Assembly: GCA_903887325.1 (NCBI GenBank)
Contig: CAISPG010000008.1
Location: forward strand, 1 to 48,144
Reading direction: 5' to 3'
DNA: 48,144 nucleotides
Origin: an uncultured Burkholderiales bacterium
GTDB lineage: Bacteria > Pseudomonadota > Gammaproteobacteria > Burkholderiales > Burkholderiaceae_C
Below the pieces are notes generated by a model. The model ran no database searches, was not told the origin of the DNA, and saw only the letters and a list, made by a program, of their open reading frames with translations. Positions 1-48,144 of the stretch are shown in pieces; position 1 is the first letter of the stretch, and each line of letters begins with the position of its first letter. A program made the position numbers and the translations under genes.

Positions 1-90
1 AACCAGATTCATCTCTTCCAAAAACTCACGCTTGCGTGTGCGTTTGGTGACCAATTCAAATCCGGTGCTGGCAAAGGTAGTTTGTTTCAT
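1..90 (-). CDS. IS5-family transposase, N-terminal fragment (runs off left edge)
   Basis: Reading leftward from the ATG at 88-90, the first 30 codons give a protein that begins MKQTTFASTGFELVTKR and continues TRKREFLEEMNLV. This is the N-terminus typical of IS5-family DDE transposases in proteobacteria. The rest of the gene, including the catalytic DDE domain, lies outside the window. The element's end should lie somewhere between the start codon and the next gene at 128, but I could not identify a terminal inverted repeat without the other end. Its position next to a toxin-antitoxin pair and an AT-richer gene marks the left edge as mobile or accessory DNA. Confidence 0.82.
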   Translation of the reverse strand, partial: MKQTTFASTGFELVTKRTRKREFLEEMNLV

Positions 91-127
91 TTACCTATAA
101 CGCTTGAGTCAGTGCTGTGGATGACTT

Positions 128-841
128 ATGCAGAGATTCCCTAGGCTTTTAGCGTGTTTTTGCACATTCGTTTTAGTAGCAGTGTTAACTAATGTAGAAG
201 CAACTGCGGCAGAGGTTGAGTTTGAGGACTCGAAGCAAAAAATAATTCTTTTTCGCGGAACCATAGATCAATCTTCGGTCTTAAAGTTGACTGAATTACT
301 TTCTCGCTGGCAATCAGCTCAGCAGTCAAAGACAACGCGCCCTACTGTGAAGATTGAAAGCCCAGGCGGCGAAGTGGATGCAGCTCTCATTGCAGGCCGC
401 GCATTAAGGCAAGCAAAGGCCACAGTATTTGTTGAATACAGAGCGCCAAATCAGGCTACCTGTAGTAGTTCATGTGTTTTTCTCGTTGCTGGCGCCGTAG
501 AGCGGTATATCCTTGGTGGTATCGGAATACATAACTTTTTTATTGCATCAAATGATCAAACCTATGAGCAAGTAGCAACGACACGGAGGCGTTTGGAAAC
601 AAGCATTCGGAACTTCCTCGTGGAAATGAATGTTTCCCCGGTACTGTATGACCGCATGGTTGCCATCCCACCGCAAAGTTTGCGATTACTCGCTGAACAG
701 GAGCTTGACGATCTCGGACTGGGGATGACCGACCCAACATTCCGAGACTTTCGCCATGGAGAGGAGGCATCACGTCTCGGTATTGACAAGGCTACATACA
801 TTGCACGGCTTGGTTCGCTAATGGCAGGAATATCACGCTGA
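128..841 (+). CDS. Periplasmic ClpP-fold protein (COG3904-like), probably acquired
   Basis: A 237-residue protein with a signal peptide (basic start, hydrophobic stretch to about residue 27, then A-x-A). The body resembles the ClpP/crotonase-fold periplasmic proteins grouped as COG3904: an I-x-SPGG motif around residues 77-81, a following GRALR helix, a Cys-rich C-S-S-S-C stretch near residue 112, and a GIGIH segment. The family has no firmly assigned activity; a serine-protease-like fold is inferred from the SPGG motif only. Base composition is visibly more AT-rich than the backbone genes, which suggests transfer together with the IS fragment at the left. Its last codons (MAGISR, stop 839-841) lie inside DNA that on the other strand encodes the conserved C-terminal part of ParE, so the 3' end may have been created by a recombination joint. 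Confidence 0.7.
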   Translation: MQRFPRLLACFCTFVLVAVLTNVEATAAEVEFEDSKQKIILFRGTIDQSSVLKLTELLSRWQSAQQSKTTRPTVKIESPGGEVDAALIAGRALRQAKATVFVEYRAPNQATCSSSCVFLVAGAVERYILGGIGIHNFFIASNDQTYEQVATTRRRLETSIRNFLVEMNVSPVLYDRMVAIPPQSLRLLAEQELDDLGLGMTDPTFRDFRHGEEASRLGIDKATYIARLGSLMAGISR

Positions 842-1125
842 CCGTGCAACACACGCCACACGTCAATGTGGTCAGACAGTTCGACATAAAACACAAAGTG
901 TGGGTAGCGAGTTAAGGGCCAAAATCTAAGTCCGGGCAAATTCAGCTCGTGGGCAAAACGTGTCGAGCCGGTTGCAGGCTGGCGGCTGATGTGGGTATAA
1001 GCCCGTTCTAATTCATCAATAAAGCCTAATGCGGCATCTGTAGCGCCCTCATCCACGTAGTATGCGATTGCCTCATCGACATCTTGATTGGCAAACTGAC
1101 GCGGGACGATGGGTTTGGAATTCAC
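562..1125 (-). CDS. parE: ParE-family toxin with abnormal C-terminal extension
   Basis: The first ~95 residues are a RelE/ParE-superfamily toxin: a helical start (DEAIAYYVDEGATDAAL), the region around LPGLRFWPL and the closing strand VWRVLHGQRDIP are diagnostic. ParE toxins poison DNA gyrase in characterised members and are held inactive by ParD. The start is a GTG at 1123-1125 that overlaps the parD stop (GTGA), a sign of translational coupling. ParE proteins normally end a few residues after the R-D-I-P strand, near base 820 here. This frame has no stop there and continues about 85 residues antisense to the ClpP-fold gene, ending at 562. The tail is not ParE-like and is probably the result of a joint that removed the native stop. 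Whether the toxin is active is unknown. Confidence 0.78.
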   Translation of the reverse strand: MNSKPIVPRQFANQDVDEAIAYYVDEGATDAALGFIDELERAYTHISRQPATGSTRFAHELNLPGLRFWPLTRYPHFVFYVELSDHIDVWRVLHGQRDIPAISEPSRAMYVALSIPRRDASSPWRKSRNVGSVIPSPRSSSSCSASNRKLCGGMATMRSYSTGETFISTRKFRMLVSKRLRVVATCS

Positions 1126-1373
1126 GCCTTGTTACGAGTTTTGCTTGCATTGACCACCTTGTCGCGCAAAGTGTCAAAGTAGGCAGGTGTCACGGCTTGA
1201 GTAGGTTCTGAACCGGCACCTTCTAAGAGCAAGCTATGCAACTGCTGTCGGTCCAGTTCCTTGCGAATCAGTTCACGTACGTACTCACTGCTGGTGCCAT
1301 AGCCGCGCTGGCTGACCTGCTCGTCTACAAAGGCCTTGAGTGTGTCTGGTAAGGAAATATTCATTGTGCTCAT
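1122..1373 (-). CDS. parD: ParD-family antitoxin
   Basis: An 83-residue protein with the ParD ribbon-helix-helix fold: MSTMNISLPDTLKAFVDEQ, then the conserved GYGTSSEYVRELIRK helix. ParD binds DNA with its N-terminal ribbon-helix-helix and neutralises ParE with its C-terminal tail, and normally represses its own operon. It is the first gene of the parDE pair; its TGA overlaps the parE GTG. The length is normal and the reading frame intact. A good dyad that could be its operator lies 28-52 bases upstream (1401-1425). The pair sits directly upstream of, and divergent from, hisI. Confidence 0.9.
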   Translation of the reverse strand: MSTMNISLPDTLKAFVDEQVSQRGYGTSSEYVRELIRKELDRQQLHSLLLEGAGSEPTQAVTPAYFDTLRDKVVNASKTRNKA

Positions 1374-1391
1374 GCGTCCAGTTTAGATTCC

Positions 1392-1425
1392 TTGGCAAAA
1401 TTTGGCAATAACTCGGATTGCCAAA
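1392..1425. promoter_or_regulatory. Perfect dyad and extra half-site, candidate parDE operator
   Basis: TTTGGCAAT at 1401-1409 and ATTGCCAAA at 1417-1425 form a perfect 9-base inverted repeat with a 7-base spacer. A further TTGGCAAAA at 1392-1400 repeats the half-site in direct orientation. It lies about 28 bases upstream of the parD start, where ribbon-helix-helix antitoxins bind, and about 95 bases upstream of hisI. It has no T-tract, so it is unlikely to be a terminator. The operator role is inferred from position and symmetry. Confidence 0.55.
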
Positions 1426-1519
1426 GTATTAAGTGCTTGAGCGTAGCTATAAAAGCCTTTCGATACGCTTTTGTCCAATTGCTTATCCACAACAGGCGAT
1501 GCCCTTAACATCTCCCCCT

Positions 1520-1930
1520 ATGAATTGGCTTGAACACATCAAATGGGACGCGCAAGGCTTGGTGCCCGTCATCGCGCAAGAGCAGGGCAGCAAAGACGTG
1601 CTGATGTTCGCTTGGATGAACCGCGAGGCGCTGCAACTAACCGCTGAGCAAGGGCGCGCCGTGTATTTCAGCCGCTCGCGCAACAAGCTTTGGTTCAAGG
1701 GCGAGGAGTCCGGCCATGTGCAACTGGTGCACGACATCCGCCTCGATTGCGACAACGATGTGGTTTTGCTGACCGTCACGCAAACCGGCCACGACCCTGG
1801 CATCGCCTGCCACACCGGGCGTCACAGTTGTTTTTACCAGCGCTGGCAAACCGGCCCGGACGGCGGTCAGTGGCTGAGCACCGAACCTGTGTTGCAGGAT
1901 CCCGCTCTTATTTACAAGAAAAACCCATGA
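1520..1930 (+). CDS. hisI: Phosphoribosyl-AMP cyclohydrolase
   Basis: Opens the purine ring of phosphoribosyl-AMP, the third step of histidine biosynthesis; zinc-dependent and cytosolic. The 136-residue protein begins [20 protein letters not shown] and carries [11 protein letters not shown], the [17 protein letters not shown] block, and the metal-binding D-C-D-N-D and C-H-T-G-RHSCF segments, all characteristic of HisI. I chose ATG 1520 because homologues start at this MNWL; an in-frame ATG at 1499 would add seven residues and neither has a clear ribosome binding site. HisI and HisE are separate genes here, as in other betaproteobacteria, and overlap by four bases. The upstream his genes are not in the window: parDE and the IS fragment occupy that place. 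Confidence 0.95.
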
Positions 1931-2295
1931 ATACAAACGATATTCTGATGCGCCTGGCCGCTGTCATTGAAAGCCGTAAAGCGGCCAATGGCGGCAACCC
2001 CGACACCAGTTATGTGGCCCGGCTGTTAAAAAAAGGCCCGGATGCTTTTTTGAAAAAAATTGGTGAAGAAGCCACAGAAACGGTGATGGCCGCCAAGGAT
2101 GTCAGTCATGGTGCGAATGCTGAACACCTGGTCAATGAAATGGCCGATTTGTGGTTTCACTGCATGGTGGCGCTGGCGCATTACGACCTGAGTCCGGCAG
2201 ATGTGATCAACGAATTGGCGCGCCGCGAAGGCTTGGGCGGCTTGGAAGAAAAAGCCTTGCGCAAAGCCTTGCAGCGTGAAGCAGGAGAAGATTGA
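1927..2295 (+). CDS. hisE: Phosphoribosyl-ATP pyrophosphatase
   Basis: Hydrolyses phosphoribosyl-ATP to phosphoribosyl-AMP and pyrophosphate, the second step of histidine biosynthesis, and so supplies the substrate of HisI encoded just upstream. The 122-residue protein has the MazG-like all-alpha fold signature: [16 protein letters not shown] followed by the [12 protein letters not shown] helix, whose Glu and Asp residues bind magnesium. The ATG at 1927 overlaps the hisI stop (ATGA), so the pair is probably translationally coupled. The stop (2293-2295) directly abuts the HIT gene start at 2296. Confidence 0.95.
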
Positions 2296-2661
2296 ATGAG
2301 CGACACGCACGACCCGAACTGCATTTTTTGCAAAATCATCCAGGGCAAGATTCCTTCACGCAAAGTCTATGAAGACGACGACATGTTCGCGTTTCATGAC
2401 ATCAACCCTTGGGCGCCGGTGCATTTTCTGGTGATACCGAAACTGCATATCCCTTCTATGGCGCAGGTTACCGAAGCGCACGCAGCCTTGCTCGGGCGCA
2501 TGCTCATCAAGGTGCCGCAACTGGCTTTGCAAGAAGGTGTCAACCCTTACCCCGAGGGTGGTTTTCGTCTGGTAACCAACACCGGCTTAGAGGGTGGACA
2601 AGAGGTTCACCACCTGCATTGGCATGTCATGGGCGGTCCGCGCCCATGGTTGCGCGGCTAA
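2296..2661 (+). CDS. HIT-family purine nucleotide-binding protein (HinT-like)
   Basis: A 121-residue histidine triad protein. It has a C-x-x-C zinc-like motif (CIFCKI) near the start and the defining H-x-H-x-H motif [10 protein letters not shown] close to the C-terminus. Proteins of this branch hydrolyse adenosine phosphoramidates such as AMP-NH2. It starts with no gap after hisE and a GGAGAAG ribosome binding site lies within the end of hisE, so it is transcribed with the his genes. In Burkholderiales a HIT gene between hisE and tatA is the usual arrangement; no role in histidine synthesis is implied. Confidence 0.92.
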
Positions 2662-2696
2662 GACTAGAATTCCCTCAGTTCATTGAGGAGCATCCC

Positions 2697-2951
2697 ATGG
2701 GGTCATTTTCTGTTTGGCATTGGTTAATTGTTTTATTGATCGTGGTTTTGGTCTTCGGTACCAAAAAATTGAAAAACCTGGGCGGTGACCTGGGCGGGGC
2801 TGTCAAAGGCTTCAAAGACGGCATGAAGGACGGCGCTGCCGCCCCTACCGAAGAAAAACCTGCCGCACCTGCGCAGCAAGTCGCCGGCGCAGCGCCTGCA
2901 CACGCAGCTGACAAGGCACCCATTGATGTGGAAGCCAAAAGCAAGTCATGA
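2697..2951 (+). CDS. tatA: Sec-independent translocase subunit TatA
   Basis: Pore-forming subunit of the twin-arginine translocase, which moves folded proteins across the inner membrane. The 84-residue protein has one N-terminal membrane helix ([15 protein letters not shown]), the conserved FG hinge, and an amphipathic helix [21 protein letters not shown], followed by an Ala/Pro-rich cytoplasmic tail. I chose ATG 2697, which has a TGAGGAG ribosome binding site and gives the normal TatA N-terminus. It is the first of tatABC; tatB follows after three bases. Confidence 0.95.
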
Positions 2952-2954
2952 TCC

Positions 2955-3446
2955 ATGTTTGATTTAGACGTCTCCAAACTGGCGGTGATAGGCGCGGTAG
3001 CGCTGGTCGTCATCGGTCCGGAGAAAATGCCGCGCGTAGCCCGTACCGTCGGGACCTTGCTCGGCAAGGCGCAGCGTTACGTATCTGATGTCAAGGCAGA
3101 AGTCAACCGCGCCATGGAAATGGAAGACCTGAAGAAAATGAAAGAAACCATGGACTCGGCCATGACTGATGTGCAGTCCAGCGTGTTGAATGCCACCACG
3201 CAGCTGAACCAGGGCATGGCAGAGCTTGGTCAGGAAGCGCCGGCGTCTGACAATAACAACGCATTCCTTCCCTATTGGCAGCCGCAACAACCCGAGTACA
3301 AGCACCCCGGCAAAAACTGGCGCCTCAAGCGTTCGGCCATGCCTCAGTGGTACAAAGCGCGCCAGGGCGTGCGCACCAAGGCCTTGTCGGGTGCCGCGCG
3401 TGTTGCCCGCTTCCGTCCGTCCGCAACAGGTTCGAACAGGGATTGA
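2955..3446 (+). CDS. tatB: Sec-independent translocase subunit TatB
   Basis: TatB forms the substrate receptor complex with TatC. The 163-residue protein starts with a membrane helix ([19 protein letters not shown]) ending in the TatB-specific GPE(K/R)-x-P motif, then an amphipathic helix [18 protein letters not shown] and a long charged helical cytoplasmic region to about residue 95. The C-terminal 60 residues are basic and Pro-rich, as in other Burkholderiales. It sits between tatA and tatC with short spacings, so it is part of one operon. Confidence 0.94.
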
Positions 3447-3452
3447 TGACAT

Positions 3453-4250
3453 ATGTCTGATTCAGGTTCGCAGGACACGGATACGCTGAAAGCTTCCGAA
3501 CAACCATTTGTTCAACACCTCAAAGAATTGCGTGACCGTCTGGTCAAGTCTTTCATCGCTGTTGCGGTGATGTGCGCCATCCTCAGCATATTTCCCGGCC
3601 CGGCCCAGTTGTACGACCTGTTAGCCGCTCCTTTGGTGGCGCAACTGCCGGAAGGCACGAGATTGATCGCCACCTCGGTGATTTCGCCGTTTCTGGTGCC
3701 GCTCAAAATCATGTTGATGGCGGGTTTTCTGCTGGCGTTGCCGGTGGTGCTGTACCAGGCCTGGGCTTTTGTCGCGCCCGGTTTGTATGCCCATGAAAAA
3801 CGCCTGGTGATGCCACTGGTCGTGTCCAGCACCATCTTGTTTTTTATCGGAGTGGCGTTTTGTTACTTCTTTGTGTTCGGGCAGGTGTTCAAGTTCATAC
3901 AAAGTTTTGCGCCGAAAAGCATCACAGCCGCGCCTGACATCGAAGCCTATTTGAGTTTTGTGTTGACCATGTTCATCGCTTTCGGCTTGGCCTTCGAGGT
4001 GCCGATTGTGGTGATTGTGCTGGCGCGCATGGGTTTGGTCACCATTGAAAAACTCAAGGCCTTCCGCTCTTATTTCATTGTGCTGGCATTCATCATTGCC
4101 GCCATCGTGACGCCGCCGGATGTGGTGTCGCAGTTGGCACTGGCTATTCCCATGGTGATTCTTTACGAGATCGGCATTTGGGCGGCTCAAATATTCATGA
4201 AGCACACCAAGGCGCCTGAAGACGAAGACAAGCCTGCCGACGGGACTTGA
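3453..4250 (+). CDS. tatC: Sec-independent translocase subunit TatC
   Basis: The polytopic core of the Tat translocase, which recognises the twin-arginine signal. The 265-residue protein has the conserved cytoplasmic N-terminus EQPFVQHLKELRDRLVKS and six predicted membrane segments, with the SPFLVPLK periplasmic motif and the FGLAFEVPIVV helix typical of TatC. Its stop codon is interlocked with the region just before the protease gene start. Likely clients within this window are the Rieske protein (petA) and MsrP, both of which have Tat-type N-termini. Confidence 0.96.
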   Translation: MSDSGSQDTDTLKASEQPFVQHLKELRDRLVKSFIAVAVMCAILSIFPGPAQLYDLLAAPLVAQLPEGTRLIATSVISPFLVPLKIMLMAGFLLALPVVLYQAWAFVAPGLYAHEKRLVMPLVVSSTILFFIGVAFCYFFVFGQVFKFIQSFAPKSITAAPDIEAYLSFVLTMFIAFGLAFEVPIVVIVLARMGLVTIEKLKAFRSYFIVLAFIIAAIVTPPDVVSQLALAIPMVILYEIGIWAAQIFMKHTKAPEDEDKPADGT

Positions 4251-4252
4251 AC

Positions 4253-5404
4253 ATGCGCAGACTGTGGTTGTTGTTTTCCCAGACAGTGACCATTCTGGTC
4301 GCGGTCTGGTTTGTCCTGATCACACTCAAGCCAGAGTGGTTGCAACGTCCCTCCCAGTGGAATTCCAGCTTGCACGTGCTGCAAGCGCCCGACAGCGACG
4401 CGGGCAGATCCGGTGGTTCAGGCAGTTTGCGAATGGCCGCCAAAAAAGCCTCGCCTTCGGTGGTCAGCATCAACACCTCTTCGCGCAAGCCCAATTTGCC
4501 GGATCACGCCAAAGACCCGTGGTTCCGTTATTTCTTCGGCGACCAGGACGATGCTTCGCCGAATGCCGGTCTGGGCAGCGGGGTGATTGTCAGCCCCGAG
4601 GGCTACATACTGACCAACAACCACGTCATTGAAGCCGCCGATGAAATCACCGTCATTCTGAACGACGGCAGAAGCACCCGCGCCAAGCTGGTGGGTACCG
4701 ACCCGGACACGGATCTGGCGGTATTGAAGATCAAACTGGACAATTTGCCTGTCATGGTTTTGAGCGATTCCGATCAGTTGCAGGTCGGCGATGTGGTGTT
4801 GGCCATAGGTAACCCCTTCGGTGTCGGCCAAACAGTGACCAGCGGCATTGTGTCGGCGCTGGGGCGTAACCAGTTGGGCATTAACACCTTTGAGAATTTC
4901 ATACAAACCGATGCCGCCATCAATCCGGGTAACTCGGGCGGCGCTTTGGTCGATGTGCAAGGCAATCTGCTGGGCATCAATACCGCTATTTATTCACGGT
5001 CCGGCGGCAGCATGGGCATAGGCTTTGCAATCCCGGTCAGCACCGCGCGCCAGGTGCTTGAAGGCATCGTCAAGGAAGGGCAGGTGGTTCGCGGCTGGAT
5101 AGGCTTAGAACCGACTGAAATCACGCCTGATCTGGCCAAGACTTTCAATGTGCAGCGCGACAGCGGCGTCATCATCACCGGGGTGTTGCAAACCGGCCCG
5201 GCATTCAAGGCCGGTGTCCGTCCCGGCGATGTGTTGCTGGCGGTCGAAGGCCAGCAGGTGAAAAGCGTGGCCGAATTGCTGGCGCGTGTGTCGGCGCTCA
5301 AGCCCGGTCAAGCCGCGCGTGTGACGGTGTTGCGCCAAAGCGATCAAATCGATTTGACCATCACGCCCGGACAACGCCCCAAGGCCAAAGTCCCGCCTCG
5401 CTGA
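4253..5404 (+). CDS. Periplasmic DegQ/DegS-type serine protease with one PDZ domain
   Basis: An HtrA-family (S1C) protease for periplasmic protein quality control or stress signalling. The 383-residue protein has an N-terminal membrane anchor (LWLLFSQTVTILVAVWFVLI), a trypsin-like domain with the triad His124 (NNHVIEA), Asp154 (DTDLAVLKI) and Ser228 (GNSGGALVD), and one PDZ domain from about residue 280 (GWIGLEPTEI, then GPAFKAGVRPGDVLLAV). One PDZ domain and an uncleaved anchor resemble DegS/AlgW more than two-PDZ DegP. The ATG at 4253 lies two bases after the tatC stop and is preferred to an overlapping TTG at 4247. This gene follows tatABC in many Burkholderiales. Confidence 0.92.
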   Translation: MRRLWLLFSQTVTILVAVWFVLITLKPEWLQRPSQWNSSLHVLQAPDSDAGRSGGSGSLRMAAKKASPSVVSINTSSRKPNLPDHAKDPWFRYFFGDQDDASPNAGLGSGVIVSPEGYILTNNHVIEAADEITVILNDGRSTRAKLVGTDPDTDLAVLKIKLDNLPVMVLSDSDQLQVGDVVLAIGNPFGVGQTVTSGIVSALGRNQLGINTFENFIQTDAAINPGNSGGALVDVQGNLLGINTAIYSRSGGSMGIGFAIPVSTARQVLEGIVKEGQVVRGWIGLEPTEITPDLAKTFNVQRDSGVIITGVLQTGPAFKAGVRPGDVLLAVEGQQVKSVAELLARVSALKPGQAARVTVLRQSDQIDLTITPGQRPKAKVPPR

Positions 5405-5405
5405 C

Positions 5406-6161
5406 ATGGCACAACGACAAGCACTCCTTAGCCTGTGCAACCAGTTGCTGCAACCGCAGTTGTTCAAGGACTACTGCCCCAACGGTTTGCAGGTGGAAGG
5501 ACGCTCAGAGGTCAAAAAAATCATCTCCGGCGTGACTGCCAGTCGGGCTTTCATTGAAGCAGCCATCCAAGAGGGCGCAGATACTTTGCTGGTTCACCAC
5601 GGCTTGTTCTGGCGCGGCCAGGACGGCAGCGTCACCGGCTGGATGAAGCAGCGACTCGCGCTGTTGCTGGCGCACGATATCAATCTGCTGGCCTACCACT
5701 TGCCGCTGGATGCGCACGAAGATTGGGGCAATAACGCCATGCTGGGCAAGCACATGGGCTGGCAAACTTTGGAGCGTTTTGGCGATCAACGCCTGGGTTG
5801 GCTGGGTTCACCGCTCAATGGTGTGACTGACCCGGCTGCTCTTCAAACAGAGCTTGAAAACAAGTTGGGCCGCGCGGCAGTGGCTGTGATTCCAGATGCA
5901 GCCCGGCCCGTCAAACGCATTGCCTGGTGTACCGGCGGTGCCCAATCTTGGTTCGAAGACGCGATCGCGGCTGGCGCGGATGCGTTTGTCACCGGCGAGA
6001 TTTCCGAGCCCCAGGCGCATCTTGCGCGGGAAACCGGCGTGGCCTTTTTTGCCTGCGGCCACCATGCGACCGAGCGTTACGGCGCACCGGCATTGGCCGA
6101 GCATGTGGCGTCCGCTTTGGGCGTAGCGCATCAGTTCATAGACATCAGCAACCCGGCCTAG
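5406..6161 (+). CDS. NIF3-like dinuclear metal-center protein (YbgI family)
   Basis: A 251-residue member of the NIF3/YbgI family, conserved toroidal proteins with a dinuclear metal site; proposed to be GTP cyclohydrolase I type 2-like, but the physiological role is not settled. Recognisable parts are the N-terminal DYCPNGLQVEG, the metal-binding LLVHHGLFWRG and LLAYHLPLDAHEDWGNN, the middle GGAQSWFEDAIAAGADAF, and the C-terminal CGHHATERYG with further metal ligands. The start directly follows the protease stop by one base, so the two are co-transcribed. Confidence 0.9.
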   Translation: MAQRQALLSLCNQLLQPQLFKDYCPNGLQVEGRSEVKKIISGVTASRAFIEAAIQEGADTLLVHHGLFWRGQDGSVTGWMKQRLALLLAHDINLLAYHLPLDAHEDWGNNAMLGKHMGWQTLERFGDQRLGWLGSPLNGVTDPAALQTELENKLGRAAVAVIPDAARPVKRIAWCTGGAQSWFEDAIAAGADAFVTGEISEPQAHLARETGVAFFACGHHATERYGAPALAEHVASALGVAHQFIDISNPA

Positions 6162-6174
6162 GTTGATCAAACGC

Positions 6175-7212
6175 ATGGCTTTGTCACACGACCGTTTGCC
6201 TATGGCCCTGACCATGGGGGATCCGGCGGGCGTCGGGCCGGAAATCATTCTCAAAGCCTTTGCCGGGCATGCCGCTGAGATGCAAGCTGTGTGCGTGATC
6301 GGTAATCTGGCGGTGATGCAACACCACTTGGCTCAGTTGTCCGCGCATTTGCCCTCGGGCATTCAGTGTCACGAGGTCTTGACGCCTGCGGATGCGCTGC
6401 GCGTGCCCACCGGTCATGTGCCGGTGATCAATGTCACGCCGGATGCAGACATTGAAACTGGCAAGGTTTCAGCAGCGGCCGGCCGCATGGCGGCGGATGC
6501 GGTGAATTGGGCAGCGCGGGCTGTGCTGCGTAACGAATTCAACGCTCTGGTGACTGCACCATTGCATAAAAAAGCTTTGTCACTGGCCGGTGTGACATAC
6601 CCCGGGCATACAGAAATGCTGCAAGCGCTGGCTGCTGAACACCTAAGCCTGCCGGTGGCCGATCTGCCGGTGCGCATGATGCTCAGCAGCCCGGGTTTGC
6701 GGGTGGTTCTGGTCAGCATTCATGTGTCTTTGCGCCAGGCCATAGACGCGGTGACCGAGGCCAATGTGCTGCAAACACTGCAAATCATTCACCGCAGTTG
6801 GCCCGCCATGCACGGGCGGCATCCGCGCATTTGGGTGGCGGGATTGAACCCCCATGCCGGTGAAGAGGGTTTGTTCGGACTTGAGGAAATACAAGTGATT
6901 GCGCCTGCTATTGCCTTGGCAAATACGCAAGGATTGCAAGTCAGCGGGCCGTTTCCTCCGGACACTGTGTTCATGCAGGCGCACCAGGCAAGCGGTGCAG
7001 ACGTGCCTGACGTGGTTTTGGCCATGTACCACGACCAGGGTCTGATCCCGGTGAAGTTTTTGGGGATAGAACACGGCGTTAACCAGACGCTGGGCCTGCC
7101 GTTTGTGCGTACCAGCCCAGACCACGGCACGGCGTTTGACATTGCCGGACAAGGTTTGGCCGATCCCTCCAGCTTGCTGGCGGCTGTGCGCGCCGCCTGC
7201 AGCAGTCCTTAG
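6175..7212 (+). CDS. pdxA: 4-hydroxythreonine-4-phosphate dehydrogenase
   Basis: An NAD-dependent enzyme of the DXP-dependent vitamin B6 pathway; it oxidises 4-phosphohydroxy-L-threonine for pyridoxine phosphate ring closure by PdxJ. The 345-residue protein has the hallmark N-terminus ALTMGDPAGVGPEI, the APLHKKAL and GHTEMLQ substrate-binding motifs, the metal-ligand histidines (GLNPHAGE and MYHDQG), and the C-terminal RTSPDHGTAFDIAGQG. I chose ATG 6175 as the start; a TTG at 6163 is possible but adds residues not usual for the family. It follows the NIF3 gene with a short gap and is the last gene before the bc1 promoter region. Confidence 0.95.
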   Translation: MALSHDRLPMALTMGDPAGVGPEIILKAFAGHAAEMQAVCVIGNLAVMQHHLAQLSAHLPSGIQCHEVLTPADALRVPTGHVPVINVTPDADIETGKVSAAAGRMAADAVNWAARAVLRNEFNALVTAPLHKKALSLAGVTYPGHTEMLQALAAEHLSLPVADLPVRMMLSSPGLRVVLVSIHVSLRQAIDAVTEANVLQTLQIIHRSWPAMHGRHPRIWVAGLNPHAGEEGLFGLEEIQVIAPAIALANTQGLQVSGPFPPDTVFMQAHQASGADVPDVVLAMYHDQGLIPVKFLGIEHGVNQTLGLPFVRTSPDHGTAFDIAGQGLADPSSLLAAVRAACSSP

Positions 7213-7276
7213 GCTGGCCATGGCGGCTATTGGAAATGCTTTCGAATCCGGGGGGCAAGCGGCTGATTAATACCCT

Positions 7277-7305
7277 TTGACACCAAACCACTGGTTTTTA
7301 CTTAT
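7277..7305 (+). promoter_or_regulatory. Possible sigma-70 promoter for petABC
   Basis: A perfect -35 box TTGACA at 7277-7282 is followed after 16-17 bases by a weak -10 candidate (TACTTA/ACTTAT, 7299-7305). It lies about 60 bases upstream of the petA start in the 150-base gap after pdxA. The -10 match is poor, so the call rests on the -35 box and the position before a new operon. Confidence 0.4.
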
Positions 7306-7362
7306 TCTGCTCGGTTAGAATTGAGGGTTTTCGATATTCGCAATGAAATTCAGAGGCCTTTC

Positions 7363-7962
7363 ATGAGTGAAACCACAATAGACACCGGCAAGCGTACCTG
7401 GCTGATCGCCTCAGGTTGTGCAGGTGCAGTCGGGGGCGCAGCAGTTGCCGTCCCGTTCATCAGCACTTTCAGCCCTTCCGAGCGCGCCAAGGCCGCCGGT
7501 GCAGCTGTAGAAGTAGACATCTCCGCCATCAAGCCCGGTGAAAAACTCACGGTCGAATGGCGTGGCAAACCGGTGTGGATCATCCGCCGCACGCCTGAGC
7601 AATTGGAGGCTTTGAAAAAAGTTGAAGCCCAATTGGCAGATCCGGAGTCCAAACGCAATCCAAACGAGCTGACTCCTGCTTATGCCCGTAACAAGGTGCG
7701 TTCCATCAAGCCTGAGTTTTTTGTCGGCGTCGGCATTTGCTCTCACTTGGGATGTTCGCCAAGCGACAAATTTCAAACGGGTCCGCAGGCTTCTCTGCCG
7801 GATGACTGGCAGGGCGGCTTTCTCTGCCCTTGCCATGGTTCCACTTTCGACATGGCCGGTCGTGTTTACAAAAACAAACCCGCGCCGGACAACCTCGAAG
7901 TTCCCCCCCACATGTATCTTTCAGACAGTCGTTTGCTGATCGGCGAAGACAAAAAGGCTTAA
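7363..7962 (+). CDS. petA: Ubiquinol-cytochrome c reductase, Rieske iron-sulfur subunit
   Basis: Carries the 2Fe-2S cluster of the bc1 complex that takes the first electron from ubiquinol. The 199-residue protein has a short basic N-terminus and one Tat-like membrane anchor (TWLIASGCAGAVGGAAVAVPF), then the Rieske domain with box 1 C-S-H-L-G-C (Cys126, His128, Cys131) and box 2 C-P-C-H-G-S (Cys155, Cys157, His158). Cys126, His128, Cys155 and His158 are the expected cluster ligands, and Cys131-Cys157 the disulfide. I chose ATG 7363, preceded by an AGAGGCC sequence; an upstream TTG at 7321 would add 14 residues. First gene of petABC. Confidence 0.96.
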   Translation: MSETTIDTGKRTWLIASGCAGAVGGAAVAVPFISTFSPSERAKAAGAAVEVDISAIKPGEKLTVEWRGKPVWIIRRTPEQLEALKKVEAQLADPESKRNPNELTPAYARNKVRSIKPEFFVGVGICSHLGCSPSDKFQTGPQASLPDDWQGGFLCPCHGSTFDMAGRVYKNKPAPDNLEVPPHMYLSDSRLLIGEDKKA

Positions 7963-7972
7963 AGGCAAAACC

Positions 7973-9373
7973 ATGGCTGATTTCAAAGAGATTTCCCCGA
8001 ACGCCCCGTTGGCTGAAAAAGCCCTGAACTGGGTGGACAACCGGTTCCCGCTCTCCAAACTCTACAAAGATCATTTGAGCGAATACTACGCACCGAAGAA
8101 TTTCAACTTTTTGTATTTTTTCGGCGTGCTGTCCATGCTGGTGCTGGTGATTCAAATCCTGACCGGCATTTTCCTGACCATGCACTATAAGCCGGATGCA
8201 GCCATTGCTTTCGCGTCTGTCGAGTACATCATGCGCGATGTGCCCTGGGGCTGGCTGATCCGTTATATGCATTCCACCGGCGCTTCAGCGTTTTTCATTG
8301 TGGTTTACATGCACATGTTCCGTGGCCTGATTTACGGTTCCTACCGCAAGCCGCGTGAACTGGTGTGGCTGTTCGGTTGCGCCATTTTCCTGGCCTTGAT
8401 GGGCGAGGCGTTCATGGGCTATTTGCTGCCTTGGGGCCAGATGTCTTACTGGGGCGCGCAGGTGATTGTGAATCTGTTTTCTGCCATTCCCTTCATCGGA
8501 CCTGACCTGGCTTTGCTGATTCGCGGCGACTACGTGGTCGGCGATGCGACATTGAACCGGTTCTTCAGCTTCCACGTGATTGCAGTGCCGCTGGTGCTGC
8601 TGGGCCTGGTGGTCGCGCACATCATTGCTTTGCACGAAGTCGGCTCTAACAACCCTGACGGCATTGAAATCAAAGCCCACAAAGACGTCAACGGCAAACC
8701 CTTGGACGGCATTCCTTTCCATCCGTATTACACGGTTCACGACATCATGGGTGTGATGGGCTTTTTGCTGGTCTTCACGGCCATCATCTTCTTCGCTCCC
8801 GAGTTCGGCGGCTATTTCCTGGAATACAACAACTTCATTCCAGCCGATCCGCTGAAAACCCCGCTGCATATCGCGCCGGTTTGGTATTTCACGCCGTATT
8901 ACTCCATGCTGCGCGCTATCACCAGCGAGATGATGTATGCGCTCATCGTCTGTGTGATTGCTGCTGCCTACCTCGGTGCAACGCGTGCCGCCATCAGCAG
9001 CACACTTAAAGCAGCCATCATTGGCGGGGCTGTCGTTTTGGTTGGAGCCATGCTTGCTATCGACGCCAAATTCTGGGGAGTGGTCGTCATGGGCGGTGCC
9101 GTCATTATTTTGTTCTTCCTGCCCTGGCTGGACAATTGCGCGGTCAAATCCATTCGCTACCGTCCGGCCTGGCACAAATATTTGTACGCTGTTTTTGTGA
9201 TTGACTTTTTCATCTTGGGTTATTTGGGAATGCAACCCCCGTCTGCTATCGGTGAACGGGTATCGCAAGTCGGTTCCTTGTTTTATTTCGGCTTCTTCCT
9301 GCTGATGCCTTGGTGGAGCCGTCTCGGAGCGACCAAGCCGGTGCCGGACCGCGTCAACTTTGCCGCACACTGA
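7973..9373 (+). CDS. petB: Ubiquinol-cytochrome c reductase, cytochrome b subunit
   Basis: The membrane core of the bc1 complex with both b hemes and the Qo and Qi sites. The 466-residue protein has eight or more membrane helices, the heme-binding His pairs (MHSTGASAFFIVVYMHMFRG helix and the FHVIAVPLVLLGLVVAHIIALHE helix), the cd loop (GYLLPWGQMSYWGAQV) and the Qo-site motif usually PEWY replaced by PVWYF (APVWYFTPYY near residue 303). It is longer than mitochondrial cytochrome b because of extra C-terminal helices, normal for betaproteobacteria. It starts ten bases after petA. Confidence 0.96.
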   Translation: MADFKEISPNAPLAEKALNWVDNRFPLSKLYKDHLSEYYAPKNFNFLYFFGVLSMLVLVIQILTGIFLTMHYKPDAAIAFASVEYIMRDVPWGWLIRYMHSTGASAFFIVVYMHMFRGLIYGSYRKPRELVWLFGCAIFLALMGEAFMGYLLPWGQMSYWGAQVIVNLFSAIPFIGPDLALLIRGDYVVGDATLNRFFSFHVIAVPLVLLGLVVAHIIALHEVGSNNPDGIEIKAHKDVNGKPLDGIPFHPYYTVHDIMGVMGFLLVFTAIIFFAPEFGGYFLEYNNFIPADPLKTPLHIAPVWYFTPYYSMLRAITSEMMYALIVCVIAAAYLGATRAAISSTLKAAIIGGAVVLVGAMLAIDAKFWGVVVMGGAVIILFFLPWLDNCAVKSIRYRPAWHKYLYAVFVIDFFILGYLGMQPPSAIGERVSQVGSLFYFGFFLLMPWWSRLGATKPVPDRVNFAAH

Positions 9374-9394
9374 ACCAGCACGGAGCACACAAAC

Positions 9395-10150
9395 ATGAAA
9401 AAAATCATTCTCAGCGTGTTGATCAGTCTGGCCAGCAGTTTGCCGGTTTTCGCTAACACCGACGCCTTTGTCTGGGACAAAGCGCCTAACAAACTTAACG
9501 ACCTGGGCGCTTTGCAGCACGGCGCCAAGCTGTTTGTCAATTACTGTTTGAATTGCCATGCCGCGTCTTACATGCGGTTCAACCGCCTGACAGACATTGG
9601 TTTGACCGAAAAGGACATCAAAGACAATTTGCTGTTCACCACAGACAAGGTCGGTGAAACCATGAAAGTGGCCATGGACCCGAAACAGGCCAAGGAATGG
9701 TTCGGCGGCAACCCGCCCGACTTGACCGTGATCGCGCGTTCGCGTTCGGGCCATGGCGGCACAGGCGCTGATTATTTGTACACGTATTTGCGTACGTATT
9801 ACCGCGATGAAGGCAAAGCCACCGGCTGGAACAACCTGGCTTTCCCGAATGTTGCCATGCCGCATGTACTGTGGGAACTGCAAGGCGAGCGCAAGCCCTT
9901 GTATGACACAGTCGAATCGCACGGGCATGAAACCCATGTGTTCAAAGGCTGGCAGCAAGTCACCCCCGGCAAGCTCAACCCTGCCGAGTACGATGAAGCG
10001 GTTGCCGATCTGGTCAATTACATGCAATGGATGTCAGAGCCGGCCCAAAACACGCGCGTCAGAATTGGCGTCTGGGTATTGATGTTCTTGTTGGTTTTCA
10101 TGTTCATCGCCTGGCGTTTGAATGCCGCGTTCTGGAAAGAAATTCGCTAA
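9395..10150 (+). CDS. petC: Ubiquinol-cytochrome c reductase, cytochrome c1 subunit
   Basis: Accepts the electron from the Rieske cluster and passes it to a soluble or membrane c-type cytochrome. The 251-residue protein has a cleavable Sec signal peptide (KKIILSVLISLASSLPVFA), one heme c site C-L-N-C-H at about residues 51-55, and a C-terminal membrane anchor (IGVWVLMFLLVFMFIAWRL). The likely Met ligand lies in the NVAMPHVLW segment. Last gene of petABC; a short GC-rich hairpin follows. Confidence 0.96.
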   Translation: MKKIILSVLISLASSLPVFANTDAFVWDKAPNKLNDLGALQHGAKLFVNYCLNCHAASYMRFNRLTDIGLTEKDIKDNLLFTTDKVGETMKVAMDPKQAKEWFGGNPPDLTVIARSRSGHGGTGADYLYTYLRTYYRDEGKATGWNNLAFPNVAMPHVLWELQGERKPLYDTVESHGHETHVFKGWQQVTPGKLNPAEYDEAVADLVNYMQWMSEPAQNTRVRIGVWVLMFLLVFMFIAWRLNAAFWKEIR

Positions 10151-10163
10151 GCGGATACACAGT

Positions 10164-10184
10164 AACCCGCCCAGGCGGGTTCTT
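10164..10184 (+). terminator. Hairpin after petC, probable terminator
   Basis: AACCCGCC (10164-10171) and GGCGGGTT (10174-10181) form a perfect 8-base stem with a two-base gap (so the real loop is 4 bases or more), followed by TCTT. The T-tract is weak, so termination may be partial and sspA could receive read-through. Confidence 0.6.
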
Positions 10185-10237
10185 ACAATGGGCCATTTCC
10201 GGCCCGTTAAACCTTTCGTATTTCAGGAGCTACGCTC

Positions 10238-10849
10238 ATGATGGTCTTGTACTCTGGGACAGTTTGTCCTTTCTCTCACCGTTGCCGTTTTGTCTTGTTT
10301 GAAAAAGGCATGGATTTTGAAATCCGTGATGTCGATCTTTACAACAAGCCCGAGGACATCAGCGTGATGAACCCTTATGGTCAGGTGCCGATACTGGTTG
10401 AACGCGACCTCATTTTGTATGAATCCAACATCATCAACGAGTACATAGACGAGCGTTTCCCGCATCCGCAACTTATGCCCGGCGACCCGGTAGACCGTGC
10501 CCGTGTTCGCTTGTTCCTGCTGAATTTCGAAAAAGAGTTGTTCACCCATGTGACTTCTCTGGAGTCCAGAGCCCAAAAGGCCAATGAGAAAACGCTGGAA
10601 AAAGCGCGTGCCCACATCCGTGACCGATTGACTCAGCTGGCGCCTGTGTTTTTGAAAAACAAATTCATGCTCGGCGATAACTTCTCCATGCTGGATGTCG
10701 CCATTGCCCCGTTGTTGTGGCGTCTCGACCATTACGGTATTGAGTTATCAAAAAATGCAGCCCCTCTGCTCAAATACGCTGAACGCATTTTCTCGCGCCC
10801 GGCCTACATTGAGGCGTTGACGCCTTCAGAAAAGGTCATGCGTAAATAA
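10238..10849 (+). CDS. sspA: Stringent starvation protein A (GST-fold RNA polymerase-associated protein)
   Basis: A glutathione-S-transferase-fold protein that binds RNA polymerase and affects stationary-phase and stress transcription in characterised members. The 203-residue protein has the thioredoxin-like N-terminal domain (LYSGTVCPFSHRCRF, then NPYGQVPIL and YESNIINEYIDERFPHP) and the all-helical C-terminal domain. A good CAGGAG ribosome binding site precedes the ATG at 10238. It is directly followed by sspB, and its place after petABC is the standard Burkholderiales arrangement. Confidence 0.94.
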   Translation: MMVLYSGTVCPFSHRCRFVLFEKGMDFEIRDVDLYNKPEDISVMNPYGQVPILVERDLILYESNIINEYIDERFPHPQLMPGDPVDRARVRLFLLNFEKELFTHVTSLESRAQKANEKTLEKARAHIRDRLTQLAPVFLKNKFMLGDNFSMLDVAIAPLLWRLDHYGIELSKNAAPLLKYAERIFSRPAYIEALTPSEKVMRK

Positions 10850-10854
10850 ACCGC

Positions 10855-11292
10855 ATGATCAATATTTCGCAGTCAACCTCTACCCGGCCTTACCTGGTGC
10901 GGGCCTTGCACGAATGGTGTACAGACAACGGCTTCACGCCGTATGTGGCTGTGCTGGTGGACGAAACAGTGCAAGTGCCGCGCGAGTATGTGAACAACGG
11001 TGAGATCGTGCTCAATGTCAGTTTCGATGCCACCAGTGGCATGCAATTGAGCAACGAATTCATTCAGTTCAAAGCGCGCTTCGGCGGGGTAGCGCGTGAA
11101 ATAGTGGTTCCCATGGGTCGGGTGATTGCTATTTATGCCAAAGAAAACGGTCAAGGAATGGCTTTTCCTGCACCTGCCCCGACCCCAACAGAAGCTGCTG
11201 TCACCGTCCCTGGAACGTCTGACATTCCGCCAGAGCCGCCTGCAAGCAGTCCTACCGGCGGAACGCGTCCGCAACTCAAACGTGTCAAATGA
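10855..11292 (+). CDS. sspB: ClpXP adaptor protein SspB
   Basis: Adaptor that binds ssrA-tagged proteins and delivers them to the ClpXP protease. The 145-residue protein has the conserved substrate-binding domain (STRPYLVRALHEWCTDNGFTP, YVNNGEIVLN, FGGVAREIVVPMGRVIAIYA), then a flexible Pro/Thr-rich linker from about residue 103 and the C-terminal ClpX-binding tail ending RPQLKRVK. It starts five bases after sspA, so the two are co-transcribed. Confidence 0.95.
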   Translation: MINISQSTSTRPYLVRALHEWCTDNGFTPYVAVLVDETVQVPREYVNNGEIVLNVSFDATSGMQLSNEFIQFKARFGGVAREIVVPMGRVIAIYAKENGQGMAFPAPAPTPTEAAVTVPGTSDIPPEPPASSPTGGTRPQLKRVK

Positions 11293-11338
11293 AAGGTTTT
11301 CAATTCAAGCGCTCAGGCTTGGGTAGAATAAGCACAGT

Positions 11339-11414
11339 GCCGATTTAGCTCAGTTGGTAGAGCAACCGCCTTGTAAGCGGTAGGTCATCAGTTCGAATCC
11401 GATAATCGGCACCA
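11339..11414 (+). tRNA. tRNA-Thr (anticodon TGT)
   Basis: A full cloverleaf: acceptor stem GCCGATT (11339-11345) with AATCGGC (11404-11410), D-arm TTAGCTCAGTTGGTAGAGC, anticodon stem-loop CCGCC-TTGTAAG-CGG with anticodon TGT reading ACA, and T-arm with GTTCGAATCC. The discriminator is A and CCA is encoded. A TAGAAT (11324-11329) sits about ten bases upstream and may be its -10 box. A terminator hairpin follows four bases later. Confidence 0.96.
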
Positions 11415-11417
11415 TTT

Positions 11418-11452
11418 AAAACCCCGCGGTTGTGAAACCGGCGGGTTTTTTT
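11418..11452. terminator. Terminator hairpin between tRNA-Thr and dciA
   Basis: AAACCCCGCGGTT and AACCGGCGGGTT pair into a stem with a small internal mismatch and a TGTGA loop, followed by a run of seven T on the plus strand (11446-11452). It ends the tRNA transcript. The A-rich 5' flank also gives a U-run on the other strand, so it may terminate dciA, whose stop codon is at its edge. Confidence 0.8.
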
Positions 11453-11771
11453 ATGGCTTGCGTGACATGAGTTTGAGCCTTACCTGTTGCACGTTATGGC
11501 CCTTGTTGCGTAAATGCGCGCAGATGGCCGGTAACAGTTGGCGCAATTTAGCCGCTGCTGCATTGTGTTTCACAAGCACGCACCAGACATCATCTTCAAT
11601 AGGACCGGCCAGCATTTGCTCGCTCAAACCGGGAGGAAGAACCGGTTCTATGGTTTTCAAATACAACATGGATCTGCGCTGCAAACTTAACATCGAGGAC
11701 AAGGTGTCGGAGTGTTCGATGGCATCCATCACACTGGTCTGTTTAGTTGGCGGGGCAGGCGGTCGGTGCAT
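11451..11771 (-). CDS. dciA: DUF721 protein, DciA-type helicase loader
   Basis: A 106-residue protein of the DUF721 family. The core is W-C-V-L-V-x-H-N-A-A-A-A-K-LRQLLP followed by AHLRNKGHNVQQVRLKL, the typical KH-like fold pattern. DciA loads the replicative helicase DnaB in bacteria that lack DnaC, and it is the ancestral loader; a dciA gene next to secA is a common arrangement in gamma- and betaproteobacteria. It is divergent from secA, with about 100 bases between the starts. It is on the short side but in the range of betaproteobacterial members. The identification rests on the C-terminal motif and on context. Confidence 0.75.
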   Translation of the reverse strand: MHRPPAPPTKQTSVMDAIEHSDTLSSMLSLQRRSMLYLKTIEPVLPPGLSEQMLAGPIEDDVWCVLVKHNAAAAKLRQLLPAICAHLRNKGHNVQQVRLKLMSRKP

Positions 11772-11870
11772 GGCTGATTATGTTCGTTTACACAGGTAAA
11801 ATGGAGAGCTTCGACAAAGGAACCGGCGTCCATGGCCAGCCACCCGGCAAGGCATGGGCGTTTTGCTTGT

Positions 11871-14618
11871 ATGGCATTCAATCCACTGACCTATATTTTC
11901 GGCAGCCGCAACGACCGCTTGCTCAAGACTTACCGTAAAACGCTGGAGCGCATCAACGTCCTTGAAGTTCCTTTGGAAGCCTTGAGCGACGAGGCCTTGA
12001 AAGCCAAAACCGATGAATTCAAGCAACGTTGCCAGCAAGGTGAAACCTTGGACGATTTGCTTCCCGAGGCCTTTGCTGTTGTGCGTGAAGGCTCTAAGCG
12101 CGTCATGAAGATGCGTCACTTTGATGTGCAAATGCTAGGCGGCATGGCCTTGCACCAAGGCAAGATCGCCGAGATGCGCACTGGTGAAGGTAAAACACTG
12201 ACAGCCACATTGGCGGTGTATCTGAATGCGCTCAGCGGCCAAGGCGTACACGTGGTGACGGTCAACGACTACCTGGCCAACCGGGACGCGCAATGGATGG
12301 GCCGTCTGTATAACTTTCTCGGCTTGAGTGTCGGCGTCAATCTGTCGCAACTGACGCGCGAAGAAAAACAAAGCGCTTACCAAAGCGATATCACTTACGG
12401 TACCAACAACGAGTACGGTTTTGATTACCTGCGCGACAACATGGTGTACGAAGCTGCCGACCGGGTGCAGCGCAAACTCAATTACGCCATTGTTGACGAG
12501 GTCGACTCGATCTTGATTGATGAGGCGCGCACGCCTTTGATCATCAGCGGGCAGGCCGAAGACCACACGCAAACCTATCTGGCCATGAACCAGGTGGTGC
12601 CGCACCTGACCCGCCAAGAAGGCGAAATGGATTTGCGCACCGGTGAAGGTGTGATTACCCCCGGCGACTTCACGTTGGATGAAAAATCACATCAGGTGTA
12701 CCTGACAGAACTTGGTCACGAAAAAGCGGAGAAAATTCTCTCCGACATGGGTTTGCTGCCCGCTGGTGCTTCTCTGTACGACCCATTGCATATTGGGCTG
12801 GTTCACCATTTGTATGCCGCATTGCGCGCCCACCATCTTTACCACCTGGATCAGCATTACGTCAACCAAGGCGGTGAAATCACCATCGTGGATGAATTCA
12901 CCGGCCGTTTGATGTCCGGTCGTCGTTGGAGCGATGGCTTGCACCAGGCCGTCGAAGCCAAGGAAGGTGTTGCCATTCAGGCGGAGAACCAGACCATGGC
13001 CTCCATCACTTTCCAGAACTATTTCCGCTTGTACGACAAGCTCAGCGGCATGACCGGAACCGCCGACACCGAAGCCTATGAATTCCAGGAAATTTACGGC
13101 TTGGAAACCGTCATCATTCCGCCGAACAAACCCAGTAAGCGGGAAGATCAACTGGACCGGGTTTACAAAACAACCCAGGAAAAATACAAAGCCGCCATAG
13201 ACGACATCATCGAATGCCAGGGACGTGGTCAACCAGTACTGGTGGGCACCACATCGATTGAATTGTCCGAGTTGCTGTCAGGCATGTTGGAGAAGGCGGG
13301 TTTGAAGCACCAGGTGCTCAACGCCAAACAACACGCCAGCGAAGCTGACATCGTCGCGCAAGCCGGTGCGCCCAAGTCCATCACCATTGCCACCAACATG
13401 GCCGGTCGCGGCACCGACATTGTGTTGGGCGGTAACGTAGAAAAAGCCGTCGACACATTGATGCAAGACGAGACCCAGAGCGAAAGCGACAAAGCGGTCA
13501 AAGCTGCTCAGCTGCGCGAAGCCTGGGCCAAAGACCATGAGTTTGTTAAGTCTGTCGGTGGCCTGCGCATCATCGCTACCGAGCGCCACGAATCGCGCCG
13601 TATCGATAACCAGTTGCGAGGCCGCTCCGGTCGCCAGGGAGACCCCGGCTCTTCACGCTTTTACCTCAGTCTTGATGATTCTCTGATGCGCATTTTTGCG
13701 GGTGAGCGCGTCAAGTCCATCATGGACCGGTTGAATATGCCTGAGGGCGAGGCGATTGAAGCCGGCATGGTCTCGCGCAGCATTGAAAGCGCTCAGCGAA
13801 AAGTCGAGGCGCGCAATTTCGATATCCGCAAGCAATTGCTGGAATACGATGACGTTTCTAACGACCAGCGCAAAGTTATTTACCAGCAGCGCAATGACAT
13901 TCTGGACGCTTCCAATCTGACGGCACAAATCGCCAGTTTGCGCGAGGGATGTTTCACCGATCTGGTACGCCAGTTCGTTCCCGAAGAATCGGTGGAAGAA
14001 CAATGGGACATCGCTGGTTTGCAAAACCTTTTGCGCAATGACTGGCACATAGATTTGCCGCTGGTGCAACACGTTGAAAAAGCCCAGGCCATCATCGATG
14101 AAGATATTTTGCATTTGGTGGTCGATGCAGCCAACGCAGCGTTCAACAGCAAAATTGAAACAGTGGGCGTGGATGAATTCACGCCGTTCATGCGCGCCGT
14201 GCTGCTGCAAAACATTGACAGCCACTGGCGTGAACATTTGTCTTCGCTGGACTATTTGCGCCAAGGCATACATTTGCGCGGCTATGCGCAAAAGCAACCC
14301 AAGCAGGAGTACAAGCGCGAGGCCTTCGAGTTGTTCGGTCAATTGCTGGATATGGTGAAAAACGAAGTCACACGCATTTTGATGACGGTGCAAATCGAAA
14401 CAGCCAGCCAGGTTGAAGTGGCGGCCCAAAATATAGAGCAACGTGCGGATGCCGTCACCAATCTCACTTACTCAGCGCCGGATGAAACTGGACAAGCCCA
14501 GCTGTTTGGTGCAGGTCAGGCGGCGGCGGCCGAGCAAGTGCCGGTGGTTGGTCGCAATGAGCCCTGTCCTTGCGGCAGCGGTAAAAAATACAAGCACTGC
14601 CACGGCAAGCTGGCCTGA
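11871..14618 (+). CDS. secA: Preprotein translocase ATPase SecA
   Basis: The motor that pushes unfolded preproteins through SecYEG. The 915-residue protein begins with [15 protein letters not shown], the normal SecA N-terminus, so I chose ATG 11871 and not the in-frame ATG 11832, which would add 13 unrelated residues. It has Walker A ([13 protein letters not shown]), the DEAD-type [16 protein letters not shown], the preprotein cross-linking domain, the second nucleotide fold ([27 protein letters not shown]), the helical scaffold, and the C-terminal zinc motif [13 protein letters not shown], which binds SecB and phospholipid. argJ follows after three bases. Confidence 0.97.
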
Positions 14619-14621
14619 GCC

Positions 14622-15851
14622 ATGGCGGTACATCTACACGTCACCCGCCCTGAGGATTTGCATGCGGTCGCCGGTGTGTCCATAGGCGTGACCGAGGCCG
14701 GTGTACGTAAGGCAAATCGCAAAGACCTGACCGTCATCACTCTGGAGCCGGGCGCTGTTGTCGGTGCCGTCTTCACGCAAAACCGTTTTTGTGCAGCGCC
14801 TGTGCAATTGTGCAAGCAGCATCTTGCTGCGGGCAATGACATACGCGCTCTGGTGATCAATACCGGTGTCGCCAATGCAGGCACCGGGGAAGCCGGTTTG
14901 CAACATGCGTTTGCCGTATGCCAGGCCGCAGCTGGTTTGTTGAATGTCAAGCCGGAACACATACTGCCTTTTTCCACGGGTGTGATCATGGAACCCTTGC
15001 CGGTTCAGCGCATTGTGGACGGCTTGCCCAAAGCGCTTGCTGCCAGCACTTCTGACAACTGGACGCTGGCCTCGCAAGCCATCATGACCACCGACACCTT
15101 GCCCAAGGCGACCAGCCGTCAAATCAGCATTGACGGCAAGACAGTCACCATCACCGGTATGTCAAAAGGGGCCGGCATGATTCGCCCCAACATGGCCACC
15201 ATGTTGGGCTTCATGGCCACCGATGCGGCCATCGCTCCCGGCTTGATGAAAGCACTGGCGCATGAACTGGCTGAAGCCTCGTTCAACCGCATCACCATTG
15301 ACGGTGACACGTCGACCAACGATTCATTCGTGGTGATAGCCAGCGGCAAAGCAGGTACTACCGAAATAAGCCATTGGGACAGCGACAGCGCGCGTTTGTT
15401 AAAGCAGGCATTGCTGGATGTGGCACGTTGGCTGGCGCAGGCGATTGTGCGTGATGGCGAGGGCGCCACCAAGTTCATCACGGTCAGCATTGAGGGCGGG
15501 CGCGACACCGCCGAATGCCGTCAGGTGGCTTATGCGATTGCGCATTCGCCTTTGGTGAAAACCGCTTTTTTCGCCAGCGACCCTAACCTCGGTCGGATAC
15601 TGGCAGCCGTGGGTTATGCAGGCATCGCAGATCTGGAGCAATCGCTGATTGAGTTGTACCTGGACGATGTGCACGTGGCAACGCGTGGCGGCCGTCATCC
15701 CGACTACCGCGAAGAAGACGGGCAACGCGTGATGAAGCAAGACGAAATCACCGTGCGTGTGTTGCTCGGACGCGGCCAGGCGCAAGATCAAGTGTGGACG
15801 TGTGACTTAAGCCATGAATACGTCACCATCAACGCGGATTACCGCAGCTAA
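14622..15851 (+). CDS. argJ: Bifunctional ornithine acetyltransferase / N-acetylglutamate synthase
   Basis: Transfers the acetyl group from N-acetylornithine to glutamate, recycling acetyl in arginine biosynthesis; many members also use acetyl-CoA. The 409-residue proenzyme cleaves itself before a Thr; the site [16 protein letters not shown] (the Thr before Met-Leu-Gly) is present near residue 193. Other conserved parts are the GVTEAGVRK start, [22 protein letters not shown] and [12 protein letters not shown]. It follows secA with a three-base gap and precedes the ATPase gene with the same spacing, so all are likely in one operon. Confidence 0.96.
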
Positions 15852-15854
15852 GTC

Positions 15855-16730
15855 ATGAATGAATCTTTAGAACGCATATTGCACCGCGCAGAAATGCTGA
15901 TGGCGCGAATAGAAATGGTGTTGCCGCAACCGCTGCACGCCCCCGACTGGAAAGCAGGCATTGCTTTTCGTTACCGCAAGCGCAGCAGCGGCCACGGCGT
16001 GCTCGAACCGGTGCGACATATCGGACAAATGTCTTTGGACGATTTGAAAGAAATCGATCAGCAAAAAGAAAAAATCCAGCGCAACACCTTGCAGTTCATT
16101 GAAGGCAAACCCGCCAACAACGTCTTGCTTACTGGTGCACGTGGTACCGGCAAATCGTCTTTGGTGAAAGCTTGTTTGAATACCTATGCATCTCGCGGAT
16201 TGCGCTTGATTGAAGTCGACAAACAGGACATGACGGATTTGCCGGACATCATCGAAGTGGTGGCTGAACGTGCTGAAAAATTCATTATTTTTTGCGATGA
16301 CTTGAGCTTTGACGAAGGCGAGCCCGGCTACAAAGCGCTCAAGTCGATTCTGGACGGCACGGTGGCCGCCGCCACTGCCAATGTGTTGATATACGCCACC
16401 AGCAACCGCCGCCACTTGTTGCCCGAGTACATGAAGGACAACCTCAGCTATACGCACACCGACGATGGCGAAGTGCATCCCGGTGAAGTCATCGAAGAAA
16501 AAATCTCTTTGTCCGAGCGTTTCGGTCTGTGGGTGAGTTTTTACCCGTTCAGTCAGGACGAGTATTTGCACATTGTTGACCAATGGTTGTCTTCATTGAA
16601 GGTGCCTCAACACAAATGGGAGCAGGCGCATCCTGAATCGCTGGTTTGGGCGCTTGAGCGCGGGTCACGCAGTGGCCGTGTGGCTTACCAGTTCGCGCGC
16701 GATTTCGCCGGTCGCCTAGATACGGCTTGA
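15855..16730 (+). CDS. DUF815-family AAA+ ATPase
   Basis: A 291-residue single-domain AAA+ ATPase of the DUF815 family, common in Burkholderiales between argJ and mutT. Walker A is GARGTGKSS near residue 97, Walker B is FIIFCDDLSF near residue 148, and sensor-type residues occur in ANVLIYATSNRRHLLPE. The long EEKISLSERFGLWVSF segment is characteristic of the family. No function has been firmly shown; remodelling of an unknown partner is an inference from the fold. The three-base spacing to argJ and close overlap with mutT suggest co-transcription. Confidence 0.88.
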   Translation: MNESLERILHRAEMLMARIEMVLPQPLHAPDWKAGIAFRYRKRSSGHGVLEPVRHIGQMSLDDLKEIDQQKEKIQRNTLQFIEGKPANNVLLTGARGTGKSSLVKACLNTYASRGLRLIEVDKQDMTDLPDIIEVVAERAEKFIIFCDDLSFDEGEPGYKALKSILDGTVAAATANVLIYATSNRRHLLPEYMKDNLSYTHTDDGEVHPGEVIEEKISLSERFGLWVSFYPFSQDEYLHIVDQWLSSLKVPQHKWEQAHPESLVWALERGSRSGRVAYQFARDFAGRLDTA

Positions 16731-16732
16731 AC

Positions 16733-17227
16733 ATGGCAGACACAAGGTCGCCTGCCGTGCTGAAAGTGGATGCCAATCTGCCGCGCTCTGGGGGTCTTGA
16801 GCGTCCTTTGACCCAGGTGGCAGTCGGCGTATTGTTCAATGCACAAGGTCAATTTTTACTGACCACCCGCCCGCCTGGCAAAGCCTATGCCGGCCACTGG
16901 GAATTCCCGGGTGGAAAAATCGAGCCAGGTGAAACGCTGGCGCAGGCCTTGATCCGAGAATTGCAAGAAGAAATCGGCATCACTGTCTTAGACCCGCAAC
17001 CTTGGCGTACTGAGCGCATCGACTATCCGCATGCCTTGGTTGAATTGCATTTTTGCAAGGTGCACCAGTGGCAAGGCGAGCTGCAAATGAAAGAAGGTCA
17101 GCAGTTTGCCTGGCAGCAGTTACCGGTTCAGGTGCAGCCTGTACTGGCGGGTACGGTTCCGGTGTTGGAGTGGTTGGCTCAGGCGCAGAGCTCTATTTCA
17201 AATTCGGCGTTGCCAACTGCGGTTTGA
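16733..17227 (+). CDS. mutT: MutT-type Nudix hydrolase (8-oxo-dGTP diphosphatase)
   Basis: Removes oxidised nucleotides such as 8-oxo-dGTP from the pool and so prevents A:T to C:G changes. The 164-residue protein has a normal Nudix box, G-G-K-I-E-P-G-E-T-(7)-RELQEEIGI, preceded by AYAGHWEFPGG, which is the MutT pattern. It begins at ATG 16733, two bases after the ATPase stop; an overlapping TTG at 16727 is less likely. It has about 25 extra N-terminal residues compared with enterobacterial MutT. Its 3' end overlaps the 3' end of zapD on the other strand by 49 bases. Confidence 0.92.
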   Translation: MADTRSPAVLKVDANLPRSGGLERPLTQVAVGVLFNAQGQFLLTTRPPGKAYAGHWEFPGGKIEPGETLAQALIRELQEEIGITVLDPQPWRTERIDYPHALVELHFCKVHQWQGELQMKEGQQFAWQQLPVQVQPVLAGTVPVLEWLAQAQSSISNSALPTAV

Positions 17228-17931
17228 GGCTTGCCTTCCCAAGTCTGGTGAATCAGTCGCACCCAGACCATCATGCGGTTGCCGCTGATCTCGGGGACCA
17301 AACCCAAAGATTCATCAATGAATAAACGCATCATTTGAAAACGGCCTTGCGGCAAAGCCTGTTGGAATTGCCCTTGCTGAGCCACCACGCGTTGCGGTGA
17401 GCCGCTTTCACGCAACAGCCGCATCAGCAGGCTGACACTGTCGTGCAAGGCTTTCAAGGGCTCCGACCATTTCAAAATATCCTGACGACGGACATCAGCG
17501 TCGCGTTGTTGCCAGGCGTGGTAACTGGGTAAATCGAAGGCGCAAGTGCCACCCGGCACGGCAACCCGGTTGCGCAAACTGCTGAGGAAATCGCTGTCAG
17601 TCACGCAGTTGCTGATGCGCGCGCTTTGGGTGTTGAAACCTTGCAGGCATTTGTCAATATTGCCTAGCAATTCATCCAGCACCGCGTGCGCCACTGATGG
17701 GTTGCCGCGGTAACTGTTGAACTGGTGTTTATGCCGCTCGAGTTCTTTCAAAATATCCGACTTCAAATCGGAGCGGCCGCCGACATCGACAATTTCAAAC
17801 AATGTGGTGAGGGCAAAATGGTGATCAATTTCCGAGGATCTGAGCAACAAATGTTCAAAACGTCCGAGCAAATATTCCAACCGCAGATAATTGCGAATAC
17901 GCTCGTTAAATGGGTGCTCGTAGAGGATCAC
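17179..17931 (-). CDS. zapD: Cell division protein ZapD
   Basis: Cross-links FtsZ protofilaments and stabilises the Z ring. The 250-residue protein starts VILYEHPFNERIRNYLRLEYL, the standard ZapD N-terminus, so a GTG at 17929-17931 is the preferred start; an ATG further upstream (17985) would add 18 residues that homologues lack. Internal motifs FEIVDVGGRSDLKSDILKELERH and the C-terminal GRFQMMRLFIDES are typical. coaE lies 78 bases upstream on the same strand. The 3' end overlaps mutT by 49 bases, and yacG, which often lies between zapD and mutT, is absent. Confidence 0.94.
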   Translation of the reverse strand: MILYEHPFNERIRNYLRLEYLLGRFEHLLLRSSEIDHHFALTTLFEIVDVGGRSDLKSDILKELERHKHQFNSYRGNPSVAHAVLDELLGNIDKCLQGFNTQSARISNCVTDSDFLSSLRNRVAVPGGTCAFDLPSYHAWQQRDADVRRQDILKWSEPLKALHDSVSLLMRLLRESGSPQRVVAQQGQFQQALPQGRFQMMRLFIDESLGLVPEISGNRMMVWVRLIHQTWEGKPQTAVGNAEFEIELCA

Positions 17932-18009
17932 AAAAAAGCAGACGCCTGAAGGGGTTGAAACAGCGGAAATGATAACCGCTGACAAGCACCTTATGACAAT
18001 CTATGCAGG

Positions 18010-18618
18010 CTAAAAATGCAGTTGAATCGCACTGGCTTGTGTTTGCAGTGCTTGCATACCTTCCACATCATTGCTGACCACCCAGTCTGCGGCAGCCAAT
18101 CTTTGCGCGCGTCCTGCCTGCTGCGCCATGATGTCAAGTACCTGTTCGGGCTTCAATTGACTTCGCTCAACCACGCGGCGCACCTGGGTGTTCTCATCGC
18201 AATCGACCACCAGCACCCGGTCGGCGTGTTGACGCCAATACGAAGATTCAATCAACAAAGGAATATCAATGATTACTAAAGAGACATTTTTATGGCGGAT
18301 TTCTTGTTCTCTGTATTGAATCTCTGCCGAAATCAGCGGGTGCAGCAATGCCTGTAAACGCAGCCGGGCATCTGCCTGGCTGAACACCAGCTCGCGCATG
18401 CGTTCCCGGTTCATGCTGCCGTCGGCGGCGACAAAGTCAGCACCGAAGTCCCGGGCAAGGGCTGCCATGGCTGCGCCGCCGGTAGCGGTAAGTTGGCGGG
18501 AAATCGCATCAGCATCTATGACTTCAATGCCTGTTTCAGCCAAAAGACGGGCCAAAGTAGATTTGCCGCTGCCTATGCCGCCGGTCAAGCCTATGCGTCT
18601 GAATTCCGGTGTGTTCAT
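18010..18618 (-). CDS. coaE: Dephospho-CoA kinase
   Basis: Last step of coenzyme A synthesis: phosphorylates the 3'-hydroxyl of dephospho-CoA. The 202-residue protein has Walker A GLTGGIGSGKST near the start, the substrate motif IDADAISRQ, the P-loop kinase lid region and the VVDCDENTQ-x-R-R-V-x-ER-S segment. It lies between pilC and zapD. In many Burkholderiales pilD (prepilin peptidase) sits between pilC and coaE; here only 26 bases separate the two. Confidence 0.95.
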   Translation of the reverse strand: MNTPEFRRIGLTGGIGSGKSTLARLLAETGIEVIDADAISRQLTATGGAAMAALARDFGADFVAADGSMNRERMRELVFSQADARLRLQALLHPLISAEIQYREQEIRHKNVSLVIIDIPLLIESSYWRQHADRVLVVDCDENTQVRRVVERSQLKPEQVLDIMAQQAGRAQRLAAADWVVSNDVEGMQALQTQASAIQLHF

Positions 18619-18644
18619 GGGCTGGAGTCTATAAGACTGCCGCG

Positions 18645-19769
18645 CTACAAGACTTGCCCGAGCTGGAACACCGGCAAATACAAAGCCACAACCATGCCGC
18701 CGACCAGACCGCCTAGCACCACGACCAGCAAAGGTTCTATCAATTGCGTCAAGCCGTGCACCTGCTGTTCAAGCGCTTCATCCTGCGCATCTGCCGCTCT
18801 GGACAGCAGCACGGTCAGCGTGCCGGATTGCTCGCCGATATCCACCATTTGAATCAATAAAGGCGGGAACAAACCGGTCTTGAGCCCTACAGAAACGGAC
18901 GCGCTGCGCATGGCAGAGGCCAGACTGCTGCCGCGCAATACCGATTGCCTGATATTCAGACACAGCCTGGCATACACCTGGTTTGTGCAAACACCGGCCA
19001 GCACTTCCAGAGCTTCCAGCAGCGGCACGCCTGACTGGGTCAGCATGGACAGACAGCGCGTCCATGCCGTCAGATTAGCGCTGCGAATCAGCCCTGCTAC
19101 CAATGGCATTGACAAAACCCGCAACGCGAATTGCCATTGCCATGTTTCATTGCGGCGGTATTGCCTGCGTAAAACGGTTGCAGTCAGCACGGTCAGCGCC
19201 AGCACCGGCAAGCCCCAGTGCAGCAGCCCCGCACTCAGGCCAAGTATGAAACGCGTGGCAGCAGGCAGTTGTGCGCCGAAAGAGGCAAATATGGATTCAA
19301 ACACCGGCACCACCCAGACCAGGATGACGGTGACCACCAGCGCCGCGATGAACAACACCGCCACCGGGTAGACCAAGGCCATGCTGACTTTGCGTCTGAG
19401 TTGCTGTTGGCGTTCGGTGTGGCTGGCCAGGCGGTTCAGCATGTCGTCCAGGTTACCGGCCAATTCGCCGGCCGCCACCATCTGGCAGTACAGCTTGTCA
19501 AAAACGCCGGTTTGCTGCAAAGCGGTTTCTAATGACTTACCTGCTGAAACCTGCGTGCGCAAGGCTTGCACCACCGGCCCCATGGCTTGGGCATTGACGC
19601 CTTGTTGAATCGTGTCCAAAGACTGCAACAAGGGAACACCTGCGCCGACCAGCGTGGCGAGTTGGCGGGTAAATTCGCAGAGTTGCGCGGCACTGACCCG
19701 CAAATTGCGTGGGCGACTGGATTCACCGGTAGCTAAGGAACGGCGTGAGCCCGGTATTGCATCAGCCAT
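18645..19769 (-). CDS. pilC: Type IV pilus / type II secretion inner-membrane platform protein
   Basis: A GspF/PilC-family platform protein of 374 residues. It has two T2SSF repeats (QLCEFTRQLATLVGAGVPLLQ near residue 27 and WTRCLSMLTQSGVPLLEALEV near residue 230) and three membrane segments (about 175-200, 210-235 and the C-terminal VVVLGGLVGGMVVALYLPVF). It anchors the ATPase PilB on the inner membrane and moves pilin subunits. Its start overlaps the pilB stop by eight bases, so the two are coupled. Length is slightly below the family norm of about 400. It could serve a pilus, a pseudopilus or a DNA-uptake system; the basal-body genes at 41-45 kb suggest one shared machine. Confidence 0.9.
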   Translation of the reverse strand: MADAIPGSRRSLATGESSRPRNLRVSAAQLCEFTRQLATLVGAGVPLLQSLDTIQQGVNAQAMGPVVQALRTQVSAGKSLETALQQTGVFDKLYCQMVAAGELAGNLDDMLNRLASHTERQQQLRRKVSMALVYPVAVLFIAALVVTVILVWVVPVFESIFASFGAQLPAATRFILGLSAGLLHWGLPVLALTVLTATVLRRQYRRNETWQWQFALRVLSMPLVAGLIRSANLTAWTRCLSMLTQSGVPLLEALEVLAGVCTNQVYARLCLNIRQSVLRGSSLASAMRSASVSVGLKTGLFPPLLIQMVDIGEQSGTLTVLLSRAADAQDEALEQQVHGLTQLIEPLLVVVLGGLVGGMVVALYLPVFQLGQVL

Positions 19770-20910
19770 GGGTTGCCGCCTGCACTTCTTCTAAGGTGGT
19801 TTCACCGGCACTCACTTTAAGCAGACCGGCTTGGCGCAGGGTGCGCACGCCGTCTGCCGCCGCTTGTTCTGCCAATGCCTGGGCGCTGGCTTGCTGAAGT
19901 ATCAATTGCTGTATGCCGGGGGTGACCGGCATGACCTGGTGTATGGCCACCCGCCCTTTGTAGCCGTTCAGGCAAGCGGCACAGCCGACGGCACGCCAGC
20001 CGCTGCCGTCAGGCAGCGCTTGTTTACAGGCCGCACACAAGCGGCGCAGCAAGCGTTGCGCGCAAATCAGAATGACGCTGCTGGCCAAATTAAACCCTGC
20101 GATGCCCATGTGGTTCAGGCGTGTCAACGTGGAAGGGGCGTCGTTGGTGTGCAGGGTGGACAGCACCAGGTGACCGGTTTGCGATGCCTTGACCGCAATA
20201 TCTGCCGTCGCCTGGTCCCGGATTTCACCGACCATGAGTATGTCCGGGTCCTGGCGCAGCAAAGCCCTGAGCGCGGTATCAAACGTCAAGCCTATGCGCT
20301 CGTTGAAATTCACCTGGTTGGCGCCGGGCAAGACAATTTCAGACGGGTCTTCGACCGTAGCGATATTCACGCCCGGCGTGTTCAAGTGGTTCAGGCAGGT
20401 GTACAGGGTCACGGTTTTGCCCGATCCTGTCGGCCCGGTGATCAAAACCATGCCATTGGGTTTGGCAATCGCTTGCATCACATGCGCCAGTTCGGTGTCC
20501 GGCAGACCCAATGCAGCAAAGCCGAGTTGGTGAGACTTCTGGTCCAGAATCCGCAACACAATTTTTTCACCATGCAAGGTAGGCAGACTGCTGACCCGTA
20601 TATCCACCATGCGCTGGTTGAGCGGGAGTTGCATGCGACCGTCTTGCGGCAACCGTTTCTCGGCAATGTCCAGACGCGACTGCACCTTGATGCGGGAGAT
20701 GATTTGTTCGCGCAAAGCCGCAGGCGGCGACGGCATTTCATACAACACACCATCCCGGCGTACCCGCACCCGCAACAAGCTGTCAAAGGGCTCGAGGTGT
20801 ATGTCGGAGGCTTGCAGTTCCAATCCCTTAAGCAGCAACTGCGTCAGCCATTCAACCGCCTGCAAGTCTTGAGGCGACGCTTTTTCGCTGTTGATTAACC
20901 GGTTGTTCAT
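19762..20910 (-). CDS. pilB: Compact PilB/GspE assembly ATPase lacking the N-terminal domain
   Basis: The assembly motor ATPase. Of 382 residues, the first ~30 are followed directly by the N2-type domain (LELQASDIHLEP), then the ATPase with Walker A GPTGSGKT (residues 159-166), the Asp box, Walker B (DPDILMVGEIRD) and the His box (TGHLVLSTLHTNDA). A four-cysteine zinc motif C-x2-C ... C-x2-C (LCAACK and GCAAC) is present near residues 310-335. Typical PilB proteins have about 570 residues with an extra N-terminal domain that binds PilM or c-di-GMP; it is missing. The size fits HofB-like proteins. ATG 20908-20910 is preferred; a GTG 18 bases upstream is possible. Confidence 0.9.
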   Translation of the reverse strand: MNNRLINSEKASPQDLQAVEWLTQLLLKGLELQASDIHLEPFDSLLRVRVRRDGVLYEMPSPPAALREQIISRIKVQSRLDIAEKRLPQDGRMQLPLNQRMVDIRVSSLPTLHGEKIVLRILDQKSHQLGFAALGLPDTELAHVMQAIAKPNGMVLITGPTGSGKTVTLYTCLNHLNTPGVNIATVEDPSEIVLPGANQVNFNERIGLTFDTALRALLRQDPDILMVGEIRDQATADIAVKASQTGHLVLSTLHTNDAPSTLTRLNHMGIAGFNLASSVILICAQRLLRRLCAACKQALPDGSGWRAVGCAACLNGYKGRVAIHQVMPVTPGIQQLILQQASAQALAEQAAADGVRTLRQAGLLKVSAGETTLEEVQAATHG

Positions 20911-21040
20911 GCCTGACACTGTAGACACAGCAAGCCTGAATAGGTATCAGTCGAACTTACTCATTCGCAAAGCACAGGTCACTCAAAGCTACTGATAAAA
21001 GAACCGAGAGAGCAAGGAGGCATCTACGGTCTGTAGGTAT

Positions 21041-21679
21041 TTAATCACTGTGATCGAATAAAAAATCTGATAACACATGCAGGTGCTCAGAAAAGTCACT
21101 GATGCCGTGGTCTGATGCTTGCAGCACATAGGTTTGCGCCCACGCAAAGCGGGCGTGCATCTCGCGCCAATCCAGCAGTTCATCGCCTTTGGCGATGACA
21201 GCCAGCAAACGTTCGGGATCAGCCAAGGCGGGAGCCATGAACCTGTCAGTCTCAGACAAACAGTCAAGACCTCGACCGACATACAAGCATTTCATTTCCT
21301 CGATATGGCTGTGTTTGACCTCAATATGTTGGGACGGGTCATGCCAGCACGGATGAACGCCTACGTAGCCGGACAGGTCGCGGGCAGGGTGTACCGCAGG
21401 ATTGAGCAGGACAGCAGCACAGCCGTGTTCTGCTGCTGCCCAGGTGGCATAAAAACCGCCAAGCGAAGAGCCAATGACTGCACAGCTACCGGAAGGCCAG
21501 TCACTCATAATGTCTCGTATAAGTTCAGCGGCCTCTAGCGGTGACACCGGTAATTGCGGACAGGCCAACTGCACACCGGGATGCTGCTTTGCCAGCCATT
21601 GCGCCGTCAACTGCGCTTTGGCAGACAGCGGACTTGAGCGAAAACCGTGCAGGTAAAGCACATGCGTGGTGCTTATCAC
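21041..21679 (-). CDS. YqiA-family alpha/beta hydrolase (esterase)
   Basis: A 212-residue UPF0227/YqiA-type alpha/beta hydrolase. It starts with LYLHGFRSSPLSAKA (oxyanion region), has the nucleophile elbow GSSLGGFYATW, and ends with a catalytic His in ASDHGISDF. Characterised relatives hydrolyse short acyl esters; the physiological substrate is unknown. The start is a GTG (21677-21679) that overlaps the TGA of a 37-codon reading frame directly upstream. No SD-like sequence is obvious apart from this coupling. Confidence 0.85.
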   Translation of the reverse strand: MISTTHVLYLHGFRSSPLSAKAQLTAQWLAKQHPGVQLACPQLPVSPLEAAELIRDIMSDWPSGSCAVIGSSLGGFYATWAAAEHGCAAVLLNPAVHPARDLSGYVGVHPCWHDPSQHIEVKHSHIEEMKCLYVGRGLDCLSETDRFMAPALADPERLLAVIAKGDELLDWREMHARFAWAQTYVLQASDHGISDFSEHLHVLSDFLFDHSD

Positions 21680-21789
21680 GTGAATATCAGGGCCAGATAG
21701 GCCGGGTCATCCAACAAGCTGTTATTGACAAAATTGGCCAGCCTGTAGGTCAGGTAAACCAGCGTGGATGAGAATTCCTGAAAGTCCAT
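21676..21789 (-). CDS. Possible 37-residue small protein upstream of yqiA
   Basis: A short frame from ATG 21787-21789 to TGA 21676-21678, encoding MDFQEFSSTLVYLTYRL and then ANFVNNSLLDDPAYLALIFT. The stop overlaps the yqiA GTG start (GTGA), the same type of overlap seen at truly coupled gene pairs in this window (hisI-hisE, pilM-pilN, pilOP-pilQ, aroK-aroB). Against it, I recognise no family, no ribosome binding site is clear, and it may be the remnant of a longer gene or chance. If real, it is a small protein or leader that couples yqiA translation. Confidence 0.3.
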   Translation of the reverse strand: MDFQEFSSTLVYLTYRLANFVNNSLLDDPAYLALIFT

Positions 21790-21869
21790 GGCGGCATTAT
21801 CAGGCGTTAAAAATCCCGCCAAAATTTTCTTTTTGGCTAAAGTGGTGTTTTGAGAAGAAAGGGAATGCG

Positions 21870-23033
21870 ATGAAAAAAACTTTGACCATCACCGCTCTCG
21901 TGTTGTTGCTGATAGCCGCAGGCTTGCAGTTGAGCGGACACGGCTATATCTGGCGGGCATTGGCTGGCACCTATTTGCAAGGGCACCGCACCGCTTATAT
22001 TGATGACGCAAGAAACTTTGATCAGCGCGTCATCTCAAAGGGAACGTCTTCCCCTTGGCAGAAGGACGCCCGCTACAACCAAAAGCCTTTGGATGCCGCC
22101 ACGCTGGATTATTTAAAGCAATACGGCAGCGCCGCGTTTTTGGTGGTACAAAAAGGCGCTTTGGTACATGAAGAATATTTCTCGCCTTACAACGCGCAAA
22201 GTCTGACCAACTCATTTTCTATGGCGAAAACCATCACCACTTTGCAGACAGGGCTGGCTGTCAATCAAGGCTTCATCAGCAGTTTTGATGCGCCGCTGAC
22301 CGAGCAACTCAAGGAATACGCCAACGACCCGCGCGGACAAAAGGCGACGATTGCGCAACTGTCGGCCATGAAGTCCGGCCATGACTGGGAGGAAAACTAT
22401 GACCTGCCGCTGAACATGACCACCGATTTGTACTTCGGGAAAAATGCTGAGGCACTGGTGTTGTCGCGCGGCTTTGAGCGTGAACCGGGCAGTGAATACG
22501 AATACAGCAGCGGCAGCACCCAGTTACTGGGTGTTTTTCTCAAACGCGCCTTGCAGGCCAAAGAGCCTGGGTTGACCGTCAGCGAACATTTATCCCGCAG
22601 CCTGTGGCAGCCGTTGGGCATGGAAAACGATGCGGTTTACACCATGGACAGGTCTGAAGCCGAGGGCGGCATGGAACGTACTTACTGCTGTATTTTTGCC
22701 AGTGCCCGTGACTTTGCACGCTTCGGACAGTTGCTGTTACAGGACGGTCAATGGAACGGCCAAGCGCTGCTGGACAAGCCCTTCATCGACCGCCTGCGCC
22801 AACCGGATCTGCAAGCGTATTACGGCCATTCTTTATGGATGGATTGGAAGTACAAGCATCCCTTTTACCTGTTGCAGGGCCACGAAGGCCAGTATGTGAT
22901 CGTGGTGCCGTCGCTGGAGCTGGTTGTGGTTCGCACCGGTCAGCACAGGGACAAGAAAACACTGGGCCCCAACGGCAAGCTGCCGCTCGAGATTTACCGT
23001 TTTGTCGATCAGGCGGTGGCACTGGTCCAATAA
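21870..23033 (+). CDS. Membrane-anchored beta-lactamase-fold serine hydrolase
   Basis: A 387-residue class C beta-lactamase-related protein. The N-terminal hydrophobic helix (ITALVLLLIAAGLQL) is a signal anchor, placing the domain in the periplasm. The catalytic S-x-x-K is SMAK at Ser117-Lys120, and a YSS motif at residues 212-214 takes the place of the Y-x-N. The third motif is probably the GHEGQ segment near the C-terminus. Relatives include esterases, D-aminopeptidases and 6-aminohexanoate dimer hydrolase (NylB), which also has S-x-x-K plus Tyr; the S-M-A-K and FARFGQLLLQDGQWNG parts resemble the NylB-like branch. Substrate unknown; it need not confer beta-lactam resistance. ATG 21870 gives the expected signal anchor. 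Confidence 0.82.
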   Translation: MKKTLTITALVLLLIAAGLQLSGHGYIWRALAGTYLQGHRTAYIDDARNFDQRVISKGTSSPWQKDARYNQKPLDAATLDYLKQYGSAAFLVVQKGALVHEEYFSPYNAQSLTNSFSMAKTITTLQTGLAVNQGFISSFDAPLTEQLKEYANDPRGQKATIAQLSAMKSGHDWEENYDLPLNMTTDLYFGKNAEALVLSRGFEREPGSEYEYSSGSTQLLGVFLKRALQAKEPGLTVSEHLSRSLWQPLGMENDAVYTMDRSEAEGGMERTYCCIFASARDFARFGQLLLQDGQWNGQALLDKPFIDRLRQPDLQAYYGHSLWMDWKYKHPFYLLQGHEGQYVIVVPSLELVVVRTGQHRDKKTLGPNGKLPLEIYRFVDQAVALVQ

Positions 23034-23116
23034 GTCTTGTGTCTGCACGCAGGCGACCCGTGGCGTTAGGCGCTGCTATGAAATGATTAAGCTATTGGTT
23101 TTTCAGGAGATTAGCC

Positions 23117-23851
23117 ATGCGCCTCGCCAACAAAACCGTTCTCGTTACTGCCGCCGGTCAGGGCATAGGTCATGCTGCTGTCATGGCCATGGCCGCCGAA
23201 GGCGCGACCGTGTGGGCTACCGATGTCAAACCGGCATTGCTCGAGTCGTTCGCCGGTCACACCAACATTCACACCGCCACACTCGACGTGATGGACAAAG
23301 CCGGCATACACGCGCTGGTTAAGCGCATAGACAAAATAGATGCCGTGTTCAATTGCGCCGGTTATGTGCATAGCAACACCGCGCTGGACGCCACCGACGA
23401 GCAATGGGATTTCGCCATGAATTTGAATGCGCGTTCGCAGTTCTGGATGATCCAGGCGGTACTGCCTAAGATGCTGGCGCAAGGCGGGGGCAGCATCATC
23501 AATATGGCCAGCGTGGCCTCAAGCCTCAAAGGCTTGCCTAACCGTTTTGTTTACGGTGTGAGCAAGGCGGCGGTGATCGGCCTGACCAAAGCTGTGGCGG
23601 CCGATTACGTGGCACAAGGCATACGCTGCAATGCGATTTGCCCCGGCACAGTGGATACGCCATCGCTGCAAGACCGCATCAACAGCCAGGCCGACCCGGT
23701 GCAGGCGCGTAAAAATTTCATCGCCAGACAACCCATGGGCCGTTTGGCGCAAGCGCATGAAATTGCCCCCATCGTCGTGTTTCTGGCATCTGATGAATCC
23801 CGCTTCGCTACCGGCAACGCGTATTCGGTGGACGGCGGCATGACGATTTGA
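23117..23851 (+). CDS. Short-chain dehydrogenase/reductase (SDR), 3-hydroxybutyrate or sugar-acid type
   Basis: A 244-residue classical SDR with a nucleotide-binding T-A-A-G-Q-G-I-G motif at about residues 11-18, the NCAG motif, the catalytic Ser (NMASVASSLKG) and Y-G-V-S-K (Tyr and Lys), and the C-terminal GNAYSVDGGMTI. Asp in WATDVKP at the end of strand 2 points to NAD rather than NADP. The CNAICPGTVDTPSLQDRI block is characteristic of the DHRS6/BDH2 branch and of bacterial 2-keto-3-deoxy-L-fuconate dehydrogenases. No sugar catabolic genes are next to it, so the substrate remains open. A TTTTTCAGGAG ribosome binding site precedes the ATG. Confidence 0.88.
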   Translation: MRLANKTVLVTAAGQGIGHAAVMAMAAEGATVWATDVKPALLESFAGHTNIHTATLDVMDKAGIHALVKRIDKIDAVFNCAGYVHSNTALDATDEQWDFAMNLNARSQFWMIQAVLPKMLAQGGGSIINMASVASSLKGLPNRFVYGVSKAAVIGLTKAVAADYVAQGIRCNAICPGTVDTPSLQDRINSQADPVQARKNFIARQPMGRLAQAHEIAPIVVFLASDESRFATGNAYSVDGGMTI

Positions 23852-23888
23852 ACTCAGCCGCTGCACGCTTTGCCCTGACAATGCCTGC

Positions 23889-25094
23889 ATGACTTCATCT
23901 TTCTCTGAATTGCTGGCGCAGCGCCAGTTCATGCGGTTTTGGCTGGCGCGTATTTTCGGCGTCTCTGCTCATCAGATGCTGATGCTGGCCATCAGTTGGC
24001 ACATGTATGAATTGACCGGCAGCGCCTGGGATCTGGGTCTGGTCGGTTTGTTCCAATTCATCCCGGCGCTGGTCATGGCTTTGCCGGCCGGTCACGTGAT
24101 CGACCGTTTGCACCGGGGCCGTATTTTTGCCACATGCATGCTGGTGCTGGCATTGGTTGCGGTGTTGCTTTGTACAGCTACCTTGCGCGGGCAAGCCAGC
24201 AGAGAATTGATATTTGTTGTCGCCTGGGTGCTGGGTTTGACAAGGGCTTTTCAAATGCCTGCGCAACAAGCCATCACCCCGCTGCTGGTGCCCAAACATT
24301 TGTTTCAACGCGCGATTGCGCTCAGTTCTACCGGCGTTGAAGTCTCTGTCATTGGCGGTCCAGCGATCGGCGGTGTGCTGTATTTGTCCGGCGCTTTGAC
24401 CGTCTACAGCGTGTGTGCGGTGCTGTTCACTTTGTCTATGTTGCTGACCTTATGGGTGCGTTACGAGCACGTGGTGCGCCATAACAGCCTGAGCTGGCAG
24501 TCGCTGTTTGCAGGCGTGGCTTTTGTCTGGGAACGCAAGGTGTTGCTCGGCGCGATTTCTCTGGATTTGTTTGCGGTGCTGCTGGGTGGCGCCACAGCCT
24601 TGCTGCCGATTTTCGCGAGAGATATCTTGCATGTGGGGCCGGATGGATTAGGGTTGCTGCGTGCAGCACCTGCAGCCGGGGCTTTGTGCATGTCCATCAT
24701 CATCACCCGCTGGCCGATTCAACGCCGGGTTGGCTACAAGCTGCTGGCGGCGGTGGCGGTCTTCGGCCTGGCTTCATCTGTGTTTGGCGTATCAGACAGT
24801 TTTGTGTTGTCGCTGGCGGCGCTGGCGGTCACAGGCGCGGCTGACAACATCAGCGTGGTCACGCGTTTGACCTTGATGCAACTGGAAACACCGGACGAGA
24901 TGCGCGGACGTGTGGCTGCGGTCAACGGTGTATTCATCGGCGCTTCCAACGAATTGGGCGAGTTTGAATCAGGTCTGACCGCAGCCTTGTGGGGGCCGGT
25001 GGCATCGGTCGTCGCGGGAGGAGTCGGCACTGTGTTGATAGCGGTCAGCTGGTTAAAACTGTTTCCGGCGCTGGCCAGGCGCGACAAACTTTAA
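23889..25094 (+). CDS. Major facilitator superfamily transporter (EntS-like family)
   Basis: A 401-residue MFS protein with about 12 hydrophobic segments. The start (ELLAQRQFMRFWLARIFGVSAHQMLMLAISWHMYELTGSAWDLGLVGLFQFIPAL) and the VIDRLHRGRIF loop (loop 2-3, MFS signature with D and R) match the EntS/MFS_3 type exporters. The second half starts near WERKVLLGAISLDLFAVLLGG. Such proteins export siderophores or drugs or take part in uptake of unknown molecules; the sequence does not decide. It lies 37 bases downstream of the SDR and may share its transcript. Confidence 0.88.
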   Translation: MTSSFSELLAQRQFMRFWLARIFGVSAHQMLMLAISWHMYELTGSAWDLGLVGLFQFIPALVMALPAGHVIDRLHRGRIFATCMLVLALVAVLLCTATLRGQASRELIFVVAWVLGLTRAFQMPAQQAITPLLVPKHLFQRAIALSSTGVEVSVIGGPAIGGVLYLSGALTVYSVCAVLFTLSMLLTLWVRYEHVVRHNSLSWQSLFAGVAFVWERKVLLGAISLDLFAVLLGGATALLPIFARDILHVGPDGLGLLRAAPAAGALCMSIIITRWPIQRRVGYKLLAAVAVFGLASSVFGVSDSFVLSLAALAVTGAADNISVVTRLTLMQLETPDEMRGRVAAVNGVFIGASNELGEFESGLTAALWGPVASVVAGGVGTVLIAVSWLKLFPALARRDKL

Positions 25095-25191
25095 GCCCTG
25101 CACCACCCCGCAGCATCTAGGGGATTGACCGGTACGCTGCTCAGTTCTGGTGGCTTGGTGCTAACTTTGACGCTCAATCTCGGGTCAATGA

Positions 25192-25740
25192 ATGCTTTTT
25201 AAATCTGTTTTATTTGCATTGTCAGGCGTCTGGCTGTCTTGCGCTGCCTTGGCTGCTGATGATTTTCAGCAGATCGAATACACGCCTCCTGAGATTGACT
25301 ATGACGTGATCAACCGCATGTGGGATTTTGTCAAACACACCACTCATGCGCCCCGCGATCTGCCGCCGCCCAGACTGGTGCTGGACTGGCATGTGCCGCC
25401 GTTTGCGCGCATGGGTTTTCAGTACCCGACCGACAAATTTCCCGAGTATCAAATGCAGATCAGCATTGCGCCGCGAACCATTGAGCAGTACAGCAAGGAA
25501 ATGGTGTCATGGGGCGTAGGACATGAATTGGTGCATTACGTTTTTATCTTGCGTGAAAACCACTGGCACTACGGCCAGGCCACGTTTCAAGACCATCTCA
25601 AACACCATTGCAACCCGGAGTTCAAGCAGATCACCCGGGCCATTGCAGATGAGATCTGGAAGATTTACCACAGCGATACACAGCGCGCCGCCATGTACGA
25701 CGAGGTGGAGAAAAGCTGTTTCAACGAACCTAACCAATAA
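25192..25740 (+). CDS. Secreted protein with HExxH zinc-protease motif, function unknown
   Basis: A 182-residue protein with a Sec signal peptide (SVLFALSGVWLSCAALAA) and two conserved-looking Cys residues in the C-terminal half. Residues 111-115 are H-E-L-V-H in the context GVGHELVHYVFILRENHW, the HExxH zinc motif of zincin metallopeptidases; Glu112 would be the catalytic base. Possible third ligands are the histidines of DHLKHHCNPEF or the Glu of AIADEIW about 40-50 residues later. The first part (YTPPEIDYDVINRMWDF) is unique to me. Zinc peptidase activity is inferred from the motif alone. I do not recognise a named family. Confidence 0.7.
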   Translation: MLFKSVLFALSGVWLSCAALAADDFQQIEYTPPEIDYDVINRMWDFVKHTTHAPRDLPPPRLVLDWHVPPFARMGFQYPTDKFPEYQMQISIAPRTIEQYSKEMVSWGVGHELVHYVFILRENHWHYGQATFQDHLKHHCNPEFKQITRAIADEIWKIYHSDTQRAAMYDEVEKSCFNEPNQ

Positions 25741-25849
25741 AGGTTTTGCTGCCTTTGCGTTGAGAGCAATGGCACAGGGTCTGCAGATTTTTGAACCTTA
25801 AAAACCCTTTGAACGGCGGGTTATCAGCAGTTTTGCGTAGCTTGTCAGC

Positions 25850-26512
25850 TTATTGCAACAAATCAGCAATCGCTATGTGCCCCGCGTCTTTGGCCATGTC
25901 CGCCGCGCTCAATCCTCTGTCGTCTTTCAACTGTTTTTGCGCGCCTTTGGCCAGCAGCAGTTTGACGGTATCTGCGTGTCCTTGTCCGGCCGCCCACATC
26001 AGCGGCGTGAGCCCGTCAGCGTAAGCGGCATCTGTCAATGCGCCTGCCTTCAGCAGTTGCTCGACAACACCTGTGTGCCCCATGCCGGCAGAGTAGACCA
26101 GGGCCGACTTGTGCAGACGGTCTTGCACTTCAAGTTTGGCACCTTTGTCCAGCAACAGTCCAACTATCTCCGCGTTGCCCGCATAGGCGGCCGCAATCAA
26201 AGGCGTGACTTTCTCCAACGAAGCCAGGTTCACATCGGCACCGGCGGTCAGCATCGTCCGCACAATGGCGATCTGGTTTTTTTCAATGCCCATAAAAAGC
26301 GCGGTCTTGCCTTCGCGGTTGCGTGAGTTCGGCGAAGCGCCTCGGTCCAGGCTTTTTTGTATGCCATCCATATCAACTTGGCGGGCCGCCACCAGCAACT
26401 GTGCATTGACAGATTGGTGCGGACTGATTTGTGCAGCAACCGGCATACACAAGCTGGCAAACAAAGCGAATCCAATAGTAAACAATTTGAGAAATAAAGT
26501 CTGTTTTGGCAT
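25850..26512 (-). CDS. Secreted ankyrin repeat protein
   Basis: A 220-residue protein with a signal peptide (LFLKLFTIGFALFASLCMPVAAQ) and five or six ankyrin repeats that fill the rest: for instance REGKTALFMGIEKNQIAIVRTMLTAGADVN, KVTPLIAAAYAGNAEIVGLLLDKGA, ADGLTPLMWAAGQGHADTVKLLLAKGA. Ankyrin repeats are protein-binding scaffolds; a periplasmic location is inferred from the signal. Relatives are often found beside catalases or dehydrogenases but no partner is proved. ATG 26510-26512 is chosen; a TTG two codons upstream is also in frame. It is divergent from the PQQ dehydrogenase gene, sharing a 260-base promoter region. Confidence 0.85.
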   Translation of the reverse strand: MPKQTLFLKLFTIGFALFASLCMPVAAQISPHQSVNAQLLVAARQVDMDGIQKSLDRGASPNSRNREGKTALFMGIEKNQIAIVRTMLTAGADVNLASLEKVTPLIAAAYAGNAEIVGLLLDKGAKLEVQDRLHKSALVYSAGMGHTGVVEQLLKAGALTDAAYADGLTPLMWAAGQGHADTVKLLLAKGAQKQLKDDRGLSAADMAKDAGHIAIADLLQ

Positions 26513-26772
26513 GATCAATGGGCTGTGAAAGTAAAAAGCTTAGGCTGTTGAAATCTTAAGGGTTTTCCCTTGTCGAATGTTTCAAACTGGTGCAAATCCA
26601 TACTGCATGGTTAAGATGAGACATGGGAATTTTTCCTTGACGGTAATTCGTGTTCTCACAGCACAAGGTTATCTCAAGTTGAATACCCAGACTTCTGGAC
26701 ACGGATTGAAAGAGTTTTATTTTCATTTCTATCTGGTTTTTCAATCATTGCCGCAAGGCATAAGGAGCACAA
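26513..26772. other. Divergent intergenic region between ankyrin and PQQ dehydrogenase genes
   Basis: Holds no gene. AT-rich, with a palindrome AAGGG-TTTT-CCCTT near 26557-26570 and a strong AGGAG ribosome binding site just before the PQQ dehydrogenase ATG. TTGACG (about 26637) and TTGAAA (about 26706) are possible -35 boxes, but no convincing -10 partner was found. A regulator of the dehydrogenase could bind the palindrome; this is only a suggestion from symmetry. Confidence 0.35.
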
Positions 26773-28446
26773 ATGCACAAATTTGGAAAGAAAATTTCCC
26801 AAACCATCGCCTGCGTCGCAGTCGGTGTTTTGTCAGCTGGGTTCGCCCAGGCGGATGTCAGCCAGGCACAACTGAATGCGGCTGACAAAGACGGTAACAA
26901 CTTTTTGCACTCCAATGCAAATTACGCCAACAGCCGTTATTACGCTGCCAAGCAAATCACTACCGCTAACGTAGCCTCACTGCGTCCTGCTTTCACATTC
27001 CAGACCGAAGTTCTGGAATCCATGGAAACAGCACCCATCGTTGTTGATGGCACCATGTACATCACCACTTCTTACAACCACGTGTACGCCATTGACCCTG
27101 TCACCGGCAAGCAAAAGTGGCATTACAAACACAAAATGGGTCCGGTCACGACTTATTGCTGCGGCCCTAACAACCGCGGTGTCGCCATCTCCGGCGGCCA
27201 TGTGTTCATGGGTACCCTGGACGCCAAACTGGTCGCTCTGGACGCCAAAACCGGCAAGCTGGTTTGGGACACACAGATTGCTGATCCCGAGTTGGGCTAT
27301 TCAGAAACCATGGCACCAGTGGCTGTCAACGGCCGCATCCTGATCGGTACCAACGGCGGCGAATACGGCATCCGCGGTTTCGTCAAATCTTTTGATGCCA
27401 AAGACGGCAAGCTCCAGTGGACTTTCTACACCATTCCGGAAAAAGGCCATGAAGGCGTCTGGGCTGTGAACGATGCCAGCGGCCGCAACATGCACCGCGA
27501 TATTGCTGCAGAAAAAGACCAACTCGCCAAACACGGCGGTGACTTCTACAAAACCCTGGGCGGCGGCGTGTGGATGACACCTGCAGTTGACCTGGAAAGC
27601 AACACTGCATTCTTCGTGGTCGGTAACCCCAGCCCCGATTTGTACGGTGCTGAGCGTCCTGGAGACAACCTGTACACAGACTCCATCGTCGCGGTTGACC
27701 TGAACACCGGTAAGTACAAGTGGCACTACCAGTACGTTGCTCACGATTTGTGGGACGTTGACGCCGTGTCTCCTGTCATCCTGACAGAAGCCAAGGGCAA
27801 AGACGGCAAGATGGTCAAAGTGGCTATCCACGGCGGCAAAACTGGTTTTGTGTATGTCCACGACCGCGCCACCGGCGAGCTGATCCGTTTGTCTGAGCCC
27901 ATGGTGCCAATCGACGGCATGTGGACCCTGCCTACCAAAGAAGGCGCCAAGATGATGTTGGGTGCTAACGGTGGTGTGGAATGGAGCCCGATGGCTATCA
28001 ATCCTGAAACCCGTATGGTGTATGCCGCTAACCTGCTGCAACCCATGACTTACCACGTCGAAGCTTCCAAGTACCCTGGTGGCAAGCTGTGGTTGGGCGG
28101 TGCTTTCAAAACCATCCCTAGCGAAAAGCAATCCGGCCGTTTGTCTGCTGTCAATCTTGACACCGGCAAAGTGGCATGGAAATTCGACACTGACGAGCCT
28201 TTGATCGGCGGCGTGCTGGCTACTGCCGGCGGCCTGGTGTTCAACGGTGAAGCCAATGGCTTGTTCCGCGCATTCGATGCCAAGAACGGCAAGAAACTGT
28301 GGGAATACCAGACTGGCGCAGGCGTGAATGCACCTGCCGTGTCTTACACAGTGGGCGGAAAGCAGTACATTGCAGTGGCAGCTGGTGGTAACAACCAGAT
28401 CGATGCCAAGCGCGGCAATTCAGTAGTGGTGTTCGCACTGCCCTGA
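26773..28446 (+). CDS. PQQ-dependent alcohol dehydrogenase with lanthanide-type Asp
   Basis: A 557-residue periplasmic quinoprotein of the methanol/ethanol dehydrogenase family, oxidising alcohols and reducing a cytochrome c. It has a signal peptide ending at residue ~27 ([11 protein letters not shown]), repeated tryptophan-docking motifs of an eight-bladed propeller ([32 protein letters not shown]), and the adjacent Cys129-Cys130 pair that forms the vicinal disulfide over PQQ. Expected metal and catalytic residues are Glu197 (GGEYGIRG), Asn285 (VGNPSPDL) and Asp328 in W-D-V-D. Asp330, two residues after the catalytic Asp, is the extra ligand found in lanthanide-dependent XoxF and PedH; calcium enzymes have Ala, Ser or Thr there. 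No heme domain is fused. A di-heme cytochrome gene follows. No pqq biosynthesis or xoxJ-like gene is in the window. Confidence 0.92.
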
Positions 28447-28466
28447 GCTGACTGAGCGTTAAGCCG

Positions 28467-28503
28467 AGGCCTGTGTGCATGCAAATGCACCCAGGCCTTT
28501 TTA
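28467..28503 (+). terminator. Strong terminator after the PQQ dehydrogenase gene
   Basis: AGGCCTGTGTGCAT (28467-28480) and ATGCACCCAGGCCT (28485-28498) pair over 14 bases with one mismatch around a GCAA tetraloop, followed by TTTTT (28497-28502). The cytochrome c gene starts only 23 bases later, so it receives read-through or has its own start site; unequal expression of the dehydrogenase and cytochrome is likely. Confidence 0.85.
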
Positions 28504-28525
28504 ACACCTGACCTTTGAAAACCGT

Positions 28526-29104
28526 ATGAAACTCTTCTCACTCTTTTCTTCTGTTGCAATGCTTGTGCTGTTGTCTTTTATGCCTGCGCTGGCTCAAGCT
28601 CAAGCGCCTGAGAAAGCCGCAACCTGTATGGCATGCCATGGTCCAAACGGCAATTCCAGCATGCCCAATACGCCGAGCCTGGCCGGGCAAAACGCCCGCT
28701 ATATTTATTTGCAATTGCGTGATTTTCAGGAAGGCCGCCGTCACAACGACATGATGACGCCTATGACCGCCGGTTTGACCCGCGACGACATGCGCGAAAT
28801 CGCCGACTTCTTTTCTAAACAAACACTCACCAGCAAGAATTTCAATTCAGACCCTGACAAAGCCAAAAAAGGTTTTGCCAAGGCGGATGAAACCCTGTGC
28901 GCCATGTGCCACCTAGGCGAGTTCAAAGGACAAAACGAAATCCCCAAGGTGGCGGGTCAAAATTATGATTACGTGATCAAAACCCTGAAGGATTTCAAAG
29001 CCAAAAACCGCACCAACGATGCAGGCAATATGACCAGCGTGGCCAGCACTTTGAGTGATGAAGACATTGAAAATTTGGGCCATTACATTGCCGGGTTGAA
29101 CTGA
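28526..29104 (+). CDS. Di-heme cytochrome c (c4-like), probable electron acceptor of the PQQ dehydrogenase
   Basis: A 192-residue protein with a signal peptide (MLVLLSFMPALAQAQA) and two heme c sites, C-M-A-C-H at residues 34-38 and C-A-M-C-H at 125-129, one per half. Likely axial Met residues lie in MTPMTAGL and GNMTSVAS. The c4-type layout (NSSMPNTPSLAGQNARYIYLQLRDFQEG) fits a soluble or loosely bound periplasmic electron carrier. Placement right after the PQQ dehydrogenase suggests it takes its electrons, as XoxG or cytochrome c550 do in other systems, though those are mono-heme. It differs in sequence from the other c4 protein at 34.6 kb. Confidence 0.88.
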   Translation: MKLFSLFSSVAMLVLLSFMPALAQAQAPEKAATCMACHGPNGNSSMPNTPSLAGQNARYIYLQLRDFQEGRRHNDMMTPMTAGLTRDDMREIADFFSKQTLTSKNFNSDPDKAKKGFAKADETLCAMCHLGEFKGQNEIPKVAGQNYDYVIKTLKDFKAKNRTNDAGNMTSVASTLSDEDIENLGHYIAGLN

Positions 29105-29149
29105 CTGTCATTCCCCGTGCGGTGTCTTTGATACCGCTTTGTTTCCATC

Positions 29150-29187
29150 AAAAAAAACCTTGTGCATTCACTGCACAAGGCTTTTTT
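29150..29187. terminator. Bidirectional terminator between cytochrome c and metK
   Basis: CCTTGTGCA (29158-29166) and TGCACAAGG (29172-29180) make a perfect 9-base stem with a TTCAC loop. An A-run precedes it (29150-29157) and a T-run follows (29182-29187), so it works on both strands and ends both the cytochrome c transcript and metK. Confidence 0.9.
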
Positions 29188-29217
29188 CTTGCCAGACCCG
29201 CATAGCGGGTGCCGTGC

Positions 29218-30399
29218 TTACAGCCCGGCCGCTGCACGCAGTGCTGCAGCTCGATCGGTTCGCTCCCACGTGAATTCAGGTTCGTCGCGTCCGAAGTGGC
29301 CGTAGGCTGCGGTTTTTTCATAGATAGGACGCAACAGGTCCAGCATCAGAATAATGCCTTTGGGACGCAGGTCAAAGTGCTCGTTCACCAGCGCTGCGAT
29401 TTTTTCATCGCTGATCACGCCCGTACCCTGCGTGTTGACCGTGACGTTCATGGGCTTGGCCACACCGATGGCATAAGCCACCTGCACCTGGCACTGTGTG
29501 GCCAGGCCTGCGGCCACCACGTTTTTCGCGACATAGCGCGCTGCGTAAGCCGCTGAGCGATCCACCTTGCTCGGGTCTTTGCCGCTGAATGCGCCGCCGC
29601 CGTGCGGGCAAGCACCGCCGTAGGTGTCCACAATGATTTTTCTGCCGGTCAAACCGCAATCGCCTTGCGGGCCGCCGACGACAAAACGTCCGGTGGGGTT
29701 GATCAGGTAACGCGTGTCTTTCAGCCATTCCTTAGGCAGCACGGGTTTGATAATTTCCTCGATCACGGCTTCAATGAAAGAGGCTTTCATTTTGGTCGGC
29801 GTTTCGCTTTGGTCGGGGCTGTGTTGTGAAGACAGCACCACAGTATCAATGCTGTGCGGCTTGCCGTCGACATAGCGCATGGTCACTTGGCTTTTGGCGT
29901 CCGGGCGCAAAAACGGCATGCGGCCGTCGCGGCGCAGTTGCGCCTGACGTTCGACCAGACGGTGCGCGTAGTAAATAGGCGCGGGCATCAAATCGGGAGT
30001 TTCTTTGACAGCATACCCAAACATCAGGCCTTGGTCACCGGCACCGGTGTTCAAGTGGTCATCTGACGCGTGGTTCACACCTTGCGCGATGTCGTTGGAT
30101 TGTTTGTCATAGCAAACCATGACGGCGCAACCTTTGTAGTCAATGCCGTACTCGGTGTTGTCGTAGCCGATGCGTTGAATGGTGTCGCGCGCGACTTGTA
30201 TGTAATCGACATGCGCATTGGTGGTGATCTCGCCAGCCAGCACCACCAGACCGGTGTTGGTCAGCGTTTCGGCTGCCACCCGGCTGCGCGGGTCTTGTTT
30301 GAAGATGGCATCCAAAATGGCATCTGAAATCTGGTCAGCGACTTTGTCGGGGTGACCTTCAGAAACAGATTCGGATGTGAAAAGATAATCGTTCGCCAT
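29218..30399 (-). CDS. metK: S-adenosylmethionine synthetase
   Basis: Makes S-adenosylmethionine from methionine and ATP, in the cytosol. The 393-residue protein has the start [21 protein letters not shown] with the catalytic His, the [12 protein letters not shown] motif, the [23 protein letters not shown] motif that binds the phosphates, and the C-terminal FTWE. ATG 30397-30399 has a good GGAG ribosome binding site (CTGGAGTATTTC); a further in-frame Met 13 codons upstream is not used by homologues. It stands alone, divergent from the lipid A acyltransferase genes. Confidence 0.97.
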
Positions 30400-30545
30400 G
30401 AAATACTCCAGTTGATGGTTGACGCGTTGCCATTCCATGGGAGCCTGGCGAACGCTTTAGCAGATGGCTGATGAACAGCCGACTCTTTCGAGTGTGTCGC
30501 CCTGCAAGTTGCTTCATTAACTCAGCGACAATAGCTATTCTAAAC
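30400..30545 (-). promoter_or_regulatory. metK leader with two adjacent hairpins, possible structured RNA
   Basis: On the minus strand the leader has two adjacent short hairpins: ACTC-GAAA-GAGT (30482-30493) with a GNRA-type loop and GGCTG-TTCAT-CAGCC (30466-30480). A structured leader upstream of metK could be regulatory, but I could not match it to the SAM or SAH riboswitch folds I know, and these short stems can be chance. The region also holds the divergent promoters of metK and the acyltransferase genes. Confidence 0.25.
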
Positions 30546-30563
30546 AAGTATTGACAAAAACTT

Positions 30564-31394
30564 ATGGCTCTTTGGATGCGCTGGCTGTCGGTCTTGCCCT
30601 TGCTCTGGGTACAGCGTATCGGCTGGGCTTTGGGCTGGCTGACCTGGTGGCTATCGGCGCGTTACCGTTTGCAATTCAAGCAGCATTCACAGCAAGCGGG
30701 TTACAGCGAGCCGCAGGTGCGTGCCGCCATCGGTGCCGCCGGTTGTCAGGCATTGGAAGCCTTTCGTGTCTGGTTCGGCGGCGACATGCCTGTGCAATGG
30801 CAGGGCAAAGAACACATTGAGTTGGCTTTTGCTTCAGGCAAAGGCATATTATTTTTAACCCCGCATCTGGGCTGTTTTGAAATCACTGCACCTACGCAGG
30901 CGCTGACCTTCGGTCCAGGCCACGGGCCCATGACTATTCTTTACCGGCCGGCTCGTCAGGCTTGGCTGCGCGACTTGCTGCTGCAAGCGCGCGACCGTCC
31001 TTACCTCAAGGCCGTGCCGACCAACATGGAAGGTGTGCGTCAAATGCTCAAGTCATTGCGTCGCGGTGAAGCGGTGGGTTTGTTGCCCGACCAGGTGCCC
31101 CCCGAGGGCATGGGTATCTGGTCGAGCATGTGGGGACGCCCGGCTTACACCATGACGCTGGGAGCAAGACTGGCCATGCAAACCGGTGCCAGCATCATCC
31201 TGGCCTGGGGCGAGCGCTTACCAAATGCCAAAGGCTATTGCATACACGTTGAGCCTATGCAAGAAGCGCTGGCTGGTGATGTTGATGCAGTGGTGCTGCA
31301 AATCAACCGCGCCATGGAGCAATTGATCAGACAATGCCCTGAGCAATACCTCTGGGGCTATGCCCGTTTCAAACAACCGCGACACGAGGCCTGA
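30564..31394 (+). CDS. LpxL/HtrB-type lipid A acyltransferase, first copy
   Basis: A 276-residue member of the lysophospholipid acyltransferase (LPLAT/HtrB) family, which adds secondary acyl chains to lipid A at the inner membrane. A hydrophobic N-terminus (LSVLPLLWVQRIGWALGWLTWWL) anchors it. The catalytic H-x4-D/E motif is H-L-G-C-F-E in LTPHLGCFEI (Glu instead of the more common Asp), followed by the TILYRPARQAWL and LLPDQVPPEGMGIW segments typical of the family. It is followed two bases later by a second, related gene. Confidence 0.9.
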   Translation: MALWMRWLSVLPLLWVQRIGWALGWLTWWLSARYRLQFKQHSQQAGYSEPQVRAAIGAAGCQALEAFRVWFGGDMPVQWQGKEHIELAFASGKGILFLTPHLGCFEITAPTQALTFGPGHGPMTILYRPARQAWLRDLLLQARDRPYLKAVPTNMEGVRQMLKSLRRGEAVGLLPDQVPPEGMGIWSSMWGRPAYTMTLGARLAMQTGASIILAWGERLPNAKGYCIHVEPMQEALAGDVDAVVLQINRAMEQLIRQCPEQYLWGYARFKQPRHEA

Positions 31395-31396
31395 CT

Positions 31397-32269
31397 GTGT
31401 TCAACCCTGTAACCCGCAGCATGCAAGCGCTGTCGTTTTTGCCCTTGCGCGTTTTGCGTTGGCTGGGCTGGTTGTCAGGCCATGTGTTTTATCTGGTGTC
31501 GGCGCGCAGGCGCAATGTGGTGTTGACCAATTTGCGTTTGTGTTTCAAAGAGCTCAATGAACAGCAATTGCGCGCATTGGCCAAAGCGCATTTTGTGCTG
31601 CTCGGGCAGTCTCTTTGGGACCGGGCCTGGTTGTGGCACGCTTCTGAGCAAGTGTTGAATCAGCGTATACGCTTTAGCGGTGACTTCTCGGTGTTTGACG
31701 ACAGTTCGCCCTTGATTGTGCTGGCCCCGCATTTTGTCGGTCTGGATGCCGGTGGCGTGGCCATGACCTTGTTAAAGCAGATTCCCATGGCCTGCGTTTA
31801 CGTGCCATTGCGAAATCCATATTTCGAAGAATGGATGATGCAAGGCCGCAACCGCTCCGGGCGGGTGCGCTCGGTGGCGCGCAACGAGGGCGCTCAACCC
31901 TTGTTGCAGATACTGCGCGACGGCATGCGTCTTCATTACTCCCCGGACATGGACTTCGGTATTCAAGGTGCGGTGTGGTCGGATTTTTTCGGTGTGGCTG
32001 CAGCCACCACCAATTCATTGCCGCGCTTGGCCAAGTTGGCGCGTGCCCGGGTGTGTACCTTGGTCACACGACTCACGCCAACCGGTTACAGCGTAGAACT
32101 CGGACCGCTGTGGCCGGACTATCCGCAAGGCGGTTTGCAGGCGGACACAGATGCCATGAACAAACACATAGAGGCTTGTGTCATGGAGACACCGGCCCAA
32201 TATTATTGGGTGCACAAAAGATTCAAGACGCGTCCGCCGGGACAGCCTGCGCTTTACCGCTGGCAGTGA
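31397..32269 (+). CDS. LpxL/HtrB-type lipid A acyltransferase, second copy
   Basis: A 290-residue paralogue of the preceding gene with the motif H-F-V-G-L-D (LAPHFVGLDAGG), the VYVPLRNPYFEEWMMQGRNR segment and YSPDMDFGIQGAVWSDFFGV. The pair probably adds two different secondary acyl chains to lipid A, like LpxL and LpxM in enterobacteria; which does which is not shown. Start is GTG (31397-31399) two bases after the first copy's stop, so both are in one operon. Its 3' end overlaps the methyltransferase gene on the other strand by 47 bases. dapF, which often follows these genes in Burkholderiales, is not here. Confidence 0.9.
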   Translation: MFNPVTRSMQALSFLPLRVLRWLGWLSGHVFYLVSARRRNVVLTNLRLCFKELNEQQLRALAKAHFVLLGQSLWDRAWLWHASEQVLNQRIRFSGDFSVFDDSSPLIVLAPHFVGLDAGGVAMTLLKQIPMACVYVPLRNPYFEEWMMQGRNRSGRVRSVARNEGAQPLLQILRDGMRLHYSPDMDFGIQGAVWSDFFGVAAATTNSLPRLAKLARARVCTLVTRLTPTGYSVELGPLWPDYPQGGLQADTDAMNKHIEACVMETPAQYYWVHKRFKTRPPGQPALYRWQ

Positions 32270-32870
32270 TTCCCGCCGGGAAATGCGCCAGCGCCATGGC
32301 TTCTATCTCCTCAGCCGTGCGCGGACTTTTGCTGGCCAGCGCCCACAGGTCAAACACATTCGGTCGGCGTATGGATGCAACGGCGGCAAAGCCACAACCC
32401 TTGAGCGTTGCCACCAGTACTTTCTGGGTGAAACCGCAACGGTGCGCCATGTGCATATCGCCTCTGGCCAGCGCTTTTTGCAAACCGTAGACCATGTCCA
32501 GCGGCGTGATCGGCCCGGCCGCTGAGGTATAGGCCACTTGCATCAATTTGTCCTCGGCAATCAGCGAGGCTATGGCTTGCAGATCCGGACAGGTGATCAC
32601 CATGAAGCCTTCGGGTTTGAGCACTCTGACAAATTCGTTCATTGCTGCGGGTACTTCGTGCGCATGCAGGTGCTCCAGGTTGTGGCTGGAAAAAATGGCG
32701 TCCATGCTGCTGTCTTGCACCTCAGACATGCGCGTGATGCTGCTGACCACATCCGGCTTGACGCGCGGGTCTATGTCCAGACGGACTTCCTGCCATTGAG
32801 CATCGTCAAACGCCCGGGTGGTGGAATTTTTGCGTTTGTTGCCGCAGCCTACATGCAGAAAAGTCGCCAT
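32223..32870 (-). CDS. Class I SAM-dependent methyltransferase
   Basis: A 215-residue Rossmann methyltransferase. The start FLHVGCGNKRKNSTTRAF contains the G-x-G-x motif I, the acidic residue binding ribose is in VRLDIDPRVKPDVV, and motifs DSSMDAIFSSHNLEHLHAHEVP and GFMVITCPDLQ follow, the pattern of the Methyltransf_11 group. The substrate is unknown. Its stop is inside the end of the second acyltransferase gene (47-base convergent overlap). A terminator for the upstream hydrolase operon lies just before its start, so it has its own promoter. Confidence 0.82.
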   Translation of the reverse strand: MATFLHVGCGNKRKNSTTRAFDDAQWQEVRLDIDPRVKPDVVSSITRMSEVQDSSMDAIFSSHNLEHLHAHEVPAAMNEFVRVLKPEGFMVITCPDLQAIASLIAEDKLMQVAYTSAAGPITPLDMVYGLQKALARGDMHMAHRCGFTQKVLVATLKGCGFAAVASIRRPNVFDLWALASKSPRTAEEIEAMALAHFPAGITASGKAQAVPADAS

Positions 32871-32873
32871 GGT

Positions 32874-32898
32874 GGAAAAGGGGGCCGTCAGCCCCTCT
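32874..32898 (-). terminator. Terminator after the hydrolase-engB operon
   Basis: On the minus strand GGGGC (32891-32895) and GCCCC (32881-32885) pair with a CTGAC-like loop, followed by TTTTCC. It ends the engB-hydrolase transcript before the methyltransferase gene. Confidence 0.7.
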
Positions 32899-32954
32899 TA
32901 ATAAGACATGGCGTGTTGTAAACCCATGGGGCTAAATAACGGAAGAAAACACCT

Positions 32955-33863
32955 TTATCTGCGGATCCAGTTGCCGATAATGCTGCTCACCAGCGATGGC
33001 TGTTCATGCACCAGCCAATGGCTGCCGTCGGCGATACGGTGCAATTGCAGATCGGGCACATAGTCTTGCAAGCCGTTCACCAAACCGGGGGGCAGGGCGG
33101 TGTCTTGCATGCCCCAGATCACCAGCGTGGGCACAGAAATGCGCAACATCTCCGCTGGCAAGACGATGGATTGCGCCGCCGGATCGTCGGCGCGAGGCGG
33201 ACGCAAAGGCGAGGCGCGGTAATAGTTCAAGGCACCGGTCAAACCCTGTTGCCAAACCGCGCCGTATTGATCCCGCACTTTGTCGTTCAACCAGGCGTGC
33301 GGGCCGTCTTCGGCGCCCATGTTGGTGAAAAAAGTCCACAGTCTTTTGTAATCGTCTGCCGCTAACAATAATTCTGCATCCGGGCGGATCAGAAAGTTCA
33401 TGTACTGACTCGCCGCCTGCTGCACCGGGTCGTCTTTCAAATCGCGCAAAAAAGTGCCCGGGTGCGGCGAGTTGATGATGACCAGGCCTTGCATGAGGCC
33501 GGGTTGCTGGTTGGCTACATTCCAGGCGACTGCGCCGCCCCAGTCGTGCGCCACCAGGGCGGCCAGCGGCGCGTCCGGCGACAGTTGCAGTTTCAAGGCG
33601 CTGATGTCTTTCACCAATTCCTTGGCGCGGTATTCCTTGACATCAAGCGGCGCAGAGGAACCGGCGTAGCCGCGCATATTCGGCGCCACGCAGAGATAGC
33701 CGCCATTTTCTGGCTGGCTGAAATGCGTCAGCAGTTCATCCCAGACGAAGCTGGCTTCCGGAAAGCCGTGCAAGAACAGCATGACTGGTTGCCCGGCGTG
33801 CCCGGCCAGCCGGCAGTCCAGCGAGATGCCGTGCGGTAAACCTATGCGTTCAAAGCGGATCAT
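32955..33863 (-). CDS. Alpha/beta hydrolase of the epoxide hydrolase / haloalkane dehalogenase type
   Basis: A 302-residue hydrolase. H-G-F-P-E-A near residue 30 is the oxyanion motif of soluble epoxide hydrolases and fluoroacetate dehalogenases, and the nucleophile elbow is VAHDWGGAVAW with Asp as nucleophile. A cap domain follows, with tyrosines and tryptophans, and the closing catalytic His is in the DGSHWLVHEQP segment. Substrate unknown. The start ATG 33861-33863 overlaps the engB stop (ATGA), so it is expressed with engB. A much longer upstream frame in the same phase is discarded because it lies inside engB. Confidence 0.88.
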   Translation of the reverse strand: MIRFERIGLPHGISLDCRLAGHAGQPVMLFLHGFPEASFVWDELLTHFSQPENGGYLCVAPNMRGYAGSSAPLDVKEYRAKELVKDISALKLQLSPDAPLAALVAHDWGGAVAWNVANQQPGLMQGLVIINSPHPGTFLRDLKDDPVQQAASQYMNFLIRPDAELLLAADDYKRLWTFFTNMGAEDGPHAWLNDKVRDQYGAVWQQGLTGALNYYRASPLRPPRADDPAAQSIVLPAEMLRISVPTLVIWGMQDTALPPGLVNGLQDYVPDLQLHRIADGSHWLVHEQPSLVSSIIGNWIRR

Positions 33864-34534
33864 GGTGTTGCCGGGACCGGGTGGCTCCATTCCCAAAGTT
33901 TGAGACTGACGTCTTCGACGCCTTGTTTTTTGAGCGAGGAAAACAAATGCGCTTCGCCGCCGCCGGACTGCAGTTTGGCGATCGACAAGGCCTTGGCGGC
34001 TTCGCTGCGGTTGAGCTTGTCGGCTTTGGTCAGCAGCATGAGGAACTTCAGACCTTCTTCCACCTTGGGCCGAATCACTTCCAGCAAAATTTCGTCGAGT
34101 TCGGTCACGCCCAGACGCGGGTCGCACATCAGCACCACGCCTTTGAGGTTGTCACGCGTCATCAGGTAATTGCCCATGACCCGCTGCCAGCGGATTTTGT
34201 CGGACTTGGGAACGGCGGCATAGCCGTAGCCGGGCAGATCGGCCAGCACCGTGTCGGTCTGGTTCTGGCGGCCCAGGGCAAACAAATTGATGTGCTGGGT
34301 GCGCCCCGGAGTTTTGGAGGCATAGGCCATCTGGCGCTGTTGTGTCAACACATTGATGCAAGTGGATTTGCCGGCATTGGAGCGGCCGACGAAAGCAATT
34401 TCAGGCTGGTCATAGGCGGGCAAATGGTGTAACTGGGCCGCTGTGGTGAGAAATCTGGCGGTGTGCAGCCAGCCGACGGCTTGTTTGACGCGGTCTGCGT
34501 GGCCGGTATCGACTGCAATAGGGGGGTGAACCAT
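33860..34534 (-). CDS. engB: Ribosome biogenesis GTP-binding protein EngB (YsxC)
   Basis: A GTPase needed for large ribosomal subunit assembly. The 224-residue protein has G1 GRSNAGKST, G3 DLPGYGYA, and G4 TKAD motifs, with the conserved start ARFLTTAAQLHHLPAY before G1. The 25 residues before that are an unconserved extension. It overlaps the downstream hydrolase by four bases and is divergent from the cytochrome c4 gene, with a short intergenic region. Confidence 0.95.
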   Translation of the reverse strand: MVHPPIAVDTGHADRVKQAVGWLHTARFLTTAAQLHHLPAYDQPEIAFVGRSNAGKSTCINVLTQQRQMAYASKTPGRTQHINLFALGRQNQTDTVLADLPGYGYAAVPKSDKIRWQRVMGNYLMTRDNLKGVVLMCDPRLGVTELDEILLEVIRPKVEEGLKFLMLLTKADKLNRSEAAKALSIAKLQSGGGEAHLFSSLKKQGVEDVSLKLWEWSHPVPATP

Positions 34535-34613
34535 GGTTTTTCTTTACATGCAACCCGTCGGGTGCTGGCATGCATTGTAGAATTACCTATTGACCTATTC
34601 AGACCCGACTGCC

Positions 34614-35243
34614 ATGACTTTTCTTGTCCGTATGCTGTTGTCCGTCAGTTTGACGGGCTTTCTCCTGACTGTGCACGCCGAAGGCGCTGCACCCGCTCCC
34701 GCCAAAGCCGACCCCGCCAAAGGCGCTACCGTTTTCAACGGTATCTGCGTGACCTGTCACGGCGCCGAGGGCAACTCAGCCATCACCATCAATCCCAAGC
34801 TGGCCCAGCAACACCCGGAATACATCGCCAAGCAATTGGCTGAATTCAAATCCGGTAAGCGCGCCAACCCGGTCATGATGGGTTTTGCCGCGGCCCTCAG
34901 TGAAGAAGATATGCGCAACGTTGGCGCGTACCTGGCCGGCACCAAAGCCAAGCCAGGTTTCTCCAAAGACAAAGACCTGGCCGCTTTAGGTGAAAAAATT
35001 TACCGTGGCGGCATTGCCGATCGCCAGATACCGGCTTGTGCCGGTTGCCACAGCCCTAACGGCGCGGGCATCCCGTCTCAATACCCCCGTTTAAGCGGTC
35101 AGCATGCAGACTACACCACATCTCAATTGACCCAGTTCCGTGACGGCATTCGCAAAAACAACCTGCAAATGAGCCAGGTAGCTGCTAAATTGAATGATCG
35201 CGAAATCAAGGCAGTGGCTGACTACATCGCCGGTTTGAACTGA
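34614..35243 (+). CDS. Di-heme cytochrome c4
   Basis: A 209-residue periplasmic cytochrome with a signal peptide ([16 protein letters not shown]) and two heme sites, C-V-T-C-H at residues 45-49 and C-A-G-C-H at 142-146, each in its own c-type domain; the [23 protein letters not shown] and [21 protein letters not shown] repeats show the internal duplication. Cytochrome c4 passes electrons between bc1 and terminal oxidases. It is located next to engB, its usual place in betaproteobacteria; the resB-ccsB genes that often follow are missing and msrP comes next. I chose ATG 34614 because it gives a normal signal peptide. Confidence 0.94.
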
Positions 35244-35265
35244 TCAACCGTCTTCTCACCTTGTC

Positions 35266-35296
35266 AAGGCTGGCAGTGTGTCAGCCTTTTTTATTT
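35266..35296 (+). terminator. Terminator after cytochrome c4
   Basis: AAGGCTG (35266-35272) and CAGCCTT (35282-35288) form a 7-base stem with a 9-base loop, followed by a T-rich tract (TTTTTATTTT). It separates c4 from msrP, which has its own ribosome binding site 20 bases later. Confidence 0.85.
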
Positions 35297-35310
35297 TCAG
35301 GAGCTGTCAC

Positions 35311-36294
35311 ATGTTGCTTCGTACTGACCGTGGTTTCAATCACAATATTTCCAGCGAGATCACGCCGCTATCTGTGTATGCGCAAAGGCGTGATTTTTTG
35401 CAGCGCATGGCGGCGGCAGGTTGGTTGGCCGGCGGCGGCGTTGCCTTGGCGCAATCCCCGGTAACGCGCCCCGGCAAACTGGCCCCCTTGAATGCCACGG
35501 TTTCCGCTTTAGCTGGCACTCAGGCTTCCGACACACCAACCCCGTACAAGAACGCCAGCACGTACAACAATTTTTATGAGTTCGGCACTGACAAGTCAGA
35601 CCCCGCGGAAAACGCCCACACTTTGAAGACCCGGCCCTGGAGCGTGGAGATTGAGGGTTTGGTGAAAAAACCGGGCCGCTTCAACATAGAAGATTTGCTC
35701 AAACTCAGCGCCATGGAAGAGCGTATTTACCGCATGCGCTGTGTGGAGGGCTGGTCCATGGTGATTCCCTGGGTAGGCTATTCATTGTCTGAACTCATTA
35801 AACGCGTCGAACCGCTGGGCAGCGCCAAATACGTGGAGTTCATCACCCTGGCCGACCCCAAGACCATGCCTTATGTGGGCTCACGCATTCTCAGTTGGCC
35901 GTACACCGAGGGCTTGCGCCTGGACGAAGCCATGAACCCGCTGACCATGCTCAGCTTCGGCATGTATGGTGAAGTGCTGCCTAACCAGAATGGCGCACCG
36001 GTGCGCTTGACCGTACCTTGGAAATACGGTTTTAAGAGCGGTAAAAGCATTGTGAAAATCCGCTTCACTGAAAGCCAACCGGCAACTGCCTGGAACAAAG
36101 CGGCGGCACACGAATACGGCTTTTATTCCAATGTCAATCCGAATGTGGACCACCCGCGTTGGAGCCAGGCCAGCGAGCGGCGCATAGGCGACGGCGGCAT
36201 TCTGGCTAAGAAAGTCAAAACGCTGATGTTCAACGGCTATGAAGCCCAGGTCGGGCAGTTGTACGCCGGCATGGACCTGACCAAGAATTTCTGA
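35311..36294 (+). CDS. msrP: Periplasmic methionine sulfoxide reductase, molybdenum subunit
   Basis: MsrP (YedY) repairs oxidised methionines in periplasmic proteins, using molybdopterin and electrons from the MsrQ membrane protein. The 327-residue protein has the start [11 protein letters not shown], a Tat signal with the twin arginine ([14 protein letters not shown]), the molybdenum-ligand Cys144 in [13 protein letters not shown], and the [13 protein letters not shown] segment. ATG 35311 follows a CAGGAG ribosome binding site; an in-frame ATG 33 bases upstream lies within the terminator. Export depends on the Tat system encoded at 2.7-4.2 kb. msrQ follows. Confidence 0.95.
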
Positions 36295-36308
36295 GCCCGC
36301 GACATCCC

Positions 36309-36923
36309 ATGCCATGGCGCAGGTTCCTCCTTTGGCCGCATGCGACAAGCCTGCTTCACGGCTTGTTGACGCTGCCCTTCATCTGGCTGCTGTGGGCCTT
36401 GTTCAATGACGCTCTGGGTGCCAATCCTGCTGAGGCCTTGAGCCGTTCCACCGGTGACTGGACTTTGCGTTTTTTGTGTCTGGTGCTGGCAGTCACCCCT
36501 TTGCGTCGGTTCATACGCACGCCTGAGTTGATAAGGTTTCGCCGCAGCCTGGGGCTGGCCACTTTCTGCTATGCCTGTTTGCACCTGCTGTGCTACGCCT
36601 GGTTTGACCAAGGTTTTGAGCTCAATGACATCGCCAAAGACCTGGTCAAGCGGCCGTTCATCTGGCTGGGCATGCTGGGTTTTGTATTTATGTTGCCGTT
36701 GGCGGTGACCTCAAGCAACGCCGCAGTGCGGTGGATGGGTGGGAAACGCTGGCAGCAACTGCACCGGCTGGTCTACCTGTTGCCCTTGTTTTCCTTGCTG
36801 CATTTTTATTGGATGCGCGCTGGCAAAAACAATTTTGCAGAGGTGTGGGCTTATGCTTGTGTGCTCGGCAGTTTGTTGGCTTATCGCGTTTGGCACTGGC
36901 TACAGAAAAAATTCCCTGCCTAA
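36309..36923 (+). CDS. msrQ: MsrQ, heme-containing membrane partner of MsrP
   Basis: A 204-residue protein (YedZ) with six membrane helices, a ferric-reductase-like fold with b-type heme. The helices start near LLHGLLTLPFIWLLWALF, and the heme-ligand histidines are in TFCYACLHLLCYA and RLVYLLPLFSLLHFYW. It passes electrons from the quinone pool to MsrP. It begins 14 bases after msrP. Its stop codon overlaps the lysA stop on the other strand by three bases. Confidence 0.94.
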   Translation: MPWRRFLLWPHATSLLHGLLTLPFIWLLWALFNDALGANPAEALSRSTGDWTLRFLCLVLAVTPLRRFIRTPELIRFRRSLGLATFCYACLHLLCYAWFDQGFELNDIAKDLVKRPFIWLGMLGFVFMLPLAVTSSNAAVRWMGGKRWQQLHRLVYLLPLFSLLHFYWMRAGKNNFAEVWAYACVLGSLLAYRVWHWLQKKFPA

Positions 36924-38194
36924 ACCAGGCACTCACCGCGCATTTGATCTGCGACTGTCTCGCGCGTGCGAATCACATGCGCTTTGTTCCCATCAACCAG
37001 CACCTCGGCAGGCCGACCACGCGTGTTGTAGTTGCTGGCCATGCTCATGCAATACGCCCCGGCTGACAGCACCGCCAGTGTGTCGCTCGCCTGCACATTC
37101 AAAGCCCGGTCGCGGCCTATCCAGTCGCCGCTTTCACACACCGGGCCGACCACGTCGTACACCTGAGTGGCTGCATCGCTCAGCGTCAAAGGCACTATCT
37201 GGTGGTAGGCCTCGTACATGGCCGGGCGCGGCAAATCGTTCATGGCGGCATCGATGATGCAAAAGTTTTTTTGCTCGCCGGGTTTGAGAAATTGCACTTG
37301 GCTCAAACACACGCCTGCATTGCCCACCAGCGAACGCCCGGGTTCAATCATCAATTGACGGTCGCCGAAGCCGCGCGCATCCAGCCGCGCCAGCAATGTC
37401 GCCCAAAGCGCATCTGCGGCAGGCGGGGTGTCGCCGTTGTAGTTGATGCCCAGGCCGCCGCCGAAGTCCAGGTGGTGAATCGGGATGCCTGCACTTTCAA
37501 TCTGCTCGACCAGATCCAGCACTTTGTCTAAGGCATCCAGATAGGGTTCGCTTGTCGTGATTTGCGAGCCTATGTGGCAGTCGATACCGGTCACTTTCAA
37601 ACCCGGCAGCGACGCCGCGTGCCGGTAAGCCTGCAAAGTGCGTTCGTGAGCAATACCGAACTTATTGCCTTTGAGGCCGGTGGAAATATAGGGATGGGTT
37701 TTAGGGTCTACGTTGGGGTTGACGCGTATGCTTACCGGCGCGACTTTGCCCAGCGACAGCGCCACTTCATTAAGCACATCCAGTTCCGCTTCGCTCTCTA
37801 CGTTGAAGCAAGCGATACCGGCTTGCAAAGCCAGTTGCATTTCTGCGCGGGTCTTGCCGACGCCGGAAAAAATCACATCCTTTGCCTGTCCACCGGCAGC
37901 CAGAACGCGAGCCAATTCACCGGCGGAAACAATATCAAAACCGCAAGCTGCTTTGGCAAACACTTGCAACACACCCAGGCTGGAATTGGCCTTCATGGCG
38001 TAATGCACCTTGGCTTTGCGCCCGGCAAAAGCACGTTGGTAAGCGCTAAGCGCATGCAGCATGCCGGCCTTGGAGTAGACAAACAAAGGCGTGCCGTGCT
38101 GTTGTGCCAGGTCTTGCAAACGCAGTTGTTCAATGAACAACTGCTGATCGCGGTAAGCCAGAAAGGGTGCGCCGGGCAGGTCGGAAGGGTTCAT
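36920..38194 (-). CDS. lysA: Diaminopimelate decarboxylase
   Basis: Last step of lysine biosynthesis: PLP-dependent decarboxylation of meso-diaminopimelate. The 424-residue protein has the PLP lysine in VHYAMKANSSLGV, the HIGSQI motif, the phosphate-binding GGGLGINY, the active-site EPGRSLVGNAG, and the C-terminal CESGDWIGRDR and AGAYCMSMASNYN segments that contribute the neighbouring subunit's Cys and Tyr. It lies downstream of lptM on the same strand, as usual in Burkholderiales, and its end overlaps the msrQ end by a few bases. Confidence 0.97.
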   Translation of the reverse strand: MNPSDLPGAPFLAYRDQQLFIEQLRLQDLAQQHGTPLFVYSKAGMLHALSAYQRAFAGRKAKVHYAMKANSSLGVLQVFAKAACGFDIVSAGELARVLAAGGQAKDVIFSGVGKTRAEMQLALQAGIACFNVESEAELDVLNEVALSLGKVAPVSIRVNPNVDPKTHPYISTGLKGNKFGIAHERTLQAYRHAASLPGLKVTGIDCHIGSQITTSEPYLDALDKVLDLVEQIESAGIPIHHLDFGGGLGINYNGDTPPAADALWATLLARLDARGFGDRQLMIEPGRSLVGNAGVCLSQVQFLKPGEQKNFCIIDAAMNDLPRPAMYEAYHQIVPLTLSDAATQVYDVVGPVCESGDWIGRDRALNVQASDTLAVLSAGAYCMSMASNYNTRGRPAEVLVDGNKAHVIRTRETVADQMRGECLV

Positions 38195-38220
38195 GGGCGG
38201 GAATTGTCAATGGCACAAGC

Positions 38221-38391
38221 TCAAGGCTTGGCGGGTGGCTCGGCGGGTTTAGACGGCAGCAGCACATCGGGGAATTTGGCCCGGTTTTTGAATTCAGGGT
38301 CGTCCGGCAAGTCCAATGGGCCTTTGAATCCGCAAGCGCTCAGCAAGGTGAACGCAAGCACAGCCAAGCTGCCTAAAATCGGTGTTTTCAT
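38221..38391 (-). CDS. lptM: Small lipoprotein LptM (LppL/YifL)
   Basis: A 56-residue lipoprotein. The start [16 protein letters not shown] with lipobox L-S-A-C (Cys20) is followed by [14 protein letters not shown], the conserved LptM signature, and a short Pro/Lys-rich tail. In Escherichia coli LptM helps form the disulfides and native state of the LPS transporter LptD. It lies directly upstream of lysA, 26 bases from it, which is the standard position. It is too short for many gene finders but the lipobox and GFKGPL motif are decisive. Confidence 0.9.
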
Positions 38392-38462
38392 GGGGAAATT
38401 GTACCCAGCCCCTTGTGTGTCACAGCTTGCACTGTCAAGCGCCTACTTTGAAGCCAGCCCAG

Positions 38463-38792
38463 ATGACCGACAACGAATTCATGAACCATGCAGAAACCCT
38501 GTTGCAACGACTGGAAGCCTTGTGCGATCAGTTCAATGATCAGGACGACCTGGACATAGACAACCAGCGCGTGGGTGGCATGGTCACCATGAGCTTTCCC
38601 AACAAAAGCCAGTTGATTGTGAACCTGCAAAAGCCGCTGCAAGAGGTCTGGCTGGCGGCGCAAAGCGGCGGTTACCACTACCGTTTTGACGGCGCAGCCT
38701 GGCAAGACACCAAAGGCCAAGGAGAGTTCTGGCAGCAACTCAGCCGGGATGCCAGCTTGCAATACGGCAGGCCTTTGCAATTTGAGGCTTGA
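38463..38792 (+). CDS. cyaY: Frataxin-like iron-sulfur assembly protein CyaY
   Basis: A 109-residue frataxin homologue that regulates iron delivery and cysteine desulfurase during Fe-S cluster assembly. It has the acidic first helix ([20 protein letters not shown]), the V[14 protein letters not shown] and [16 protein letters not shown] strands. ATG 38463 gives the standard N-terminus, while an upstream in-frame ATG at 38382 would overlap lptM. It is divergent from lptM and convergent with mrcA. Position between lptM and ponA is usual. Confidence 0.94.
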
Positions 38793-38813
38793 AGCCTTGC
38801 AAAGGCGTGACCG

Positions 38814-41189
38814 CTATTCCTTGAACATTTCCATTATTTTTTTCTTTTCCGGATCAACGGCTTCACCCTCGGCCGGTTTGGCTTCAATGCCCAGGCTGGT
38901 CACCCCGGTGCTGTGGGTGTATTCCTGATAAAACCAGTCGTTGCCCTCAAACACCACGCCGGCAGGAACCGGCATGCCGCTGACTGGTGTATTTTTCAGC
39001 GCGTGCTGCATATAGCTGATCCACACCGGCAGGCTGAGTCCACCGCCGGTTTCGCGGTCACCGAGTTTGCGCGGCGTGTCGTAGCCTATCCAGGTCACCG
39101 CCGTCAGCGTCTGGTGGTAACCGGCAAACCAGGCGTCCATGGAATCGTTGGTGGTGCCGGTCTTGCCATAAATATCACTGCGTTTGAGCGTGGCCTGTGC
39201 GCGCATGGCGGTACCCGCGCGCGTCACTTCTTGTAATAAATGGCTGATCACAAAAGCATTGCGCGGTTCAATGGCCCGCGCTCTTTCGTCGAGTTCAATC
39301 GGCGTGTAAGCGGACAAAACCTTGCCCAGCGGGTCGCTGACTTTGGTGATCAGATAAGGTTTGACCAGGTAGCCGCCGTTGGCAAACACGGAATAGCCCA
39401 TGGCCACTTGCATGGGCGTGACCGACCCGGCGCCCAGCGCCATGGTCAGGTAAGCCGGGTGCTTTTCCGGGTCAAAGCCGAAACGGCTGATCCAGTTTTG
39501 CGCATTTTGCGGACCGACGGCTTGCAGTATGCGGATAGACACCATATTTTTCGATTTGGCCAAGGCAGTCTTCAAGCTCATCACGCCTTCGAACTTGCCG
39601 TCGTAATTTTTCGGCTCCCAAGCTTGGCTGCCGGTGACGCTGGCGTCAAAAAACAGCGGCGCATCGTTCACCTGCGTCGCCGCTGTAAAGCCCTTTTCTA
39701 TCGCTGCTGAATAAATAAACGGTTTGAAACTCGAGCCCGGTTGGCGCCAAGCCTGGGTCACGTGGTTGAATTTGTTTTTATCGAAATCAAAACCGCCGAC
39801 CAGCGAACGGATCGCGCCATCGGCCGGATCCAGTGCCACAAACGCGCCTTCGACCTCGGGCAGTTGCGTCAGGCTCCAATCGCCTTTGGCGTTTTTGCTG
39901 ACACGTACCACCGCACCCGGGCGCAGTTTGATATTGGGCGGCGCCTTGTCTGACAAGCCCGATGTCACCGGTTTCAAACCGTCGCCGCTGATCTCCAGCA
40001 CCTCGGCGTTTTGCCGCACCACCCGCACTTTTTTAGGTGTGGCCTCAAGCACCACGGCGCTGAGCAAATCGCCTTTGTCACCGGCTTCAATCAAGGCGTC
40101 GTCAATCGCTTCTTCAAGTTCACGCGCTTCGGTAGGCATGGTGATGAATTTTTCCGGCCCCCGGTAAACCTGGCGCAATTCATAGTCGAGGATGCCGCGG
40201 CGCAAGGCCTGGTAAGCGACTTCCTGGTCCTCGGCCTTGATGGTGGTGTAAACGTTCAAACCGCGCGTGTAAATATCGTTGCCGTATTGCGCAAACATCA
40301 GTTGGCGCGCCATCTCTGCCACGTACTCGGCGTGCGTGGTGTTCGGCGTGGTGACGCTGCGGATTTTCAGTTCTTCGGTTTTCGCTGCTTTGGCCTGCTC
40401 CGAAGTGATGAAACCGTTTTCTTCCATGCGCTCGATGATGTAGAGCTGGCGCGAGCGGGCGCGTTTGGGGTTGTTGATCGGGTTGTAAGCAGACGGTGCC
40501 TTGGGCAAACCGGCGAGCATGGCCGCCTCGGCGATGCTGAGCGACTGAATCGGTTTGCCGAAATACGTTTCAGACGCAGCCGCGAAACCGTAGGCCCGGT
40601 GACCCAGGAAAATCTGGTTCAAATAGATTTCAAAAATCTGGTCTTTGCTGAGCAGGTGTTCGAGTTTGTAAGTCAGCAGCAATTCATAAATTTTGCGGGT
40701 AAAGGTTTTCTCTGACGACAAGTACACATTGCGCGCCACCTGCATGGTGATGGTGGACGCGCCCTGGCTTTTAGCGCGCCCGACGTTGGCCAGGCTGGCG
40801 CGCACCAGACCGATGTAGTCGACGCCGCCGTGCTGGTAAAAACGCGCGTCTTCTATGGACAGCACCGCTTGTTTGACGATGACGGGTATGTCCTTGAACG
40901 GCACCAGCTTGCGCCGCTCTTCGCCGAATTCACCGATGACCTTGCCCTCGACCGAGAACACCCGCATCGACAGCTTGGGCCGGTAATCGGCCAGATCGGA
41001 AATGTCCGGCAGTTGCGGATAAGCCATGACCAGCGCCACGCCAACCAAAAGCAAAATGGTTAACAGCCCCGCGGTTGACAAGCCAATGGCCCAGGCAAAA
41101 AACACGCCCAGCAGCCGCCAGAGGTTGTTGGCAGGGCGAGACTGCGAATCTGCCTGAGGGCGTTCGGAAGCGGTTGGCTTAGGGGGCAT
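38814..41189 (-). CDS. mrcA: Penicillin-binding protein 1A
   Basis: A bifunctional murein synthase (glycosyltransferase and DD-transpeptidase), anchored in the inner membrane. The 791-residue protein has a membrane helix near residues 25-50 (GLSTAGLLTILLLVGVALV), the glycosyltransferase domain with catalytic Glu in IEDARFYQHGG, an OB-fold domain, and the transpeptidase with S-x-x-K (PGSSFKPF), SKN (SKNM) and KTG (KTGTT). ATG 41187-41189 gives the usual start; an upstream ATG at 41300 would add 37 residues. It is divergent from the pil operon, the classic ponA-pilMNOPQ arrangement. Confidence 0.96.
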   Translation of the reverse strand: MPPKPTASERPQADSQSRPANNLWRLLGVFFAWAIGLSTAGLLTILLLVGVALVMAYPQLPDISDLADYRPKLSMRVFSVEGKVIGEFGEERRKLVPFKDIPVIVKQAVLSIEDARFYQHGGVDYIGLVRASLANVGRAKSQGASTITMQVARNVYLSSEKTFTRKIYELLLTYKLEHLLSKDQIFEIYLNQIFLGHRAYGFAAASETYFGKPIQSLSIAEAAMLAGLPKAPSAYNPINNPKRARSRQLYIIERMEENGFITSEQAKAAKTEELKIRSVTTPNTTHAEYVAEMARQLMFAQYGNDIYTRGLNVYTTIKAEDQEVAYQALRRGILDYELRQVYRGPEKFITMPTEARELEEAIDDALIEAGDKGDLLSAVVLEATPKKVRVVRQNAEVLEISGDGLKPVTSGLSDKAPPNIKLRPGAVVRVSKNAKGDWSLTQLPEVEGAFVALDPADGAIRSLVGGFDFDKNKFNHVTQAWRQPGSSFKPFIYSAAIEKGFTAATQVNDAPLFFDASVTGSQAWEPKNYDGKFEGVMSLKTALAKSKNMVSIRILQAVGPQNAQNWISRFGFDPEKHPAYLTMALGAGSVTPMQVAMGYSVFANGGYLVKPYLITKVSDPLGKVLSAYTPIELDERARAIEPRNAFVISHLLQEVTRAGTAMRAQATLKRSDIYGKTGTTNDSMDAWFAGYHQTLTAVTWIGYDTPRKLGDRETGGGLSLPVWISYMQHALKNTPVSGMPVPAGVVFEGNDWFYQEYTHSTGVTSLGIEAKPAEGEAVDPEKKKIMEMFKE

Positions 41190-41324
41190 GTAAGAAGTTT
41201 GGCGCTGAGCCAAATGGCAGGTTGGAAGCAGATTGTAAAAAAAACGCCAGTGCAGCTTAACTGAGCCGGCTTGCAGCGGTTTTACAACCATGGCAGACAT
41301 TAACCGCCATGAAAGGACAAGACC

Positions 41325-42044
41325 ATGCGAACCAGCCGGACGGCCCGCCGCAAATCACCGGGTTTGGGTTTATTGATCAAGCAGCAAGGCCTGGCCATGG
41401 TGCAAACCGTACCGGGCCAAGACAGTGCCAACGAGATGCCTTTGTGGCATTGGCAGGCTCTGGGCAGTTTCGCGGATGAATTGATGCCCGACGGTGCCTG
41501 GCCGGATCCGAAATGGGTCAGACAGGTCAGACAGCGCAGCGGCTTTCAAGCGCACTTGCTGGCCATGGCCATTCCGCGTGAACTCTCGTTTTCATTGCAT
41601 TTGCAAATTGACAGCGACATACCGCAGCGTCAACTGCGTGCGGTGCTGAGCGAGCGGCTGCAAGACAGTTTGCCCTGGCCGCTACAAGATTGTTTATGGG
41701 ATTTTCAAACCGTGGCCGCCGCTCAGGATCAAACTTCCGCCAAGCTTGACAGCGGACGTCCGGCCTGGCTGAACCAGGCCATGCAAGAGCAGCCGGTGCA
41801 CAACATAGAGGTGTTGGCCATGCCCAGGGAGTGGGCCACTCAATGCGAGCAATGGTGCAGCCAGGCGGGTTTGCAACTGGTCAGGCTGGAACCGCCATGG
41901 CAAGCCAGTTTGCGCTGGCAAAACTATGCGCAAAACCACAGCGTCGGACTGTTGCAGGAAAACCCCGCCATTTATGACGCCGGCTTGAGCGAGGAGGAGC
42001 AGGCTGTGGTCGGCGGACTGGCATTGGGCGTGGTACTGACATGA
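41325..42044 (+). CDS. pilM: Short PilM/HofM-like protein
   Basis: A 239-residue protein at the pilM position. PilM is an actin-like cytoplasmic ATPase of about 350 residues that binds PilN. Here the usual start G-I-D-I-G-x2-S/T is replaced by G-L-G-L-L-I-K-Q-Q-G-L-A-M-V, so the phosphate-1 motif is degenerate; the C-terminal end (EEEQAVVGGLALG) matches the PilM end. Sequence between is little conserved. Length and degeneracy resemble enterobacterial HofM (about 260). ATP binding is doubtful. Its stop overlaps pilN (ATGA). Assignment rests largely on operon position. Confidence 0.68.
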   Translation: MRTSRTARRKSPGLGLLIKQQGLAMVQTVPGQDSANEMPLWHWQALGSFADELMPDGAWPDPKWVRQVRQRSGFQAHLLAMAIPRELSFSLHLQIDSDIPQRQLRAVLSERLQDSLPWPLQDCLWDFQTVAAAQDQTSAKLDSGRPAWLNQAMQEQPVHNIEVLAMPREWATQCEQWCSQAGLQLVRLEPPWQASLRWQNYAQNHSVGLLQENPAIYDAGLSEEEQAVVGGLALGVVLT

Positions 42045-42607
42045 GCGACTTCAACCTGCACCCCTGGCGCGAACGCCGTCGCGCGCAGCGACTGCGCCAT
42101 TGGCGGTTCGCCTCGCTGTCTGCCTTGAGCCTCACACTGGCGGCCATGTGGAGTCTGGACCGGCAGTTGGAAGTCTGGTTACAGCAACACCAGGCGCAGG
42201 TGGCGCAGCGTCAGCAAAGTTTGCATGAACTGCAAACTGAGTTGGAGCAAGCCCCTGTATGGCAGACCCGACAGACGCAAGCGCAACAAGTGCAGGCCGC
42301 ATGGCAACCCTGGCGCGCGCAGCAATGGCAGGCCTGGCAGATGCTGCAGCACTTGTTGTCGGTGCCGCCGCGCGGTGTGCAGATTGAGCGTTTGGTGTGG
42401 CGTGATCAGCAATTGCAACTCAACGGTTGGACGCTGAGTGAGGGGCATTTGCAGGCCTGGCTGTCGCTGTTGCAGGCGGGCGGCTTGCCCGCGCGTGACG
42501 CGCGGCCCAGAGTGGAAGAGGCGCAGTGGTTGCAGTCTGACGGGCTGTCGGCCAAACGCCAGCGATTTAGTTTGCAGATGAGTACACCTGCGCTGGCGAC
42601 GCCATGA
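42041..42607 (+). CDS. pilN: PilN-like inner-membrane protein
   Basis: A 188-residue bitopic membrane protein. The cytoplasmic start N-L-H-P-W-R-E-R-R-R is a variant of the PilN signature I-N-L-L-P-x-R that binds PilM; one membrane helix (FASLSALSLTLAAMWSL) follows, then a Gln-rich coiled coil and a periplasmic ferredoxin-like region (GVQIERLVWRDQQLQLNGW). PilN and PilO form the inner-membrane frame. It overlaps pilM and the pilOP gene with ATGA-type overlaps. The Gln and Trp content is unusually high. Confidence 0.8.
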   Translation: MSDFNLHPWRERRRAQRLRHWRFASLSALSLTLAAMWSLDRQLEVWLQQHQAQVAQRQQSLHELQTELEQAPVWQTRQTQAQQVQAAWQPWRAQQWQAWQMLQHLLSVPPRGVQIERLVWRDQQLQLNGWTLSEGHLQAWLSLLQAGGLPARDARPRVEEAQWLQSDGLSAKRQRFSLQMSTPALATP

Positions 42608-43644
42608 ACACCGCTGCTCGTTGGCACACACCTTGGCCGCAATGGCGCAGCCACTGGCAGGTGTTGCACGCCTGGCCGCCGGGCGCGCAGTGGTTGTTGC
42701 TGTCGCTGATCAGCGTCTGCATGACTGCCGCTGGCAGCTTCTGGTGGTCATCTGAAGCATGGGAGATTTGGTGGCAGGCCGACGAGCAATTGCAGCAACT
42801 CGATGAAGACATCCTCAGACACCAACAGCAAGTCAAGCAATTGCGCCAGCGCATACAGGAAATTCAGGCTTTGCCGCATCCTTCAGGCTGGCCGGTGCCC
42901 GCCTGGCAGACTTGGCCGCAAACACCGCCGCCGGATGACAACCAGGTGTTGCAGCAATGGCTGAACTGGGGCCGACAACATGGCCTGGCCGCACAAGCCA
43001 TGCCTTTGACCGGTGAGTCCGCTGTGAGATGGAGAGGCGCATTACCCGCCTTGCTTGCGGCTGTACACGGCGTGCCTCAGGAGTTTCCAGCCATGCGCTT
43101 GAGCGGTTTTGACTGGCAAGCATTGCCAACACAGGCTACATCATCCAAGCCGGGTCAAGTCGAAGACCGTTTACAACTTGAACTGCAATGGAGCCGGGCG
43201 CGTGATAACCCGCTCGCTGTCTTGCCTGCCAAAAGCAAAACCCCCGCAGAAAAAACCGCAATGGGGGTAGATGCACCAACCGCTTTGCCGCCGCCTGCTG
43301 CTGCATCAGCCAAGTTGTACAACCCGTTCCAAGTGACAGCTTTGCGCAGCGGCTTGCCGCCCGAAGTCGCCCAAAGGCAGCCACGAGGCTGGACTGTGTT
43401 GCAAACCCATCCGGTGTCGCAGTTGCGCTGGGTCGGTAGCCTGTCGCGGCGTGATCAGCGCCAGGGCTTGCTGGCTTTCAACGGGCTGGTTTACAGCGTT
43501 CAAAAAGGTGATCACCTCGGCCAGGACTGGGGCGAGGTGACCGATATCGCCCGGGATCACGTGTTGTTGCGTGAATGGCATGCGCATACCAATGGAGAGT
43601 GGCAACCGGTGATCAGACGCATCGCCGCCGGGGATCCCAAATGA
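42604..43644 (+). CDS. Apparent PilO-PilP fusion protein
   Basis: A 346-residue protein in the position of two genes. Residues 1-~210 have the PilO layout: a membrane helix near 29-48 (QWLLLSLISVCMTAAGSFWW), a coiled coil (QLQQLDEDILRHQQQVKQL) and a ferredoxin-like region. Residues ~238-340 are PilP: YNPFQVTAL, then HPVSQLRWVGSLSRRDQRQGLLAF, GLVYSVQKGDHLGQDWGEV and HVLLREW, the beta-sandwich that binds the PilQ secretin. A Pro/Ala linker joins them. PilP is normally a separate lipoprotein; here the lipobox is absent because the N-terminus is PilO. No frameshift is needed to explain the fusion. Confidence 0.8.
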   Translation: MNTAARWHTPWPQWRSHWQVLHAWPPGAQWLLLSLISVCMTAAGSFWWSSEAWEIWWQADEQLQQLDEDILRHQQQVKQLRQRIQEIQALPHPSGWPVPAWQTWPQTPPPDDNQVLQQWLNWGRQHGLAAQAMPLTGESAVRWRGALPALLAAVHGVPQEFPAMRLSGFDWQALPTQATSSKPGQVEDRLQLELQWSRARDNPLAVLPAKSKTPAEKTAMGVDAPTALPPPAAASAKLYNPFQVTALRSGLPPEVAQRQPRGWTVLQTHPVSQLRWVGSLSRRDQRQGLLAFNGLVYSVQKGDHLGQDWGEVTDIARDHVLLREWHAHTNGEWQPVIRRIAAGDPK

Positions 43645-44936
43645 ACCGTTTCTGGTGGTTGTTGGCCCTGGCCATGTGGTTTTTAAAAGCGGGGGCGCAA
43701 ACCACAACACCTGTAACCAACGCCGAAGAGCCGCCGGTGTTTCACGGCGCGCCCATGTCCATGCATTTCCAAAGCATAGATTTGCGCACTGCTTTGCAAT
43801 TGGTGGCTGAGTTCAGCGGCGTCAACATCATCATGGCCGACAACGTCAGCGGTCAATTGACCATGCGTTTGCAAGATGTGCCTTGGGACCAAGTGTTGCA
43901 CACCATATTGCAAACGCGCGGCTTGGGGCAGCAGCAAACTGGCAACGTGATTTGGGTCGCACCGCAGGCCGAGTTGTCGGCGCGTGAAAAAACCCGGCTG
44001 GAGACGCGCCAGGCCATACAAGTGGTCGAGCCCTTGCAAACCCGTGCCTTTGCCTTGAACTACGCCAAGGCGGCTGAACTCTTGCCCACTTTGCTGCAAC
44101 AAGGCAATGTGTCTGCGGGTGCGTCGCCGCGTTTGCTCAGCCCGCGCGGCAGCGCCATGGCGGACATGCGCACCAACCAGTTGTTTGTCACAGACATTCA
44201 CGACAGGCTGGAGCAGGTGGCGCGACTGATTGAGCGCATCGATGTGCCGCAGCGCCAGGTGTTGATCGAAGCGCGCATCGTAGAAGCGTTGGATAACTTT
44301 GCGGCCTCGCTCGGTGTCAGGCTGACGCAAAGCGAAGGTTTCAATGTCAATTTGCCGGCGGTGAAAGCGCTGGGCTCGGACTCGGCGAGCGCCGGCTTTA
44401 CTTTTTTCGACCCTGCGTACAGCCGTCGCCTTGGGGTGGAGTTGTCCGCATTGGAGGCAGAGGGTTTGGGCCGGGTGGTGGCCAGCCCGCGACTGGTCAC
44501 CGCCAACCAGTTCAAGGCGGTGATAGAGCAGGGCACCGAATTGCCCTACCAGTTGTCGGGGCCGAACGGCAGCACGTCTATCGCGTTTCGCAAAGCCAAT
44601 TTGCGCTTGGAGGTGACGCCGCACATCACGCCCGACGGCAGCATCAATATGTTTCTCGAGGTGTACAAGGACAGCGTCGGCCAAAACACGCCGGCCGGAT
44701 TTGCCATCGACACCAAGCATGTCAGCACCCAGGTCAGAGTGCAAGACGGCGGCACCGTCATGATCGGCGGCATTTACGAGACCAGCGACAGCATCAACCG
44801 CGCAGGCGTGCCCGGCTTGCGCGACAATCCCTTGTTCGGCTGGTTGTTCGGCAACCGCGCCAGCAAGCGCAGCAAGCAGGAGTTGCTGATATTCCTAAGC
44901 CCTAAAATGCTGGAGCAACGTGCCTTCGCACCTTGA
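43641..44936 (+). CDS. pilQ: Short PilQ/HofQ-type secretin
   Basis: Outer-membrane secretin pore of the pilus or DNA-uptake machine. The 431-residue protein has a signal peptide (LLALAMWFLKAGAQ), one N0/STN-like domain (FQSIDLRTALQLVAEFSGVNIIMAD), a secretin N1 domain (RAFALNYAKAAELLP ... DIHDRLEQVARLIERIDVPQRQVLIEARIVE) and the secretin core (VVASPRLVTANQFKAVIEQGTELPY, VTPHITPDG, VQDGGTVMIGGIY, GVPGLRDNPLFGWLFG). Usual PilQ proteins have about 700 residues with N-terminal AMIN domains that bind peptidoglycan; none is present. Size fits HofQ (about 410). ATG 43641 overlaps the PilOP stop. Confidence 0.9.
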   Translation: MNRFWWLLALAMWFLKAGAQTTTPVTNAEEPPVFHGAPMSMHFQSIDLRTALQLVAEFSGVNIIMADNVSGQLTMRLQDVPWDQVLHTILQTRGLGQQQTGNVIWVAPQAELSAREKTRLETRQAIQVVEPLQTRAFALNYAKAAELLPTLLQQGNVSAGASPRLLSPRGSAMADMRTNQLFVTDIHDRLEQVARLIERIDVPQRQVLIEARIVEALDNFAASLGVRLTQSEGFNVNLPAVKALGSDSASAGFTFFDPAYSRRLGVELSALEAEGLGRVVASPRLVTANQFKAVIEQGTELPYQLSGPNGSTSIAFRKANLRLEVTPHITPDGSINMFLEVYKDSVGQNTPAGFAIDTKHVSTQVRVQDGGTVMIGGIYETSDSINRAGVPGLRDNPLFGWLFGNRASKRSKQELLIFLSPKMLEQRAFAP

Positions 44937-45483
44937 GGAAGCATTTATCGTGTTGGCATTGGTGGGCATGCCGGGCAGCGGCAAATCGACGGTCGGTCGG
45001 CAATTGGCCCGCAAACTTGGCGTGGGTTTTGTCGACTGCGACCAGGTCATAGAAATGCGCATAGGCTGCCCGATCAAAGACTATTTCGCCAGCCATGGCG
45101 AGGCCGCTTTCAGAGGCATAGAAACCCAAGTCATTGACGACATGACCCGCACGGCTTGCGGCGTGCTCGCCACAGGTGGCGGCGCGGTATTGCGCGAAGC
45201 CAACCGTTTGCTGTTGCGCGAACGCACCCATGTGATTTACCTGCGGGTGCAACCCGAAGAAATTTACCGCCGCTTGCGCCACGACAGCCAGCGCCCTTTG
45301 CTGCAAGTCGACGACCCCAAACTTAAGATCAAGCAACTGTTTGAAGAGCGTGACCCGCACTACCAGGCGGCAGCGCATTTCGTCATCGAAACCAGCCGCC
45401 CGCGCATACCGACCATGATCACCATGATCATTTCCCAACTCGAACTTGCCGGTTTGTTACCGATAGAAACCGCTGCCCCATGA
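44920..45483 (+). CDS. aroK: Shikimate kinase
   Basis: Phosphorylates shikimate with ATP in the chorismate pathway. The 187-residue protein has Walker [10 protein letters not shown], the shikimate-binding D-C-D (VDCDQVIE, Asp) and RGIETQVI, the GGGAV loop and the R-H[11 protein letters not shown] lid. The start is uncertain: GTG 44920 overlaps pilQ by 17 bases and has a nearby GGAG, whereas GTG 44950 is preceded by TTGAGGAAG and gives a 177-residue protein starting LALVGMPG. Both keep the P-loop. It continues the pil operon, as in most proteobacteria. Confidence 0.94.
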
Positions 45484-46571
45484 CGCATACTGAAAACGTA
45501 CACATAGACCTTGGCGAGCGCAGTTACGACATTGCCATCGGCGCAGGTTTGCTCGACAACGCATCCGCCTGGCAAGACTTGCCCAAAGCAGGGGCTGCAC
45601 TCATCGTGACCAACCACACAGTGGCTCCTTTGTACCTGGCGCGTTTTCAGAAAAGCCTGTCACCACATTACCCGGTCATCCATGTGTGCAAATTGCCCGA
45701 TGGCGAGAGCTACAAAACCTGGGACAGCTTGAACCAGATTTTTGATGTGCTGCTCGGTAAAGCCTGCGACCGCAAAACCGTGTTGTTTGCTTTAGGCGGC
45801 GGCGTCATTGGCGACATCACCGGCTTTGCTGCGGCGTGCTACATGCGCGGCGTGCCCTTTGTGCAAGTGCCCACCACCTTGCTGGCGCAAGTCGATTCAT
45901 CGGTGGGCGGTAAAACCGCGATCAACCACCCCATCGGTAAAAACATGATCGGCGCGTTCTACCAACCCGAGCGCGTGGTGTGTGACCTAGGCACATTGCA
46001 AACTCTTCCGCCGCGCGAACTCAGCGCCGGTTTGGCCGAGGTCATCAAATACGGCCCCATCGCCGACATGGCGTTTCTCGATTGGATCGAACAGCACATG
46101 GATGAATTGCTGGCACGAGACCCGCAAGCGCTGGCTTATGCGGTCAAACGCAGTTGCGAAATCAAAGCCTGGGTGGTTGGCCAAGACGAACGCGAAGGTG
46201 GCATTCGCGCGATTTTGAATTTTGGCCACACCTTCGGTCACGCCATCGAAGCCGGTTTGGGTTTCGGTGTTTGGCTGCATGGCGAAGCGGTCGGTTGCGG
46301 CATGGTCATGGCCGCACAATTGTCAGAGCGTTTGGGTTTGGTGGATGCGGCGTTTGTCGCGCGCCTCACCGCTTTGATCACCAAAGCCGGTTTGCCTGTG
46401 ACCGGCCCGGCGCTCGGTGCTGATGTGTATTTGCACCACATGCGGGTCGACAAAAAAGCCGAGGCAGGAGATATACGCTTTGTATTGATAGACCCGCCCG
46501 GCAGCGCGAAAGTGCGTGGCGCGCCTGATGCCTTGGTGGCTGAGGTTGTCGAGGCTTGCTGCCGCGCATGA
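45480..46571 (+). CDS. aroB: 3-dehydroquinate synthase
   Basis: Second step of the shikimate pathway: converts DAHP to 3-dehydroquinate, with NAD and a divalent metal. The 363-residue protein has [11 protein letters not shown], the NAD-binding [24 protein letters not shown], the metal-binding E-V-I-K-Y-G and the [11 protein letters not shown] (His ligands) motifs. It overlaps the aroK stop by four bases and its own stop overlaps the dgt ATG (ATGA at 46568), so aroK-aroB-dgt are translationally coupled. Confidence 0.97.
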
Positions 46572-47216
46572 GCCATGCGTCCGCTGTTGACATAGCCCCT
46601 GCCGCGAACGGCTTGGCAGCGTATGCCTGCTTGCCCTCACACAGTCGCGGCAGGCGTTTTGCCGAACCCGAAGCACCGACGCGCAATGTGTTTCAACGCG
46701 ACCGCGACCGCATTGTGCATTCCACCGCGTTTCGCCGCCTTGTTTACAAAACACAAGTCTTTTTGAACCACGAAGGCGATTTGTTTCGCACCCGCTTGAC
46801 GCATTCACTGGAGGTCGCACAACTCGGGCGATCATTGGCACGTGCTCTGGGTTTGCATGAAGATTTGGTCGAAGCCATTGCCTTGGCGCATGACTTGGGC
46901 CACACGCCGTTTGGTCACGCAGGGCAAGACGCATTGAACGAATGCATGGCACCTTACGGCGGCTTCGAGCACAACCTGCAAAGCCTGCGCGTGGTGGACA
47001 GTTTGGAAGAGCGTTACCCGCAGTTTGACGGTTTGAATTTGTGCTTTGAAACCCGCGAAGGCATATTGAAACATTGTTCGCAGCGCAACGCGCAACTGTT
47101 GGAAGACGCCGAGCCCGGCGGCGTGGGCGCACGTTTTTTACTCAGACAACAACCGTCTTTGGAAGCGCAGTTGTGCAACCTGGCCGATGAGATGGCTTAC
47201 AACGCTCATGACATAG
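46568..47216 (+). pseudogene. dgt: Deoxyguanosinetriphosphate triphosphohydrolase-like, cut off at a sequence joint
   Basis: HD-domain dNTP triphosphohydrolase, N-terminal ~216 residues only (family length about 380). It has [30 protein letters not shown], the HD-motif residues H in [10 protein letters not shown] and HD in [14 protein letters not shown], then the [14 protein letters not shown] segment. Homologues continue AYN-x-HDIDDG-x-RSG; here the frame goes AYNAHDI and then turns into unrelated AT-rich sequence with a stop at 47344. The gene is probably intact in the real organism; the break coincides with the chimeric joint, so 'pseudogene' describes this sequence only. ATG 46568 overlaps the aroB stop. 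Confidence 0.9.
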
Positions 47217-47219
47217 TAA
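47213..47219. other. Joint between betaproteobacterial and Bacteroidota-type DNA
   Basis: On the left, dgt follows family sequence to the His-Asp-Ile codons ending at 47215. On the right, reading the minus strand, the DUF5916 gene follows family sequence up to its Trp-Lys-Asn-Ala-Ile codons, which end at 47219. Both genes are cut in mid-domain at the same point and base composition changes abruptly. No IS end or repeat is visible. Confidence 0.85.
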
Positions 47220-48144
47220 ATTGCATTTTTCCAAACCAGATTAACCGAGCTTCCGGGTGCAAACTGCCATTGAAACAGCATATCGATATTGAAGGCATTA
47301 AAATTAAAATCGTGATTGAGATTATAACTTATATCATCTATTAAATATCCGTCCTGTGTTAAATCATAAAAACTTTTATATTCTCCTCTCGACCAGTAAT
47401 GACGGCCACGTAAGCTAAGCGATAAATTATTCCGGAATAAATATTTAATAAGCAGACTGTTTGTCCAGTCGGTCAAATATCTTTTCCCGAAAATAATTGT
47501 TCCATATTCATCCACATCCACATATCCTCTATCACCATTATCTTTCGCAAGGTTTGACGACAGCTCGAAAGAGAGCTTATCATTCAGCCGCAACCGCGGT
47601 GTTACTCCGAAACCATAAAACCGGTCGTACCCGATAGTAGGCGTTATCAAATCAGTAGTGCCTAAATATCCGGAAAGCGAAACATTGAACTTTTTTCTTG
47701 AATCAGTATTCAATCCGCCTATTGCATAATAATGCGGAGCACGTATAAAAATTCTTCCTGCTGTTCTTGCCTCATAATAATCAACTCTTTCCCACGGTTC
47801 CAGCGTGCATCCGAGGTAATAACTATGATATGATTTTAATGTGGCATTGTAAAAAGCATTAATGGTAACGCTGTTTATCCTGTTGGTTTTAAAATTATCG
47901 TTTTCTTCAATGCTTATATTTTCATTCGAATTGATAAAGTTACCATAAGGCTTAAACTGGTTATAAGCCACGAATAACCCGTTGACATTATAATTCGTTT
48001 CGCGGGTTATCCCGAATGTATTATTATTATAAGTCGCATTTATCGCACTTCGATAAAGTGTAAACTGAAACTTGCCGCTTATCTTGCTTATGTTTACATC
48101 GTACTTATAACCTAACGAATCTTTCGCAACATTTTTTAATGTAT
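47217..48144 (-). CDS. DUF5916-type outer-membrane beta-barrel protein, partial at both ends (Bacteroidota-like)
   Basis: An open frame enters from the right edge and runs to the joint (about 309 codons). The protein is rich in Asn, Tyr, Phe and Ser with alternating polar and apolar residues, as in outer-membrane beta barrels: for instance [59 protein letters not shown] and [25 protein letters not shown]. The last block is typical of the C-terminal barrel of DUF5916 proteins, which are abundant in Bacteroidota. Codon use is strongly AT-biased, unlike the rest of the window. The final strand(s) after the Ile are missing. Function of the family is unknown. Confidence 0.75.

Follow-up and report, generated by a model that had tools for sequence, protein, structure and literature searches.

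Lanthanide-dependent PQQ alcohol dehydrogenases are mostly known from the oxidation of methanol (XoxF) and of ethanol (PedH/ExaF). XoxJ has its role within the XoxFGJ system, and the partner of PedH is a c550 cytochrome. The metal ligands of PedH are Glu199, Asn281, Asp323 and Asp325 (PMC11845868, Table 1). The window analysed here, the whole stretch of 48,144 nucleotides from an uncultured Burkholderiales bacterium, contains a gene for a PQQ-dependent alcohol dehydrogenase (ADH) with the same four ligands, the C-C pair, the Trp and the fold of PedH/ExaF (6zcv/6zcw). The two proteins are 36.8% identical and, unlike PedH, ADH is flanked by genes for a cytochrome with two CxxCH motifs and an ankyrin-repeat protein. 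The Glu, Asn, Asp, Asp ligand set is also shared with XoxF1, XoxF2 and XoxF5 (6oc5, 4mae and 6dam), at 32-34% identity. Judged from sequence, ADH is probably an active periplasmic Ln3+/PQQ alcohol dehydrogenase from a branch of its own, which in these searches was commonest in the Burkholderiales, with the adjacent cytochrome and ankyrin protein as its partners. The family extends the lanthanide ligand set from the methanol and ethanol enzymes to this branch.

The dehydrogenase gene and its metal site

The ADH open reading frame (26773..28446, forward strand) encodes 557 aa, comprising a signal-peptide-like start (identified by eye) and a PQQ propeller that we take to be eight-bladed. The start codon is ATG, with AAGGAG (ribosome-binding-like) on its 5' side. 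The protein scored 478.7 bits against TIGR03075 over residues 26-538 of 557, marginally below the curated cut-off of 480.05, and on sequence grounds appears clearly homologous to that model. The divergent intergenic region that separates it from the ankyrin gene (26519..26772) contained one promoter-like match on the forward strand (26696-26723); the number of such matches in the region was not above shuffle expectation. At Rfam gathering thresholds, the sole match in the whole window was one tRNA.

Translation of the frame placed C129, C130, E197, N285, D328, V329 and D330 at the residue numbers given in the first-pass annotation. The codons for Asp328-Val329-Asp330 were calculated from the frame start and residue numbers as 27754..27762 (forward strand), with the assigned roles of catalytic base, Leu/Val spacer and lanthanide-type Asp. 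The best match among PDB chains was PedH (6zcv; phmmer, E 5e-92), in which E197 was paired with Glu199, N285 with Asn281, D328 with Asp323 and D330 with Asp325. D330 was aligned with PedH Asp325 and XoxF Asp301/Asp320; a displacement from the XoxF Asp320 position, on which the annotation had staked its lanthanide reading, was not found. In the joint alignment this column was Asp in XoxF1, XoxF2, XoxF5 and PedH (4/4 lanthanide-type references). The six calcium-type references had other residues there: both MxaF sequences Ala, ExaA Ser and the three quinohaemoprotein ADHs Thr, as had been claimed of Ala, Ser or Thr at this place. ADH therefore carries the feature that defines the lanthanide type, a second Asp two residues past the catalytic Asp. 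The flank, said to have changed from GVNE to AVSP, indeed read A-V-S-P in ADH and G-V-N-E in PedH.

An AlphaFold model of ADH was built with 43 alignment rows and had a mean pLDDT of 84.5 and a pTM of 0.88. Its top Foldseek match was PedH 6zcv (TM 0.82, but with an rmsd of 7.0), followed by 6zcw and, in third place, XoxF 6dam.

Homologues were collected by a contig scan of genomes using search peptides that excluded the motif, and the best 80 of 171 coding stretches were used (69-97% identity in the best segment). Residues C129, C130, S177, E178, T179, E197, W267, N285, D328, D330, S333, K356 and E403 were identical in 80/80. This set includes the Glu/Asn/Asp metal and catalytic residues, the vicinal Cys pair and the Trp of TIGR03075-type enzymes, and since the ligands, W267 and the Cys pair are invariant the motif is not a product of chance. 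The annotation was right that the residue between the two Asps is Val here and non-aromatic; it is not the family's usual residue, however, which is Leu in 77/80 homologues with Val in 3/80. Position 334 was Pro in 79/80 and Ala in 1/80. Ligand and catalytic residues were also kept in the deeper members L097-L100, and the sequence of L101 ends before the Cys pair.

Six methanol/ethanol-type PQQ dehydrogenases were found in the source genome (2.47 Mb), and all six have Asp at the lanthanide position, so the genome may depend on rare earths for alcohol oxidation of this kind. The other five (L091-L093, L095 and L096, or L146-L150; contigs C21, C132, C86, C48 and C125) read WDYD, WDWD, YDFD, WDFD and WDFD, respectively. 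In those of C132, C48 and C125, the vicinal Cys pair is missing from its usual position.

Phylogenetic position and family signature

IQ-TREE trees were made from 65 and 33 rows, in which XoxF was represented by labelled rows of XoxF1, XoxF2 and XoxF5 only. The ADH family formed a single clade (100/100), as did XoxF/MxaF, PedH/ExaA and the quinohaemoprotein ADHs, each separately and each at 100/100. The suggestion that ADH is a distinct branch and no standard XoxF was thus borne out by the phylogeny proposed with it, the family lying outside the XoxF/MxaF clade. XoxF membership was rejected on this placement, together with the two CxxCH motifs of nearly all adjacent cytochromes and the lack of XoxJ-like neighbours: two XoxJ-like (TIGR03871-type) queries gave no match across the 80 loci of the family, whose flanks were covered to 6 kb at most and in some cases less. 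Identity between the two queries is just 25%, and a strongly diverged XoxJ might therefore have escaped detection. An AU test rejected the joining of the family to PedH/ExaA with the sister rows left outside (p-AU 1.09e-60). When family and sister rows were joined together to PedH/ExaA (0.117), XoxF/MxaF (0.105) or the quinohaemoprotein ADHs (0.369) none was rejected, so that each of these deep placements of the family is compatible with the data. No description of the clade was found in partial coverage of the literature on lanthanide PQQ alcohol dehydrogenases and Burkholderiales; a name may exist in print.

ADH was 30-37% identical to the references. Among labelled and own-genome rows its highest identity was to the C132 paralogue (40.0%); two rows from outside the family, L102 and L103, reached 40%. 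C132 (WDWD) resembles ADH in the Asp at the lanthanide column, but differs in lacking the vicinal Cys pair, in carrying Arg at 356 and Asp at 403, and in its long loop, and lies outside the clade. The quinohaemoprotein ADHs (1kv9, 1yiq and 1kb0) share Lys at 356 and approximately 37% identity with ADH, but have Thr at 330 and G-N-G in place of the G-N-P of ADH, and fall in their own clade; ADH also ends without a haem domain. Nearest to the family among the outside rows were L102, whose W-D-Y-D looks active, plus L103-L106 and L109 with Gly at both the E197 and D328 columns. Catalysis therefore seems to have been lost nearby, though outside the ADH family. The five Gly-bearing proteins (regions L140-L145) are quinoprotein-like, keep the second Asp and, from these residues, are probably non-catalytic; at least one of them (L145) has a lipobox-like start (by eye).

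The family signature consists of S-E178-T, K356, E403 and a shortened loop. The E178 column is Ile, Met, Asn or Leu in the ten references, and the E403 column is Asn or Asp. The K356 column is Arg in XoxF, MxaF, PedH and ExaA, and Lys in the three quinohaemoprotein references and the own-genome paralogues C48 and C125. The loop between 356 and 404 has 47 residues in 80/80 family members, compared with 59-71 in the ten references (12-24 shorter in the family) and 59-79 in the five paralogues. In PedH it has 67 residues; PedH further differs in having Phe between the two Asps (Val/Leu in the family), Arg for Lys356 and Asn for Glu403. The assignment of residues as PQQ contacts, or as near PQQ, is our assumption, and we likewise take the 356-404 loop to lie by the active site. 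Given that placement, its shortening suggests that the pocket may be more open and that a bulkier or non-methanol alcohol would be favoured. A different alcohol substrate is plausible on the basis of the shortened loop, Glu403 and Lys356.

That ADH is a calcium-dependent PQQ alcohol dehydrogenase merely carrying Asp330 is unlikely, given Ala, Ser or Thr in 6/6 calcium-type references, Asp in 4/4 lanthanide-type references and Asp in 80/80 family members. On the side of calcium stand the unusual family residues near PQQ, Lys356 and Glu403, and a precedent. In PMC10409515, a PedE-type enzyme without the extra Asp is reported to keep 60-80% activity with lanthanides present, and to that extent sequence-to-metal rules are not absolute. 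We consider it very unlikely that ADH is a member or direct sister of PedH/ExaF, as a fast-evolving copy of the known lanthanide ethanol dehydrogenase. Of the solved structures, PedH matched it best in both sequence and fold, and the joining of family and sister rows to PedH/ExaA was not rejected; ADH is nevertheless no closer to PedH than to the quinohaemoprotein ADHs, and the two differ in their gene neighbours, in the length of the loop and in residues around PQQ. Membership of PedH/ExaF was rejected on the 100/100 pairing of PedH with ExaA and the rejected joining of the family, without its sister rows, to that pair. That ADH is an "empty" quinoprotein without catalysis, as some of its nearest relatives seem to be, is hardly credible. 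Such a reading is brought to mind by the Gly residues of L103-L106 and L109, and by a match of ADH to TIGR04528 (acido-empty-quinoprotein) at 335.7 bits. The cut-off of that model is 650 bits, however, and it is matched as well or better by three of the four other own-genome dehydrogenases tested. The candidate was rejected on the conserved residues of the ADH family, whose members (80/80) show no change at any ligand or at the catalytic Asp. Dependence of ADH on a lanthanide is the reading we prefer, and we infer it strongly, on the grounds that ADH has the second Asp and that all six dehydrogenases of the genome share it.

Cytochrome and ankyrin neighbours

A c-type cytochrome gene lies downstream of ADH (28526..29104, forward strand). 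It encodes 192 aa with CxxCH at residues 34 and 125 and a signal-peptide-like start (by eye); "c4-like" is our own label for this protein. The closest NCBIfam model was PdsA (periplasmic diheme shuttle), at 78.8 bits far below the cut-off of 330. A relative of the cytochrome was directly downstream of ADH on the same strand in 78/80 loci, and in the remaining two (L014 and L086) the contigs end 167 and 44 bases past ADH. Two CxxCH motifs were present in 77 of these 78 proteins and one in the other. The cytochrome is likely to be the electron acceptor of ADH. Past it come two hairpins that resemble terminators and have T tails (29119-29137 and 29158-29180, forward strand); the region contained 6 such hairpins, not clearly above the 4.0 (sd 1.8) of shuffled sequence.

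The ankyrin-repeat protein gene (25850..26518, reverse strand) is divergent from ADH and encodes approximately 220 aa with a signal-peptide-like start (by eye). Its coordinates were counted from a TTG; there is an ATG two codons into the frame. An ankyrin relative adjoins ADH in 77/80 loci, at a distance of 211-896 bases. The gene was divergent and upstream in 58 of the 77 loci, and co-directional and downstream, after the cytochrome, in 19. A third order, convergent and downstream, was seen in Alloyangia and the deeper members L136 and L138. The ankyrin gene was missing from L034 (none within 6 kb) and from L051 and L086, both short contigs. The conserved cytochrome and ankyrin neighbours were absent from the first-pass annotation and are, in our view, the most unusual part of the locus.

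The ADH family was found in 20/200 sampled genomes of the same order (E 1e-180), 16/61 relatives (E 1e-150) and 6/274 class-level genomes (at least 65% identity), the source genome being included in each count. Named relatives of ADH are Burkholderiales. All 19 matches of the order-level search outside the source genome were fetched; 5 were contigs already counted and 14 were further loci, 12 with the cytochrome and 12 with the ankyrin gene. The exceptions were L187 (no downstream sequence), L197 (neither partner) and L199 (no ankyrin gene). Among deeper members, L135, L136 and L138 had both partners and L137 had neither (1.65 kb downstream covered). Plasmid records with the family at 60% identity or more numbered 14, including one alphaproteobacterial, and four were inspected. 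Those of Ideonella and Caballeronia had both partners, the Alloyangia pacifica plasmid (alphaproteobacterium, 65% identity) had ADH-cytochrome plus the convergent ankyrin gene, and the Paraburkholderia sprentiae plasmid (L154) had neither cytochrome nor ankyrin gene.

This linkage suggests that the ankyrin protein is likely a dedicated partner of ADH. It would be exported and would serve ADH or the cytochrome specifically, in assembly, docking or protection, possibly in XoxJ's place, and is a concrete candidate for the periplasmic assembly or protection of such enzymes. A fuller version is tentative and on the whole improbable: that it is an obligate periplasmic third component in XoxJ's place, loading or activating the Ln-PQQ enzyme and docking the diheme cytochrome, in a separate lanthanide ADH branch with its own substrate. 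Ankyrin proteins also adjoin catalase genes, as AnkB does beside the catalase KatB in Pseudomonas aeruginosa. With such neighbours known, the protein could instead be a general periplasmic stress protein and no partner of the dehydrogenase, a possibility we take seriously while thinking it the less likely. Its divergent orientation in 58/77 loci agrees with that possibility, as the gene is there not in one transcript with ADH. Retention beside ADH in 77/80 loci, through three gene orders, argues against it. So does the result that no ankyrin relative was found around the five other PQQ dehydrogenases of the genome (5.9-11 kb regions; the C48 contig ends just upstream). Ank_2 was found at two places in the whole 2.47-Mb genome. 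A literature search found no paper on an ankyrin-PQQ link.

Proposed reaction, PQQ genes and other neighbours

In the proposed mechanism, Glu197, Asn285, Asp328 and Asp330 would hold Ln3+ on PQQ and Asp328 would act as the catalytic base. Lys356 and Glu403 stand where XoxF and PedH have Arg and Asn/Asp, and C129-C130 would lie by PQQ. The adjacent diheme c-type cytochrome would take up the electrons released as the alcohol is oxidized to the aldehyde and deliver them to the respiratory chain. PqqB, PqqC and PqqE of the source genome scored above curated cut-offs.

Genes of the type found in the PQQ-dependent alcohol ABC system (TIGR03863, TIGR03866 and a CXXCW protein) adjoin some family loci. 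A TIGR03866-type propeller relative was present in the fetched flanks of 27/80 loci by tblastn, and in 20 by clustering; two such proteins scored 172.0 and 283.2, both under the cut-off of 287.3. A TIGR03863-like binding protein was present in 3/80 loci, and one scored 377.9 bits against a cut-off of 413.6. On the Alloyangia plasmid the ADH-cytochrome-ankyrin genes sit in a fuller cluster, with ABC genes (three for substrate-binding proteins, one for an ATPase), a PQQ-associated propeller gene and a gene for a CXXCW protein around them. The window's own genome gave no match to TIGR03866. metK and a lipid A acyltransferase gene were considered as functional partners and rejected; they are present only in closer relatives and were therefore taken as lineage synteny.

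Elsewhere in the genome, a XoxJ-like protein is encoded next to each of the C21 and C125 dehydrogenases; against TIGR03871 the two scored 114.9 and 59 bits, short of the cut-off of 212. That on C21 (L147:2769-3902, reverse strand) adjoins the WDYD dehydrogenase and is an apparent J-cytochrome fusion, in which a XoxJ-like domain (TIGR03871-type, residues 31-250) is joined to a cytochrome c domain (residues 262-377) with a weak match to PedF c550.

In a Comamonas MAG, the genes that come after the ADH-cytochrome module are NuoEF-like and formate dehydrogenase alpha (L078:8706-13404), hinting at a route to formate in that organism. A TonB-dependent receptor is encoded near the module in Cupriavidus (L049:1407-3710), with relatives in 9/80 family loci. 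No NCBIfam model matched it above cut-off (PqqU, 85.3 of 1200 bits), and it is possible that it is a receptor for a metallophore (lanthanophore) or for PQQ. The source genome also has a reading frame for a TonB-dependent receptor that contains a single internal TAG (L158; C41:23340-24965).
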